A stretch of 64,000 bases of DNA from a bacterium (GTDB lineage: Bacteria > Fidelibacterota > Marinisomatia > Marinisomatales > UBA1611): NCBI GenBank assembly GCA_004321745.1, contig SGYO01000001.1:156525-220524 (forward strand). The letters are read 5' to 3'. How positions within the stretch are numbered: position 1 is the stretch's first letter; each line of letters begins with the position of its first letter. The translations under genes and the position numbers were made by a program. The notes under the pieces were generated by a model, which worked only from the letters and a program-made list of their open reading frames with translations, ran no database searches and was not told where the DNA came from. Positions 1 to 64,000 of the stretch are shown here, one piece after another.

Positions 1-856
1 AAGTTGTTATTGTAATAGGAGTGGACCCTTTGTAATTATCCCTAGGAATTACTGTCACTTTATTACTTTTGATATCAAAATCTGCTCCTCCATCACCTGC
101 AACAGAATAAATTAAATTATCACCATCTATATCCAATCCATCTATCATAAGATCTACTTGATTTCTTTTTATTTCAGTTTTAGAAAAAATAGATTCTATT
201 ACAGGGGCATCATTTATTGGTTTTACATTTAGTATGAAACTAGATTCATCTGTGGTTTTACCATCAGATACAGCTAAGCTAATATTAATTGGACCATAAA
301 AATTTGGAAGTGGTATAACAGTCAAATTATTATCAATAATCTTAATTCTTGCATTATCATCTGTTGTAGCGCCATAAGTAAGATCATCTACCTCAGCATC
401 TTTTGCCATCAACTTTATATTAAAAACTTCATCTTCATTTATTTCTTGATCGGGAATACTTGATAATATAGGTTTATCATTTACAGATTGAACATTGAGT
501 ATAAAACTCATATCAAGGCTAAGGTTAACTAATATTGTGCCGTTGAAATTTTCAAAAGGAGAAATTATAAGGTAATCACCGTCCTGCTTAATGTCAGCAT
601 TCCCGTCAACTGATGCAGAATATTTAATTCCAGATCCAGTAACTGGGACTTTTAATATATAACTATTATCTTCTTTTACATTTTGATAGGCTCCATGTAA
701 AAGTTCAATAACCCACTTTGGTTCAGGACCGTCGCCAAAAATCCAATCCTGAGTTAAATTATTATTAATGTAATCTTTATTTTGGGAAAATACACTACTA
801 TATAAGCAGAATGAAAAAATAAAAAAATATATTCTAAATATTATCAATACTTTCAT
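1..856 (-). CDS. Secreted tandem cadherin/Ig-like repeat protein (C-terminus outside window)
   Basis: Not in ORF track because it is open at the window edge. Minus-strand reading from ATG at 856 gives MKVLIIFRIYFFIFSFCLYSSVFSQNKDYINNN... (signal peptide), then repeats with 'NVQSVNDKPILSSIPDQEINEDEVF' and 'NVKPINDAPVIESIF' signatures of VCBS/cadherin-like repeats. Confidence 0.75.
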   Translation of the reverse strand, partial: MKVLIIFRIYFFIFSFCLYSSVFSQNKDYINNNLTQDWIFGDGPEPKWVIELLHGAYQNVKEDNSYILKVPVTGSGIKYSASVDGNADIKQDGDYLIISPFENFNGTILVNLSLDMSFILNVQSVNDKPILSSIPDQEINEDEVFNIKLMAKDAEVDDLTYGATTDDNARIKIIDNNLTVIPLPNFYGPINISLAVSDGKTTDESSFILNVKPINDAPVIESIFSKTEIKRNQVDLMIDGLDIDGDNLIYSVAGDGGADFDIKSNKVTVIPRDNYKGSTPITITT

Positions 857-1559
857 TTTTAGATCTTATAAAAGCATCAAAATATATTTCAACTCGCCTA
901 TTTTGCGCTCTTGCCTCTTCGAGCTCAGATCTGTTTTTAATATTGTTGATGGTTATCTTAGGACGAAATTCACCATATCCTAAGGCAGAAAAATAGTGCT
1001 GATCCATTTCAGCGAGCTCACTGAGTCTTTGAACTAAATTTAGAGCACGAGCTGAGCTAAGCTCCCAATTATTTCTAAACTTTGAATTCATAGGAATTGG
1101 CTTATCATCAGTATGTCCTTCAGCTCTTATTTCAATGTTTAAAGTATCATTTGCATCACTAATTCTATTTAATAATGGTAACCATCGTTTCTGTTTGTAT
1201 ATGTTCATCAAGGTTGATGTCCGTATTAAACCCCCAATTTGGACTAAAATCGGGTCTGCTTCTGGATTTAGATCAGCTGATAAAGATTTAAAAAGTTTAG
1301 ATCCAGTAAGGGTAATTTTTATTCCTTTGGTAACCCTTTCAATTTCAACTAAATTATTTTGTTGAAGCGGTTTTAGTTCTCTCTCAGTCTCATCTAAAAT
1401 AATATTAACTAATCTATCAACATGAGCCTCTGCATCATTTAAAATTACTAGTAGTAATACAAAAAAAGTCAGAAGCAGTGTTGTTAGATCTGCAAAGGTC
1501 AAAGCCCAGGCTGTAGTTTTAGCTCTGGCTTCTTCCTGCGATATGGATTTTCTTTGCAA
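834..1559 (-). CDS. MotB-like / OmpA-domain stator protein
   Basis: N-terminal TM with Asp (WALTFADLTTLLLTFFVLLL) and C-terminal OmpA/MotB peptidoglycan-binding domain (EGHTDDKPI...NWELSSARAL...GYGEFRP...QNRRVEI). Confidence 0.88.
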   Translation of the reverse strand: MQRKSISQEEARAKTTAWALTFADLTTLLLTFFVLLLVILNDAEAHVDRLVNIILDETERELKPLQQNNLVEIERVTKGIKITLTGSKLFKSLSADLNPEADPILVQIGGLIRTSTLMNIYKQKRWLPLLNRISDANDTLNIEIRAEGHTDDKPIPMNSKFRNNWELSSARALNLVQRLSELAEMDQHYFSALGYGEFRPKITINNIKNRSELEEARAQNRRVEIYFDAFIRSKNESIDNI

Positions 1560-1561
1560 TT

Positions 1562-2440
1562 TTATTTCTCTTTTTCTTCAAGAGCATTTCTTTCTGACAT
1601 TGCTACAAAGGTCATTAATTTTTCTTTAATCAAAATAGGATGTTCCCTGCCATGAATACTGATAATACCCTCCAGGACAATACTCTTGAGCATAATTTCA
1701 TTTTCTGACCTTCTTTTTAATTTTCCTGCAATTGGTAAGAATACCATGTTAGCTAAAAACACACCATAAAAAGTCGTTATTAATGCCGTACCCATCCCAA
1801 CTAAAAGCGCCGAAAACTGATCAGCAACATTAAAATCAATTGAAGAAGTCTCGCCAGACATTTGGAATTTATTCATCATGATTATTAACCCTAGGACAGT
1901 TCCTAACATACCAAAGGCAGGTGCATATGCTGCCATATACAATATAATTTCTTGAGCTCCAATGTGACGAGTAGAAATATTATTTAAATCCATCGTAAGA
2001 AAAGTCCTCAGTCTGTTACTATCACGCTCATTTATAGCCAACTCTATACCATTTCTTAAAAAAACACTTTCAATGTCTTTTAATCCTGCCTCTAAAGACA
2101 GCAAACCATCCTTTCGCGACTTTTCAGCAAGGACTACAATTTTATCTATCGTGCCAGTAAAATCAAATTTTTCAGATAAAACTACATTTTTAAACACATT
2201 ACCCATATTAATTACAGCTTTGATTGGGTAATTAACTAGCGTCGCCGATATTACTCCACCTAGTACAATAAAAACTGATTGCGGTTGATAGAACCATATC
2301 AATTGCTCAAAGCGCCAAGAATCTCCTGTAGATAAAACAATATCACCTCGATCAACCTCAGGCCATATCATTGAAACGAAAATACAAAGGAGCCCAGCTA
2401 CAAGACCAATTATTGTCCCAAAATCAAATTGTGATTTCAT
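1562..2440 (-). CDS. MotA/TolQ/ExbB-family proton channel, MotA-like
   Basis: MotA architecture: N-terminal TMs, 'SRKDGLLSLEAGLKDIESVFLRNGIELAI', 'AAYAPAFGMLGTVLGLIIMM', 'ALLVGMGTALITTFYGVFLANMVFLPIAGKLKRR'. Confidence 0.9.
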   Translation of the reverse strand: MKSQFDFGTIIGLVAGLLCIFVSMIWPEVDRGDIVLSTGDSWRFEQLIWFYQPQSVFIVLGGVISATLVNYPIKAVINMGNVFKNVVLSEKFDFTGTIDKIVVLAEKSRKDGLLSLEAGLKDIESVFLRNGIELAINERDSNRLRTFLTMDLNNISTRHIGAQEIILYMAAYAPAFGMLGTVLGLIIMMNKFQMSGETSSIDFNVADQFSALLVGMGTALITTFYGVFLANMVFLPIAGKLKRRSENEIMLKSIVLEGIISIHGREHPILIKEKLMTFVAMSERNALEEKEK

Positions 2441-2470
2441 ATTAACACTAATATTTTTACATTTGAAAAA

Positions 2471-3316
2471 TTAATCCCTATCACCATCTTTAGACATCTT
2501 CTTACTTGCTTCATATAATTTACTTTGCTCTTCATCGGATAATCCACTAAAACCAACATTTTTTATTTTTTCTAAAATTATATCAACATCTCGATTAATT
2601 ATTTTCTTCTTTAACTCTTGATCTTCTTTTCTCTGAACTTGGAATTCAATTGTTTTTTTTCTAAGTGAAAATAACACATCAGATAACTTCCACTTATTTT
2701 TCAATAAAGCATAACCAATTAGCATTCCAGATATATGTGTAACATGACTTATTCCATCTGCTTTACCAAGCAAACCAAAAAAAGCAATTGCCCCCATTAT
2801 TATCACTAACCACATTGACCTGACAGGGATTAAACCCCAAATGTAAAGCATTCTATTGGGGTAGGAAACGCCATAAGCTAGTAACACACCATAAACAGCG
2901 CCACTTGCTCCTATTACTGGATTTCCTGAATCCATTTGAAAAATATATGTTATAAGCCCAGAGCCAATTCCTGTTAAAAAATAATATTTTAAAAATTTTT
3001 CCTTGCCCCATGCTTGCTCTAATTCTCGACCAAAAACCCACAATCCTAACATATTCAAAAGTATGTGTGAAATACCAATACTAGAATAAAATGGCGCATG
3101 AAAAAACATATATGTGAACGGTTGCCACAACATTAATTCAGAAAGAAAAGTATTTGGCACTAGGCCAAACAATCTAAAAAAAATGTCTTCCTTACCGGCT
3201 AGTGATTGAAAAACATAAATGATGAAATTAATAGATATTAAAATTTTAATAGCATCTGTAAATAATTGGGGCTTATATGAAGCCTCACCAGGATTAAATT
3301 GTAATCTATATTTCAT
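2471..3316 (-). CDS. Rhomboid-family intramembrane serine protease
   Basis: GASGAVYGVLLAYG (catalytic GxSG) and HVTHISGMLIGY (catalytic His) motifs, multiple TMs. Confidence 0.88.
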   Translation of the reverse strand: MKYRLQFNPGEASYKPQLFTDAIKILISINFIIYVFQSLAGKEDIFFRLFGLVPNTFLSELMLWQPFTYMFFHAPFYSSIGISHILLNMLGLWVFGRELEQAWGKEKFLKYYFLTGIGSGLITYIFQMDSGNPVIGASGAVYGVLLAYGVSYPNRMLYIWGLIPVRSMWLVIIMGAIAFFGLLGKADGISHVTHISGMLIGYALLKNKWKLSDVLFSLRKKTIEFQVQRKEDQELKKKIINRDVDIILEKIKNVGFSGLSDEEQSKLYEASKKMSKDGDRD

Positions 3317-3375
3317 ATTTCATTTTAAATATAATATTATATAACAAAGAATATCTCTAATAAAAGGCCATGCTA

Positions 3376-4059
3376 TTATTTGTAAAAAATATCTTTAATT
3401 ACTCTAAATGACTTTAATCTCTCAAACCCATCAAAATAAAAACATAATTTCTGATATAAAAATTTTGAAATCTTTTTTTTATTATCTAATGAAATTGTAT
3501 CAAAATCTATATCTGATATATTACCATTGATTAGTTGTTGAATCGTATTAATTACTTTATTATTTGTTTTTAAACTTATTAATTCTGAATCAAAATTATC
3601 TTCCATGTTTATCATAAACCCCATTTCTGATAAAATTTTGCACTCATAATTCCAAAATAAAATATTTTCATTAATATCTCCACTTTCAAAAATTTGAAAA
3701 GTTTTAATTAATATACTAAATAAATCAGGGTATGGATCATTCTTTTCTAGTGTAAAATCAGATATTTCTAAAATTGATTGTGATAAAGACATTTTTCTTA
3801 AAGATAATGATATTTGAGTCCATATCTGCACAAAAGATACTTTAGATACAATCTGAAGTTCTCTTTTTTCATTTTCTTTATAAATAATATTAATAAAACT
3901 GAGAGGCTGAAAATAAGGAGAGATAAGATTTTTTTTTGACTTTGCTCCTTTTATTATAAAAGATATTTTCCCCTTATCTTTAGTAAAACACCTAGATATC
4001 AAACTAGTTTCTCCGTAGGAAAATGTCTTCAATACAATTGCATCAGTATTGATGATCAT
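3376..4059 (-). CDS. recO: DNA repair protein RecO
   Basis: N-terminal 'DAIVLKTFSYGETSLISRCFTKDKGKISFIIKGAKSKK' typical of the RecO OB fold; adjacent to proS. Confidence 0.8.
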   Translation of the reverse strand: MIINTDAIVLKTFSYGETSLISRCFTKDKGKISFIIKGAKSKKNLISPYFQPLSFINIIYKENEKRELQIVSKVSFVQIWTQISLSLRKMSLSQSILEISDFTLEKNDPYPDLFSILIKTFQIFESGDINENILFWNYECKILSEMGFMINMEDNFDSELISLKTNNKVINTIQQLINGNISDIDFDTISLDNKKKISKFLYQKLCFYFDGFERLKSFRVIKDIFYK

Positions 4060-4074
4060 TTCAAAATTATGTAA

Positions 4075-5538
4075 TTAATAAGATTTAGCAAAAATGACTT
4101 CGTGCATGGCCTTATTACCAGAAAAAATGCAAGTTAAGTTATTCGGATTTTCATTAAAAGGAATGCATCTTATTGTTGCCTTTGTATCTTCTTTAATTTT
4201 TAACTCAGTCTCTTGTTTACCGTCCCAGCCACAACGAACAAAGCCACCATTTTTGATAATATCTTTGAACTCACCATATGTATTTACACTATGAGTGTTG
4301 TTATCTCTAAAGTCTTTCGCTTCATTATATAAATTATTTTGTATCTGATCTAAAATATCTTTTACACTTTGTGTTAAATCATGCCTTGGGCTTGATAATT
4401 TTTCTCCATTATCTCTGCGAGCAATAATAACTGTGTTTGATTCAACATCTCTTGGCCCTATTTCAATCCGAGCAGGGACTCCTTTTAATTCCCACTCATT
4501 AAATTTATATCCTGGGGAAGAATCACTCCAATCAATAAAGGTGCGGATCTCATTTTGTTTTAATTCTTTTGTTATAGGGTCAATATAATCTTCAACGATT
4601 TTTCTTTGTTTTTCATCCCTGAAGATCGGAATTAATACTATTTGAATTGGTGCAATTTTTGGAGGGATTCTTAATCCATTCTTATCTCCATGTGCAAGTA
4701 TTACAGCACCAATAAGACGAGTACTTATGCCCCAGCTAGTTGCCCAAACATATTCCTCATTATTATCTTCAGTTTGAAACTTAACATCAAATGCTTTAGC
4801 AAAATTTTGTCCTAAATTGTGAGATGTTCCAGCCTGTAGAGCCTTTTTATCAAGCATCATTGCTTCGATACAATATGTTTTGTCAGCCCCAGCAAACTTT
4901 TCAGCATCAGTTTTTAATCCAGTATAGACTGGAATTGCTAGGTACTCCTCAGCTAATTTCTTATATAATTCTAAAATATCTAAAGTCTCTTTTTCCGCCT
5001 CTTCCTTGGTTTTGTGTGCGGTATGCCCTTCTTGCCATAAAAACTCCGTTGTTCTTAAAAAAAGTCGGGTTCGCATTTCCCACCTGACAACATTGGCCCA
5101 TTGGTTTATGAGTATGGGTAAATCTCTATGAGATTGTATCCATTTTTTATACATTGACCATATTACTGTTTCTGAAGTAGGCCTTATAATTACCTCTTCC
5201 TCTAATCGAGAATCAGGATCTACAATAATTTCATCATTTTCAGATTTTAACCTCGTATGTGTAACTACAGCACATTCTTTTGCAAATCCGTCTACATGCT
5301 CTGCCTCCTTGGCAAGAAAAGATTTTGGTATTAATAGAGGGAAATAAGCATTTGTATGGCCGGTGTCTTTAATCATTTTATCAAAAACATCTTTAACATT
5401 ATCCCAAAGTTGAAACCCATATGGCTTAATTACCATTGTGCCCTTAACAGGACCATAATCAGCTAATCCAGCCTTGGTAACCACATCGGTGTACCAAGCA
5501 GATATATCATTATCAATATTTGAAAGTTTTTTACTCAT
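4075..5538 (-). CDS. proS: Prolyl-tRNA synthetase, short (archaeal/eukaryotic-like) type
   Basis: 487 aa; 'IIRPTSETVIWSMYKKWI', 'NQWANVVRWEMRTRLFLRTTEFLWQEGHTAH', 'TSHNLGQNFAKAFDVKF', C-terminal ProRS domain. Confidence 0.93.
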   Translation of the reverse strand: MSKKLSNIDNDISAWYTDVVTKAGLADYGPVKGTMVIKPYGFQLWDNVKDVFDKMIKDTGHTNAYFPLLIPKSFLAKEAEHVDGFAKECAVVTHTRLKSENDEIIVDPDSRLEEEVIIRPTSETVIWSMYKKWIQSHRDLPILINQWANVVRWEMRTRLFLRTTEFLWQEGHTAHKTKEEAEKETLDILELYKKLAEEYLAIPVYTGLKTDAEKFAGADKTYCIEAMMLDKKALQAGTSHNLGQNFAKAFDVKFQTEDNNEEYVWATSWGISTRLIGAVILAHGDKNGLRIPPKIAPIQIVLIPIFRDEKQRKIVEDYIDPITKELKQNEIRTFIDWSDSSPGYKFNEWELKGVPARIEIGPRDVESNTVIIARRDNGEKLSSPRHDLTQSVKDILDQIQNNLYNEAKDFRDNNTHSVNTYGEFKDIIKNGGFVRCGWDGKQETELKIKEDTKATIRCIPFNENPNNLTCIFSGNKAMHEVIFAKSY

Positions 5539-5654
5539 TCTATAATTATTGTTCTTTTTAATTCGATAAAATTACCGGGGAATGATGATTTGGCCAAGTT
5601 CTTTGCCAGAATTTTTCATTTACTTTTGAATAATAGTTTAATGAAATTCTTATC

Positions 5655-6404
5655 ATGTTAAGCCTAAATAGTGTAAAGAAAATAAAATCTCTGAAAACAA
5701 AAAAGGGGCGCGATGCTGAAAAACTATTTTTAATTGAAGGCAAAAGATCAGTCGAAGAATATTTGCTAAAAAGTGATTTAATAAATGAGGTATTAGTCTC
5801 TAAATCAGAAATTAAAAACTATGATTCTATATTAGACCTATGTAATAAAAAAAAAATAAAAATCTCTATGGCTAAAGACAATACATTTAAAAAGCTATCA
5901 GGCACAAAAACGCCATCGGGAATATTAGCCACCTGTAAAATTAATTTATTAATACAAAAAAATTTTAATTCTAGCAGATGGCTTTTTTTATATAAAATAA
6001 AAAACCCAGGTAACCTAGGAACCATTCTAAGGAGTGCTGCTTGGTTTAATATAAAAAACATTGGTTTATCAAAAGATTGCACAGATACCTTTAATAATAA
6101 AGTAGTCCGTTCAGCAATGGGAGCTCATATATATCTAAACATCCACAAGGGAGTACAAGTAGATGAGTTTATAAAAAATAATTACTTAATCGTTGGTGCA
6201 GACCAAAATGCGAATAACACTGTAGAGCAAATAGATCTATCCAAAAAAATTGTATTGTGCCTTGGAGGAGAATCTGAAGGTTTTGATAATCAAATAATTA
6301 AAAAAATTAATAAGCTCATTTCCATAAAAAAAATTGGACATGGTGAATCATTGAACGTCGCTATGGCAGGGTCAATACTTATGAATTACTTATCCCAAAA
6401 ATAA
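5655..6404 (+). CDS. TrmH/SpoU-family RNA 2'-O-methyltransferase
   Basis: SpoU motifs: NPGNLGTILRSAAWF, LGGESEGF, GESLNVAMAGSILMNYL. Confidence 0.88.
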   Translation: MLSLNSVKKIKSLKTKKGRDAEKLFLIEGKRSVEEYLLKSDLINEVLVSKSEIKNYDSILDLCNKKKIKISMAKDNTFKKLSGTKTPSGILATCKINLLIQKNFNSSRWLFLYKIKNPGNLGTILRSAAWFNIKNIGLSKDCTDTFNNKVVRSAMGAHIYLNIHKGVQVDEFIKNNYLIVGADQNANNTVEQIDLSKKIVLCLGGESEGFDNQIIKKINKLISIKKIGHGESLNVAMAGSILMNYLSQK

Positions 6405-6406
6405 AA

Positions 6407-6434
6407 AATGGGGCATTTTAGATGATGCCCCATT
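6407..6434 (+). terminator. GC-rich hairpin after the SpoU MTase (terminator-like, no clear U-tract)
   Basis: AAATGGGGCAT...ATGCCCCATT inverted repeat directly after the stop codon. Confidence 0.5.
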
Positions 6435-6601
6435 CATAGTGCTGGTTAAAATTTTTTAACAATAGAAAGCAACTTAACATAGTCTTACTGATTTCACGAA
6501 ACAACAGATATTTTAAATTTCTTATGAATAATTCATGTTTTTTTTATGAAAAATGAATAACGTAAGTTCTGATTAAATCAGTAATAAGAGGTATTGTTTT
6601 T

Positions 6602-7393
6602 ATGAGTAATCCAACTGGAATTAGAGGTGTAATTGGCGTTGTAATATTATCAGTTATTTCCGCATTTTTAGTAGGTGGTATAATTATGAGTATATTTTCT
6701 TCAACGCCTAATCAAACTGATAAAGTATACCTCTATCTATCATTTTTTCTTGGTCAGGGAGTCATAATACTACCTCCTATATATTATTTAAATTTTAAAA
6801 AAAAATCTATATCTGAATCATTTAGAATAAAACCCGTCTCATTTAATACAATTATAAATTCTATAATATTTAGTATAGGAATTATTATTTTATTTGATGC
6901 TCTAGATAGAGTCATTCATCAAATTGTCCCAACACCAGATTATATAATTGATTTAGGAAAAATTATGCAACCTGAATCTACCTTAGGTTTAATATTTTTG
7001 TTTCTTGCAGTTGTAGTAATCGCTCCAATTGGGGAGGAAATAGTTTTCCGTGGTTTTTTACAAAAGTTTCTTGAGGATCATTGGAAAGATATTACCAGAG
7101 CAGTACTGGTTACTAGCCTATTTTTTGCAATGATACATTTTAACCCATATTGGACAATTCAAATTTATTTATTGGGAGTAATTCTTGGGTTTTTATCATG
7201 GAAAACAAAGTCTGTGATACCCAGTATTATTTTACACAGTATTAATAATGGAATGGCATTCATATTAACTGTCTCTGATGAATATAATATTAATTTTTAC
7301 CTTTGGGGTAATTATGTTTCTCCAGTTTTTATCATTATTGCTATTTACTTGTCATACTATAGCATAAATAAAATCAATCAAATAAATACATAA
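6602..7393 (+). CDS. CPBP-family intramembrane glutamic endopeptidase
   Basis: Abi/CPBP motifs: APIGEEIVFRGFLQKFL (EExxxR), LFFAMIHFNPYW, SIILHSINNGMAF. Confidence 0.88.
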   Translation: MSNPTGIRGVIGVVILSVISAFLVGGIIMSIFSSTPNQTDKVYLYLSFFLGQGVIILPPIYYLNFKKKSISESFRIKPVSFNTIINSIIFSIGIIILFDALDRVIHQIVPTPDYIIDLGKIMQPESTLGLIFLFLAVVVIAPIGEEIVFRGFLQKFLEDHWKDITRAVLVTSLFFAMIHFNPYWTIQIYLLGVILGFLSWKTKSVIPSIILHSINNGMAFILTVSDEYNINFYLWGNYVSPVFIIIAIYLSYYSINKINQINT

Positions 7394-7394
7394 T

Positions 7395-8765
7395 ATGCGC
7401 AAAGAAATGTTCAACCATGAAATAAATATTTTAAGAGATACATATAGAAGGCTCTTAAGAAGAAATGCAAAAATAAACTTAATTAAACTTACTGGCAAAA
7501 CTCACCCGGCGGATCTTGCAGAAGTTTTTAGACATTTCTCAACAGAAGAACAAATCCAAATATTTTCTTTAATGAAGGAAAATGAACATGCTGCAGAATT
7601 TCTTGTGGAATTAGATGATGCTTTAGTAATTGAATTATTAGAAAACGAAAGCTTTGATAGAATAGCATCAATTATAAAAAAAGCACCTACTAATGATCAA
7701 AGTGGTATTTTAAATATTTTGGCCGATGAAAAAGCTCAGTCAATAATTGAATTATTAAATGCTGATAAACAAGAAGAAATTGCCGAAATCATGGGTTATC
7801 CTGATGACAGTGCAGGGACTTTAATGAACACCGATGTATTTACTTTACATGAGAGCATAACTGCAGGAGAGGCAATAAAAACTCTTCAAGATCAAGAAGG
7901 TGCTGAAATGGTGTTCTATCTATACATTACAGATGACGATGATAGATTAGTAGGAGTAATTTCTCTTAGAGCTCTTACGACTACCCCTTCATCGACAAAA
8001 TTAAAAGACATCATGATAAAAAATATTCATTCTATCAGACCAGAAACGGACCAAGAAGATGTCGCAAGAATAGTTGCGCAGTATAATTTTTTAGCAGTCC
8101 CAGTTCTAGATTCCGATTCAAAATTATTAGGTATAGTAACAGTAGATGATGTTGTGGATGTTATAAGAGAAGAGGCAACTGAGGATTTTTTACGTATGGC
8201 GGGTGCTGGTAGAGATAGAGAAATACTTTTAAAATCCAGCTGGGAAAATGCAAAAGCTAGATTGCCATGGCTTTTTGCTAGCTGGATTGGCGGAATTGGA
8301 GCAGCTTCTATAATTGGAGCATTTGAAAATATGCTAGCAAATATTGTAGCGTTAGCTGCATTTATTCCTGTAATTCTAGGGATGGGTGGGAATATTGCAA
8401 CGCAGTCGTCCACAATCATAGTACGTGGCATGGCTACTGGGAGAGTGAACATAGGCGGTGAAATTAAATTAATCTTCAAGGAAATTAAAGTTGGGTTGAT
8501 ACTCGGCTCGCTCTATGGAATACTACTTGGAATCTTTGCAAAATTTACTTTTACAAATGCGCCAGATTATTTAGGGTTTGTAGTTGGACTTAGTATTTGC
8601 GCGTCAATGGTTATTGCTGCAACAGTAGGCACTATTATACCATTAATACTTAGAAAACTAGATATTGACCCTGCAATAGCTACAGGACCATTTGTAACAA
8701 CAAGCATCGATATCTTAGGCGTATTATTTTACTTTCTCATAGCTGGTATTTTCTTAAAAATATAG
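7395..8765 (+). CDS. mgtE: Magnesium transporter MgtE
   Basis: MgtE_N, two CBS domains, and TM domain with GGNIATQSSTIIVRGMATGRV and DPAIATGPFVTTSIDILG. Confidence 0.95.
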   Translation: MRKEMFNHEINILRDTYRRLLRRNAKINLIKLTGKTHPADLAEVFRHFSTEEQIQIFSLMKENEHAAEFLVELDDALVIELLENESFDRIASIIKKAPTNDQSGILNILADEKAQSIIELLNADKQEEIAEIMGYPDDSAGTLMNTDVFTLHESITAGEAIKTLQDQEGAEMVFYLYITDDDDRLVGVISLRALTTTPSSTKLKDIMIKNIHSIRPETDQEDVARIVAQYNFLAVPVLDSDSKLLGIVTVDDVVDVIREEATEDFLRMAGAGRDREILLKSSWENAKARLPWLFASWIGGIGAASIIGAFENMLANIVALAAFIPVILGMGGNIATQSSTIIVRGMATGRVNIGGEIKLIFKEIKVGLILGSLYGILLGIFAKFTFTNAPDYLGFVVGLSICASMVIAATVGTIIPLILRKLDIDPAIATGPFVTTSIDILGVLFYFLIAGIFLKI

Positions 8766-8766
8766 A

Positions 8767-9855
8767 ATGGAACTTTTTTTATTGTTTGGAGCAGGTTCAT
8801 ATTACTGCTTCATTGTTATGATTGTTTCCGGTTTACTATTTAGGGAAAGAACATCAGCTAAATATGAACAATCTCTGCCTTTTACAACCGTAGTCATTGC
8901 AGCGAGGAATGAGGAAGATAACTTGCCTAGTTTATTAGATGATCTAGTAAATCAAAAAATAGATAAAAATAAATTTGAAGTGATTATCGCGAATGATAGA
9001 TCTGTAGATAAAACAGAAGAAATAATTAATGAGTATTCTAATAAATACAAATTTATCAAAGCAATCCATATAATTAAAAAAACTGAGGTGGCCCCTAAAA
9101 AATATGCTCTGGAAAATGCTATAAATGATTCTAAAGGAGAAATAATTCTCACCACTGATGCCGACTGCAGAGTCTCTAGGGATTGGGCGATATCAATGGC
9201 ATCTTTAGTTAATCAAACAGATAAAGTAATAATAGGGTATTCTAAGGTATCAGTGCAGAATAGTTTAATTCATGAAATACAGAAAATAGATTTTTTAGGA
9301 ATTATGGCAGCAAATGGCGGTCTATTAACAAATGGGATAGTTTGCTCAGGATCTGGGCAAAACCTTGGCTACAAAAAGGAAGACTTCTTTGATATAGGTG
9401 GCTTTGAAGAAGTGAAACACAGAGAATCTGGTGATGATATGTACATTGTACAAAAGATTTCAAAAATAAAAGGGGCAAAATTTAATTATGACAAAAATAG
9501 CTTCGTTACAACACTACCAAAAAATTCATTGCCATCTTATATAAATCAGAGAATAAGATGGTCATCTAATTCAAAATTAACTTTATTTACAAGCCCTTTG
9601 TTTTTTTTGTTTTTAACCTCTGCCTTTTTAGTAAACATAAACATTCTTATATCGCTACTATTTTCATTAAATACATTTATAATTCTTACAGTTGTAAAAT
9701 TTCTACTTGAATTATTAGTGCTAAACATAGGATCAAAGTTATTTTTGACAAGACTCTCATTCTTTTCATACGTTGTGTGGAATTTAACTCAACCTATATA
9801 TATTCTAATAGTCGGTATCGGAGGACTAGCGGACAAATTTACATGGAAAAAATAA
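8767..9855 (+). CDS. Membrane-anchored GT2-family glycosyltransferase
   Basis: VIAARNEEDNLPSLLDDL, TTDADCRVSRDW (DxD-like), SGSGQNLGYKKEDF, QRIRWSSN; C-terminal TMs. Confidence 0.88.
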   Translation: MELFLLFGAGSYYCFIVMIVSGLLFRERTSAKYEQSLPFTTVVIAARNEEDNLPSLLDDLVNQKIDKNKFEVIIANDRSVDKTEEIINEYSNKYKFIKAIHIIKKTEVAPKKYALENAINDSKGEIILTTDADCRVSRDWAISMASLVNQTDKVIIGYSKVSVQNSLIHEIQKIDFLGIMAANGGLLTNGIVCSGSGQNLGYKKEDFFDIGGFEEVKHRESGDDMYIVQKISKIKGAKFNYDKNSFVTTLPKNSLPSYINQRIRWSSNSKLTLFTSPLFFLFLTSAFLVNINILISLLFSLNTFIILTVVKFLLELLVLNIGSKLFLTRLSFFSYVVWNLTQPIYILIVGIGGLADKFTWKK

Positions 9856-9868
9856 TTCTGCGTTTTAA

Positions 9869-10267
9869 ATGAGCAATCTTAAAATAATATCAAACCTTAA
9901 ATGGAAAATTGTTCTTTGGATAATTTTATTTACTATGATATATCTAGCTTTTTCATATGGGAAACAGTATGGTATAAATGAGAGGATTATAATTCTTGCG
10001 ACACTAGCACTGGGGGTATTTACTCAAATATTTGCAGGCATTACTTTATTAATTGCTATAATTCCATTTTTTGGCCCTTTCATACTAAAAGTCATTTCAA
10101 TACCTGTTTTTTATTTTTTAAATGCCCTTGGATGGGTTGTATCAGCTATTGCAATAAAAAAAGGTTATGTAAATGAACTCTCAAAAAGCAGAACCGTTAC
10201 CTTCGCTTTATTGGTTGGTATCATTATAGGATATATATTAGGTAATATAATCGCACTAGATAAATGA
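9869..10267 (+). CDS. Hypothetical membrane protein
   Basis: 132 aa ORF with several TM segments in a tight gene string. Confidence 0.6.
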   Translation: MSNLKIISNLKWKIVLWIILFTMIYLAFSYGKQYGINERIIILATLALGVFTQIFAGITLLIAIIPFFGPFILKVISIPVFYFLNALGWVVSAIAIKKGYVNELSKSRTVTFALLVGIIIGYILGNIIALDK

Positions 10268-10692
10268 CAATTTTAATTTTACATGGACCAAACTTAAACC
10301 TGCTAGGTTTAAAATCTTCTAAATCGGGCGAAAAACTAACTCTAGATAAAGTAAATCGCGCTATTCGTCTCCATGTAAGAAATAAAGATATAAACTTGAA
10401 AATAATACAAACTCATAAAGAATACATTGCAATTAATTTTATACAACGAAATAGAAATTCAGCAAAAGGATTAGTAGCTATACCAACCTCATGGGCAAAA
10501 TACAACCAAACCTTACTAGAGACTATTAAAGTTTGTAACCTTCCTACTGCAACTGTGTATTTCGATAGTAAATACAATTTCGGAACAAGGGAAAAGGATA
10601 CGATTATTTTAGGAGATAATATTGAATCATTTACAGGGGAACCAATAGAAACAATAATATCTGCAATAGATCATATAGCAAAAAGAAAATGA
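10264..10692 (+). CDS. Divergent type II 3-dehydroquinate dehydratase (AroQ)-like protein
   Basis: 'ILILHGPNLNLLG' matches the AroQ N-terminus and overall length, but catalytic motifs are not conserved (see findings). Confidence 0.6.
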   Translation: MTILILHGPNLNLLGLKSSKSGEKLTLDKVNRAIRLHVRNKDINLKIIQTHKEYIAINFIQRNRNSAKGLVAIPTSWAKYNQTLLETIKVCNLPTATVYFDSKYNFGTREKDTIILGDNIESFTGEPIETIISAIDHIAKRK

Positions 10693-11423
10693 TAAATATA
10701 TTATTTGTAGTATTAATTCTTTTCTCAATAGAGCTAAAATCCCAAACACTTGAAAACCCAAATACATCTCCAGTCCATACCTTAGGAACAATTGAGAAAG
10801 ATACATTAAAAACCATAGGTTCCACTTCATTTAACCCTGAATGGGTCAAAGATTTAAAACTATTACTTCCTTGCGAAAATATTAATCTTTCAAAAAGATC
10901 TAGTAGACTACCTAATGCTCCGCGCAAATATAGAAATGGCACTCATAGAGGAATTGATTTTTTTGCAAATTGGGGTACTAATATTAGAGCTGTAGCTCCA
11001 GGTGTGGTCATAAGAGCAGATCACCACTACAAGGAGTATCCACCAAAGTTCAGAGAAGAGTTACTACAAGCATGTGGTATCGTGGGACACACTCCTTCAG
11101 ATATTTTTAATAATGTTCTCCTTGGGAAAGCTGTTTTTCTAGATCATGGTTTTAACCTTATTCCTGGTTTTAGAACGATTTCTATTTATGCGCACCTTTC
11201 AGATATAGACAAAAAAATTACCGGTGGAGCAAAAATTGAAGCAGGTCAAATAATTGGTAAGACAGGAAATTCTGGAACAAGACCAAGCACACTTGGGACT
11301 AAAAAAGAAGCACATTTGCATTGGGAATTAATACTTCAAAGAGATAATGAAGAAATATACTTAGGTAAAGGTATGGCTTATGAAGCTTTATATAAAATGC
11401 TGTCTAAAATTTTTTCTAATTAG
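10689..11423 (+). CDS. M23-family metallopeptidase
   Basis: THRGIDFFANWGTNIRAVAPGVV, YAHLSDI, GKTGNSGTRP, AHLHWEL zinc-site motifs; signal peptide. Confidence 0.88.
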   Translation: MINILFVVLILFSIELKSQTLENPNTSPVHTLGTIEKDTLKTIGSTSFNPEWVKDLKLLLPCENINLSKRSSRLPNAPRKYRNGTHRGIDFFANWGTNIRAVAPGVVIRADHHYKEYPPKFREELLQACGIVGHTPSDIFNNVLLGKAVFLDHGFNLIPGFRTISIYAHLSDIDKKITGGAKIEAGQIIGKTGNSGTRPSTLGTKKEAHLHWELILQRDNEEIYLGKGMAYEALYKMLSKIFSN

Positions 11424-11440
11424 CAAATAAAAAAGAATAA

Positions 11441-11470
11441 AAAAAGGGCAGTATTAATACTGCCCTTTTA
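11441..11470. terminator. Bidirectional intrinsic terminator
   Basis: AAAAAGGGCAGTATTAATACTGCCCTTTTA perfect hairpin with A/T flanks between convergent genes. Confidence 0.88.
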
Positions 11471-11493
11471 AATTGTAAGATTTATTTTAGTTA

Positions 11494-12519
11494 TTAAAAC
11501 GCAAATCTTAAAGCAAGTACAGAGTTAGTTCCAAAATCACCCATGGGTAACATTGAATAATCAACGCTCATATTCATGCCAACAAATCTTGACATATCCA
11601 GAGAAGCTCCAAATGAAACTCCATCAGATGGATTTGAATACCAATCATCAGCATCATCAATTTCTTGAGCCGCACCTGAGGATTGTATTCCTACACCAAC
11701 AGAGCCTAGCCCTTCTAGTTGATAACCAACACTAAGTTTTAACTCATCTGTTGCATAGTAATTACTTGTATAAGTAGCTCCTAGATCAACTCCAGCGATA
11801 TTATAAGTTATTCCCATATCAAACGTAAATGGTAAATCAAATGCAGCAGCATCTAGTTTATAGTATTCACTTGGGCGATCAGCTTCTGAAGGCTCAGCAA
11901 ATACACCTAAACCTGGGCCATCGTACTTTACTGGACTACCAAAGTTTTTTAATACGAAACCAGCATTTAAGCCTTCTCTACCAAGCAGACCTTTGTATTG
12001 TACACCTAAGTCATAAGCAACACCAGAAGCAGAAACCCGTCCAAAACTCTCACGAACATAATTAGCAGTTAAACCAACACTTGTGTTGTCTGAAAGTTTT
12101 TTAGCAACGCTACCACCAAGAATAGAAAAGTTAGGTGTAAAAACCTGACCAGTCCCATCTGGGTAATAAACAGTGGTTTCATTGATATCACCAATGTTAA
12201 ATGTTCTAACATTCACTGCCATTCTATACTCACCAATATTAGTTGCCAATCCAAAAAAGTTATTTTGAATATCATCTATATATTGACGATTAGAAAAGAT
12301 AGCATCAATTCCTGACTCACTCATTGCTAACCCAGCAGGATTCCAAAATGCCGCATCCATTCCAGTTGCAGAAGCAGCAGCTCCTCCACCAGAAAGATAT
12401 TTTGCACTTGGAACTACTAATAGCTGTGTAGAAGAAGCTGAACCCATTCTTGAGCTTTGCCCAAAAATAGAAGAACTAAATGCTATTACTATTAGACTTA
12501 TTAAAATATGTTTTCTCAT
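11494..12519 (-). CDS. PorV/PorQ-like outer-membrane beta-barrel protein
   Basis: Signal peptide; 'GMDAAFWNPAGLAMSESGIDAIFSNRQYIDDIQNNFFGLA'; C-terminal aromatic residue (LALRFAF). Confidence 0.8.
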   Translation of the reverse strand: MRKHILISLIVIAFSSSIFGQSSRMGSASSTQLLVVPSAKYLSGGGAAASATGMDAAFWNPAGLAMSESGIDAIFSNRQYIDDIQNNFFGLATNIGEYRMAVNVRTFNIGDINETTVYYPDGTGQVFTPNFSILGGSVAKKLSDNTSVGLTANYVRESFGRVSASGVAYDLGVQYKGLLGREGLNAGFVLKNFGSPVKYDGPGLGVFAEPSEADRPSEYYKLDAAAFDLPFTFDMGITYNIAGVDLGATYTSNYYATDELKLSVGYQLEGLGSVGVGIQSSGAAQEIDDADDWYSNPSDGVSFGASLDMSRFVGMNMSVDYSMLPMGDFGTNSVLALRFAF

Positions 12520-12542
12520 TTTTATCTCCGTTTAAATGATTA

Positions 12543-15500
12543 TTAATAGTATTTAAGCACTTGTGTTTCTTGTACAAGAGCTATCTTTAAGATTTTTTCA
12601 TTACCACCGGATTTTATTCGTGCTACGTATAAGCCACTTGCAACAGGATAACCATACTGGTTTTTTAGATCCCATTGTGCAAATTGGCTAGCATCATTTT
12701 TTTCTATACTTCTTACGTAAACACCACCTAAAGAATAAATATCAATAGTGGCTTCTACAGGAAGATGATTAAATGAAACATACTTTTCAGCACGACTGCT
12801 TTCTAACTCATGTGTACCGTAATAAGGATTTGGATAAACGCTTACGCTAGATATGTCATTAGAAGCAACTGTCTGGTTTGCAATAGTTGAGAATGAAAAC
12901 TGATCTACACCAACCTGAATTGGGTTAGCATATTTAAAGACCACTACATCTCCTTTATTAAATTGTGTATCCCACCACACAACATTCCATGTTAAGAAAC
13001 CATTTGGATCACCTGTTCTACCGGAAACATAGTCACCGCTTTCTTGGTATGCTGTATGAATGAAGTGTGTATACATACGATTATATGGATTAAAAGAATA
13101 CATAAATCCTGGATCATCTGGATTACCATCTGCACCAGTATTTTGAATTCTATCATACACATCTATATCGATCTGTTGTGGTCCATCAGGATGTTCCATA
13201 TCCCACACTTCAAAAGGAACCCAAATTCTAAAATTACTTCCATCTCCAGGATTTTCTGGATCAGGATGTGTAGCAATATCATAACCTCTGGCACCTGTCA
13301 TCCATGCATATGAACCACCTATACAATTACCATCAGCATCTTGTTCACACATAATGTATTGAATAGTTGCACCAGCATCATCTGTGAATTCAACATAGTT
13401 GTTTTCATCATATTCACCGGTGAAACGTACTTCAATATCTCTTTGAAGTGTATCTACACTTAAAACAGCATTTGGCTCTGGTATCGCATCATAAGCTAAT
13501 GCAGAAGATGCCCAACCATTCGCTAGGTAAGAATCAATATCATAAATTGACTCACCATAAAGCTCTGCAGCTGCTGCATCAGCAACCACTTCTCTATCAA
13601 AAGCATCATTTGGAGCAGCATAGCCACCTGTTACCATTACCTGAAAACCTTCAGTAGTTGGAGCAGCTGAACTGTTATATGTTAAGAAAGAAGAGTTCTC
13701 AACACTGTTACCAGCCATAACATCACTACCACTAACAAAAGTTTGCTTATCTAACAGTGCAGTGTTTGTAGTTACATTTGTTAAGCTCCAATGCTTTTCA
13801 ATCTGTACATAATAAGTTAAGTCACTTATTGTAGTAGAGCCCTCAGCATTTGTAGCAACTGTGTATACTGAACCATCACAAGCTTCACCAATTTCATAAG
13901 CTTCACATGTTTCACAATTACTTGGACACCACAACTGAGACCAAGCATCATCATACATAACATAATCTAAAGTTAAATCGCTTGGGAAACTACTAGGCTT
14001 ATTAATATTGATAGTCAATACTTGACCACCACAAAAACCCGCTCCATCTTGTGTTGTGCTACCTAGCATTACTTCATTACCTGACTCAGAGATCATAGTA
14101 ACGATTCCACTTACTTCAGAGGCAGAATTTATTACTGTTCCCTCAGGAAAAGTCACATGAACCCCAGCTACACAATTGTAATCTGGAGAAACTACATTAA
14201 CATTCAACACTACATCAATAGTTGATGGGTCTGGATTTGTTAAATATACACCAGAAACTGATGAAGGAGAAACATCTCCAACCTTAGCAGCATTTGGATC
14301 ATCAGTGGTCCAAGCACCATCAGCTCCAATCCAATAAGCTTGTTCAGAAAACGAAACATTATAAGTATCACCTGTTAATTTAGATGGGTTTACAACCTTA
14401 ACATCTACATAAGCATTTGCAGTACCATTATGAGTAACATCTACCATTGAACTCATTTCTTGATTAACAGTAACGCCAGGATTTGGGCTATGTGGAGTAA
14501 CAGCCACCCTAGTCTCACCAGATTCAAGAGTTTTAAAAGGACTTCCTTCATTTTCAGATAAGAAACTGTATGCTGTAACAGCAAAATGATAAGTCACTCC
14601 ATTTGACATTGGACGACCACGAACTTCGTCATAATCTGTTTCAAAGTATCTTTGAACCCCTGCATCCGTACCTGTCTGCTTTGCAGCATCTACAACTAAT
14701 CCAGTAATAGGATCAATTGAAGGATCTAAAATATTTTGAACCAAGTTTACCTTATCAAAAGTTGCAACTTTGACACCTTCACTTAAAGGAGAGCTAGCAG
14801 AGGGAAGCTGATAAACAACATACCCTTCAAACTCGAAGCCTGCACTTACTGTCTCTTCAGTAGACGAAACAGAATTTGCATCTGAACCCCAATCAAGACC
14901 TACCTTACCATCCATCTCTAAACCAACTACAGAAGGAGATGAAGGAGCACTAGGTAGTTCAAAATCTTGATCATAGGCATATTGACCATAAAGATCATGA
15001 AATTTTGCAACAGAAACTGATGACACATTATCAAGTCCCATACCACCAGCAATACCTAGAACAACATCAGCCTCTTCACCAAGGTTTAATCTAAATGGAC
15101 CACTTGCCATGACCATTCTTCTATCTCCAGGAGGAAGCTGAACACCATCAATCCAACCAGAACCGCTAGTCGGATCACCAGATAATGCAAACTTTGTTTC
15201 TAACCCAGTTGAAGGATCAGTAAAAGGAATCTGAGTTGGATACTCTGGACGCGGAAGGAAACCTTCCATTAAATTAAAAAACTGTAATGAACCAGCATAC
15301 GATGATAGATCTGGGTCACTAATCGCTGAACCAGCACCAAAATATGTAAATGAGGTCATACCTAAGTATTCTTCAGTGTCGCCGTCTCCATCAATATCCA
15401 TATTATCTGGAGGACCCTGCAAGAAATCATAACCACCTGCAGGTACCGGCAAGTTGAAAATACCATTAAATACACCATCTAATCTGTTACCATTGTACAC

Positions 15501-16478
15501 GTAACCAAAAGAAAGATCAACATCACAACCAACATAGTCGTCAGTGAAAGTTCCTAAGTCTGGATCTGACCACTGAGTAAAATACAAAGAATCAAGCATG
15601 GCACCTTCAGGAGTTCCTGGAAGACCCATATATCTCATCTTAGCTGCTTTAAAAATGTTATTACCTAGTGGATCACTAGCACCAAAAGCATATCCCCAAA
15701 TAGTAATTTGAAGCTCAATACCTATCGGGTCTGCACCATACAAACTAGGAGCAGTTGATTCATAACCAATACTATCACCTGCAGCATTAACAATTTTTGG
15801 GACATCATTTGCAATTGTCCACATTGTCTGATCTGCACCAGGATACCCAGGAACATCTACAGCAGGATCAAAAGAACCATCACCATTAACATCATGGTAT
15901 GGAGCTCCCCAAGCAGCAGGCCAATTCATATAATCATATTCATACTGCCCTTTAACTGTAGCAATTTGCTCCGCAGTGACATCACCAACTGAAGTAGCGT
16001 AAAAGTTTGCAGCATCAACAGAAAGATCTGCAGTAGCCCAATCTGTTCTTACACGCCAGACATGATTGTTAGCAGGATCATCAGAACCTAAAACATTACC
16101 ATTTGTATCGGTAATAATTCTACCAGCTTTCATACCATGGTAATAAGTAGAACCACCAACGCGAACTTCGTCACCTTGACCGTCACCTTTTACCTTAGCA
16201 CCCCAAAGCATACCATCAGAATAGATAAATCCTCCGGTAAAAATTGGGTAGTCAGCCATTGTACCGTTTGGACTACCAGCGGTTGTATATGCACCGTCCT
16301 TGCCTATCCAGTAAGCAATATTGTTAATGTTTAATACAGAAATACCAGGACTCTGGTTTTCCATAACTCTATTTGTAGCTTTTGTGTCAGCCTTGCTATT
16401 GGCAAGTTCTTTTGCAAACAAGCCTGAAACAAGAAACATACAACTAGCAACTATTAGTTTTAGATTTTTCATTTTCAT
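12543..16478 (-). CDS. Large secreted protein with T9SS-type C-terminal sorting domain
   Basis: 1311 aa with signal peptide; C-terminal 'VSVYPNPYYGTHELES...DIYSLGGVYVRSIEKN...WDLKNQYGYPVASGLYVARIKSGGNEKILKIALVQE'. Confidence 0.8.
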   Translation of the reverse strand: MKMKNLKLIVASCMFLVSGLFAKELANSKADTKATNRVMENQSPGISVLNINNIAYWIGKDGAYTTAGSPNGTMADYPIFTGGFIYSDGMLWGAKVKGDGQGDEVRVGGSTYYHGMKAGRIITDTNGNVLGSDDPANNHVWRVRTDWATADLSVDAANFYATSVGDVTAEQIATVKGQYEYDYMNWPAAWGAPYHDVNGDGSFDPAVDVPGYPGADQTMWTIANDVPKIVNAAGDSIGYESTAPSLYGADPIGIELQITIWGYAFGASDPLGNNIFKAAKMRYMGLPGTPEGAMLDSLYFTQWSDPDLGTFTDDYVGCDVDLSFGYVYNGNRLDGVFNGIFNLPVPAGGYDFLQGPPDNMDIDGDGDTEEYLGMTSFTYFGAGSAISDPDLSSYAGSLQFFNLMEGFLPRPEYPTQIPFTDPSTGLETKFALSGDPTSGSGWIDGVQLPPGDRRMVMASGPFRLNLGEEADVVLGIAGGMGLDNVSSVSVAKFHDLYGQYAYDQDFELPSAPSSPSVVGLEMDGKVGLDWGSDANSVSSTEETVSAGFEFEGYVVYQLPSASSPLSEGVKVATFDKVNLVQNILDPSIDPITGLVVDAAKQTGTDAGVQRYFETDYDEVRGRPMSNGVTYHFAVTAYSFLSENEGSPFKTLESGETRVAVTPHSPNPGVTVNQEMSSMVDVTHNGTANAYVDVKVVNPSKLTGDTYNVSFSEQAYWIGADGAWTTDDPNAAKVGDVSPSSVSGVYLTNPDPSTIDVVLNVNVVSPDYNCVAGVHVTFPEGTVINSASEVSGIVTMISESGNEVMLGSTTQDGAGFCGGQVLTININKPSSFPSDLTLDYVMYDDAWSQLWCPSNCETCEAYEIGEACDGSVYTVATNAEGSTTISDLTYYVQIEKHWSLTNVTTNTALLDKQTFVSGSDVMAGNSVENSSFLTYNSSAAPTTEGFQVMVTGGYAAPNDAFDREVVADAAAAELYGESIYDIDSYLANGWASSALAYDAIPEPNAVLSVDTLQRDIEVRFTGEYDENNYVEFTDDAGATIQYIMCEQDADGNCIGGSYAWMTGARGYDIATHPDPENPGDGSNFRIWVPFEVWDMEHPDGPQQIDIDVYDRIQNTGADGNPDDPGFMYSFNPYNRMYTHFIHTAYQESGDYVSGRTGDPNGFLTWNVVWWDTQFNKGDVVVFKYANPIQVGVDQFSFSTIANQTVASNDISSVSVYPNPYYGTHELESSRAEKYVSFNHLPVEATIDIYSLGGVYVRSIEKNDASQFAQWDLKNQYGYPVASGLYVARIKSGGNEKILKIALVQETQVLKYY

Positions 16479-16530
16479 GGTTCTAATACCCTTTTCTTTA
16501 TTTTTAATTATCGTCTATCCAATCAGTAGA

Positions 16531-19515
16531 TTAGAAATTTACAGCAACACCCATTTTAACAATTTGAGGAGTTGCAAAAACATCTAGCCCAAAATCGCTC
16601 ATATAATGTTGCCTATTTTCAAGGTTAACATTACGATATAGATCTACATAGTTTTGGCCGTTAGCTGCAACGATCTCATTACTTAAGGCCGGATCTGTTA
16701 AAAATCCATCATCATATGCATTACCAGATCTAGAATAGACATTAATCACATTTTTTGTGTCAAATAAATTGCTTACGTAAGCAAATAGTGTAACACCAAC
16801 GCCTCCTAGAGATAGATTGTAATCTACTTTAAGGTTGGCGTAATACTGCCAAGGAGTAGTAGACCCTCCAATAGACTCCTGTGGCTCACGAGAACGAGCA
16901 TCAGCTAACAATGCTCCCTCATCAGCAGCACGCTGACCCATTCCACCATCACTATAGGTAAACGGATGACCACTGTTAAATTTATATTCTAGGTTGAAAC
17001 CTAAACCACTTAGAGGACCATCATCAGAACCATACCTATAATCTAATGCAACCGCACCACGATGCTTATTGTGATAGTAAAGCGGTGAAATCATTAGTGG
17101 CGGAGGACTTAATAGATCCTGAGCTATATTACCAGCACCAGTATTAGGATCAGAGTTGATTCCTCTAGCATCTGACCAAGAATAAGAAGCAAACGTCTGT
17201 AGTCTGCTTACTCTACGAGTTCTCAAAGTAAACTCAAAACCATTTACAGTAGTAAAGTCTCCGTTCTTGTAGTAAAAAGCATCTTGCGCTACACCCTGCT
17301 CATTACTGATGTCAACTTCCTCATTCTTGCCAATGACAACCTGTCCAGTTGTATTCTTAGCAAAAGCTGTAACATCAATAGCTGCAGAAGGCAAAATCTG
17401 ATAGCTCATTCCTACCTCATACTGAGTTGTCTCAATTGGATCGAGATCAAATCCCATTGGATCAGGAGTATAGTTTTGACCACCCCAAACTAAATGCATG
17501 TATCTAGTAGACGCATAAGGCAGATCAAGCTCGGGCATTTGAGCAAATTTACCATACTGCAAGTGGAAAACAACCTCATCAGAAACCGGGAAGGCTAAAC
17601 CAAGACGTGGCTGAAGCACACTCTTTGTTTCTGACTCCTCAAATTCATCTGGTAAAATACCTTGATTAGATTGATCCCAACCTGGATTAGCAGGATCCTT
17701 CATTTTCCAATCATCCATCATAAAATTATCTATACGCACACCAGCGCTAACAACTAAGTCACCAGACTCAAATTTATCATTAACATAAATTGAAGTAACT
17801 GTCGGCTCTCTTGGGCCATCCCAATCATCATCAATCTCATTACCATAGTCATCATAGCCAATTTGACCATTCCTATTATAAAGAGATAAAGCAGTTGTAA
17901 CCGCTTCATTATTACCACTAACAACTTCTTCTCTAGTGAAATCACCATCAGCAATCGCTTTGTTCAAGTTATACATTGCACTTGTACTTAACTGATACGC
18001 ACGATATGTATATTTCTTATAATCAAAGCCAGCACGAATCTCATGATCTCCTCTTTGCCAGGTTAAACCAGCATCAAAACCGATAGAATTACGTTGACTC
18101 ATTCCCCAACCAGTTGTCACATCACCAGGCCTAGCAAAAGCAAAAGAATTAGCAACATAATAATCTCCAGGAGATGTATAAGTTGCACCAGGAGTTGCAA
18201 AATTAGTGTTCCCACCTGCCCAGTAAGATGCATCAATACCTTGAGCAGCAACACTTGTTGAATCATAATAGCCTAGAGCTTTTGAGAAATCACCACTACC
18301 AAATGCACCATCATAATACTCATAGCTGCGATTTAACGTAAATAAGCCAGCAGATACCAACATGTTTGGATTAAGGAAATAATTAGCACGAAGATTTATC
18401 ATGCTAAGTTTACGATCTCCTTCAGTTAATCGTTCAGTGTTAAACATATTGTAGATAGGAAGACTATTAAACTCTCTAGATTGATTATCAATAACGCTTG
18501 AAAATCTGAGATTTAATGGACCTAAATCTGCTACAACTGTTGCATTTATCTTTAAATCATCTTTAGCTCTGTGCGTAATACCATCTTTACCACCTGAGTT
18601 AAAATTAATCGCAACAGAATCACCATCAGGTGTAGATCCACCCACAGTTGATTCTAGGTTTGCACCACCAGCGACAGAAAAGTCTGTGTAATAAGTAGGA
18701 TCCCAATCATCAACATGTCTATTACTAAGCGCAACAAATGTTTTAATATTTTCTCCAATTGGAACATTTACGGTAGCTGTAAGGTCAGTTAGCCCGTAAT
18801 CACCAGTCTCGAATCTCACATCACCGCTAACTTTATTGCTACCAGTTTTAAGTGTTTGTCTAATTACACCAGAGTTTGCACCACCAATATGAGCTCCATA
18901 ACCACCAGCCTCAACAGAGATTTCAGCAAGTGCTTCAGGAATTGCAGAAAATTCAAAACCAGTATTTATTACATCTGTAATTGAAGCTCCATCAAGCGTG
19001 TATGCTACCTCTTCAGCTCTACTACCTCGAACAGAAATTCTTCCATTAGTAATATTTACACCTGGCTGTAGGTCAAGGACACCAACAACACTTCTAGAAG
19101 CAGAATTACGAATTTCTTGATCTCCAATACTACGAACTGAGTTTGTAGCACTTTTCTCAATCAATCTTTTTTCACCTACAATAGTTACAGCTTCACCTTC
19201 AACAGCAGAAGTTTGCATTGAAAAATCCAGCGGAGTTGTCAAATCTACTTTAACAGAAACATTAGATTCAGTACTGCTTTGATATCCAATGTACGAAGCT
19301 GTAACACTATATGTACCAGCTTCAACATTTAGTATCGTATATTTACCTTCTCCATCAGTAGCGGCACCTTTTGTGGTTCCATCGACTATAACGTTAGCAC
19401 CTGCAAGTGGTTGCCCATCTGATGATGTAACAACACCTCTTAGTTTACCTGCTGTTTGCGAAAACGCAAATGACATAACTAAAGAGAGAACGATTATTTT
19501 TGAGATTTTTCTCAT
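16531..19515 (-). CDS. TonB-dependent receptor with N-terminal carboxypeptidase-regulatory-like domain
   Basis: AGKLRGVVTSSDGQPLAGANVIVDGTTKGAATDGEGKYTILNVEAGTYSVTASYIGYQ; plug 'GVLDLQPGVNITNGRISVRGSRAEEVAYTLDGASITD'; C-terminal aromatic (MGVAVNF). Confidence 0.92.
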   Translation of the reverse strand: MRKISKIIVLSLVMSFAFSQTAGKLRGVVTSSDGQPLAGANVIVDGTTKGAATDGEGKYTILNVEAGTYSVTASYIGYQSSTESNVSVKVDLTTPLDFSMQTSAVEGEAVTIVGEKRLIEKSATNSVRSIGDQEIRNSASRSVVGVLDLQPGVNITNGRISVRGSRAEEVAYTLDGASITDVINTGFEFSAIPEALAEISVEAGGYGAHIGGANSGVIRQTLKTGSNKVSGDVRFETGDYGLTDLTATVNVPIGENIKTFVALSNRHVDDWDPTYYTDFSVAGGANLESTVGGSTPDGDSVAINFNSGGKDGITHRAKDDLKINATVVADLGPLNLRFSSVIDNQSREFNSLPIYNMFNTERLTEGDRKLSMINLRANYFLNPNMLVSAGLFTLNRSYEYYDGAFGSGDFSKALGYYDSTSVAAQGIDASYWAGGNTNFATPGATYTSPGDYYVANSFAFARPGDVTTGWGMSQRNSIGFDAGLTWQRGDHEIRAGFDYKKYTYRAYQLSTSAMYNLNKAIADGDFTREEVVSGNNEAVTTALSLYNRNGQIGYDDYGNEIDDDWDGPREPTVTSIYVNDKFESGDLVVSAGVRIDNFMMDDWKMKDPANPGWDQSNQGILPDEFEESETKSVLQPRLGLAFPVSDEVVFHLQYGKFAQMPELDLPYASTRYMHLVWGGQNYTPDPMGFDLDPIETTQYEVGMSYQILPSAAIDVTAFAKNTTGQVVIGKNEEVDISNEQGVAQDAFYYKNGDFTTVNGFEFTLRTRRVSRLQTFASYSWSDARGINSDPNTGAGNIAQDLLSPPPLMISPLYYHNKHRGAVALDYRYGSDDGPLSGLGFNLEYKFNSGHPFTYSDGGMGQRAADEGALLADARSREPQESIGGSTTPWQYYANLKVDYNLSLGGVGVTLFAYVSNLFDTKNVINVYSRSGNAYDDGFLTDPALSNEIVAANGQNYVDLYRNVNLENRQHYMSDFGLDVFATPQIVKMGVAVNF

Positions 19516-19684
19516 TTTACTGCCTCCAGTTTACATTAATCAAATTTTTTCAAAATTCTTGTGCACCGAGTGAAAAAACAACTATTTAGTTTATTTTTTT
19601 CTCCTTTGGACGGATAGATAGCAAAGTCCTACCCGCATCACCCCAAGAACGTGTACAATAAACCTAACCGCTGAAAACGGTGTG

Positions 19685-19690
19685 TGTCAA
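19685..19690 (-). promoter_or_regulatory. Putative -35 box (TTGACA) upstream of the TonB receptor leader
   Basis: Minus strand reads aacTTGACAcacaccgttttcagcgg; a matching -10 is weak. Confidence 0.35.
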
Positions 19691-19749
19691 GTTTAATTTT
19701 ATATTTTTTTTGACTCATTTTACACATTATATATATGCAGAGGTTAATT

Positions 19750-20106
19750 TTAGGAATTTAATAGTTCTAATACGTTCTCAGGAGGCCTACCTATTACGGC
19801 CTTGTCCCTAGAGGTAACAATTGGCCTTTCTATAATTTTAGGGAAATTGACCATTTTATTGATTAGCTCAATATCGTTTTCAATAATATCTTTAATATTG
19901 TTTTCTTTAAAATCGGCCTCATTTTTTCTTAAAAAATCCTTAGGTCTTTTATTTAACAATCTAGAAATATTCTCGAGATCATACTCGTCTAAAGGCGTTT
20001 TTAAATACTCTATAATTGTTGGTTTTATTCCGTGATCTTTAATTATTCGTAGAGTTTGCCTACTTTTACTACATCTTGGATTGTGATAAATTGTTAAATC
20101 CTTCAT
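19750..20106 (-). CDS. ArsC-family (Spx/arsenate reductase-like) protein
   Basis: IYHNPRCSKSRQTLRII..., ERPIVTSRDKAVIGRPPENVLELL. Confidence 0.9.
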   Translation of the reverse strand: MKDLTIYHNPRCSKSRQTLRIIKDHGIKPTIIEYLKTPLDEYDLENISRLLNKRPKDFLRKNEADFKENNIKDIIENDIELINKMVNFPKIIERPIVTSRDKAVIGRPPENVLELLNS

Positions 20107-20588
20107 TTTATTTCCTCAAAAATTCCTGTTTCTCTATTTTTAAATACTTTGTCATGTAAAAATACTCTGCCATTCATCGCAATGTAAACACCATGCGGCA
20201 TTGTCTGAACATAAGCCAGAGCGCTAGCAATGTTAAATAGGCCATCTGATGTACCAAATTTATATGGTATCATTGCGCCTGTCATAATAATAGTTTTCTT
20301 GAGATTTTTTCCGCCAAGAACTTTTGCTGTTTCAGTCATTGTATCTGTACCATGAGTAATTACAATTTGGTCTTCAAAAGCAGCGGTGCATTTTTTCACG
20401 ATAAATTCTCTATCTTTTTCTTTCATATCTAAACTGTCAAGCATCATAAGTGTCTCAATACCAACTTCAACCTTAGACCTGCCTAATGCTAAAATCTCAT
20501 TCATATGAGTTTCTTTGAAATAAAGCCTTCCATTTTTTTCATCATAATCTTTGTCAAATGTTCCTCCTGTCACAAATATTTTTATCAT
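20103..20588 (-). CDS. Short asparaginase-domain protein (N-terminal domain only)
   Basis: TGGTFDKDY, VITHGTDTMTETAKVLGG, TGAMIPYKFGTSDGLFN motifs in only 161 aa. Confidence 0.82.
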   Translation of the reverse strand: MIKIFVTGGTFDKDYDEKNGRLYFKETHMNEILALGRSKVEVGIETLMMLDSLDMKEKDREFIVKKCTAAFEDQIVITHGTDTMTETAKVLGGKNLKKTIIMTGAMIPYKFGTSDGLFNIASALAYVQTMPHGVYIAMNGRVFLHDKVFKNRETGIFEEIK

Positions 20589-20589
20589 C

Positions 20590-21354
20590 TCAAAGCACTT
20601 TCACAGATTCATTGTATGGTTTTTTATCTAAAACTGGGACCTGGGCATCTTTTTTAGGAAAACCTATAGGTATAAGTAAATATGCTTTTTCATTTTTAGG
20701 TCTTTCTAATATCTTTTCAAGAAACCCCATAGGACTAGGGGTATGAGTTAAACAAACCAGCCCGGCATTTTGAATTGCGGCAAGTAAAAAACCAGATGCA
20801 ATACCAACTGACTCATTAACATAATAGTTTTTTCTTTTCTTGCTCCCGCTGTTGTCATATGACTGTCTAAAAACGATGATCAATGCAGGCGCTTCTTCAA
20901 GAAATGGCTTTTCCCAATTAGTTTCGAATTTATTTAAATCCTTTAACCATTCATCAGTGGCTCTTTTTTCATAGAACTTTTTTTCTTCTTGTTCTGCCGC
21001 AATCCTAATTTTCTTTTTTAAGCCTTTGCTGTTTACAACCACAAAACTCCACGGCTGTTTATTCGCTCCAGATGGAGAGCTTATTGCAGTTTTTAAAATA
21101 TTTTTTATTACTATATCTGGAATTGCCTTAGATGAAAAATCTCTGATACTCCTCCTACTTAACATCAGCTGCATAAAATTATGAGAATGCTCAAACATTT
21201 CTTGATCATTTTTTTTCTTATAATTATATCGTTTAAATTTCATAAATATATATTCATTTTCATCCATATAAATATAACAATAGCATAAAAGAATTGTTTG
21301 ATAAGAATCAAGAGATTGAATTTTTATAAATGAATGTTTATTAATTTCAAACAA
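20590..21354 (-). CDS. Nitroreductase-family protein (true start may be internal)
   Basis: LSRRSIRDFSSKAIPD, SSPSGANKQPWSFVVV, ASGFLLAAIQNAGLVCLTHTPSPMGFL. Confidence 0.88.
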   Translation of the reverse strand: MFEINKHSFIKIQSLDSYQTILLCYCYIYMDENEYIFMKFKRYNYKKKNDQEMFEHSHNFMQLMLSRRSIRDFSSKAIPDIVIKNILKTAISSPSGANKQPWSFVVVNSKGLKKKIRIAAEQEEKKFYEKRATDEWLKDLNKFETNWEKPFLEEAPALIIVFRQSYDNSGSKKRKNYYVNESVGIASGFLLAAIQNAGLVCLTHTPSPMGFLEKILERPKNEKAYLLIPIGFPKKDAQVPVLDKKPYNESVKVL

Positions 21355-21374
21355 GTTTTATCTAATTAAACTTT

Positions 21375-21572
21375 ATGAAGCATACTCTTCGAATCGCGCT
21401 TGGAATCATTTTGGTTATCATTGGTTTGATAGGCGGCTTAATTCCTATTTTCCAAGGATGGTTGTTTGGCATCCCAGGCTTAATTATTTTGGCTGATTAT
21501 TTTCCTCCAATAAAACGATTACTTACCTGGGCTAAAAAAAAAGCAGGTTATAAAGAAAAATCTGAGAGCTAA
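21375..21572 (+). CDS. Small PGPGW/DUF454-like membrane protein
   Basis: 65 aa; IALGIILVIIGLIGGLIPIFQGWLFGIPGLIILA. Confidence 0.6.
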   Translation: MKHTLRIALGIILVIIGLIGGLIPIFQGWLFGIPGLIILADYFPPIKRLLTWAKKKAGYKEKSES

Positions 21573-21651
21573 TAACAATAGACCTTTAATTGAAAGACTA
21601 GTTTGATTAATCTTCAGTGCTATTTAATCAAAAAATTTAATGTTTTTATAA

Positions 21652-22956
<1,305 letters not shown>

Positions 22957-22959
22957 TCA

Positions 22960-25299
22960 ATGGGTTTTACGAAAGAAATAATTGATCTTTCAGGGCTAGA
23001 CGATAATCAGATAAAAAGTAAACTTTCTGAATTAAATATAGCTCTTACTCCTGAAGAAGGGAAAAAGATTCAAAATGAAATGCTTGGCAGGCCCCCTTCT
23101 CTTGCAGAGCTAGTGTTATTTTCTATCCAAGGATCAGAACACTGCTCATACAAAAGCAGTCGAAATCACTTAAAACAATTCATTACAGAGAGCCCGGATG
23201 TTGTTCTGGGCGCAAAAGAGGATGCTGGTGTGGTTGCAATCACCACAGACAAAAAAGGACATCGATGGTGCGTTGTAATGAGTCACGAATCTCATAATCA
23301 CCCTTCTCAGATCGTACCGTATGAAGGCGCTGCAACAGGAGTAGGCGGAAATGTTCGAGATGTAATGTGCATGGGGGCAGAAGTAATTGCCTGTTCAGAT
23401 TCATTTCGATTTGGTGAAATAGATAGTAATAAAACAAAGTGGATACATGATGGGGTTGTTTCCGGGGTTGCTGGTTACGGGAACCCTTTAGGAATTCCTA
23501 ATATTGGTGGAGATATATATTATGACAGCGGATATAATGATAACTGTCTCGTTACGTTAGTAACCTTAGGAATAGTAAGAGAGGATCATATCATTCACTC
23601 CTATGCTCCTAAAAAATCAAACGGGTATGATTTGATTTTATTAGGTAAGCCAACAGACAATAGCGGCTTTGGAGGTGCAAGCTTTGCTTCGTTAGAACTA
23701 GAGGAAGAAAAAAAAGAACAAAATAAAGGAGCTGTGCAAGAGCCAAATGCATTTCTAGAAAGGCACTTGCTTAAATCTACCTACTCTTTATTTAAATATT
23801 TACAAAAGAACAACTTGTGTGAAAAAGTAGGCTTTAAAGATTTAGGAGCTGGCGGTGTAGCTTGTGCAAGCGTTGAACTGGCTGAAACATCAGGATATGG
23901 ATCTGAAGTATGGCTAGATAAAGTTCATATTGGAATGAATGATTTACATCCAAGTGTGTATTTGTGTTCAGAAACACAAGAGCGATTTATGTGGGTCAGC
24001 CCTCCAGAGTTAACAGAAAAAATAGTTAAACACTATAACAAAGATTTTGATCTACCTAATGTATCTTCAGGAGCAAGAGCATCCGTGATAGGTAAGATTC
24101 AAGATGATAAAAATTATGTAGTGTATAATAATGGTGAAAAGATTGTAGACGCTCTTGCTGAGGAAGTGACAAAAGGATTTATATATGACAGAGAATATAT
24201 AAACCCAGATAATGTTTTTAAAGAACCTAAAATTTCTACCCCTGAAGATTTAAATATTACACTCAAGAAAATGATCTCTCATGAAAACATTGCATCAAGA
24301 TCCGTTGTTTTTGAATCTTATGATAAGCAAGTACAGGGAAGAACCATAATAGAATCAGGCATGAGTGATGCTGGTGTTATGGCCCCATTTAACAGTGATG
24401 AATACCCAAAAGAAATCAGAAAGGTTGGAATTGCCCTTTCCACAGATCATAATCCAAACCAAAGTAAAATAAATCCATATCTAGGTGGAATGAATGCAAC
24501 GCTTGAAGCGATGAGGAATGTCGCTGCTGTAGGCGCTACTCCACATGCTTTATCAGATTGTCTCTGTTTTGGTAACCCAGAAAAGCCTCATCAAATGTGG
24601 GAATTTGTTGAAGCAGTAAAAGGGGTTTCTGATGCATCCAAAGGAGTAAAATTAAAAGAACACCCAGAGTCTCCTACCCCGATAATAGCAGGCAATGTCA
24701 GCTTTTATAACGAATCAAAATCAAACTCAATACCACCTAGCCCAATTATTAGTTGTTTGGGGAAAATGGACAGTGTGGATAGGGCAATCACTATGTCCTT
24801 TAAAAAAATTAATTCAAAAATATTTATGGTAGGAAAAAGAAAAGATGAACTTGGAGGAAGCTTATATTATAGTCTTTTTGGTGAGTTAGGAGCTAATGTC
24901 CCGAGCCCAGATTTGAATGAAGTTAAAGATCAAATATATGCTATCACAGATTGTATTGATAATAAACTAATTGAATCATGTCATGATATTTCTGATGGTG
25001 GAATTGCTGTTGCATTATCTGAAATGACTTTTGAAAATAATATTGGATGCTCAGTCACTATACCAGGAACATTATCAATGGAAAAGTTGCTCTTTTCAGA
25101 AACTGGTGGCTTTATCATTGAAGTAGAAGATTCAAAGACTGAAAACGTAAATGAGGTTTTTAATAACCATAATATCAATTTGGAGTTAATTGGAGAAACC
25201 TCCAAAGATCAAAAATTAGTAATCAACGATGCAATCAATATGGAAGTTGAAGAAATGAAAAGTCTCTGGACTAATGGGCTCCGAGAAAAAATAAAATAA
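22960..25299 (+). CDS. purL: Phosphoribosylformylglycinamidine synthase subunit PurL
   Basis: ESHNHPSQIVPYEGAATGVGGNVRDVMCMGA; small PurL length (779 aa). Confidence 0.97.
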   Translation: MGFTKEIIDLSGLDDNQIKSKLSELNIALTPEEGKKIQNEMLGRPPSLAELVLFSIQGSEHCSYKSSRNHLKQFITESPDVVLGAKEDAGVVAITTDKKGHRWCVVMSHESHNHPSQIVPYEGAATGVGGNVRDVMCMGAEVIACSDSFRFGEIDSNKTKWIHDGVVSGVAGYGNPLGIPNIGGDIYYDSGYNDNCLVTLVTLGIVREDHIIHSYAPKKSNGYDLILLGKPTDNSGFGGASFASLELEEEKKEQNKGAVQEPNAFLERHLLKSTYSLFKYLQKNNLCEKVGFKDLGAGGVACASVELAETSGYGSEVWLDKVHIGMNDLHPSVYLCSETQERFMWVSPPELTEKIVKHYNKDFDLPNVSSGARASVIGKIQDDKNYVVYNNGEKIVDALAEEVTKGFIYDREYINPDNVFKEPKISTPEDLNITLKKMISHENIASRSVVFESYDKQVQGRTIIESGMSDAGVMAPFNSDEYPKEIRKVGIALSTDHNPNQSKINPYLGGMNATLEAMRNVAAVGATPHALSDCLCFGNPEKPHQMWEFVEAVKGVSDASKGVKLKEHPESPTPIIAGNVSFYNESKSNSIPPSPIISCLGKMDSVDRAITMSFKKINSKIFMVGKRKDELGGSLYYSLFGELGANVPSPDLNEVKDQIYAITDCIDNKLIESCHDISDGGIAVALSEMTFENNIGCSVTIPGTLSMEKLLFSETGGFIIEVEDSKTENVNEVFNNHNINLELIGETSKDQKLVINDAINMEVEEMKSLWTNGLREKIK

Positions 25300-26342
25300 T
25301 GAACAATAAAAAAACAGATTATAAATCTGCAGGTGTAGATATCAAAGCAGGCAATGAAGCTGTAGACTTAATTAAAGAAAAAGTTAAAAGTACTCACACA
25401 AAAGAGGTGCTCACTGGCATTGGAAGTTTCGGATCATTATATAGTATTAAAGAAATATTATCAGACTACGCAAACCCCGTCTTGGTTCAAAGCATTGATG
25501 GTGTAGGGACTAAAACAATCATTGCCAGAAAAATGAAAAAATTTAACACAATCGGCATAGATCTTTTGAGTGCATGTGCTAACGATATTTTGGTAATGGG
25601 CGCAAAACCTTTAACATTTCTAGATTACATTGCAAATGATAAACTAAACCCTATAATTGTTGATAAAATTGTCGAGGGAATGACCAGAGCATGCAAAGAA
25701 ACTGGCGTATCACTTGTTGGTGGAGAAACCGCTGAAATGCCAGACACATATTTACCAGGCGAACATGATCTTGTTGGCGTTATAACAGGCATAGTTGATA
25801 AAGATAAAATTATAACTGGTAAAAACATTTCACCAGGTGATGTTTTAGTAGGATTGCCATCAAATGGCTTACATACAAATGGGTATTCACTGGCAAGAAA
25901 AATTTTCTTTAAAGATATGGAATATAGTGTTGATACATACCTTGAAGGTCTTAATAATACAGTTGGAGCAGCACTACTAGAGCCACATATAAACTATACT
26001 AACCATGTTTTTAAATTGTTAAATGATAAAATCAATATAAAAGGAATTGCACATATTACCGGCGGAGGCTTAACAGAAAACATACCCCGCATATTGCCTA
26101 ATGGGTGCTCAGTAAAAATTCAAAAAGGGACTTGGCCATCCCTACCAATATTTGATACTCTAAAAGATCTTGGCAATGTTGAAGAAGAGGAAATGTACCA
26201 AGCATTTAACATGGGTATTGGTATGGTTTTTATTGTAGATAGTGATATGGTGGATTCTATAGAAAAAGCGTTAGATAACATTACAAATATCTATACAATT
26301 GGTGAAGTAATTGAAGGTGAAAATATAGTTCACTATAACTAA
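25299..26342 (+). CDS. purM: Phosphoribosylformylglycinamidine cyclo-ligase
   Basis: YKSAGVDIKAGNEAV, SIDGVGTKTIIA, GGETAEMPDTY, HITGGGLTENIPRILP; overlaps the purL stop. Confidence 0.97.
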   Translation: MNNKKTDYKSAGVDIKAGNEAVDLIKEKVKSTHTKEVLTGIGSFGSLYSIKEILSDYANPVLVQSIDGVGTKTIIARKMKKFNTIGIDLLSACANDILVMGAKPLTFLDYIANDKLNPIIVDKIVEGMTRACKETGVSLVGGETAEMPDTYLPGEHDLVGVITGIVDKDKIITGKNISPGDVLVGLPSNGLHTNGYSLARKIFFKDMEYSVDTYLEGLNNTVGAALLEPHINYTNHVFKLLNDKINIKGIAHITGGGLTENIPRILPNGCSVKIQKGTWPSLPIFDTLKDLGNVEEEEMYQAFNMGIGMVFIVDSDMVDSIEKALDNITNIYTIGEVIEGENIVHYN

Positions 26343-26386
26343 ACAAATTTCGTAATGTTATCCAATAATATAATGTAAGGGATTTT

Positions 26387-28288
26387 ATGCAAAACGATTC
26401 AAAATTATTGCCAGAATTAAATTTAAGAGTAATTGTTTTAGGTTTATTGTTATCTGTAATAATGGGGTCGGCAAATGTTTACCTCGGACTTAAAGCGGGC
26501 ATGACCGTTTCAGCTTCTATCCCTGCAGCTGTTCTTGGTATGTTAGCTTTAAAATATTTTTCCAGAATGAGTGGAACCTCGAACTCAATTTTAGAAGCGA
26601 ATCAAATTCAGACAGCTGCTTCTGCAGGTGAATCTCTAGCAGCAGGAATAATTTTCACAATGCCAGCATTAATATTAATCGGCGTCTGGCAGTCATTTGA
26701 TATGTATCTTACAACTGTAATTGCTTTTACAGGAGGACTACTTGGTATATTGTTTATGATCCCAATGAGACAGGTTTTCATTGTAAAAAATGAAGACAAC
26801 CTGCAATACCCTGAAGGATTAGCATGTGCATCTGTACTTGAAGCTGGACAAAATGATGCTGAATCGGATAGTGCAACATCAATTATTAGAGGAGCCCTAG
26901 TTGGTGGTGCATTTAAAGGATTGATTTCATTTGCTGGGGTTCTTAAAGGCAATCTAGAAACAGCAATGCTAAGTGGAAGCAGAATATTCTTCTTTGGTAG
27001 CGATATATCTCCAGCTCTACTTGCTGTGGGATTCATCGTTCGACTAAATGTCGCTGTGCTTATTTTTATTGGTGGTTCCATAGGGTGGTTAATAGGCATA
27101 CCTTTGTTGGGTGGCGGATTAGACTATATATCACACCCTGCTGATGGGGCATGGGCTCTTTGGTCTACAAAAATAAGATACATAGGTGTTGGAGCCATGG
27201 TAATTGGTGGTATGGCCTCAATCTTTAAAGTGAGAAAAGGATTAATTGATGCTATTAAAATATTGCGGAAAAGCCAAATAAATTCAGATCAAAGCAACAC
27301 TCCCTTAAATGAACAGAATATATCAGCAAAGGCAATTAATATATTTTCTGTAATTGCTATAGTCTTGGTTGGCGGCGTTTATTTTTACATTACCAATAAT
27401 GCAGCAATTGCTGCAATTACAACGATAATCATGATTGTAATGGCATTCTTTTTTACTGCAGTTGCATCCTATATTGTAGGTCTGGTTGGAAACTCAAATT
27501 CTCCAGTTTCAGGCATGACAATTACTGCAGTACTATTTACTGGTGGCATGCTCTATATTTTTGGTTTTTCTGGGACAGAGGGAATGATAGCTACGCTCGG
27601 TGTAGCTGCAATAGTATGCTGTGCTGCATGTACTTCAGGAGATGTTTGCAATGACCTTAAAACTGGTCAAATTGTAGGAGCAACTCCTTATAGACAACAA
27701 ACAATGCAAATCGCTGGCGTTGCAGTTGCTTCTCTAGTAATGGCTCCGATCATGCAATTGCTTCATGAAAACACTCCAGGCGGGATTGGCGGTAGAGAAC
27801 TTGCAGCACCTCAAGCAGGCTTATTTGCAAGCCTTGCAAAAGGCTTTTTTGGGGACGGCGTTCTTCCTTGGAACATGATTTTAATTGGATGTGCACTCGG
27901 AATTATAATTCTTATAATTGACTCTATTCTCGAGACAAAAGATAGCGATTTTAGACTTCACCTTATGCCTGTTGCTGTTGGTATTTATCTACCTTTTGGG
28001 CTATCTACCCCAATTCTTATAGGTGGAGTAATGGCTCATTTCATTCTATCAGAGAATAAAACAAAAGGAGAACCAGACAGTATACTTCAAAGAGGAATTC
28101 TCTTATCATCTGGCTTAATCGCAGGAGAGTCATTAATGGGAATCTTACTAGCATTTATTGCTGGAGCTGGAATTAAAAATCTTAACCTGGGCATTGATCC
28201 TAACGTAACCAGTGGATTAACACTTATCATTGCAATAATCACAGTTTATTGGATCTACATTCAGTCAAAACCAAAATTATTAAAATAG
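26387..28288 (+). CDS. OPT-family oligopeptide transporter
   Basis: LGLKAGMTVSASIPAAVLGM; NEDNLQYPEGLACASVLEAG; many TMs. Confidence 0.92.
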   Translation: MQNDSKLLPELNLRVIVLGLLLSVIMGSANVYLGLKAGMTVSASIPAAVLGMLALKYFSRMSGTSNSILEANQIQTAASAGESLAAGIIFTMPALILIGVWQSFDMYLTTVIAFTGGLLGILFMIPMRQVFIVKNEDNLQYPEGLACASVLEAGQNDAESDSATSIIRGALVGGAFKGLISFAGVLKGNLETAMLSGSRIFFFGSDISPALLAVGFIVRLNVAVLIFIGGSIGWLIGIPLLGGGLDYISHPADGAWALWSTKIRYIGVGAMVIGGMASIFKVRKGLIDAIKILRKSQINSDQSNTPLNEQNISAKAINIFSVIAIVLVGGVYFYITNNAAIAAITTIIMIVMAFFFTAVASYIVGLVGNSNSPVSGMTITAVLFTGGMLYIFGFSGTEGMIATLGVAAIVCCAACTSGDVCNDLKTGQIVGATPYRQQTMQIAGVAVASLVMAPIMQLLHENTPGGIGGRELAAPQAGLFASLAKGFFGDGVLPWNMILIGCALGIIILIIDSILETKDSDFRLHLMPVAVGIYLPFGLSTPILIGGVMAHFILSENKTKGEPDSILQRGILLSSGLIAGESLMGILLAFIAGAGIKNLNLGIDPNVTSGLTLIIAIITVYWIYIQSKPKLLK

Positions 28289-28293
28289 TTAAC

Positions 28294-28324
28294 AAAAAAG
28301 CCCCAAGTTTTTTGGGGCTTTTTT
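28294..28324. terminator. Bidirectional intrinsic terminator between OPT transporter and fliG-like operon
   Basis: AAAAAAGCCCCAAGTTTTTTGGGGCTTTTTT. Confidence 0.92.
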
Positions 28325-28349
28325 AAAAATGATAAAAAGAGCTTGAATG

Positions 28350-29294
28350 CTATTCGATCATCTCTCCGCCACCCATCATATCCGCTAAATTAAAAGCGCC
28401 TTCTTTTTCCATAGCTTTAGCCGCAGTAACAATAATTTTTCTAGCGTCATCAACTTCTCTTTTGGGCTTTGGACCTTCAACGGGCTCAAACATAGCTTGT
28501 TTTTTCTGAGGTAAGTTACCAATAACTCTGTCAACTGTCTCTTGTTCAATTCCTTTCAATGCCATCGCTAATGCATCAAGTTCAACACTATTACAAAGAT
28601 CTCTTAGGATTCCATCAGGGAAGTTCGCTAAAATATCCTCAAAGGTTAGAACTAACATTTTAACATCTTTATATAATTCAGGATTTTCATTTTGAAGAGT
28701 TTGCATATATCTTTCAGCTTCATCTGCACCCATCTCTCCTATTAGATCAGCAATCTCTTTGGCTCCTCCTCTAGAAAACTCAACTGGCTTGGGTAAGTAA
28801 GATGCTTTTTCTTTTAGTTTACCCGCAACTTCTACTATCGCTTCTAAAGGAACATCCTGTAAACTACCAAGTTCAATTAATACTTTCCCTTTTTCTTCAG
28901 GCTTCATGCGTTCTAAAATAGACATTCTTTTGGAAGAATCTAGCTGAGCTAATGCTATAGCAATTACCGGGACATCTTCATTTGCAAGTAATGCAACAAG
29001 CTGTTCATCAGTCATTTCAGTTAAAAATTCAAATGGCTTGATTGGTCCTTCGTCCTCGTCATCTCCGCCTTCTTCAGAAAATTGTTCACTTAAAAAACCA
29101 AAATAGAATTCTTCCATTATTCGTCTTTTCAAAGTAAATGAGACGCTATCCATTTCTCGAATGGTAGCTCTTATTTTTCTTACCTCAGTACGAGATAAAC
29201 CCTTAATAAGAGACATAGCAAGGCTTTCACCTAATACTGAAAAAAGAATTGCGACTTTATGTAGCCCTGATAGGCGATTATAATCTGTTATCAT
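28350..29294 (-). CDS. fliG-like: FliG-like motor protein
   Basis: FliG_N (LSGLHKVAILFSVLGESLAMSLIKGLSRTEVRKIRATI), FliG_M (LTEMTDEQLVALLANEDVPVIAIALAQLDSSKRMSILERMKPEEKGKVLIEL), FliG_C (TFEDILANFPDGILRDLCNSVELDALAMALKGIEQE). Confidence 0.92.
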   Translation of the reverse strand: MITDYNRLSGLHKVAILFSVLGESLAMSLIKGLSRTEVRKIRATIREMDSVSFTLKRRIMEEFYFGFLSEQFSEEGGDDEDEGPIKPFEFLTEMTDEQLVALLANEDVPVIAIALAQLDSSKRMSILERMKPEEKGKVLIELGSLQDVPLEAIVEVAGKLKEKASYLPKPVEFSRGGAKEIADLIGEMGADEAERYMQTLQNENPELYKDVKMLVLTFEDILANFPDGILRDLCNSVELDALAMALKGIEQETVDRVIGNLPQKKQAMFEPVEGPKPKREVDDARKIIVTAAKAMEKEGAFNLADMMGGGEMIE

Positions 29295-29312
29295 ATCTAA
29301 AACCTCCTACCC

Positions 29313-31166
29313 TTACTTTTCTTTCTGTTCAGAACCATCACTATCTGCATCAGCAGCGGGAGTCTCTTGCTCAGATTCAGCTGGCGGTGTAGGTTCTGGT
29401 TGCTCTAACCATTCTTTTACTATCGTGGTAGTTCTATCCGGCTGGCCTACACTCATAGATACAACGGATTTGCGTATATCATTTATTTCACTCCTGACCA
29501 CATCTGGATCATTATCACTCGATGGTGGCAACGAACTTTCAGGCTGAGATTCTTCTTTATCAGCGCCTGTTACTTCTTGATCAGCGGACTGCTCAGGCTG
29601 AGGTGCAGGTGGCGTAACTACAGGCTCCTCAGACTGAGACTTTGATGCTGGTTCTTCAGTTTTTGAATTTTGTTTAGACTCTTTATCTTTACTTGGCACC
29701 TCTCTTCTTTTCCTTCTTGGTCTACGTGGTGGTGGAGGCATCATCCAAGGAGGAACAGGTGCTTGCCTGCTATTATTTCTTAATAAAACAAACATTAAAG
29801 CTGCTATCAAAATAAATACTAAAGCACCAAGAATAATTAAGATGATAAAAGTATTTCCACTTTCTTTTTCCATATCCTGATGCAACTTGTCTAACTCTTC
29901 CTGAACGCTATCAAGTTCGCGAATCTTGTCAGCAATTTCTTGTTCTCTTTCCTCTTTCTGTTTTTCTCTCTCAGCCATTTCAGCTTGAATTTTACGCTTT
30001 GCTTTAACTTCTTCATCCTTAGATTTTGAAACAACTGCAGTTTGAAGTGATTTTGCTAACTCATCTAACTCAGTACTAAGGCTAACATACCTTAGAGAAT
30101 CTATACGTTCTTGCTTGCTAACACTTTTTAAACTATCACGTTTTTCGGCGCTCTTAAGCATTGATTTCAAAGCAACAATTTCATCGTTTAATTTCTTAAG
30201 CTTTAATGAGTCTCTTAAAAGCATGTCTTTTTTCTCTTGCGCATAAGCGCGATCTTTGGCTTGCTGCTCTAGTTGTGAAATTTGTCCCTCAAAAAACTTT
30301 CTATCATCTTCTCTTCTAGCAGACTCTTCTTCTCTGTATCTAGTTAATTCATCCTTCCAGGTAGCATCTTGAGTATTTTCTTCAATTTCTCTTTTTTGCT
30401 CAAGAAGTTCAATTTTTTCTGCTATGTTTTTCAGCATGATCTGTTCAGCTGAGCGCTGATCTCTTCTTTCTCTAAAACTAGCTGTCATTATAGTTAGCTT
30501 ATCACCGCGGTTTCTATCAAATTTTGCTGCAGCCATAGTTAACTGTCTGATATTTTCGATAAGCTCTGGAGCAGCTCCCTCCTGCAAAATTAAACTAATA
30601 TACATCTTTTTTACTTCAGCTCTCGATGGCCTTGTCCTTGATAAAATCTTATCAACCCGAGGTTCGTTTGAACTACTACTCTCATCAGTAACTTCAATTG
30701 GTTTCTTTGTTTCAACTGACATTACTGGGGGCTTTGGTTCTTCGGCTTTTTTTGAAGCTTTATTTGAATTCGTAAAATCCATCTCAAACCCTGGGATTGG
30801 TAACCCGACAGAGTAACCAGATTGACTAGATTCTTCTTCTGATTCTATTGCTTGCTGAATACTTGATAAAGATTCCTCTACAATGGTCTTCTCCTTAGGC
30901 ATATCATTAGAAGACTGATTTGAATTTTTTTCTGACAAAACTGTGATTTGCTCTTCAACTTCATCGCTAATATCTAGATCAATATCAACATTAATAACAT
31001 ATTTATTACTGTCAATAATCTTAGAAAGAGCATCTTTGATTCTTTCTCTTATATTATTTTCTACCATAAGCTTTTGTGCTAGGTAGCCAGACCCTTGGCC
31101 TATTAAAAAAGCAGACAGTAAGAAAACCGCTAATCTTCTTTTAATATTTGAAACTATTTTTATCAT
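29313..31166 (-). CDS. fliF-like: FliF-like MS-ring protein, RBM3-only with coiled-coil insertion
   Basis: N-terminal TM; RBM3-like halves (VENNIRERIKDALSKIIDSNKYVINVDIDLDI and VKKMYISLILQEG...ENIRQLTMAAAKFDRNRGDKLTIMTASF); long charged coiled coil; second TM (NTFIILIILGALVFILIAALMFVLL); C-terminal FliG-binding-like helix (VRSEINDIRKSVVSMSVGQPDRTTTIVKEWLEQ). Confidence 0.82.
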   Translation of the reverse strand: MIKIVSNIKRRLAVFLLSAFLIGQGSGYLAQKLMVENNIRERIKDALSKIIDSNKYVINVDIDLDISDEVEEQITVLSEKNSNQSSNDMPKEKTIVEESLSSIQQAIESEEESSQSGYSVGLPIPGFEMDFTNSNKASKKAEEPKPPVMSVETKKPIEVTDESSSSNEPRVDKILSRTRPSRAEVKKMYISLILQEGAAPELIENIRQLTMAAAKFDRNRGDKLTIMTASFRERRDQRSAEQIMLKNIAEKIELLEQKREIEENTQDATWKDELTRYREEESARREDDRKFFEGQISQLEQQAKDRAYAQEKKDMLLRDSLKLKKLNDEIVALKSMLKSAEKRDSLKSVSKQERIDSLRYVSLSTELDELAKSLQTAVVSKSKDEEVKAKRKIQAEMAEREKQKEEREQEIADKIRELDSVQEELDKLHQDMEKESGNTFIILIILGALVFILIAALMFVLLRNNSRQAPVPPWMMPPPPRRPRRKRREVPSKDKESKQNSKTEEPASKSQSEEPVVTPPAPQPEQSADQEVTGADKEESQPESSLPPSSDNDPDVVRSEINDIRKSVVSMSVGQPDRTTTIVKEWLEQPEPTPPAESEQETPAADADSDGSEQKEK

Positions 31167-31187
31167 GAAATACTCCTCGGTATGTAT

Positions 31188-32069
31188 TTAATCTTCATAG
31201 CTTGTTGCTGACCGCCCCTTACCATGATGTGGCGGATTTAAAAAAGTAATTTGAATTCTTCTGTTTTTAGATTTCATTTTTTCGTTTTTATTTAAACCTA
31301 AAACAGTTGGCATTTCTTTCCCGTCTGGAGTTTTAACTGGATCTTTCCAAGTTAATGTTAAAGGATTCCACATTGGGTTTTGCTTTTTTACACTATCAAG
31401 CCCATGAGGAGCCCAAGGACCATACCCTGCAGCCAATAATCGTGGTGCAGGTATTCCCTTGTCGATCATGTAACGTACAACGCTAGCACCCCTTGCGGCA
31501 GAAAGTTCCCAGTTGGTAGCAAAGTTCTTTCTCCATTTTTTTGGCATTTTATCTGAATCAGAATGACCAGCGACCTCTACTTGAAAAGGACTCAATTGAA
31601 TTTTTGGTATAATTTCTTCATCTAAAAGTCCTTTTAACTCTTCTTTCATAGAGGCTTTACCAATTGGAAAAGCATAATCGCCTTTAATATTCACTATTAG
31701 ACCTTTTGAACTAGTTTGAATATCGATTGGAGGATCACCTTTTGGATTCTCTTTTTTCATCTCCTCAATAGTTTCTTCCATTTCTTTTTTCATTTCAGCT
31801 AAATTTTTAATTGGTTCAAACTCACCCTCTTCTTCAGCTTTTCCGCTGGCTTTGATTTTACTCCCTAATGACTTACCCTCAGAATTTGCCATTTCTTGAA
31901 GTTTTACAGGATCCATAGTAGATATAGCAGCAAGTAATACAAAAAATGCAAATAATAATGTCATCATGTCTGCAAAAGTTCCGAACCATCCAGGAAGCCC
32001 CTCTTCAACAGAGTTAGCTCCATCCTCAAAACCTTTTTTATATCCGTTTTTAAATTCTGCGCCAGCCAT
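31188..32069 (-). CDS. motB-like: MotB-like stator protein
   Basis: LPGWFGTFADMMTLLFAFFVLLAA (TM with Asp) and OmpA domain (VEVAGHSDSDKMP...NWELSAARGASVVRYMIDKGIPAPRLLAAGYGPWAP...KSKNRRIQITF). Confidence 0.93.
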   Translation of the reverse strand: MAGAEFKNGYKKGFEDGANSVEEGLPGWFGTFADMMTLLFAFFVLLAAISTMDPVKLQEMANSEGKSLGSKIKASGKAEEEGEFEPIKNLAEMKKEMEETIEEMKKENPKGDPPIDIQTSSKGLIVNIKGDYAFPIGKASMKEELKGLLDEEIIPKIQLSPFQVEVAGHSDSDKMPKKWRKNFATNWELSAARGASVVRYMIDKGIPAPRLLAAGYGPWAPHGLDSVKKQNPMWNPLTLTWKDPVKTPDGKEMPTVLGLNKNEKMKSKNRRIQITFLNPPHHGKGRSATSYED

Positions 32070-32078
32070 AAGAAAACT

Positions 32079-32867
32079 CTAGCCTTCTGCTTTCCACTCT
32101 CCAGGAGGAATGAATGAATTTAATTTTTCACGAACAATTAAAGGATGCTTTTTCTGATGAATTAACCTTGCAGCTTCTACTAATAGCGCTGCTGACATCG
32201 ATGTTTGAGTAGTTTTATTGCCCATCTTATCTGCCATTGGTAGAAAAAATAAATTTGCAAAAACAGCACCATAAAGAGTGGTAATTAGAGCTGCCGCCAT
32301 ACCACCACCTAAATTGTCTGCTCCTCCTTCACCACCAAAACCAGCTAACATAAGAACAAGACCAATAAGAGTACCTACCATACCCCATGCTGGAGCTAAA
32401 TCACCCATTGACTTCAACATTGATTTCTGAACATTTTCTCTTTTTTCTCTATATTCGATTCTTGTCTCCATAATTTCAGTTATCTCATCAAGAGAGTAGC
32501 CGTCTACAACCATTTGAACGCCATCTTTGAAAAAATAATTTTTTATACCATCAACTGATTTTTCAAGATCAGCTGCACCTTTCCTTCCAACTTCAGCTAC
32601 TTCAACAGCTTCATCTACAAGTGGCCCCATTTTATCATCAGCTGGCTTTAGAACAGCACCAATAGCTTTTCCAAGAGCAACAACGTGAGGCATTGGAAAA
32701 GCAACAAATATAGACGCAATCATTCCTCCAAATACAATTCCAAAACTTGGTGCAGATAGAAAGTTTCCAAATCCCCCTGCTGAACCTTCAACAAAAAGAG
32801 CATAAGCAATACTACCTATCATACAAACAAAACCAAATATAACTCCTATAATTAAAGCAATATCCAT
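32079..32867 (-). CDS. motA-like: MotA-like stator protein
   Basis: GRKGAADLEKSVDGIKNYFFKDGVQMVVDGY, GDLAPAWGMVGTLIGLVLMLAGF, MAAALITTLYGAVFANLFFLPMADKM. Confidence 0.93.
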   Translation of the reverse strand: MDIALIIGVIFGFVCMIGSIAYALFVEGSAGGFGNFLSAPSFGIVFGGMIASIFVAFPMPHVVALGKAIGAVLKPADDKMGPLVDEAVEVAEVGRKGAADLEKSVDGIKNYFFKDGVQMVVDGYSLDEITEIMETRIEYREKRENVQKSMLKSMGDLAPAWGMVGTLIGLVLMLAGFGGEGGADNLGGGMAAALITTLYGAVFANLFFLPMADKMGNKTTQTSMSAALLVEAARLIHQKKHPLIVREKLNSFIPPGEWKAEG

Positions 32868-32870
32868 GTT

Positions 32871-34250
32871 TTACTCCTCAAATAAATTAGCTTCTTTAAG
32901 ACGATTCTCATGAAGCGCCTTTAAAATATTTCTGACATCATCATACTCAGGATCTAACCTAAGTGCGAGATTCCAATTTATCGTGGCTCTTTGAACATCA
33001 CCTAACTTGTAATATATAGAACCACGCCTAGCGTAAGCTAAAGCTAAATCAGGTTTCAGTTCCAATGATAAATCAACTTCCTTTAGTGCTTCACGAAAAT
33101 CACCTGCGTAAAAATATCTAAGACTTCTTGATAAGTGTCTCATAGCTTCATTCATATTTTTTTCATGAACGTTTTTACTAAGTTTTAACTGTTTAAGTGA
33201 ATCCACAAGAAATTGTGATTCCTGCTCCAGAGCAGATAATTGTACCATCAAATTTCGCATTTCATTATTCATCATGGACATAGAGTCTCTTAACGACAAT
33301 ACGGTAAAATCAGCCATCGCAATCGTAGAATCCATGTAAGCAGGGATAGAACCGCTTTCAGAACTAGATGCACTACCTCTAAATAAAGGCTGGTTAGATG
33401 GTCCACTTGAAGTGGACCTCAACCCACCACCTGCTCTTGGAACTGCCATATCAAACCCCACCGTGAATGCTGGATGCCCAGTCCAATAACGAGTTTTCCA
33501 GCTAGGTAAGCGCTCTATGTGGGTGAACCCAAGGTTCAGGCGGTAATCCGAGGTAAGGGGGATGCGGAGTCCCACATTGACACCTGTTCCATCGAATTCA
33601 CCCACAATATCCATTCCGCCAGTTCTACCGAAGTAGGGCGTTTTCAATAAGAATCCAACAAAGACACCCGCATTTGCCGTTTGTGCTGAATCACTTATTA
33701 CTTTGACACTATCCATCGGGCCTAGGCCTCCAGTACCGAAACCCATGAAAGTGCTCATCTTATAATCACCTAAATCTTTCTCACTAGCAAGTACTAGAAA
33801 AAAAGATAAAAGGTCAGTATTTAAACTTAAAACTTGTTCGTCGTCTTGGTTGTTTTGGAAGACAATATCTTGCAAACCTGCTGAAAGAGAAATATCATTA
33901 TAAACAAAAATTTTTTGTTGAAAATGGAACCCAAATTCTACTTGTGGAGAATACTGAGATTCAGAAATCAAATTCAAGGCTGTCGTATCACCCCCTTGAA
34001 CAGCAGAGAATCCTGCAGAAAAACCTTTCGCAAATTCCATATCGAAGTAAACACCTTTAGCTGTGTTGATGGGATCAAAATTGTGGAGTTCTACCCCAAA
34101 ACCAGTCCTAAAAATATAAGGAGCTTTTTCAACGCTAGATGTTGGAATTCTCATCATTAAACCAGGGCGAGTGTAAGCAACTCGAGCAGATGCAAAAATC
34201 ATACTTGACAAAAATACAAGTGTAAATAATATATTTTTTTTGCTATTCAT
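32871..34250 (-). CDS. Outer-membrane beta-barrel-like protein with coiled coil and C-terminal TPRs
   Basis: Signal peptide, Gly/aromatic beta-rich N-terminal domain, coiled coil, then TPRs (AMRHLSRSLRYFYAGDFREALKEVDLSLELKPDLALAYARRGSIYYKLGDVQRATINWNLALRLDPEYDD). Confidence 0.75.
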   Translation of the reverse strand: MNSKKNILFTLVFLSSMIFASARVAYTRPGLMMRIPTSSVEKAPYIFRTGFGVELHNFDPINTAKGVYFDMEFAKGFSAGFSAVQGGDTTALNLISESQYSPQVEFGFHFQQKIFVYNDISLSAGLQDIVFQNNQDDEQVLSLNTDLLSFFLVLASEKDLGDYKMSTFMGFGTGGLGPMDSVKVISDSAQTANAGVFVGFLLKTPYFGRTGGMDIVGEFDGTGVNVGLRIPLTSDYRLNLGFTHIERLPSWKTRYWTGHPAFTVGFDMAVPRAGGGLRSTSSGPSNQPLFRGSASSSESGSIPAYMDSTIAMADFTVLSLRDSMSMMNNEMRNLMVQLSALEQESQFLVDSLKQLKLSKNVHEKNMNEAMRHLSRSLRYFYAGDFREALKEVDLSLELKPDLALAYARRGSIYYKLGDVQRATINWNLALRLDPEYDDVRNILKALHENRLKEANLFEE

Positions 34251-34257
34251 TTAATTG

Positions 34258-35172
34258 CTATATGTTGTGTATTTCCTGTTCAGCAAATGCTTTATACTCA
34301 CCATCAGGGTAAAAGTTAACTAATGTTTGAAAAACTTTTTGAGCTTTATCCCTCATTCCAATGTCTCTATAAATGATTCCTTTTTTAAAGAGAACCAATT
34401 CAGAATAAGCAGAGTCATTAAACGATGCTAATTTTTCTAAGCAAAGCAAAGCCTGCTTGTACCTCCCAATTTTTTCATAGGAATCAGCAAGCAAGAATAG
34501 TCCTTTAGTAGCATTTCTAGGTTCACCTTTTTCAAATGGAAGCACTCCTAAATATTCAATACACTTATCAAACTGCTCATTATTATAGTGTATGACTCCT
34601 TTTACGTAAATATCTTCATCAAAATCTTTAAGTATTATTTTATGCTCAATGTTTTCTGCTTGAGGGTCAACTTCTTCAATAATACCGTGGTCAGCGGATG
34701 ATAATTCTAATGGAAGAGATACTTCAATTTCTGGTTTAACTAATTCAACTTCAATTGAACTAACATTTAACATTTCTGAATTAAGCCTCTGTTTTAGACT
34801 AATAATTTGATTTTTTAGATTGGAATTTTCAACTTCAAGCTGCTCTATCTTAGAGTAATAATCATTTTCGATGTTACTAACTTGACTAGTGATTTTATTT
34901 ATGGATGAAATCATATCAGATGCTTTGGCTGTGGCAATAGAATTATATTCTTTTTTATCTATAATACTATTCGATTTAACTTCATGAGTTTCATCTATAT
35001 TTGGTTGTTCTAATGTACCAAAATTATCTGCAGGCTTAATGACCACCCCCATATCAGGTAAAAATGTATCGCCATCCACATGCTGACCAAAGACATTCGG
35101 AACAAGAAATGTTAAAATAATATAAAGTAATTTGATTATCATAAGATGTTTTTTTATTGATACTCTTCCCAA
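34258..35172 (-). CDS. Periplasmic coiled-coil + TPR protein (YbgF-like organisation)
   Basis: Signal sequence; coiled coil (DYYSKIEQLEVENSNLKNQIISLKQRLN); TPRs (VKGVIHYNNEQFDKCIEYL...FLLADSYEKIGRYKQALLCLEKL...GMRDKAQKVFQTLVNFYPDGEYKAFAEQEI). Confidence 0.75.
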   Translation of the reverse strand: MGRVSIKKHLMIIKLLYIILTFLVPNVFGQHVDGDTFLPDMGVVIKPADNFGTLEQPNIDETHEVKSNSIIDKKEYNSIATAKASDMISSINKITSQVSNIENDYYSKIEQLEVENSNLKNQIISLKQRLNSEMLNVSSIEVELVKPEIEVSLPLELSSADHGIIEEVDPQAENIEHKIILKDFDEDIYVKGVIHYNNEQFDKCIEYLGVLPFEKGEPRNATKGLFLLADSYEKIGRYKQALLCLEKLASFNDSAYSELVLFKKGIIYRDIGMRDKAQKVFQTLVNFYPDGEYKAFAEQEIHNI

Positions 35173-36308
35173 TCAATTACATAAGAATAACCAATGAAAG
35201 ACCCAAAGTCTTGAGGAACATACAATTCGAACTTCCCTAGAGCTCCTGGCAACAGGCTAGCATCAGAGACAATCCCACTATCAAAAGTATTGTAAGAACC
35301 TTGTATAAATGTTGTCAATGTGCGAGTTTCTCCACTCCAATTTTTTCTAAACACAAAATCCATTTTTACAAAATCTGCTCTTCTACCCCCAATGTTTTTA
35401 ATTTCACCATTAAAAACAACATTTCCTTGCGTATCCTTTTTTTCAGATATGTTACCCATTAAAACGCAATTAGCTGAAAACTTTTCACTAGCATCTCTAT
35501 TAGAAACACTTGAAGATGTGTACTTAGGAACAGTCAACTTTGGCATAGGAGGTGGAGCATAACTTTCTCTGATTTGCTCTGGAACATATTCTTGCTGATC
35601 TTCGGTTATAACATTATCAACAATCCGAACTACCTCGTCTCTCTTAATTATTAAATAACCAACTAGAGTCTCAACTTTTAAAGATTTATCATCTTGATAT
35701 ACAATTTTCCCAAAAACTGTGCTGCCATTTTTTAAAATTATTTCTTTCGAATAAATAGTTAATGGATTGATCCACATTTTACTTAGAGCTTTAAGATCAT
35801 CCATTTCTCTACTTAAATGCTTGAACTCTGCTGTTAGCTTTTTTATTTCAAAATTAAGTTCATTTAAAATAAAATCATTGGATGCTCCTCCACTAGCTTC
35901 TGCTGTTTGAGGAACAGGTACTGACGAAACTTCTTGATTAACAGAATTTGCAGCTGCAGCAGAAATGACCGTCTTATCAACTACAGCAGATGAAGTACCA
36001 ACGTTAATTTCTAAATTATCATCATCACTATCTACTTTAATAGATTGTTCATGAATTACTTTTTTGTCTGCTATGACCTTTAAAGTATATTCGCCTTCTA
36101 GAACATTATTTAACTTAAACTCACCATCTCTATTGGTTTTGTCATCTTTTTTAGTACCAGCAAGTTCGACAGTTACCTTACCATCTATACCTTTAACAGT
36201 ACCTTTTAAGTCATATTTTTCTGCAGCAAATGACACTGAGTGCCCAAAAAGCAACAGAACATACAGCGAGCATACAACTCGCCCTATAAAGCTCAATTGT
36301 GATCTCAT
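35154..36308 (-). CDS. Secreted protein: carboxypeptidase-regulatory-like + FxLYD-like domains
   Basis: KYDLKGTVKGIDGKVTVELAGTKKDDKTNRDGEFKLNNVLEGEYTLKV; C-terminal 'VVFNGEIKNIGGRRADFVKMDFVFRKNWSGETRTLTTFIQG...LLPGALGKFELYV'. Confidence 0.65.
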   Translation of the reverse strand: MRSQLSFIGRVVCSLYVLLLFGHSVSFAAEKYDLKGTVKGIDGKVTVELAGTKKDDKTNRDGEFKLNNVLEGEYTLKVIADKKVIHEQSIKVDSDDDNLEINVGTSSAVVDKTVISAAAANSVNQEVSSVPVPQTAEASGGASNDFILNELNFEIKKLTAEFKHLSREMDDLKALSKMWINPLTIYSKEIILKNGSTVFGKIVYQDDKSLKVETLVGYLIIKRDEVVRIVDNVITEDQQEYVPEQIRESYAPPPMPKLTVPKYTSSSVSNRDASEKFSANCVLMGNISEKKDTQGNVVFNGEIKNIGGRRADFVKMDFVFRKNWSGETRTLTTFIQGSYNTFDSGIVSDASLLPGALGKFELYVPQDFGSFIGYSYVIDWEEYQ

Positions 36309-36363
36309 TTCTTACCTCGGATATTTTAAGTCACTTCGCATCTTTCAATGCAGAGTGGGAGCA

Positions 36364-36392
36364 ATTTTACTTAATAATCAATCACGTGTCAA
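36364..36392 (-). promoter_or_regulatory. Sigma70-like promoter driving the FliFG/MotAB-like operon
   Basis: Minus strand TTGACA - 17 nt (CGTGATTGATTATTAAG) - TAAAAT, 55 nt upstream of the ATG at 36308. Confidence 0.75.
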
Positions 36393-36444
36393 GAAAATAT
36401 AAATAATTAACAATTACTCACATTCATTGAGGAGTGAAGATATT

Positions 36445-37020
36445 TTATTTCCAAAAGGAATCTAATTTACTTTTCCGATTTTTAGCTATTTTATAGTTTT
36501 TTTCAACTTCTAATCGTAAACCTTCATCTAAATCTAGCGCTAAAGATTTTTCATATGATTCAAGAATTAAATCAAATTCTGTATCGCCTAACTTTGTATA
36601 TGATTGAGCAATCCAGTAAAATGGTTCACCATTTCTTGGAAATAAAGATGATGCTCTGGAAAATTTCTCAATCGCATCCCATATTCCATTTTTATTGCCT
36701 TTTTTAATTAATATTCTCCCCTCAGCGATTAAAAGCCCAAAGTTAGACTCTTTATTATCGCCATCTATAGAAGTTGATTTATTAAAGTGCTGAACAGCTA
36801 ATTTCAAATTACCAGTATTTAGGTACCTTTTTGCAACACTATTATTTGCAGTAACCAACGCATCTCTGATACGTTGATTGTTGCCACTAACTGAAAGAAG
36901 AGAGTCTTGAACTGCTACTAATTTGGTGGGATTTTCAATGCTGAGTTTTTTGTAGTTTTTTCCAGCACAATTAAAAAATTGAACAAATATTATTATTAAT
37001 AAACTGTTTTTTATTGCCAT
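36445..37020 (-). CDS. TPR-containing putative lipoprotein
   Basis: N-terminal 'LLIIIFVQFFNCAGK' lipobox-like; TPR-like repeats (KRYLNTGNLKLAVQHFNKSTSIDGDNKES). Confidence 0.65.
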   Translation of the reverse strand: MAIKNSLLIIIFVQFFNCAGKNYKKLSIENPTKLVAVQDSLLSVSGNNQRIRDALVTANNSVAKRYLNTGNLKLAVQHFNKSTSIDGDNKESNFGLLIAEGRILIKKGNKNGIWDAIEKFSRASSLFPRNGEPFYWIAQSYTKLGDTEFDLILESYEKSLALDLDEGLRLEVEKNYKIAKNRKSKLDSFWK

Positions 37021-37033
37021 TTTTACCTTCCTA

Positions 37034-37369
37034 TTATCTTAACCATATATAGGTTACAGCTGCATTTTTTCTACCAAAATCAATGTCGTCTGGCTGATCG
37101 CAATCACTCCTCATATCGACCGCAGCTTTGTTAAACATATCATAATCCTCACCATATATCACATCTTTAAATCTACCATCTTGATCTTTACACCATTCTC
37201 TTACAACATTACGCAGCTTCCCCGAACCATGTCCTGTAATAACTTTAATTACTTTGGTTTTATTTTCGAACGAGCACTGACTAACTGCCGTTTCTAATAT
37301 TATCATCGCTCTGTCTGGAGAATTCCCGCTATGTCCAATATCCAAAATTTTTAAATATTCACGCTTCAT
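37034..37369 (-). CDS. Smr (MutS2 C-terminal)-domain-like protein
   Basis: 'VIKVITGHGSGKLRNVVREWCKDQ' resembles the Smr motif, preceded by 'LDIGHSGNSPDRAMIILETAV'. Confidence 0.7.
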   Translation of the reverse strand: MKREYLKILDIGHSGNSPDRAMIILETAVSQCSFENKTKVIKVITGHGSGKLRNVVREWCKDQDGRFKDVIYGEDYDMFNKAAVDMRSDCDQPDDIDFGRKNAAVTYIWLR

Positions 37370-37425
37370 AATGCATAAATTTTAATAACCTATATGAAAC
37401 TATCTACCTTATTTCATAAAAGTTA

Positions 37426-38391
37426 ATGAAAAAAGTTATACTAGGAAGAACAGAAGAATCCGTATCTATAATCAGTCTTGGAGCTTGGTCGCACGGAAAA
37501 CAAAACACAGACGATGGTGCAAGTGTTGGTTGGTCTAATCAATCTGATCAAGACTCAAAAGATGCATTATTACAATCTTTTTCATTAGGTATAAATCATT
37601 GGGACACTGCAGATGTGTACGGAGACGGGCATTCAGAGAAAATAATTGGCTCAATGTGGAATGAAATTTCAAGGAATAATATTTTTCTTGCTACAAAAGT
37701 TGGATGGGATAAAGGCCCAAATAAATACTGGTACAATTCAGATTACATTAGAACAAAAATGGAGCAATCTTTAAAAAACCTTAAAACTGATTGTGTTGAT
37801 TTGTATTATTTACACCACTGTAATTTTGGTAAAAAAGATCAATTTCTAGAAGGAGCAATCGAGCAATTATTACGTTTTAAGGAAGAAGGTAAAACTCGGT
37901 TCATTGGATTATCTGATTGGTCAGCAAATAGAATCATGAAATATATCGATATTGTGGACCCAGACGTGGTCCAACCATTATATAATGTTTATGATATTGA
38001 ATATAAGACCTCGAGATTAAAAGATCACATTACAAAAAATAATCTAGGAGTATGTTTTTTTTCACCTATTAAACATGGAATACTCACAGGTAAGTACAAC
38101 TCTATACCCGATTTCCCAAAAGGGGATTTTAGAAGATCCGTAAAAGAATTCAAAGACATTGAATTCATTAAGAAAATGAAGGAAAATAAGAAAAAGATTG
38201 AATCAAGATTTCCAAATCTTGGCGAAGATGCAATAATGCAGTCACTTCTCGGGGCAGTATTGTTTGATAACCCTACAGCATGCGTTTTATTAGGACAAAG
38301 AAACAAAATGCAAGCAGAGATAGCAGGAAGACTTGGAAAACCTATTACAAAAGAAGACTGTTTATGGATATTATCACTTTACAGAAATTAA
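37426..38391 (+). CDS. Aldo/keto reductase
   Basis: INHWDTADVYGDGHSEKIIGSMW, VDLYYLHHCN, FIGLSDWSANRIMKY. Confidence 0.92.
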   Translation: MKKVILGRTEESVSIISLGAWSHGKQNTDDGASVGWSNQSDQDSKDALLQSFSLGINHWDTADVYGDGHSEKIIGSMWNEISRNNIFLATKVGWDKGPNKYWYNSDYIRTKMEQSLKNLKTDCVDLYYLHHCNFGKKDQFLEGAIEQLLRFKEEGKTRFIGLSDWSANRIMKYIDIVDPDVVQPLYNVYDIEYKTSRLKDHITKNNLGVCFFSPIKHGILTGKYNSIPDFPKGDFRRSVKEFKDIEFIKKMKENKKKIESRFPNLGEDAIMQSLLGAVLFDNPTACVLLGQRNKMQAEIAGRLGKPITKEDCLWILSLYRN

Positions 38392-38394
38392 AAA

Positions 38395-39144
38395 ATGAAG
38401 ATTTTTGAAAAATTAGAAACATTAGCTTACAGAAATATTGTAGTACCTTTACAAGGTAGAACAACATTTAATTTTGTTAATGAACATTATAACAAGGGCA
38501 TGAAAGTTTTAGACTTTGGCTGCGGTACGGGCTCAAATTCAAAATTGTTTAACCCAGAAGACTACATTGGCTCTGAGGTTGATTCTAGTAGAGTAGAGAG
38601 CTCTGGGAAAAAATATCCAAAATATAAATTTGAAAAGATCCCAATAATTAATTCTTCGAAAGATAAGTTGCCCTGGGCAGATAATTCCTTTGACATGATA
38701 TTTGTTTCTTTATGCCTTCATCATATTAATGCAGGATCCTGCAAACATATATTCAAAGAATTTCGAAGAGTATTGAAAAGTAATGGTAAAATATTAGGGA
38801 TAGAGCCAGCCTTAATAGATGGAAAATATTTTTCCAACATACTTATGAACATTCTCGATGCTGGAGACTATATCCTCCCAATTAATAAGTACAAAAACAT
38901 GTATAAGAGCGAATCTTTTACAACCACTCATATTAATGTAGTTAAAATCTTTGGTTATAACCTTTGGCAATATAGTTCAGTAGCGACCGATGAAGAACCA
39001 ACTAAATTCGAAAATGGTAAAACGCAAATAAGAAAAATCACAAAACCCATTCATTTACTGGGCTTATATGGTAAATGGGTAGTTTTAATATTCTTGGGAT
39101 ATAAATTAATTGACTTATTAATCAATATGTTCGGTAGCATGTAA
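38395..39144 (+). CDS. SAM-dependent class I methyltransferase
   Basis: MKVLDFGCGTGSNSKLF, SFDMIFVSLCLHHIN, FRRVLKSNGKILGIEP. Confidence 0.9.
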   Translation: MKIFEKLETLAYRNIVVPLQGRTTFNFVNEHYNKGMKVLDFGCGTGSNSKLFNPEDYIGSEVDSSRVESSGKKYPKYKFEKIPIINSSKDKLPWADNSFDMIFVSLCLHHINAGSCKHIFKEFRRVLKSNGKILGIEPALIDGKYFSNILMNILDAGDYILPINKYKNMYKSESFTTTHINVVKIFGYNLWQYSSVATDEEPTKFENGKTQIRKITKPIHLLGLYGKWVVLIFLGYKLIDLLINMFGSM

Positions 39145-39498
39145 AGAAAATGCTGGAATTGGCGCATCAAATGTTTCTTCTGATTTAAGTTTCATTTGAT
39201 ACGACCCACTCATTATCCCAAGTGGTGTTTTTAAAGGGCAAAAACTAGAATACTCAAAAGTCATACGGGGTTTTATTAACGGTTGTAAACCGATTACTCC
39301 AGGACCACGAACCTCTTCAACGTTCCCATCTCCATCTTGAATATGCCAATATCTAGATAATAGTTGAACCTCTGAGTCGCCATTATTTTTTATTTTAACA
39401 TCATAAGAAAATAAAAATATAGAATTCTCTGGCGATGACCTGCTTTTTACAAAGTGTGAAATTACTTTAATACTAATATTATTGTTTTTTACAGACAT
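39118..39498 (-). CDS. apaG: ApaG-domain protein
   Basis: FSYDVKIKNNGDSEVQLLSRYWHIQDGDGNVEEVRGPGVIGLQPLIKPRMTFEYSSFCPLKTPLGIMSGSYQM. Confidence 0.95.
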   Translation of the reverse strand: MSVKNNNISIKVISHFVKSRSSPENSIFLFSYDVKIKNNGDSEVQLLSRYWHIQDGDGNVEEVRGPGVIGLQPLIKPRMTFEYSSFCPLKTPLGIMSGSYQMKLKSEETFDAPIPAFSLHATEHID

Positions 39499-39688
39499 AA
39501 ATTCAATAATTACCCTAATCGGAAATAAAAATTATAATGATAAAACAGAATTTCCTCGTCAATAAATTAACATTTATGTATTATTAATATTCCCTTAAAA
39601 AAATTGTTTCTAAGGTGATATCATTATGATTTTTATCATTAAAAATTTATCTCGTCCCTACAATGCATTCTAAATGAAGACTAAATTT

Positions 39689-40684
39689 TTATTTTTCAGA
39701 AACATTAATAATCTCTCCACCACGGACGATGAACAACATATCACTAGTAATTTTAATACCACCTATTTCTTCATCATATTGAACTCTACATATCCATTGA
39801 TTGTTAATCACATAAGGTTCGTACCACTGTCGGTATTTGATAGTCTTATAATTATTTTTGTTCTTTTTTAACCAATTATCTATGATAGGTAGTTTACCTG
39901 TTAGTGGATTATGAGTTGGTTTCTTACCAATTTTCTTTTCATAATTTTTCATAGATTCTTCATAAGAAAGAACTCTTAACTCAGGTTCCTCTTTCATATT
40001 CCATCCACTAGTCCAACCGGTATAACCACCATAATAAACCTTATACCATTTATTCAACAATCTTCCTTGTTGAACATCCTTACTTTCCAAAACAACTAAT
40101 TCAGTATTTTCAGGGATACGGGTCAACTCTTGGTTACTATCTGGGTCGGGTAACAACCTACAGTTATAATTTGTAGTGACTGTAATATCTATAATATCTT
40201 TGATACCATATTTTTCATCTTTTTTTAAATCATAAGGTTTTGAGTCCCTTTTTTCCTTTAAAGGTGTTTTGTAAGAAACAAGTTTTGCCCTCTTCCCATT
40301 AAGGTCTTCTAACTCACCAAAGAATTGAGTCCACTCCAAATAATCTATCTTTTTTGACCAACTTGATTGTGATTTAACAATGAAGTTTTCATCAATGGAT
40401 GAATCAAAAACCCCATCCATTTTATTTTTATAACTTTCTTTGGATAACCATATCGTCATGTTCAATTCACTATATTGTTGGTGAATTTCTTTAACCTTTT
40501 TAATCAAACTTTCTGAATCAACTTTACCCGTATATAGAATATCTAAATTGTAATAAATAAGAATATCGGTTTGATTTCTTTCAATATTTAGGACCTCAAA
40601 ATCTGAACCAACGGGTTGTTGAATATCTTCTTGAACACAAGAAATCAATAATAATACAGATAATAATGGAAGGAGTTTTTTCAT
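39689..40684 (-). CDS. Putative lipoprotein with SH3b-like domain
   Basis: Lipobox LLSVLLLISCVQ; 'YNCRLLPDPDSNQELTRIPENTELVVLESKDVQQGRLLNKWYKVYYGGYTGWTSGWNM'. Confidence 0.7.
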   Translation of the reverse strand: MKKLLPLLSVLLLISCVQEDIQQPVGSDFEVLNIERNQTDILIYYNLDILYTGKVDSESLIKKVKEIHQQYSELNMTIWLSKESYKNKMDGVFDSSIDENFIVKSQSSWSKKIDYLEWTQFFGELEDLNGKRAKLVSYKTPLKEKRDSKPYDLKKDEKYGIKDIIDITVTTNYNCRLLPDPDSNQELTRIPENTELVVLESKDVQQGRLLNKWYKVYYGGYTGWTSGWNMKEEPELRVLSYEESMKNYEKKIGKKPTHNPLTGKLPIIDNWLKKNKNNYKTIKYRQWYEPYVINNQWICRVQYDEEIGGIKITSDMLFIVRGGEIINVSEK

Positions 40685-41062
40685 TTACTTCACACCCTCA
40701 AAGTTTGGTTCTATCCATTCTCTTAATACACCATCACTAGTTCGGAATTTAACTTTACCCTCATTGTAATTTCCATATTTGTAATACCAAATAGTGGTGT
40801 ATTCCATCCTGTGAATATTATCAGGCTCACCGAGTATTGATTTGACTTCTTCTTTAATCAAGGAATTATTTAGACTCCTCCAAAGACTTTTAAGGTTGTT
40901 TGTTTTTTTTAGTTTAGATATCTCATCAGTTTTTTCAAGTAGGTCTTTTTCTAATTTCTCCACTCTTTTTTCTAAATCTTGTATCTTTGATACAATGGAT
41001 TGAGATAACCCTACCGAACTAATTAATATAAATGTTAGAACTATTTTATTGACCATAATGAA
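40685..41062 (-). CDS. Secreted coiled-coil protein with SmpA/OmlA-like C-terminus (start corrected to MVNKIVLTF, approximate)
   Basis: From 'MVNKIVLTFILISSVGLSQS' (signal peptide); 'VKSILGEPDNIHRMEYTTIWYYKYGNYNEGKVKFRTSDGVLREWIEP'. The upstream part of the listed ORF reads out of frame through a duplicated tail. Confidence 0.65.
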   Translation of the reverse strand, partial: FIMVNKIVLTFILISSVGLSQSIVSKIQDLEKRVEKLEKDLLEKTDEISKLKKTNNLKSLWRSLNNSLIKEEVKSILGEPDNIHRMEYTTIWYYKYGNYNEGKVKFRTSDGVLREWIEPNFEGVK

Positions 41063-41063
41063 C

Positions 41064-41143
41064 TCAATTTTTATTTTCAGAAACATTGATAATCTCTCCA
41101 CCACTAATGGTAAACGACATATCACTAGTAATTTTAACACTGT
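41064..41143 (-). pseudogene. Detached duplicate of the 3' end of the SH3b lipoprotein gene
   Basis: Minus strand reads VKITSDMSFTISGGEIINVSEN, matching the intact C-terminus IKITSDMLFIVRGGEIINVSEK at 39689-39763. Confidence 0.8.
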
Positions 41144-41167
41144 TTTTCTACAAAAAATTAAATGTAT

Positions 41168-42070
41168 CTAAATCTCGGATTTATTAATTATACAATTAAC
41201 CCACATATCTGAAAATTGTTGATATCCCAACAAACTAAAATGACAATTATCAGTTAATCTATATTGTGGTTCAATCAATAAGTCTGTATTAGGTCCTCTT
41301 AAAATATTTTCAAAATCAATAATTATATTGTTTTGAATATTTAATAAAGTTGAGTCAACTCCGTCTCCACAATATGATACTAATGACAAATAAAAAGGAG
41401 AACAAATTCCATCGTTTTCTAATTTGTTATAAAATAATTCAAACTCATTATAATATTGTTGATTTTCTGTCCATCTATTTGATTCCCCTTGATGAAAGAG
41501 AATTCCATCTACCCTACCAAATCTTTTTAGTAATTGTGAGTAATTCCCAATAAAATATTCATAGTATTCATTTTTACTTAGTTCTTCAATAGTTTTGGAA
41601 GGAGAACCAGTTATTGAAAAAACAACCTGATCATAAATTTCATTTTCAATTAATTTATCTCCTAACATACCCCAAACACTCCCACCTGTACCTGTCCCAC
41701 CAAGTGACGGATCCTCATAAAGATATGTTAAGTCATTATAAAATTGAAAAACTTCATTATTAACAGAGTACCCTATCTCTCCCCAATTACAAGAATTTGA
41801 TTGACCGTATGTAATAAATATCCCAACATTTTTATTAGTATCAATATTTTGTTGAACCCTTATTTCGGTTCTATTAAACCTTCCGTTTACACCGTCATCT
41901 ATATAGTACCCTCTTTCAGTAATACATTCATTTTCATGACACTTCCCATCATTAATATAAAATCCTTGACCACAAGGAGGAAATTCATCGGAATCATTAA
42001 TATTAATCGATTCTTCTTTTGTACATGCAAAAAATATTAACAAGGTTATAATTATATTAATTTTCTCCAT
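41168..42070 (-). CDS. Sialate O-acetylesterase/SGNH-like carbohydrate esterase, lipoprotein
   Basis: FITYGQSNSCNW, GILFHQGESNRW, DNCHFSLLGYQQF motifs; lipobox-like LLIFFACTKE. Confidence 0.78.
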   Translation of the reverse strand: MEKINIIITLLIFFACTKEESININDSDEFPPCGQGFYINDGKCHENECITERGYYIDDGVNGRFNRTEIRVQQNIDTNKNVGIFITYGQSNSCNWGEIGYSVNNEVFQFYNDLTYLYEDPSLGGTGTGGSVWGMLGDKLIENEIYDQVVFSITGSPSKTIEELSKNEYYEYFIGNYSQLLKRFGRVDGILFHQGESNRWTENQQYYNEFELFYNKLENDGICSPFYLSLVSYCGDGVDSTLLNIQNNIIIDFENILRGPNTDLLIEPQYRLTDNCHFSLLGYQQFSDMWVNCIINKSEI

Positions 42071-42153
42071 ATCGAACCAAAATTACAAAAAATAACTCTA
42101 TAAAAAATAAAACTCCAATAAAGTGGATTCTAATCTGATTCAACGACTATATA

Positions 42154-42519
42154 CTAAGAACCCTTATTACGACTATCATAGACAACAATTTTTAAATCCG
42201 TAATAGCACTATCATTTGATTCGATTAGTTGTATAACATTATCTATCCTTTTTTCAGAAATCCATACGTTAGTACCATAAAACCTGTTCTCCCTACTGGT
42301 CTTCCACCCTGTCTTATTCAAATATTTTGAAACATCATTATATGATAGACCTTCTTTACGAAGTCTTTTAATTTCTGTGTATAATTTTTTCTGAAAAGTG
42401 GTGATGGTTTTGTTTCTAACCGAACCACTATTAACTTTTATCTTGTAGGAGAGGAAAACATCGATGTCATCCTGAGGGTGTGGAGAAATAATACCCCATA
42501 ACCTAGAAACCCGAAGGTG
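42154..42519 (-). pseudogene. N-terminally truncated recombinase/HTH-domain fragment
   Basis: 121-codon open frame with no in-frame ATG: ...IKVNSGSVRNKTITTFQKKLYTEIKRLRKEGLSYNDVSKYLNKTGWKTSRENRFYGTNVWISEKRIDNVIQLIESNDS...*; resembles the 'Recombinase' domain (LRxxGxSxxxIAxxLNxxGxxTxxGxxWxxxxV). Confidence 0.55.
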
Positions 42520-42545
42520 TTAAATTAAGCCAAGAAAACTTTATT

Positions 42546-44357
42546 ATGACTGAAAACAAAAGTTTATTATCAACTATTTTAGTAATTATAATAGCGGGTC
42601 TTTGTTTTTTCTGGTTTCGCCAAATCGGACCTGAGGATGTAGGTTCTCCTGAAATCAAAAATAAAGATATTATTGAACACATAAAGTTTTTATCTGATGA
42701 CAAAAGAGCTGGAAGATACCCTGGCACTAGAGAATCTAAAGATGTAATTGCGTACATTATTAATCAATTTAAAACATTTGGAGTTCAGCAAGCTGGGGAG
42801 GGAAGTTCATTCAAGCAGACTTTTAGCATCATTGATAGCGTTAAAATAGGAAAAAATAACTCCCTAAAAATAAATGACAGACCATTAAGTATAGAAAAAG
42901 ACTACATCCCTCTTTGGTTTTCTGGAAATGCTAGTTTATCAGGTGATGTTGTTTTCGCTGGTTATGGAATTAACATGATAACTGATTCATTAGTTTGGAA
43001 TGATTATAAAGGTCTTGATATTGATGGTAAATGGGTAATGGTTATGAGACATAGCCCAGAACGAGAAAACCCTCATAGTTCATATGCGCCCCACTCCGAC
43101 CTTCACAATAAAATGATCGAAGCTAGAGATCGAGGTGCAGCAGGAATTATTTTTATTTCACAAATTGAAGATTCTACATTAATTCCTTTTAAGTATATCC
43201 CGGGATATTCTAAGTCAGGCATTCCTGCAATCCATTTAGATAATGAAGTTGCTGATGATATTTTGAGGTCAGTTGGAAGTTCAAGAGAAATAATTCAAAA
43301 TAAGATGAATAGAAACTTAAAATCAGAATCATTTACTATACCTGATTTAAAAATCACAGCAAATGTAGAATTAAAAGATATCTATTCAAGAGCAGCAAAC
43401 GTGGTTGGGAAAATCATTAGTAGAAACCATAAATTTCGTGATGAATTCGTTATTATTGGTGCTCACTTTGATCATTTAGGTTATGGAGGGCCTGGGTCTG
43501 GATCGCTGAAACCTGATACAAATGCAGTACATAATGGAGCAAATGATAATGCCTCTGGGACTGCTGGATTACTTGAACTTGCTCACAAACTTCAAGCAAA
43601 TCGAAAGCTCTTAAAACGAAGTATTCTCTTCATTGCCTTTGATGCTGAAGAAAAAGGCTTATTAGGTTCAAAGTATTTTGTTCAAAATCCAACTATTAAT
43701 ATTAAAAATGTATCCGCAATGATAAATATGGATATGATAGGTAAAATGAGAGACTCTACAGTAATAATTGGAGGTGTTGGGACATCGCCAGTTTTTGAAC
43801 CTACACTTGATTCGCTATCTATTGATACAGGGTTAAAATTTGAATATGATAAAGCCGGCTATGGCCCCAGTGATCATGCCAGCTTTTATGCAGAAAACAT
43901 CCCTGTCCTTTTCTTCTTCACTGGGGACTACGAAAATCTCTACCATTTGCCTGAAGATGATTGGGAAAAAATAAACGTGCAAGGAGAAAAACAAATTCTT
44001 GATGTCATTTATAAGTTAACGATCAAGCTAAGTAGGGAAAACTCAAAACCATTATTTACATTATCTGGTCCCAAAAAACAGAAAAATTCACGCTCGAATC
44101 AAAAAGTAAAACTTGGAATAATTCCATATTACGGCGGAACAATTAAAGGGTTAAAAGTCGATAAAATATATGATCCTAATGGCCCAGCAGCAAAAGCAGG
44201 AATAAGGTCTGGCGATATTATTAAATCAATAAACAAGAAACCTGTCAATGATATTTATGAATTTATGAAAAGAATGGATGGAATAGATAAAGGTCAGTCA
44301 ATCTCTGTAGATATAAAACGCAATGGAAAAATAATTATGCTTACGGTAAGGTTTTAA
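42546..44357 (+). CDS. M28-family aminopeptidase with PA and PDZ domains
   Basis: IIGAHFDHLGYGG, GANDNASGTAGLLELAHKL, FIAFDAEEKGLLGSKYF, GPSDHASFYAENIPVLFFFTG; C-terminal PDZ (GPAAKAGIRSGDIIKSINKKPV). Confidence 0.92.
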   Translation: MTENKSLLSTILVIIIAGLCFFWFRQIGPEDVGSPEIKNKDIIEHIKFLSDDKRAGRYPGTRESKDVIAYIINQFKTFGVQQAGEGSSFKQTFSIIDSVKIGKNNSLKINDRPLSIEKDYIPLWFSGNASLSGDVVFAGYGINMITDSLVWNDYKGLDIDGKWVMVMRHSPERENPHSSYAPHSDLHNKMIEARDRGAAGIIFISQIEDSTLIPFKYIPGYSKSGIPAIHLDNEVADDILRSVGSSREIIQNKMNRNLKSESFTIPDLKITANVELKDIYSRAANVVGKIISRNHKFRDEFVIIGAHFDHLGYGGPGSGSLKPDTNAVHNGANDNASGTAGLLELAHKLQANRKLLKRSILFIAFDAEEKGLLGSKYFVQNPTINIKNVSAMINMDMIGKMRDSTVIIGGVGTSPVFEPTLDSLSIDTGLKFEYDKAGYGPSDHASFYAENIPVLFFFTGDYENLYHLPEDDWEKINVQGEKQILDVIYKLTIKLSRENSKPLFTLSGPKKQKNSRSNQKVKLGIIPYYGGTIKGLKVDKIYDPNGPAAKAGIRSGDIIKSINKKPVNDIYEFMKRMDGIDKGQSISVDIKRNGKIIMLTVRF

Positions 44358-44366
44358 AAAAAGACG

Positions 44367-45347
44367 CTAATCTTTATTTGATTGAGCATCTCTAAGAGCG
44401 TCTATAGTCTTTTGCCCTAGTCTGCCATCAACTTCTAGATCATATCCATTCGCATTTAGAGTTCTTTGTAAATCACTAACCGATTTATTATCCAAAGGAT
44501 TAAAATTTTCGATAACATATTTTAATCTACCTTCAACATCTGAAAGGAGATAGCTACTTCTTTCTCTAATTTTTTCCGCTAAGCCAAGGACTGCCATAAC
44601 ATAGTTATCAGAATGGTTATACGCCCAAACTGATTTCCAAATATCTCCACCCTCTGCATAATTTTTACTACCAGGATTATAACCATTTTTCACAAGATAA
44701 TTAGCGATACTTCCTAGAACATCTGGCCAATCATGTGGTCTTCTGACACCGTCATCATCAAAATCAACTGAGTACCTATTAAAACTAGATGGAATAAATT
44801 GTCCAAAACCAAATGCTCCAGCATAAGAACCCTCAATACTTTGGGGGTCTACGTTATCTTTATAGCAATACTCTAAGTATGATGCTAACTCGCTAGATGC
44901 CCACTTAGCCCTCTTCGGCATTTCATGAATTTGAGTATACAAAGAATTAAAAACAGTAAAGCCTTTATAGTGCCGACCATAATTACTCTCAATGCCTGCT
45001 ATACTTAAAATAATAAACGGATCCACATCATATTTTTTTGAAACTTGAAATACGAGATCTTTATTTTCACTGTAAAATTTTACTCCAGCTACAATTCGAG
45101 ATTCTTTAATGAATAGTTTTTTATACTGCTCCCAAGATTTTTTTTCATATGGTCTAGCGAATCTTTCTGGAATTTCTAGGTGTTTTTCAATGGATGGATT
45201 ATTAAATATTTCATCAATATAAGAAGTGGGGACAACCTTTTTATTAATTTTTTCTAAGACTAACTGATATGCTAAATCATCTGGACGATTTTCACCAGCA
45301 AAAGTCAAAGATATTATCGTAATTAGTAAAAAAACTTTTTGTACCAT
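44367..45347 (-). CDS. Lytic murein transglycosylase (MltB family) with peptidoglycan-binding domain
   Basis: ILSIAGIESNYGRH, GSYAGAFGFGQFIPSSFNRYSVDFDDDG, DLQRTLNANGYDLEVDGRLGQKTIDALRDAQ. Confidence 0.92.
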   Translation of the reverse strand: MVQKVFLLITIISLTFAGENRPDDLAYQLVLEKINKKVVPTSYIDEIFNNPSIEKHLEIPERFARPYEKKSWEQYKKLFIKESRIVAGVKFYSENKDLVFQVSKKYDVDPFIILSIAGIESNYGRHYKGFTVFNSLYTQIHEMPKRAKWASSELASYLEYCYKDNVDPQSIEGSYAGAFGFGQFIPSSFNRYSVDFDDDGVRRPHDWPDVLGSIANYLVKNGYNPGSKNYAEGGDIWKSVWAYNHSDNYVMAVLGLAEKIRERSSYLLSDVEGRLKYVIENFNPLDNKSVSDLQRTLNANGYDLEVDGRLGQKTIDALRDAQSNKD

Positions 45348-45350
45348 ATC

Positions 45351-48300
45351 TTATTTTACGTAAAGAAGTTTAATGCTATTGTCAATATTTTTTGATTTTA
45401 ATCTACAAAAATAAACACCAGTACTTAGATCGCGACCAAAATCATTTTTCCCATTCCACAAAATAGTATTCATCCCGCTATAGAGTTTTTGAGATTTAAA
45501 TGTTCGTACTGTTTCGCCAAGAATGTTAACAATTGATAGATTATAATCATCTGTATTACCACTTACATTGAAAACAATTTTAACTCGTGAATTAAATGGA
45601 TTAGGGAAAGCCGAATGCAATAGATAATCAGAAGGGATGTTGTTATCTGATATAAATAACTCTTCAGCAATACTATTAACAGAGCCAGGTGAACCATTCC
45701 CGGATGAAAAACCCCAAGAACTAGCATTTTCATTTAAGGAATCAGGATGAATTAGTTCAAGGGTTGGACCGTTTCCATCTGGCTCTGTTGGCCAAGGGTA
45801 AACATCATCATATTCAACTCTGTCAAGTAATCGATCAGTAAAGTCATATATACTGATCTCTTCTCCTCCTCCACTTAATCCAAAATCAAATGGCCCATAT
45901 AAATTTTGTACGTCAGGAAAAAAAGTTGAAAAAGAGACTGTGTCTCTTGCTAAGATAATATACTCTCTTGACCCTATACTTGAATTCGCTGGAAATGTAT
46001 ATCTATGATCAGGATTTTCATCTGTAAAATAATACGAATCAAGGTCAACTACGTGGTCTCCATTATTATATATTTCAACCCAGTCACGAGTATCAAATTG
46101 ATCAGAACTATTATAGTTGATCTCATTGATAACTAAATTAATAGTGTCTCCACCGTCTAACTCTTCAAACAATGCGGTTATCATAGAATTATTTGAAATT
46201 TGCACCTTTATTTTTGATGTAGAATCAGGATATTGAGCCCAACCAATAAACCTATATCCTTCTTCAGGAATTGCTTCTATCTCAATCGGAACGCTTGAAT
46301 AGTAATAACCAGTCCAAGGGTATGATTCAAGTTCGAGTGTATTGACCTTAATATCCCCTCCAAGGCTTGAAATGAAAGTCACTAATGCTGGACTAGATAG
46401 ACTAAAAAAACTTGCTAAATGTTGCCTTGCATAAAGAGATCTGTTATTAGAGAAATTTTCTAATATTTCAATATGATATTCCCAATCTTGTGCTGATCCC
46501 GGCCATCTTACCTGATGAACAGGTATTATATCTTCAATATACGAAGACATATCACCTATTCTTTCGTTCAAAAAATTTGGCTTAAAAACAGTATTGAGCC
46601 TATCACAATAAATATTCACAAACCGATCTCTGTAATCCTGGTTTTCAAAAAGTTTCCTAAGTAAAAATGTAGACCATGGTGGATTTGGCCATTCAGGGCC
46701 ATTAGCCTCTACTGCAAATTGCAAAGTGTTTACATTATAACCTAACCCCATCCATGGAATACCAAAGCCAAAATCAGTATCATATAATACCCATCGCCAT
46801 TTACCATCAGTCGATTGAGGCCTCCAATATTTAACATTATTCCCTGGCCAATCTCTATTATCTATAAATATTTGAGCAACATTGTAATCAATATGATTAT
46901 CAATATCTATCCATTTTGAAAGAGAATCGTATGCGACGGGGTCTGTCATATCAACTTGACTAACATATTCAACTAATGAGTTATAATTATCAATAGATCC
47001 TTCATTCGCCAATTGTACCTCAATCAAGTCTATTTCATCAGGATCAACTGGATGGTGAGCAGCAATAAAATGTTCATTTACTTTTTCTCTAAGATTATAT
47101 AATCCCCAAAACTCACCATTTAGATACACTAGCATAGGGCGGTAAGCTTGAACATCGAGGTCTACATCATGAAAAAGACCCGTCATAAAACCATCTCTAA
47201 GCATTGTAAAATTCCAATCATTCCCAGAGTTACGCAAAACAAGAGATTGAAAATTTTCAAGATCAAGATTAGGGAAAAATTTATAATTAAAATCACTATT
47301 CCCATATTGACCTCTAGCAAACAGTGATAAAGATTTTTGCCCTTGCCCTCTACTCCACCCTCCAAAAATTTTCACTCCACCACTTGAAGAATAGTAGGTT
47401 TCATCCGTTTCTAATACTTCAATAAAGATAGGTTTTTCCCAATCTTCCCAAAAATTTGCTCCAAAATGCGGATAATCAGGGGATGCATTTGGCCCCATTT
47501 CATAAATTCCAGTATTATAATCAAAAAAGTTGTCTGGATCAGTTGATAGAAATATTGTTGGAAAATTATTATTCTCATTATCTAAGATAAATGTTCCTGT
47601 TTTAATTGGAGATCTAATCCAACCATCTTTAAAACTTGCTGCTTTGATTACTGTGTTTTGTTGAATTACTATTGATCCAGTATATAATGGAGAACTTGTT
47701 GTGGGATCAGAGCCATCTAGAGTATAATAGACAGAAACTCCTAGATCATCAGTGCTTATTGATACGATCAAAGAAGGGTCACTATAAAAACCAGATTCAT
47801 TAGAAAAAACAATGTCGTTTAATATACCTAAAACAGCTTCTTCTCCATTGGGCTCGCCAGGACTAGGGTCTAAAAATAATCCATAATTTTCACCATTATT
47901 AATTCTACCAATAGAAACATCCGATTGAAGTTCACCAGTATGTAAAGAATCAATAATAACACTGTCTAGGTCTGTAATTATAATGGTTTCACCTTCTGAA
48001 CTAATTTTAAAATTTGTATGAAGAATAGATATTGGTAATTCAATTTCCTCAGCTATGGTTAAAGTATTATCTGTAGGAGTGTCTCTACCGATTGTGAGAA
48101 AAGGAATACAAGAAAGATCAGAAGAATTACTATTAAAATTATGAACTTGAATGGCTAATGTATTTTGCCCTTCATTGACCCAAGATTCCGTTGAGTCGAT
48201 CCAAAATAAAGACGGATCGCCTCCATTTATCATTTCAGCTTCTCTCCATGCTACGGTTCCTTGATTAAATGACGGAGGACTACCCTCAATGTTATCCCGC

Positions 48301-48881
48301 GCAATCTCATTCCCATTTAGATATGCAACAAAACCATCATCGTAATCAATGTGGAAAGCTATCTTTTTTACTTGTTCAAAATCTGTAATGGAAAACGGCT
48401 TCACTAAGAATACGGATATTGTATTTGAAATTTCCGTGTTATCATCCCCATCACCATAGCCAAATCCACTTGGTCCGATACTCCAATTGCTGGCATTGAA
48501 GCCAGGTTGGTTCCAATTTGAGGGAAGCTCTTGAGTCGGAACAAAATAATACCATGGATCACCCACATCAATAATAGTTTCCCATCCAGATATCATATCA
48601 ATTCTATCTTTATCTGAAGCCATAATTAATAAAAAGCTTTCTGGCTCCAGCACTACATTAGGTATTTGCCATTTATATAGATCGTCCAAGTCATCCGATA
48701 AACCCCATCCATTTAAAGAAATGTTACTAGGTGTAGGATTATATAGTTCAATCCAATCTGGAGTCTCACCATCTTCATCATAATAACTACTTTGATTTGA
48801 TGATACTATTTCATTCAATTGTACGTTTTGAGATAAAGCAAATGATACAATTAAAAATAAGGAAACTAGTTTTTTACACAT
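45351..48881 (-). CDS. Secreted CotH-kinase protein with lamin-tail domains, chitobiase-like domain and T9SS CTD
   Basis: LTDs (LNEIVSSNQSSYYDEDGETPDWIELYNPTP; INEINYNSSDQFDTRDWVEIYNNG), CotH core (LRNSGNDWNFTMLRDGFM...GLYNLREKVNEHFI...RWVLYDTDFGFG), C-terminal SAFPNPFNSRVKI. Confidence 0.88.
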   Translation of the reverse strand: MCKKLVSLFLIVSFALSQNVQLNEIVSSNQSSYYDEDGETPDWIELYNPTPSNISLNGWGLSDDLDDLYKWQIPNVVLEPESFLLIMASDKDRIDMISGWETIIDVGDPWYYFVPTQELPSNWNQPGFNASNWSIGPSGFGYGDGDDNTEISNTISVFLVKPFSITDFEQVKKIAFHIDYDDGFVAYLNGNEIARDNIEGSPPSFNQGTVAWREAEMINGGDPSLFWIDSTESWVNEGQNTLAIQVHNFNSNSSDLSCIPFLTIGRDTPTDNTLTIAEEIELPISILHTNFKISSEGETIIITDLDSVIIDSLHTGELQSDVSIGRINNGENYGLFLDPSPGEPNGEEAVLGILNDIVFSNESGFYSDPSLIVSISTDDLGVSVYYTLDGSDPTTSSPLYTGSIVIQQNTVIKAASFKDGWIRSPIKTGTFILDNENNNFPTIFLSTDPDNFFDYNTGIYEMGPNASPDYPHFGANFWEDWEKPIFIEVLETDETYYSSSGGVKIFGGWSRGQGQKSLSLFARGQYGNSDFNYKFFPNLDLENFQSLVLRNSGNDWNFTMLRDGFMTGLFHDVDLDVQAYRPMLVYLNGEFWGLYNLREKVNEHFIAAHHPVDPDEIDLIEVQLANEGSIDNYNSLVEYVSQVDMTDPVAYDSLSKWIDIDNHIDYNVAQIFIDNRDWPGNNVKYWRPQSTDGKWRWVLYDTDFGFGIPWMGLGYNVNTLQFAVEANGPEWPNPPWSTFLLRKLFENQDYRDRFVNIYCDRLNTVFKPNFLNERIGDMSSYIEDIIPVHQVRWPGSAQDWEYHIEILENFSNNRSLYARQHLASFFSLSSPALVTFISSLGGDIKVNTLELESYPWTGYYYSSVPIEIEAIPEEGYRFIGWAQYPDSTSKIKVQISNNSMITALFEELDGGDTINLVINEINYNSSDQFDTRDWVEIYNNGDHVVDLDSYYFTDENPDHRYTFPANSSIGSREYIILARDTVSFSTFFPDVQNLYGPFDFGLSGGGEEISIYDFTDRLLDRVEYDDVYPWPTEPDGNGPTLELIHPDSLNENASSWGFSSGNGSPGSVNSIAEELFISDNNIPSDYLLHSAFPNPFNSRVKIVFNVSGNTDDYNLSIVNILGETVRTFKSQKLYSGMNTILWNGKNDFGRDLSTGVYFCRLKSKNIDNSIKLLYVK

Positions 48882-48894
48882 TTAAAATAGTTAC

Positions 48895-50739
48895 CTATTC
48901 ATACGATAAACCAAACCCGAACTTAAATAATGGATCATAACTACTGTCTCCATAATTAATAGGTATTTGTTTCATAGACTTAGGCCAAGTCATAGATAGC
49001 TTTCCTGTAAAATCAAAATCTCCAAAAATAACATCTGATATTCCCAAACCCTCAGTCCCTGGTAGCCAAGCAGCAAGGAATGCGTCACTTTCATCCAATA
49101 CTTCATTAATGATCATTGGGCGACCTGATATTAGTATTACAACAAATGGCAATTTAGAACGTTTAACTTTTTCTATTAATTTAATATCTTCATTAGATAG
49201 GTGAAGCGAATCTCTGTCTCCAACTCCCTCAGAATACGGCTTTTCTCCAATGACAGCTACGATTATATCTGAATTTGATAAATCCCCTCCATCTTTAGAA
49301 TAACGAATATTACTAGAATCACTGACAGCAGATTTAAAAGCGTCTAAAATTGTTGTCCCGGGAGTGATGTCACCAGAACCTCCTTGCCAATGAATTGTCC
49401 AACCACCAGACTGATAGCCAATATTATCTGCATGCTCACCAACTAAAGTGATCTTACTATTGTTTTTTTGCAAAGGCAAAATCTGGTTTTCATTTTTTAA
49501 TAGGACTAAAGATTTACGAACGCTTTTTCTAGCTAACTCTCTATGCTTTTTAGAGCCTACAACATCTGTGTTCTTTGGTTTTTTTATGGGACTATCAAAA
49601 AGTCCAATTTTCTTTTTTATTCTAAGAATTCTTGATACCGCATCATCAATTCTTTCCATGGGTATAGAACCTTCTTTTACTGATTCTATCGCCAATCTTA
49701 TAAAATCATCATAAGAATTATCATCCGGGTTGAGGCTTCCAGGGACCATATTCATATCGATACCAGCATTAATAGATTGAATTATGCAAGTCTTATAATC
49801 TTTATCTAATTCATTAATACCAGCCCAATCCGATACAACTATTCCATCAAATCCTAATTCTTTCTTTAAAACATCATTGATTAGATATTTATGGCCATGA
49901 AGTTTTTGACCCTTCCAACTATTATATGAGACCATAATGCTTCCAACTCCCATGTTAATAGATTCTTTAAAAGGTTTTATATATTTACTTCTTAGTTCTT
50001 CTTCATCTAATACTACATCTCCTCGATCGATCTTGTACCAATTAGTCCCCGTTCCAAATATTGTATTCCCATCCCCAACAAAATGTTTTGCACAAGCAAG
50101 CACAGAGTTTTTATTTAATGTCCTCCCTTGAAAACCTATTGTGGATGCCACTCCAAGCTCAGTTACAATATCTGAATCCTCAGAGTAGCTTTCATAGGTC
50201 CTACCCCATCTTTCATCTTGAGCTACAGCGACACAAGGAGCAAACGTCCAATCCAAGCCAGTTGCTTTTACTTCTTCAGCCGTAGCCGCTGCTATATCTT
50301 GAACCAAAGCCTTATCATTCATACAGCCAAGGCCAATATTATGCGGAAACATGGTTGCACCTAAAACATTGTTATGTCCATGTACAGCATCTATACCGTA
50401 TATCAATGGAATTTTAAGTCTAGTCTTAAGAGCCTCCTCTTGGAAACCATTGTATAAATCAACCCATGAGGATGGCTGATTTGTTGGAGGGGTCGATCCG
50501 CCACCGCTCAGTATCGAACCTAGAAAGTATTTTTTTATATCAGACTTATCAGCTAAATAGCGGTAATCAACTTGTGTCATTTGGCCAATTTTTTCTTCAA
50601 GGGTCATAGATGAAACTAACTCACTTACTTCGCCATCAATAGAACTACATGATATTATGTGAATTAAAAAAATGGGTATAATTGATTTAGTTATCTTATT
50701 ACTTAATAAGCATAATTTTTTCATACGAGCTTTCTCCAT
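48895..50739 (-). CDS. Glycoside hydrolase family 3 beta-glucosidase, lipoprotein (true start probably MKKLCLL)
   Basis: MTLEEKIGQMTQ, ACAKHFVGDGNT, GIVVSDWAGI (nucleophile Asp), LAAWLPGTEGLGISDVIFGDFDFTGKLSMTWPKS. Confidence 0.95.
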   Translation of the reverse strand: MEKARMKKLCLLSNKITKSIIPIFLIHIISCSSIDGEVSELVSSMTLEEKIGQMTQVDYRYLADKSDIKKYFLGSILSGGGSTPPTNQPSSWVDLYNGFQEEALKTRLKIPLIYGIDAVHGHNNVLGATMFPHNIGLGCMNDKALVQDIAAATAEEVKATGLDWTFAPCVAVAQDERWGRTYESYSEDSDIVTELGVASTIGFQGRTLNKNSVLACAKHFVGDGNTIFGTGTNWYKIDRGDVVLDEEELRSKYIKPFKESINMGVGSIMVSYNSWKGQKLHGHKYLINDVLKKELGFDGIVVSDWAGINELDKDYKTCIIQSINAGIDMNMVPGSLNPDDNSYDDFIRLAIESVKEGSIPMERIDDAVSRILRIKKKIGLFDSPIKKPKNTDVVGSKKHRELARKSVRKSLVLLKNENQILPLQKNNSKITLVGEHADNIGYQSGGWTIHWQGGSGDITPGTTILDAFKSAVSDSSNIRYSKDGGDLSNSDIIVAVIGEKPYSEGVGDRDSLHLSNEDIKLIEKVKRSKLPFVVILISGRPMIINEVLDESDAFLAAWLPGTEGLGISDVIFGDFDFTGKLSMTWPKSMKQIPINYGDSSYDPLFKFGFGLSYE

Positions 50740-52489
50740 TAATTAGTGAGTGAATCAAATAAATTCCAGATGAGGCCTTATTTGCATTCCAATGAAAATC
50801 TTTTTTGCCTGGCTGTATTTGTCCATTAAATATTGTTTCGATTTTTCTACCACTTATGTCAAAAACTTCAATAACCACATCACTTTTTATGCTACTGGTC
50901 ATTGGTATCAAGATAGTATTATTAAATGGGTTTGGGTATGGTTTATGTAATGAAAATACTCTTGGCACATCTGGACTAGCCGAAAGTGAGTTTTCTAACA
51001 TTACTTCGATAGCATTTATAAATGTTCCTGCAGCGGAATAACCAACACCATATATATCAGCTGATAAGTGAATATCTAATATTCCATCCAAAACTTCAAT
51101 GTTATTGAAATTGATTGTATACAAAGAAAAAGCGCTGGCATTATCAAAAACATCTAGCCCCTCAACAACTTGATTTCCTTCAATGAAAATATCAAAAACC
51201 CTATCTCCTATATTATCGTAATGATTTTCAGAAAAAGATAAGGTCAAAGAATATGTGCCTGGTTTTACTCTAATCTTATAAAGGGCAACACGATTTAAAG
51301 ACGACCGATAAATATCGTCATTATCTGTATTTTGAATATCTATAGCATCAGTAACAAATTGAAAGTTTCCTGCAAGATGTCCATATTCTTTATCCGATCC
51401 CCAAACTTGATCTTGTAAAAATTCTCCAATTTGCCCGCCGCCTGTATTTATTTTAATCGTATCCCCTAAAGGTTCTGGAATATCAATCCATACAATATTT
51501 GTACTAGCAATGTTGTCGCTGTCATCTTGAGCGTTGAAAATGCCCATAGCTGTCGAGCTCAAATTAAATTGATCCATGGTAAGCTGTACTGTCCTTTGAT
51601 CATCGTACATGAATGCATCAATAAATGAAACTCCCGATAAACTATAATTACTTAAATCCACTCCGCTTGATATATCAACTTCTTCACTATATCTAACAGT
51701 CAAGGTGTTTTCATTTTGTCTCGCCCATAATACTTTAGGAGGATTAATGTCAATATAACCAATATCATCTTCATTGGTTAAGCACAATATAAGATTACCA
51801 TTTTCAAAAAAAATATTATCATCAATAAATAGAGACTGATTCCCTCCCCATGTATGATCATCACTTTTTTCCCATCTATTATAATCAAAAGCATCAAAAT
51901 CATCTTTCCAGGAAAATATAAAGTTAGAATCTGTACCACTATCTCCCTCTCCAGGGGTATATTCTGAATAACTAACATAGTCATAATAGGAAAACCTTGG
52001 AATTATGTCTGAGTTCCAAGCCCCAACCCAATCTGCGTAGACAGGGTTCCATATGTTCATCATTATTTTTTGGGATACATAAAGAGAATCAACATGAGCC
52101 CCTGTTTGCCTGTATACTTCAAGATCATCAATGAACCAAGCAACATACTCTGGGGTCCATTCAAAGCTATAAGTGTGAAAGTCTAAATGAGGATTAAAAT
52201 CTACATAGTGCTGCCTAATGTGTGATGCTTGCCCTCCGGTAATAGTATTAAAATCTACCACATTACTATATACACCAAGAACTTCTACATCAATTTCTGC
52301 CCATGGTGTATTGGGGTTATCATCGTTATAAGTAAAAAAAGATGACACCAACCCATCGCCCTGAGCCGGCTTAAATCGAGCATCAAACCTGCCATATAAA
52401 AAAGAGTCCACAGTTCTAAGCTCAGCACCTCTGTATTGTCTCGAATAAATTAGATTAAATAATATTGTAATAATAAAAATAGTCTTCAT
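50699..52489 (-). CDS. Circularly permuted GH16 beta-glucanase + Ig-like + malectin-like domain + T9SS CTD
   Basis: GAELRTVDSFLYGRFDARFKP...PWAEIDVEVLG (GH16 ExDxE site) precedes FSWKDDFDAFDYNRWEKSDDHTWGGNQSLFIDDNIFFENGNLILCLTNED; malectin-like domain; PYPNPFNNT CTD. Confidence 0.92.
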   Translation of the reverse strand: MKTIFIITILFNLIYSRQYRGAELRTVDSFLYGRFDARFKPAQGDGLVSSFFTYNDDNPNTPWAEIDVEVLGVYSNVVDFNTITGGQASHIRQHYVDFNPHLDFHTYSFEWTPEYVAWFIDDLEVYRQTGAHVDSLYVSQKIMMNIWNPVYADWVGAWNSDIIPRFSYYDYVSYSEYTPGEGDSGTDSNFIFSWKDDFDAFDYNRWEKSDDHTWGGNQSLFIDDNIFFENGNLILCLTNEDDIGYIDINPPKVLWARQNENTLTVRYSEEVDISSGVDLSNYSLSGVSFIDAFMYDDQRTVQLTMDQFNLSSTAMGIFNAQDDSDNIASTNIVWIDIPEPLGDTIKINTGGGQIGEFLQDQVWGSDKEYGHLAGNFQFVTDAIDIQNTDNDDIYRSSLNRVALYKIRVKPGTYSLTLSFSENHYDNIGDRVFDIFIEGNQVVEGLDVFDNASAFSLYTINFNNIEVLDGILDIHLSADIYGVGYSAAGTFINAIEVMLENSLSASPDVPRVFSLHKPYPNPFNNTILIPMTSSIKSDVVIEVFDISGRKIETIFNGQIQPGKKDFHWNANKASSGIYLIHSLINGESSYEKIMLIK

Positions 52490-52491
52490 GC

Positions 52492-53967
52492 TTAATTCAT
52501 TTTTGAACCATAGTCTAACTTATCATCGGAAGTAATAATTGGAAAGGAAGGGACGATAAATGGGTATGGAAGCCCCCTTTCTGTTACTAACATGTCAGTT
52601 GATGTAATTTCTATTTTTTCAAACATATCAATGTTTATTTTAATAATATTAGAATATTTATTCTGTAAAGAATCTATCATTCCATTATTCATGCTGTATT
52701 TCTTTTCTTCTTCAAGATTATTTTCATTTATTAAATGAGATAAATACCTTTTACTAGCATATGCATCATCCCACATATCAACATTATTTGAGACTCTTAC
52801 ATCAGTATGCAATTTTTGCCCATAACATTTTTTATTTATTTCGAGATCTCTCATTAAGTCAGCAATGGCAAATTTTAATTCTTGTCTAAATTTTCCTTCG
52901 CTCATTTTTCTTTTTCTAAATACTAAAGGATGAGATTTTATTAGACGATTTAACTTCCCAACTGTTATAGGTTCTCCATTATAATTCAAAATGATATCAT
53001 CAGGACTTACGTTTACATCATTTTGGAAGCTTATTGTTTTGGGATTCTCTATTTCTTCCCATAAAAGTTTGTTTATTGCTTCTTTTTTCTTTCTAGGATC
53101 TTGTAAATACGTTTTAGATGCTTTGTATGCATACTGATCGAAAATATCAGAGTTAAATTCCATTTCATGACCTGACATTATCTGTTCGACAAATTTAATG
53201 TAAGAACTTTTTGCCTTGTCTTCTTTTATTAAATCTTTAACATCATTCCAGGTTTTTTCTTGGTCAACCACAGAAATTAGTTTTTTATCAGACCAGCCAT
53301 TCACCCTCATTAGTAAAAAACTACCATCTTCATTTTCAAATGGACCTATAATTTGATCTTTATAAATAGGCGTATCAAATAATTTTGAAAGTATAGCTTT
53401 ATGTTCTTTATCAAAAAAATTTATTTTTTTGTTAGGCAGGTCCTCACCCCAGATAGAATCATAAATTTCTTCTAAAGAAATATTTTTTAATAATAAGTCA
53501 TTTACTTTTTGTACAAAAATAAGATCTGGCAAACTAATATAACTAATGTCTACAGTTCTTCCAGCTACTTTGAACCTCTTTTTTATTAAGCTATCTGGGA
53601 CACTAACCTTATTATAAAAGTTATCATAATAATATAATTTCCTCATTGCTTGCTCTTTTCTACCCTGTAAAAAATACTGGAAATTTTTACTTCTTAAGAG
53701 TTCATCATCTTTATCTTCCATTTCTAGAGCTGTTAACTTTTCTGCAATCAAAGAATTCAAAATAATTTTTTTGTGTATATAATTTGACTGTCTGCAATAA
53801 TCTGGCCTAATAGTGTATTCAGCTCGTCGTATAAAATCCTGTTTAGTAATAATTTTATTTCCTACTTGCGCAAGAACATCAAGATCAAATTGGGAAACAG
53901 TGTTCTTGTTAGAGCAGTTATTTAATAGGAGAGCAGTAAGAACTCCAAATAAGATCCGGAGCATCAT
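52492..53967 (-). CDS. PpiC/SurA-like periplasmic peptidyl-prolyl isomerase/chaperone
   Basis: Lipobox-like LLNNCSN; 'LAQVGNKIITKQDFIRRAEYTIRP' SurA-N-like; 'DIILNYNGEPITVGKLNRLI'. Confidence 0.7.
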   Translation of the reverse strand: MMLRILFGVLTALLLNNCSNKNTVSQFDLDVLAQVGNKIITKQDFIRRAEYTIRPDYCRQSNYIHKKIILNSLIAEKLTALEMEDKDDELLRSKNFQYFLQGRKEQAMRKLYYYDNFYNKVSVPDSLIKKRFKVAGRTVDISYISLPDLIFVQKVNDLLLKNISLEEIYDSIWGEDLPNKKINFFDKEHKAILSKLFDTPIYKDQIIGPFENEDGSFLLMRVNGWSDKKLISVVDQEKTWNDVKDLIKEDKAKSSYIKFVEQIMSGHEMEFNSDIFDQYAYKASKTYLQDPRKKKEAINKLLWEEIENPKTISFQNDVNVSPDDIILNYNGEPITVGKLNRLIKSHPLVFRKRKMSEGKFRQELKFAIADLMRDLEINKKCYGQKLHTDVRVSNNVDMWDDAYASKRYLSHLINENNLEEEKKYSMNNGMIDSLQNKYSNIIKINIDMFEKIEITSTDMLVTERGLPYPFIVPSFPIITSDDKLDYGSKMN

Positions 53968-53973
53968 AAATGA

Positions 53974-55029
53974 TTAGAATGAAAATCCTAGAGTGTATAC
54001 ATTAACATTACCAAGAAGACCAATTGATTTATATGCATAATCAATAGAAATAAATTTATTTCCAACATAAAATAATTTAAACCCTAATCCTGCTGTATAT
54101 CCGTATTCGGGTTTATCCATGAAAAGTGCTTTCATACCCATTCTTAAACTAAATGTTCCTACACCTGGAATAGTATTGTCTAGTGCGGCACCCACATTAA
54201 TAGATTCTGAATTGTTGTTTGGGTGCAACGCATCAGCAGAGACTGTTAATTGTGTTATATTATTTTTTATTGGTTTTAGTGCAATACCAATTCTAAAAAT
54301 TAATGGTAGCTCCCAATCAGAGGGTCTAAACTGTCCAGGGACATCGCCATAATTACCTTCTTCATATTCTGATATATCTATAGGTTGATAAATATCAATA
54401 CCATCAAACCTCATTCTACTTCCATAGTTCGAAATACTCATACCAATATTTAAACCATCTTCTTTTTTACCTGTAAAAGAAAAGAACTCTGTATTTACCA
54501 ATACACCAAGGTCAACAGCAACAGCGCTAGCAGAACTATGCCATATATTTGACCGTACATACTTAATTGTTGAACCAAAAGAAAACCATGAAACTAATTT
54601 TCGAGAAAAAGTCAGAGAGGCAGCAATATCTGAAGCTGTAAAACTTTCACCAGTACCCTCTTGGTATTCCAATGTAGTAACATCCATTTCTCCATAATTC
54701 ATTTGAGTTAATCCAAAACCAATATTACCAATCCGAGGAATGATAAAAGCTCCAGCCGTAAAAGACATATTGATCCCAGCTATCCAAGGCTGACTCATAA
54801 ACGCCAACTTCGGCATGTTTAATTTTGCTAAGCCTGCAGGATTCCAATAAATAGAAGATATATCATCAGAGACAGCAACAAAAGCGTCTCCCATCGCACT
54901 GCCTTCACTATCTACACCTATCTCCAAAAAATTCCCAGTCGTTGTTCCATACCTATGGATCATTTGTGCATGCAGAGCACCTGCAATTAAAAATGTTGTG
55001 ATAATTATTTGATTAAAATATCTCATCAT
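53974..55029 (-). CDS. PorV/PorQ-like outer-membrane beta-barrel protein
   Basis: TTTGNFLEIGVDSEGSAMGDAFVAVSDDISSIYWNPAGLAKLNMPKLAFMSQPWIAGINMSF. Confidence 0.85.
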   Translation of the reverse strand: MMRYFNQIIITTFLIAGALHAQMIHRYGTTTGNFLEIGVDSEGSAMGDAFVAVSDDISSIYWNPAGLAKLNMPKLAFMSQPWIAGINMSFTAGAFIIPRIGNIGFGLTQMNYGEMDVTTLEYQEGTGESFTASDIAASLTFSRKLVSWFSFGSTIKYVRSNIWHSSASAVAVDLGVLVNTEFFSFTGKKEDGLNIGMSISNYGSRMRFDGIDIYQPIDISEYEEGNYGDVPGQFRPSDWELPLIFRIGIALKPIKNNITQLTVSADALHPNNNSESINVGAALDNTIPGVGTFSLRMGMKALFMDKPEYGYTAGLGFKLFYVGNKFISIDYAYKSIGLLGNVNVYTLGFSF

Positions 55030-58000
55030 TTTATTACAGCAAATTTTCCTATTTTAGTATCACCTGTCTCGGATGCTTCTACGTGATAAATATACATACC
55101 CGCCGCAATCTCTAAACTTTCTCTGGTTAACATATCCCAGTGAATGAGCCCATTTTCTGGTGGATTATTAACTTTTATTTCATCCACAAGGACGCCACTT
55201 ACCGTAAAGATTTTAATATTACACTGTGCTGGTATATTTGTAAAAATAATCTTCCTTCTTTGATTCAAATAAGGATTGGTCACAGCCTCTTCCATCATGT
55301 TAGACATCACATACGGATTTGGTACTACACGTATATCATCCATTGAACTTGATAACGACTCCGTATCTAGGTCTTCAATAAAATTGACCGAAAAACGTAT
55401 AGAGTCTGTTTTGAAAAATGGGCGTTTCCAATCTACTTGATACACATCACCAGAATTTGGAATAGTTGTTTCGGTTGACAATTGAAAGTCCAAAACAAAC
55501 GCAGTTGCTCGCCACCTTGTGCCAACAGTAGCACCAACAAATATCCTGTCTTCATACAGGTCGAAAACATCATTATCATTAACATCATGTATTACAATAT
55601 CCATAAGATCATAACTACCTGATTCATTAACAAATGATGTATTTTGAATATAAAAATTAACAGCCTGGTTATTTATTTTTGAAGAACCAATTGAAGAACC
55701 ATTTTCATCTCTAACTGTACCAGATGTGGCAACGCCCACATACTCATTATCATTATCGGTGAAAACAATTCTATACGTCCAAGGCATTTTAATTCCTTCT
55801 GACATTGAAGGAGTAACTCTCATTATACCACTACCATTTATCCACCCAGAATTTTCATAACTATACTCAGGAATTTCAACATAATCGCTTATTTCATATT
55901 GCAAACCAGCAAAAACATCAGAAGAAATATTTGTATTAGGATTAAGGGTCCAATAATCAACAGTATCTCTATATACTAAATTGTTACCAATAAACTTAGT
56001 AGCGTTTTCACTATAAACTAATTCACCAAGGGTAAGGTCATTTACATTAATTCCACTAGTTGCATACTGAATCCCATTATCATATCCGCTAATAGTAGCT
56101 ACAGTATCTATGTCAAATGATATGACATAGTCATGTCCTTTGTTAAGACTACCTTGCGCCCTAATTAAAGGTGCCACTGTTCCAGTCCCTATAGTATTAC
56201 CCTCCTCAATTTCAACTTCAGGTGGTATATATCCAGCTGCCTTTTGGTGTGGAACAACAATGGCAATATTCTTACCTATCGATCTAATATTTTCATATTC
56301 ATCAAGCTCTATTACCGTATTATTTTCAGATGGTGAAATACCAGGTCCAATATCAGGAGCTCCAAAATCATAAGCAACAATAGCATAATAATAGGTCCTG
56401 CCGTTTTGAACTGTATTATCAACAAAAATATGAGTGATTCCAGAATTATTACCCAAATTATATCCTGTACCATTAACTAAACCAAAATCAGTAAAGCCGC
56501 TGTATTCATCTATTAAATCACACTGATAAATTGGCTTTTTAAACGTTGGCGTACCGTAGCCATCAGTAATAACCTCTGGGTCTGCCATATATTTATCTGT
56601 CGCACGATATACTTTATAACCCTCAAAATCATTAATATTGCCAACAAACGGATCTCTAGTCCTCGTATCTGCAATATCATCCCAAGTAAGAATGACTTCT
56701 CCGTCTCCTGCTGTAGCAGAAATCGTTGGCATTTTAGGTGGTTGAGCAAACCTATAATCTTTTTCATAAATGACTTGTACGATCCTTTTCAATTCATACA
56801 AAGCAGGTGATTCGTGTTCGGGACTATTTAACCCAGCTAAAGGGTCGTATGAATGAAGCTCGGCCATTGAGACTCTTTCAACTCGGCCTTGGAAAAGCGG
56901 GAAAGGACCTGAAGCAAAAACCTCAACTAAGTTTGAAATATTTCCCTCAAATTCTTCTAAGGTGTCACCACCAACTAAATCCCACATAACTTGATCATTC
57001 TTAAACCACGCCGTTTCATTTGATGCTGCATGGCTTGGAATAGGAAACATTCGGAAAGAAGTAAGGCCAACCATATCAGATTCGGAAACATCTGTGGTAT
57101 TGAAATTTGGCTCACAACCAACGCCTTCAACAAAATCAGGCTTATGGTTACACTCTGATCCATCTGCATCAGGACCAGTATAATTTAATTCGCCAGGAGC
57201 AACACCATCTATCCCAATGTCATCTCCAAAATACTCAGAAAGTTGATATATGCCATCGCCATTTAAGTCCTCACCATCTTCCCAATCTTGATCCTCATCA
57301 GCATCCCAGTGCGGCTTAAGATCATCAGCCGTTAATTTGTAATATTCTAAAAATGCATTAAGGTCTGTTATACCATCAGTTGCGCCTACTATAGCTGTCG
57401 CTTCATTATCTCTTTTTTCGTCGATCAACCCGTCTAGATCATTATCGATCATATCATATGCAAGCCCTGGACTTTCTAAATATGCAAATCCCATAACACC
57501 AGTAGGAAGTCCGCCCGAACCAACTCCATTAATATCCCAAGAATATGACATGTCAATTTCAGCATCAAAAAAACCTATATCATCTGACGCATCATTACCA
57601 ATACCGTTATCAACCCAATACCCAAAAGCAACATCTCTGAGATCATACTGTGAAACGTTTGCAATGGAATACTCCCAAAAGATAGCATCCCGAGCCTGAG
57701 GATTATTCCACTGAAAACCTCTAACTGACACCCTAAGTCCTAATCCCCCCCAAGGCTCACCTCGCTGTTTTGTAACATCTGGTTTAATATCACCTATGTT
57801 ATAACCTGGTCGAGGATAATATTTTACAAAATCTTCAGGGCCAAGATTTTCAAGGTCTTGCGCATCATTTACTACATAATAACTTTCTTGGTCTGCATAC
57901 TTAACCCCTCTACCAAACCGGCCATTCCATTCTCCAGGCCACTTTTTTTCTAGTCCCGTAGAAGGCCAACCGCTGGTAGGCCACGAATCTTCAATATTTG

Positions 58001-58472
58001 AAACAGCTGGGTATTCACCAGATTCATTAAAATATCCAAAGACAGGATAAAACCCCCATTCGACAGTTCCAGTAGGGTCACGGTCCATTTCTTCTCTATA
58101 ACTAGTCTGTAAGTAATGAAGCGTATGCTTATCTTGTGTAAAAATATCTATCGGCTCTGTAAGTGGAATTGTATCAACCGTCGATGGGTCACCATCATCT
58201 TTAATATACACCTTTGCACCGACTAGCAAACCGATTCCATCAACCATTTTTACACCATCATTATTGTTAGGCCATCTTGAGGCATTAATTGCCGGCCAAT
58301 CTGAAAGCTCTGTTGTGTTTTTAAAATATAAAAGCACTCTGTTACCAGTCATGTACCCTTCTCTCTCAGCAGATGGGTCCCCAGCAGGATCTTCTGGACC
58401 AGCATACGGTTTACCCTGAGAAAAAAGTAAAGTAAATATAAATGGTACTAATAAAGCGAATGATTTATTCAC
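55026..58472 (-). CDS. Large secreted protein with T9SS-type C-terminal sorting domain
   Basis: 1148 aa, signal peptide, C-terminal 'IRVVPNPYVMSNMMEEAVTNPYLNQRRKIIFTNIPAQCNIKIFTVSGVLVDEIKVNN...AAGMYIYHVEA...GKFAVIK'. Confidence 0.82.
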   Translation of the reverse strand: MNKSFALLVPFIFTLLFSQGKPYAGPEDPAGDPSAEREGYMTGNRVLLYFKNTTELSDWPAINASRWPNNNDGVKMVDGIGLLVGAKVYIKDDGDPSTVDTIPLTEPIDIFTQDKHTLHYLQTSYREEMDRDPTGTVEWGFYPVFGYFNESGEYPAVSNIEDSWPTSGWPSTGLEKKWPGEWNGRFGRGVKYADQESYYVVNDAQDLENLGPEDFVKYYPRPGYNIGDIKPDVTKQRGEPWGGLGLRVSVRGFQWNNPQARDAIFWEYSIANVSQYDLRDVAFGYWVDNGIGNDASDDIGFFDAEIDMSYSWDINGVGSGGLPTGVMGFAYLESPGLAYDMIDNDLDGLIDEKRDNEATAIVGATDGITDLNAFLEYYKLTADDLKPHWDADEDQDWEDGEDLNGDGIYQLSEYFGDDIGIDGVAPGELNYTGPDADGSECNHKPDFVEGVGCEPNFNTTDVSESDMVGLTSFRMFPIPSHAASNETAWFKNDQVMWDLVGGDTLEEFEGNISNLVEVFASGPFPLFQGRVERVSMAELHSYDPLAGLNSPEHESPALYELKRIVQVIYEKDYRFAQPPKMPTISATAGDGEVILTWDDIADTRTRDPFVGNINDFEGYKVYRATDKYMADPEVITDGYGTPTFKKPIYQCDLIDEYSGFTDFGLVNGTGYNLGNNSGITHIFVDNTVQNGRTYYYAIVAYDFGAPDIGPGISPSENNTVIELDEYENIRSIGKNIAIVVPHQKAAGYIPPEVEIEEGNTIGTGTVAPLIRAQGSLNKGHDYVISFDIDTVATISGYDNGIQYATSGINVNDLTLGELVYSENATKFIGNNLVYRDTVDYWTLNPNTNISSDVFAGLQYEISDYVEIPEYSYENSGWINGSGIMRVTPSMSEGIKMPWTYRIVFTDNDNEYVGVATSGTVRDENGSSIGSSKINNQAVNFYIQNTSFVNESGSYDLMDIVIHDVNDNDVFDLYEDRIFVGATVGTRWRATAFVLDFQLSTETTIPNSGDVYQVDWKRPFFKTDSIRFSVNFIEDLDTESLSSSMDDIRVVPNPYVMSNMMEEAVTNPYLNQRRKIIFTNIPAQCNIKIFTVSGVLVDEIKVNNPPENGLIHWDMLTRESLEIAAGMYIYHVEASETGDTKIGKFAVIK

Positions 58473-61126
58473 TAAAAATTTACTCCTACACCAATTTTGA
58501 CCATTCTGGGGGAAGAATACATAGAGGGGTTTTTTACGCGATCCTCATAATCATTAAAGTCACTACGGTGAGATGCAATATCTGTTTCTTTTACAACAGC
58601 TGTATATGCTCTTCCTGTCTGTTCGTTAACCGACTCTTCATTTAACCTATCAAACAAATTGTAAATATTAACATCTAGGTTAGCATTATAACCGCCTGGC
58701 AGTTTAAAACGATAATAAAATGAACAATCCACTGAATATTTTTCAGGACGATAATCGTTATTTGGATAAAGATTGATTCTTGAGAGCACACTTTCACTTT
58801 GAGGTGCAAAAGTATAAGGCGAACCAGAATTATAATATGCTGTCATAGACCCACCATATTTATCTGTACCATAAATTAAAGATCCATTTAAGGTGTGCCT
58901 TTGATCCCAGCTCATCGGAATAAATCTATTAACGGGGTCTTGATTATTACCCGCTCTATCAAAAGTTTGACCAGGCGAATCGGCATTACCTCTAGTGTAT
59001 TGTAATGTGTAGTTCACCATACCTTTTAATTGACCAAAAGCCATGTCTAACTTCAATTCTAATCCACGGACATTACCGTAATCTTTATTCGAATATAATC
59101 CATATCTAACCTGGTTATAAGTTGAAATTGTTTTTGTTGTTAAAAGGTTATAGATGTCTCTATAAAATAAAGCCACATCTAAGGCCATCATTTGATTCAA
59201 CTCTTGCCATAGACCAATCTCATAGGTAATCGTTTTTTCTGGCTCAAGTAATGTGTTCCCCATCCTAGTAACAAAATTATTTGGATCAACCAGAAAACTA
59301 TTATTTTCGTACATTGCATACATGGGCGGCATTTGGAAGAAATGCCCATAACTAAAATGAAGCACTGCTTGCCCGCCTAATTGATAAGCAAAGCCAAGTC
59401 TAGGGCTTAATTGAGAAATAATAGGAGCATTTGGATAAAGGCTCATCATGGAATCCGGCAAAATAAGCTGATTAGCAGGGTTCCTTCTATCAGAGGGGTA
59501 AACACTTTGAGGATCAAATTGATCATACCGAAGACCAATATTAATAACCATATCATCAAATTCCATCTTATCTTGCACATAAAATGCTAATTCTTGTGGG
59601 GTGATGCTATATACATCTGCGTATGCAGAAGAATCACCAAAAATTTCAGGAGCATAAACAGAATCATTATTGGTGTTATAATATTTGTTCCTGATCTCAT
59701 ACCACTCATTCTTCAGATCGTGACCAAAGTAATGAAGACCAGCTTTTATGCTATGCGTATGATTTGCTTGCCAGTTAATATCTAGCTTAAGTGTCTGATC
59801 AACCATCGATCTTGTAGTGTGGTTTTTTGATTGGCCTCCAGTTAAAAATCCAGGGCCATAACTATCAAAATAACGATCATGAACATATCTGCTATCAAGA
59901 GGATCTTCATATACATAACTACCATAATCGTTATCAACTACAGAATATTTTAATTCATAGAATAATTTCTGAGAAAACATCTGATTCAATTGAAAGGCAA
60001 AATAGTTTGTTACTTTGTGATCAGTTGATCTTCCATCTGGATTATATTTAAATGAGTGGTCATACCCTTGCCAACTATCATTACTATGTGAATATAATGT
60101 TGAAAAACGAATACCATTAAAAAGATTAAAACTCAATTTAAATAGTGCAGATAAATTATTGCTTGAGTTCATGGAGACATATGAGCTATCCCCAGTTTTT
60201 TCAGAAAACCAGGTAGTTGGATCATCACTGTAAAAATTAGAATAATTATCTACCTCAAATAATCTTAATCCGTTTAGATGACCATTGTTAGTCTGAACGC
60301 GAAGATTACTAAAAAAGGTAACCTTATCCCCAATCACAGGGCCGCCTAAACTAAACTTTATATCTTGACTAGTATTTATAGAGGGGTCCAAACCAACAAA
60401 TATATCCGAATTGTCAGTATAGTAAGAAGATCCCCCTAGGGACACCGAACCCTCAAATTTTGGGCCACCATCTCTTGTTACTACATTAACTACACCACTC
60501 ATTGCTCTACCATATTCTGCGTTAAATGTCCCAGTAACAACCTCTAAGTCTTGTACTGCTTCAGGCTGGATATCAACTGTAGCGCTAGAACCACCAAAGG
60601 TTTCGTCAACCTGGATCCCATCAACCATGTAAGTTACTTCTGTATTTCTACCGCCTCTAAAATGCCCATTCACAACGCCCGCTTGCATATTAACTACAGC
60701 ACCAACGTTTTCAACAGGCAAAGCATTTATTTCATCTCCAGAAATATTTTTAATTGTACCTGTTTGGTCTTTCTTTTGAGAAAATCGTGCGACTTCGACA
60801 GTAACAACTTCACCTTCAATAACCGTCTGCTCTAGTTCAGCTTCTAATGAAAAAGTCCTGTTTACTGATACAGATATATTCTCCATTTTCATGGACTTAT
60901 ATCCGATCATATCAATTTTAAGATTATATTTTCCTGGAGGAATATTAATGAGAGTAAATCGGCCAGTTTCATCTGAGGCTGACCCAAATGAAGTATTTTC
61001 AAGGTACACATTAGCACCAGGTAATGGCGCTAAGTCAGATTTATCTTTTATCAAACCTGATATTTTACCAGTAGTCTGAGCGAAGAGATTAATACTCATC
61101 AATATATGTATAATGTATTTAATCAT
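58472..61126 (-). CDS. TonB-dependent receptor with carboxypeptidase-regulatory-like domain
   Basis: TGKISGLIKDKSDLAPLPGANVYLENTSFGSASDETGRFTLINIPPGKYNLKIDMIGYKS; plug FRGGRNTEVTYMVDGIQVDE; C-terminal KIGVGVNF. Confidence 0.93.
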   Translation of the reverse strand: MIKYIIHILMSINLFAQTTGKISGLIKDKSDLAPLPGANVYLENTSFGSASDETGRFTLINIPPGKYNLKIDMIGYKSMKMENISVSVNRTFSLEAELEQTVIEGEVVTVEVARFSQKKDQTGTIKNISGDEINALPVENVGAVVNMQAGVVNGHFRGGRNTEVTYMVDGIQVDETFGGSSATVDIQPEAVQDLEVVTGTFNAEYGRAMSGVVNVVTRDGGPKFEGSVSLGGSSYYTDNSDIFVGLDPSINTSQDIKFSLGGPVIGDKVTFFSNLRVQTNNGHLNGLRLFEVDNYSNFYSDDPTTWFSEKTGDSSYVSMNSSNNLSALFKLSFNLFNGIRFSTLYSHSNDSWQGYDHSFKYNPDGRSTDHKVTNYFAFQLNQMFSQKLFYELKYSVVDNDYGSYVYEDPLDSRYVHDRYFDSYGPGFLTGGQSKNHTTRSMVDQTLKLDINWQANHTHSIKAGLHYFGHDLKNEWYEIRNKYYNTNNDSVYAPEIFGDSSAYADVYSITPQELAFYVQDKMEFDDMVINIGLRYDQFDPQSVYPSDRRNPANQLILPDSMMSLYPNAPIISQLSPRLGFAYQLGGQAVLHFSYGHFFQMPPMYAMYENNSFLVDPNNFVTRMGNTLLEPEKTITYEIGLWQELNQMMALDVALFYRDIYNLLTTKTISTYNQVRYGLYSNKDYGNVRGLELKLDMAFGQLKGMVNYTLQYTRGNADSPGQTFDRAGNNQDPVNRFIPMSWDQRHTLNGSLIYGTDKYGGSMTAYYNSGSPYTFAPQSESVLSRINLYPNNDYRPEKYSVDCSFYYRFKLPGGYNANLDVNIYNLFDRLNEESVNEQTGRAYTAVVKETDIASHRSDFNDYEDRVKNPSMYSSPRMVKIGVGVNF

Positions 61127-61186
61127 AAAATTTATACTAAGAAGAGTGTGTAAATATATACTAGTTCCGCATTTTGTAGGAAAAAG

Positions 61187-61217
61187 AAAGGCAGGTAAAA
61201 ACCTGCCTCTCTTTTTC
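61187..61217 (-). terminator. Intrinsic terminator of the 61232-64000 gene
   Basis: GGCAGGTaaaaACCTGCC hairpin; on the minus strand followed by TTTCTTTTT. Confidence 0.85.
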
Positions 61218-61231
61218 TAAATTAAATGAAG

Positions 61232-64000
61232 TTATTTTAATAAAATCATTTTTTGAGTTTTAGAATTAACCCCAGCGTCTAAACGATAAAAATAAACACC
61301 AGAAGCATGCCTACCTGCATTCCATTGAATCGTATGGAATCCAGCAACTCTATTTTCATTTACTAAGGTTTCAACTAACCTACCTGTTACACTGTAAATA
61401 CCTAAGCTTACTTTCTGGTTTTCAGGAAGTGAAAACTTAATATTTGTTACAGGGTTAAATGGATTTGGATAGTTTTGATAAAGAGCAAATACCTCTGGGG
61501 CAATTGGAGCTTCATTATCATTACTTAAGACAGTCGCCTGATCACCAATCCATGTGAAGGACCACTCCTGTGGATTATTCCACTGTTGATCAGTTGAAAG
61601 GGTAGAATAACCAACTCGTCCCTCCAAAGTGCCATTATCGTTATCATGAAAATAAATATCAATAGGTATCCTCATTCCGTTCATAGGATGAAATCTTGGA
61701 TCCCCAGATAGAATTGCTAGGGTATCTAAAGATATTTTCCCTTCTACTACGTAGTCAGGATCAAATCCTTCAAAGTAGTAATGATCCTGATCAGAATTAC
61801 CAATGCTTACGTTACCTGGATTATCTAGCTGTAATGTATTTTCATTAGAATATAAGATATAATCAGGCTCATCTCCTCTATTAATTGAATTATGCTTTGG
61901 ACCTCTCCAATCATATAGTCCAATAAATAATTGCATTGCATCCTGTTCATACCAATTACCTTCTCCAAAGTAATAATCATCGTCGATAACATCTGCAGCA
62001 TAATATAAGTAATCATCGTCGATCGCCATATAAACAGTTGCATTAAGATCAGACTCATCATCCACACTAGAATAAACACCGCCTGTAGTTGGGTTGATTA
62101 TGAATGGCATAATTCCACTATCAGCCCACTCTGATACATCGCCATCAGCTACAAAGTTAGATGGTACATTCAATGATATTGTTGGTATACCTTTTGCAGT
62201 ATTTGTAACCGGAGCGCTTGATGCACCAAAATCACCAACATTACCAGCAGCATCTACAGCCACGACAGCATAATAATAAGTTACGTTTGCATCCTCAAGA
62301 GGATAAAAAAGATAATGAGTTGCTGTTTGGGCACCTTCCAATACGTTAGAGGCAACAAGCTCAACGCCTGGAACGCCTAATTCAGTTATTGGACTCTCAC
62401 TAGCAAACACGTCATACATCTCTTCCTCTTCTCCATCAACGTCAGTCCAAGTAACCAAGTTAAAGTTAGCACCTGGTATTCCACTTACATTTTCAGGAGC
62501 AACTGGCGCAACCACATCAATGTCTGGTGTACCTGTCCACATATTATCAAAGTGGAATGTTCTGCCTGCAGCACCATTACCTTCAGATAAGATCTGAAAA
62601 GCTGTAATTGCGCTTGTGTCAAAATCTGAGGTGTTATCTACATATGCAAAATCTTTCAATGCATACTTATAATGGTTCCAGCCACCAGCAGCAACTGGCG
62701 TAAAGTTTCCACCTACTTTGCCATTATCACCTGATTCAAACTGCAACCTTAACTGCGGAGCATCTGCTTCAGAGTGCATCCAAAAAGAAATTGAGTCACT
62801 TAGCCATTCGTTGCCACTATGAAGATCTACTGGAGGGGCGATATTAAGACCACCGCCAGTCCAGGCATCCTGTTGAACATAAGTTAGTGCATTGGTACCT
62901 GGAATATATCCACCACCTTCGGTGACAAACATTTGCGCACCACCCCATGCAAATGGATTACCCCATCCTGGAGGCGTGCCCATACCGTTAAAGATTACAA
63001 GATCTACACCTTTATATCCGACCAACTTAAAATCGTCCAGGATCACCGTACCACTTACATGATCTCCTTCTCCGCCGCCGCCGACTGAGAACTCAAGGTG
63101 AAAACCACCAACAGCATGTGCATCAAATTCATAATTATCAGCGTCGCCAGCCCAACCAGTTAGATTTAGGCCACCGCCATTCCAGTCGTCATTTCTAACT
63201 AATGGCATAGTAACTGTATTCCAACCAGGTTCACTATCTAGTATATAGTGAAAAGAGTAATAATACTCCCCAAGACCTGAATAATTTTCATCAACTCCTG
63301 CATAGTCGCTAATATTTAATCTTAAATGAATACGATTTACTTCTGAAGCTGGAATAGAATTATAGTACTTAAAAGATATACTATCATATCCAGACCAATC
63401 CCACAAGTCACCCTCCTCAGGTGTGACTCTAAAAACAGCATCAGGATTAAATGTATCATCTTCATTAACTAAAAGCTGTCCAGGGCTAGCTTGTTTTTCA
63501 AAGGTAAATGTCCAATACCCCGTGGCTGTAGGAACAGATAATTTTAAGGTTCCATCATCAGTAGGGTGAACAGTGTATGTAATTGATTCAGGAGCACCAG
63601 AAGAACCTGTTATTCCATCACCGTCATCAGATAACTCACTTCCATTGTACGCTTTCGCTATTCCTAAAAAAGCACCAACGCCTGACAATGTTAATGTGTT
63701 TGCTGTTGCGTCATGAGCATATGTAGCTGCATTAGAACCATCGTGTGGGGCGACTGGGGCTCCACAGCCTTCAGCATCAACGCTATCTTGCCATGTTTCA
63801 TTCCAAGTATCAGCACCTAAAACGTTTTGGAAAGATCCATCTGCATTAAATATATATTCATCATCAAATAAACATCCTCTAGTGGTTACATCGGCAACAG
63901 AATTTTGCCACCAAGATCCATCATCCTGATTAGGACCAACTTTAAAAGCACCTTCTATTGGAGCAAGCCTCCAAGTTCCAGCAAGATCAAATGATGGTAG
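61232..64000 (-). CDS. Secreted multidomain carbohydrate-binding protein with T9SS CTD (N-terminus outside window)
   Basis: The frame continues upstream of the listed TTG start at 63688 to the window edge (PSFDLAGTWRLAPIEGAFKVGPNQDDGSWWQNSVADVTTRGCLFDDEYIFNADGSFQNV...). FN3-like and CBM9-like (VADGDVSEWAD) domains; YPNPFNPVTNIKFSL CTD. Confidence 0.88.
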   Translation of the reverse strand, partial: LPSFDLAGTWRLAPIEGAFKVGPNQDDGSWWQNSVADVTTRGCLFDDEYIFNADGSFQNVLGADTWNETWQDSVDAEGCGAPVAPHDGSNAATYAHDATANTLTLSGVGAFLGIAKAYNGSELSDDGDGITGSSGAPESITYTVHPTDDGTLKLSVPTATGYWTFTFEKQASPGQLLVNEDDTFNPDAVFRVTPEEGDLWDWSGYDSISFKYYNSIPASEVNRIHLRLNISDYAGVDENYSGLGEYYYSFHYILDSEPGWNTVTMPLVRNDDWNGGGLNLTGWAGDADNYEFDAHAVGGFHLEFSVGGGGEGDHVSGTVILDDFKLVGYKGVDLVIFNGMGTPPGWGNPFAWGGAQMFVTEGGGYIPGTNALTYVQQDAWTGGGLNIAPPVDLHSGNEWLSDSISFWMHSEADAPQLRLQFESGDNGKVGGNFTPVAAGGWNHYKYALKDFAYVDNTSDFDTSAITAFQILSEGNGAAGRTFHFDNMWTGTPDIDVVAPVAPENVSGIPGANFNLVTWTDVDGEEEEMYDVFASESPITELGVPGVELVASNVLEGAQTATHYLFYPLEDANVTYYYAVVAVDAAGNVGDFGASSAPVTNTAKGIPTISLNVPSNFVADGDVSEWADSGIMPFIINPTTGGVYSSVDDESDLNATVYMAIDDDYLYYAADVIDDDYYFGEGNWYEQDAMQLFIGLYDWRGPKHNSINRGDEPDYILYSNENTLQLDNPGNVSIGNSDQDHYYFEGFDPDYVVEGKISLDTLAILSGDPRFHPMNGMRIPIDIYFHDNDNGTLEGRVGYSTLSTDQQWNNPQEWSFTWIGDQATVLSNDNEAPIAPEVFALYQNYPNPFNPVTNIKFSLPENQKVSLGIYSVTGRLVETLVNENRVAGFHTIQWNAGRHASGVYFYRLDAGVNSKTQKMILLK

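Follow-up and report, generated by a model that had tools for sequence, protein, structure and literature searches.

An operon joining a FliF relative that lacks RBM1 and RBM2 to FliG and MotAB suggests a stand-alone rotary motor in Marinimicrobia

The window analysed here, a stretch of 64,000 nucleotides from a bacterium whose nearest named relative is Candidatus Marinimicrobia (now Fidelibacterota, NCBI taxonomy), carries an operon of eight genes separated by short gaps. They follow each other in the order TPRa lipoprotein, CarboxypepD-reg protein, TPRb, putative barrel-TPR protein, MotA*, MotB*, FliF* and FliG*, with FliF* as the seventh gene (Table 1).

Table 1. Genes of the operon and features of FliF*, with their positions in the window.
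Feature	Position	Strand	Basis
Putative TPR lipoprotein (TPRa), Cys near residue 18	36445..37020	minus	Pfam search; found at 17 loci
Secreted protein with a CarboxypepD_reg-like domain, a coil and, at its C-terminus, a conserved domain not named in Pfam	35154..36308	minus	retained in operon
Secreted coiled-coil and TPR protein (TPRb), weakly BamD/YbgF(CpoB)-like	34258..35172	minus	Pfam/NCBIfam matches
Secreted putative outer-membrane beta-barrel with a short coil and TPR at its C-terminus	32871..34250	minus	TPR, amphipathic strands
MotA* (262 aa): flagellar-type stator subunit, Arg95, Glu102	32079..32867	minus	Pfam, NCBIfam
MotB* (293 aa): MotB_plug and OmpA-like peptidoglycan-binding domain, channel Asp34	31188..32069	minus	Pfam
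FliF* (617 aa, from ATG), RBM3-only FliF relative	29313..31166	minus	ORF; PF08345; hhalign to canonical FliF
FliF* predicted signal peptide, residues 1-23, cleavage before Gln24	31098..31166	minus	conserved +1 Gln
FliF* RBM3, residues 36-231, RGD motif at 220-222	30474..31061	minus	Pfam, alignment, PDB profile search, hhalign
FliF* low-complexity insert in RBM3 (residues 77-178), at the place of the FliF beta-collar; conserved P125-G126	30633..30938	minus	alignment A1
FliF* coiled coil, residues 235-437	29856..30464	minus	AF2 helix
FliF* single TM helix, residues 440-458	29793..29849	minus	hydropathy 3.3 over 19 residues
FliF* cytoplasmic tail, residues 553-589, FliG-binding motif SVGQPxxATxIVKEWLE	29400..29510	minus	invariant P576, W586; hhalign
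FliG* (314 aa): FliG_N, FliG_M, FliG_C; torque charges retained, EHPQ gone	28350..29294	minus	Pfam, conservation counts, PDB

The initial annotation had described FliF* as a FliF-like protein with an RBM3 and without RBM1/RBM2, and both parts of this description hold. The Pfam profile PF08345 (YscJ_FliF_C) matches residues 47-231 with 38.4 bits (E 2.2e-9, cut-off 23.8), is covered end to end (1-147) with the low-complexity insert spanned, and is matched individually by 41/41 aligned FliF* sequences (alignment A1, consisting of the window FliF* and 40 relatives). When FliF* is aligned by hhalign against 24 canonical FliF of the phylum, its columns 27-235 pair only with canonical columns 228-403 (probability 93%, E 2.5e-7), and the top PDB match of the FliF* profile is likewise FliF (8z5s, E 7e-6), the alignment beginning at FliF residue 270. 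The profile PF01514, which represents RBM1 and RBM2, found no match in the window FliF*, in any of 41 relatives or, at E<=10, anywhere in the window's genome, which argues that the absence of these domains is real; RBM3 begins only ~12 residues after the point where the signal peptide is predicted to be cut. The split of RBM3, which had been read as an unusual feature, is not one, as the RBM3 of ordinary FliF is also interrupted, by the beta-collar (PMC10655999). AlphaFold predictions for the whole FliF* and for its residues 25-245, made from four close sequences only, were of low confidence (pLDDT 57 and 42), too low to call an RBM3. Some deep FliF* members do not have the RGD motif and carry a CxxC at that place, so the fold could have drifted there; this replacement is seen in class-level relatives of families f16-f19 (loci L099, L100, L102, L105 and L108).

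The hydrophobic segment at the N-terminus of FliF*, taken in the initial annotation for a first TM helix, is in all likelihood a cleavable signal peptide, judging from its layout of a basic start followed by a hydrophobic stretch, a small residue and Gln. This Gln occupies the predicted +1 position in 39/41 FliF* (aligned column; ~40/41 with a one-residue shift), the residue preceding it is nearly always A, G or S, and similar sites occur in other secreted proteins of the window (e.g. AFSQ, IFGQ, LFAQ). With this predicted signal peptide, mature FliF* would keep one TM helix (residues 440-458), which follows the coiled coil and is retained in all relatives. The long charged coiled coil following RBM3 was also recovered, with ~200 charged residues and a predicted helix of pLDDT >90 at residues ~250-330 (AF2). 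As it measures anything between 44 and 210 aa among relatives, being nearly gone in some (44-47 aa), the coiled coil is a variable spacer and not a defining part of FliF*; that it forms a periplasmic stalk is plausible. The cytoplasmic tail bears out the proposed FliG-binding-like terminal helix: P576 and W586 are invariant across the 41 FliF*, and when the last 40 residues are compared by hhalign with 29 windows along canonical FliF only the C-terminal ones match (probability 93%, E 3.5e-7, versus 8.8% for the best unrelated window).

FliG* scores above the Pfam cut-offs for all its domains (FliG_C 78.8, FliG_N 63 and FliG_M 43.5 bits), matches PDB FliG at E 1.7e-41, and its N-domain matches the FliG structures solved with the FliF tail (5tdy, 5wuj). 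It falls below the cut-off of the NCBIfam equivalog TIGR00207 (105.5 vs 226.7 bits) and is shorter by ~25 residues between the N and middle domains. At the torque helix Lys247 and Lys/Arg264 are each present in 42/42 sequences. The acidic Glu270, near the position of D288/D289, is present in 40/42; the equivalences to E. coli residues follow the alignment pattern and not a structure. The EHPQ motif of FliG contacts FliM. Its Glu is kept in 42/42 FliG* and its His and Gln are lost, the His being present in 24/25 canonical FliG, and this loss fits the absence of FliM. In the stator, the channel Asp of MotB* is kept in 43/43 sequences and the Arg, Glu and two key Pro of MotA* also in 43/43; Arg95/Glu102 correspond to R90/E98 of E. 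coli MotA, which touch FliG (PMC12505986). By score MotA* is much closer to flagellar stators than to TolQ, and the best NCBIfam matches of the stator include MotP, PomA and MotS-type proteins; the likeness of MotA* to MotP/PomA hints that sodium may be the coupling ion. The window has a second MotA/MotB pair at 834-2440 (minus strand), beside rhomboid and RecO genes, whose MotA forms a clade separate from both the operon MotA and the flagellar MotA.

Gene order was read at more than 40 loci, drawn from families throughout the phylum Marinimicrobia (Fidelibacterota). The order MotA*-MotB*-FliF*-FliG* is unchanged at all loci as far as the contigs reach, and the barrel-TPR gene upstream of MotA* is likewise kept where contigs reach. 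Its product contains TPR in 30/30 sequences and amphipathic strands above shuffled sequence in 29/30, and has a mean column identity of 51%, compared with 31% for FliF* (alignment A1); the barrel call comes from the amphipathicity test, and the protein would sit in the outer membrane. The CarboxypepD-reg and TPR genes are present at most loci, TPRb often duplicated and TPRa at only 17. Among further neighbours, no adhesin, MglA-like GTPase, other GTPase or chemotaxis gene is conserved, and only lineage-specific housekeeping genes were found. The YbgF/BamD-like TPR gene (34258-35172) occurs as tandem copies in many of the deeper lineages; in the window's own family, several genomes do not have it next to the operon. 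One genome (G115) has two copies of the FliF* operon (L036, L037).

The window's genome (1.75 Mb, 92% complete, 40 contigs) contains one FliG, and profile searches of it found neither FlhA (FHIPEP) nor FliM/FliN. At this completeness and contig number an assembly gap could account for the absence of any one gene; FlhA is also missing from 129 genomes with FliF*, and by its gene content the window's bacterium would be without a flagellum. Across the phylum FliF* is found in 162/245 genomes and 69/84 genera and FlhA above its cut-off in 42/245 genomes, with both present in 33. Weak FliF* matches were rechecked and adjoin MotB in 12/12 genomes, and FliG too where the contig continues. The smallest genomes, those of family f9 (0.4-1 Mb), have no FliF*.

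The best explanation, to which we give a probability of about 0.7, is that the operon codes for a rotary motor that stands alone, is driven by ions and spans the cell envelope, and not for a flagellum. This reading is based on four motor parts sharing one operon, torque and channel residues being kept, and envelope genes being co-conserved in order. What the sequences show directly is the homology of the parts, their domains, conserved residues and order, and that export and switch genes are missing in the window's genome; from this we infer ring formation, rotation, the contacts between the parts and the outer-membrane location. In the proposed mechanism FliF* would be secreted, its signal peptide cut and the protein anchored by its one TM helix, so placed that its RBM3 domains could form a periplasmic ring; the RBM3 of Salmonella FliF alone makes native rings (PMC8786727). 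The coiled coil would set the height of the RBM3 ring in a lineage-specific manner. FliG* would assemble on the cytoplasmic tails of FliF* into a ring without FliM/FliN, and MotA*/MotB*, fixed to peptidoglycan, would push on FliG* and rotate it. Without FliM there is probably no CheY switch of the motor, and rotation may be one-way. Torque would pass from the RBM3 ring through the periplasmic TPR and coiled-coil proteins to the outer-membrane protein. As to the load, the first guess is that the motor propels the cell over surfaces or moves a component of the outer membrane, and the second that it does envelope work. The earlier proposal of a rotor that exports no filament is well supported in its core, as FlhA, FliM/FliN and RBM1/2 are missing from the genome and FliG and MotAB are adjacent, and is to be amended where it assumed a first TM helix and an unusual split. 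It also left aside that FliF* shares its operon with four envelope proteins and that this arrangement is conserved across a phylum.

If the motor moves the barrel/TPR complex around the cell or along it, in the manner of the Agl-Glt machine of Myxococcus or the Gld machine of Bacteroidota, the operon would be a gliding or surface-adhesin motor, which is a special case of the stand-alone motor. A MotAB-type stator together with TPR proteins, a lipoprotein and a putative barrel does resemble the envelope-spanning gliding machines in composition (PMC9120999, PMC13104615). However, a FliF/FliG rotor has been described for neither the Agl-Glt nor the Gld machine, and adhesin, MglA-like GTPase and chemosensory genes are not conserved neighbours. 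Many FliF* carriers, moreover, belong to lineages which we take to be planktonic, and we regard gliding as a tentative and somewhat doubtful specification. Another candidate is a Tol-Pal-like maintenance motor, in which ion flow would pull or turn parts in the periplasm and so position the outer membrane, peptidoglycan or septum. In its favour, the operon is retained in these presumably planktonic lineages, one of its TPR proteins is weakly YbgF/CpoB- and BamD-like and MotB* has an OmpA-like peptidoglycan-binding domain. Yet Tol-Pal needs no FliF/FliG ring, MotA* carries flagellar-type torque residues and scores as a flagellar stator far better than as TolQ, and the loss in the smallest genomes suggests a non-essential function, all of which makes this alternative unlikely.

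It is also conceivable that the operon energises the type IX secretion system in place of GldLM, as the SprA translocon is present in 223/245 genomes and GldM (TIGR03517) in 2, and as the window's genome has a full-length SprA and the window itself T9SS sorting domains; GldM (TIGR03517) was not matched in this genome. The TIGR03517 model may, however, have missed a divergent GldM, the operon is not beside SprA, and the streamlined genomes of family f9 (0.4-1 Mb, several >90% complete) have SprA and no FliF*. This persistence of SprA without FliF* argues against a necessary link, and we judge such a role to be quite improbable. Flagellated members of the phylum (FlhA over the cut-off in 42/245) could suggest that the operon is the remnant of a decaying flagellum. 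Against this, FliG* and MotA* both fall into clades of their own, set apart with support 1.0 from the flagellar copies that this phylum has, dN/dS is 0.02-0.08 when the window is compared with the relative locus L001 (dS being near saturation), both systems co-occur in 33 genomes, and the operon is phylum-wide with extra genes of its own. On account of the separate clades and the low dN/dS, flagellar decay was rejected, and we consider it very improbable indeed. As a separate observation, the SprA gene lies at L075 6261-12593 and the T9SS sorting domains at window positions 12543-16478 and 61232-63688; with GldM in only 2/245 genomes, the phylum has a type IX system without a recognised motor.

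Seen as a stand-alone motor, the system shares with the flagellar motor core a homologous RBM3, the FliG-binding tail, the FliG N, M and C domains and the stator torque and channel residues. It differs in having no RBM1/RBM2, one TM helix with a predicted signal peptide instead of two TM helices, no EHPQ motif and, in the window's genome, neither FliM/FliN nor an export gate; and whereas a flagellum has rod, hook and filament genes, the FliF* operon has envelope proteins of its own. Of the traits that define a FliF, FliF* thus has the RBM3 and the FliG-binding helix and lacks RBM1/2 and the second TM helix. FlgV of Helicobacter/Campylobacter, a small membrane protein of its own, is comparable by description in that it adds a further ring to the flagellar motor close to the MS/C-ring junction (PMC10655999), but it has two TM helices and is an accessory of a complete flagellum, while FliF* is apparently the sole MS-type ring protein of its machine. 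The Agl-Glt system of Myxococcus xanthus likewise has a MotAB-like motor and an envelope-spanning complex that reaches the outer membrane (PMC9120999); its AglR, however, is classed among the generic TolQ-like CCD3 transporters (PMC12505986), no FliF/FliG rotor has been described for it, and its motors travel along the cell. GldLM of type IX secretion is an ion-driven motor linked to outer-membrane parts in the FCB group, but is described as non-homologous to MotAB (PMC13104615), has no FliF/FliG ring and, as to GldM, is nearly absent from the FliF* phylum. With the flagellar-type stators (FIT class) MotA* shares the R/E torque residues and its best matches, MotP/PomA; this class is tied to flagella in a MotAB survey (PMC12505986), in contrast to MotA*, which lies in a non-flagellar operon.

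The machine would appear to work like a flagellar motor core and yet fall outside what defines a FliF (RBM1/2, two TM helices) and a flagellum (gate, switch). In the literature covered on non-flagellar FliF/FliG and on Marinimicrobia motility, with bioRxiv and most subscription papers outside its scope, the system is not described, and it may well represent a new machine class. The broader proposition, that a reduced flagellar core (RBM3-FliF, FliG and MotAB) drives an outer-membrane complex phylum-wide without type III export and so constitutes an undescribed class, we consider somewhat probable. Rotor proteins without filaments have been posed as an open question (PMC12199754), which here gains a concrete and testable object, namely a delimited group of genes that is under selection and is found in the majority of genera of an important marine phylum. 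The ring-building part of FliF (RBM3) is parted in nature from its export part (RBM1/2), a separation that bears on how modules could have been put together into the flagellum, or have come out of its falling apart. If the reading is true, this is a natural example of a partial flagellar motor working alone, in which the same motor parts seem to have been put to another job than the flagellum.

Two occurrences of FliF* lie under other labels. A MAG labelled SAR86 (L004) contains a short FliF*-FliG contig with a protein 75% identical to the window FliF*; among 299 genomes from the phylum of this MAG, only coiled-coil or canonical-FliF matches were found, the MAG itself excepted, and the contig is probably a misbinned Marinimicrobia contig. 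Finally, a 5.5-kb IMG/VR contig has FliF*-FliG in operon order (L076 1179-2642) and, although filed as viral, is probably host DNA.
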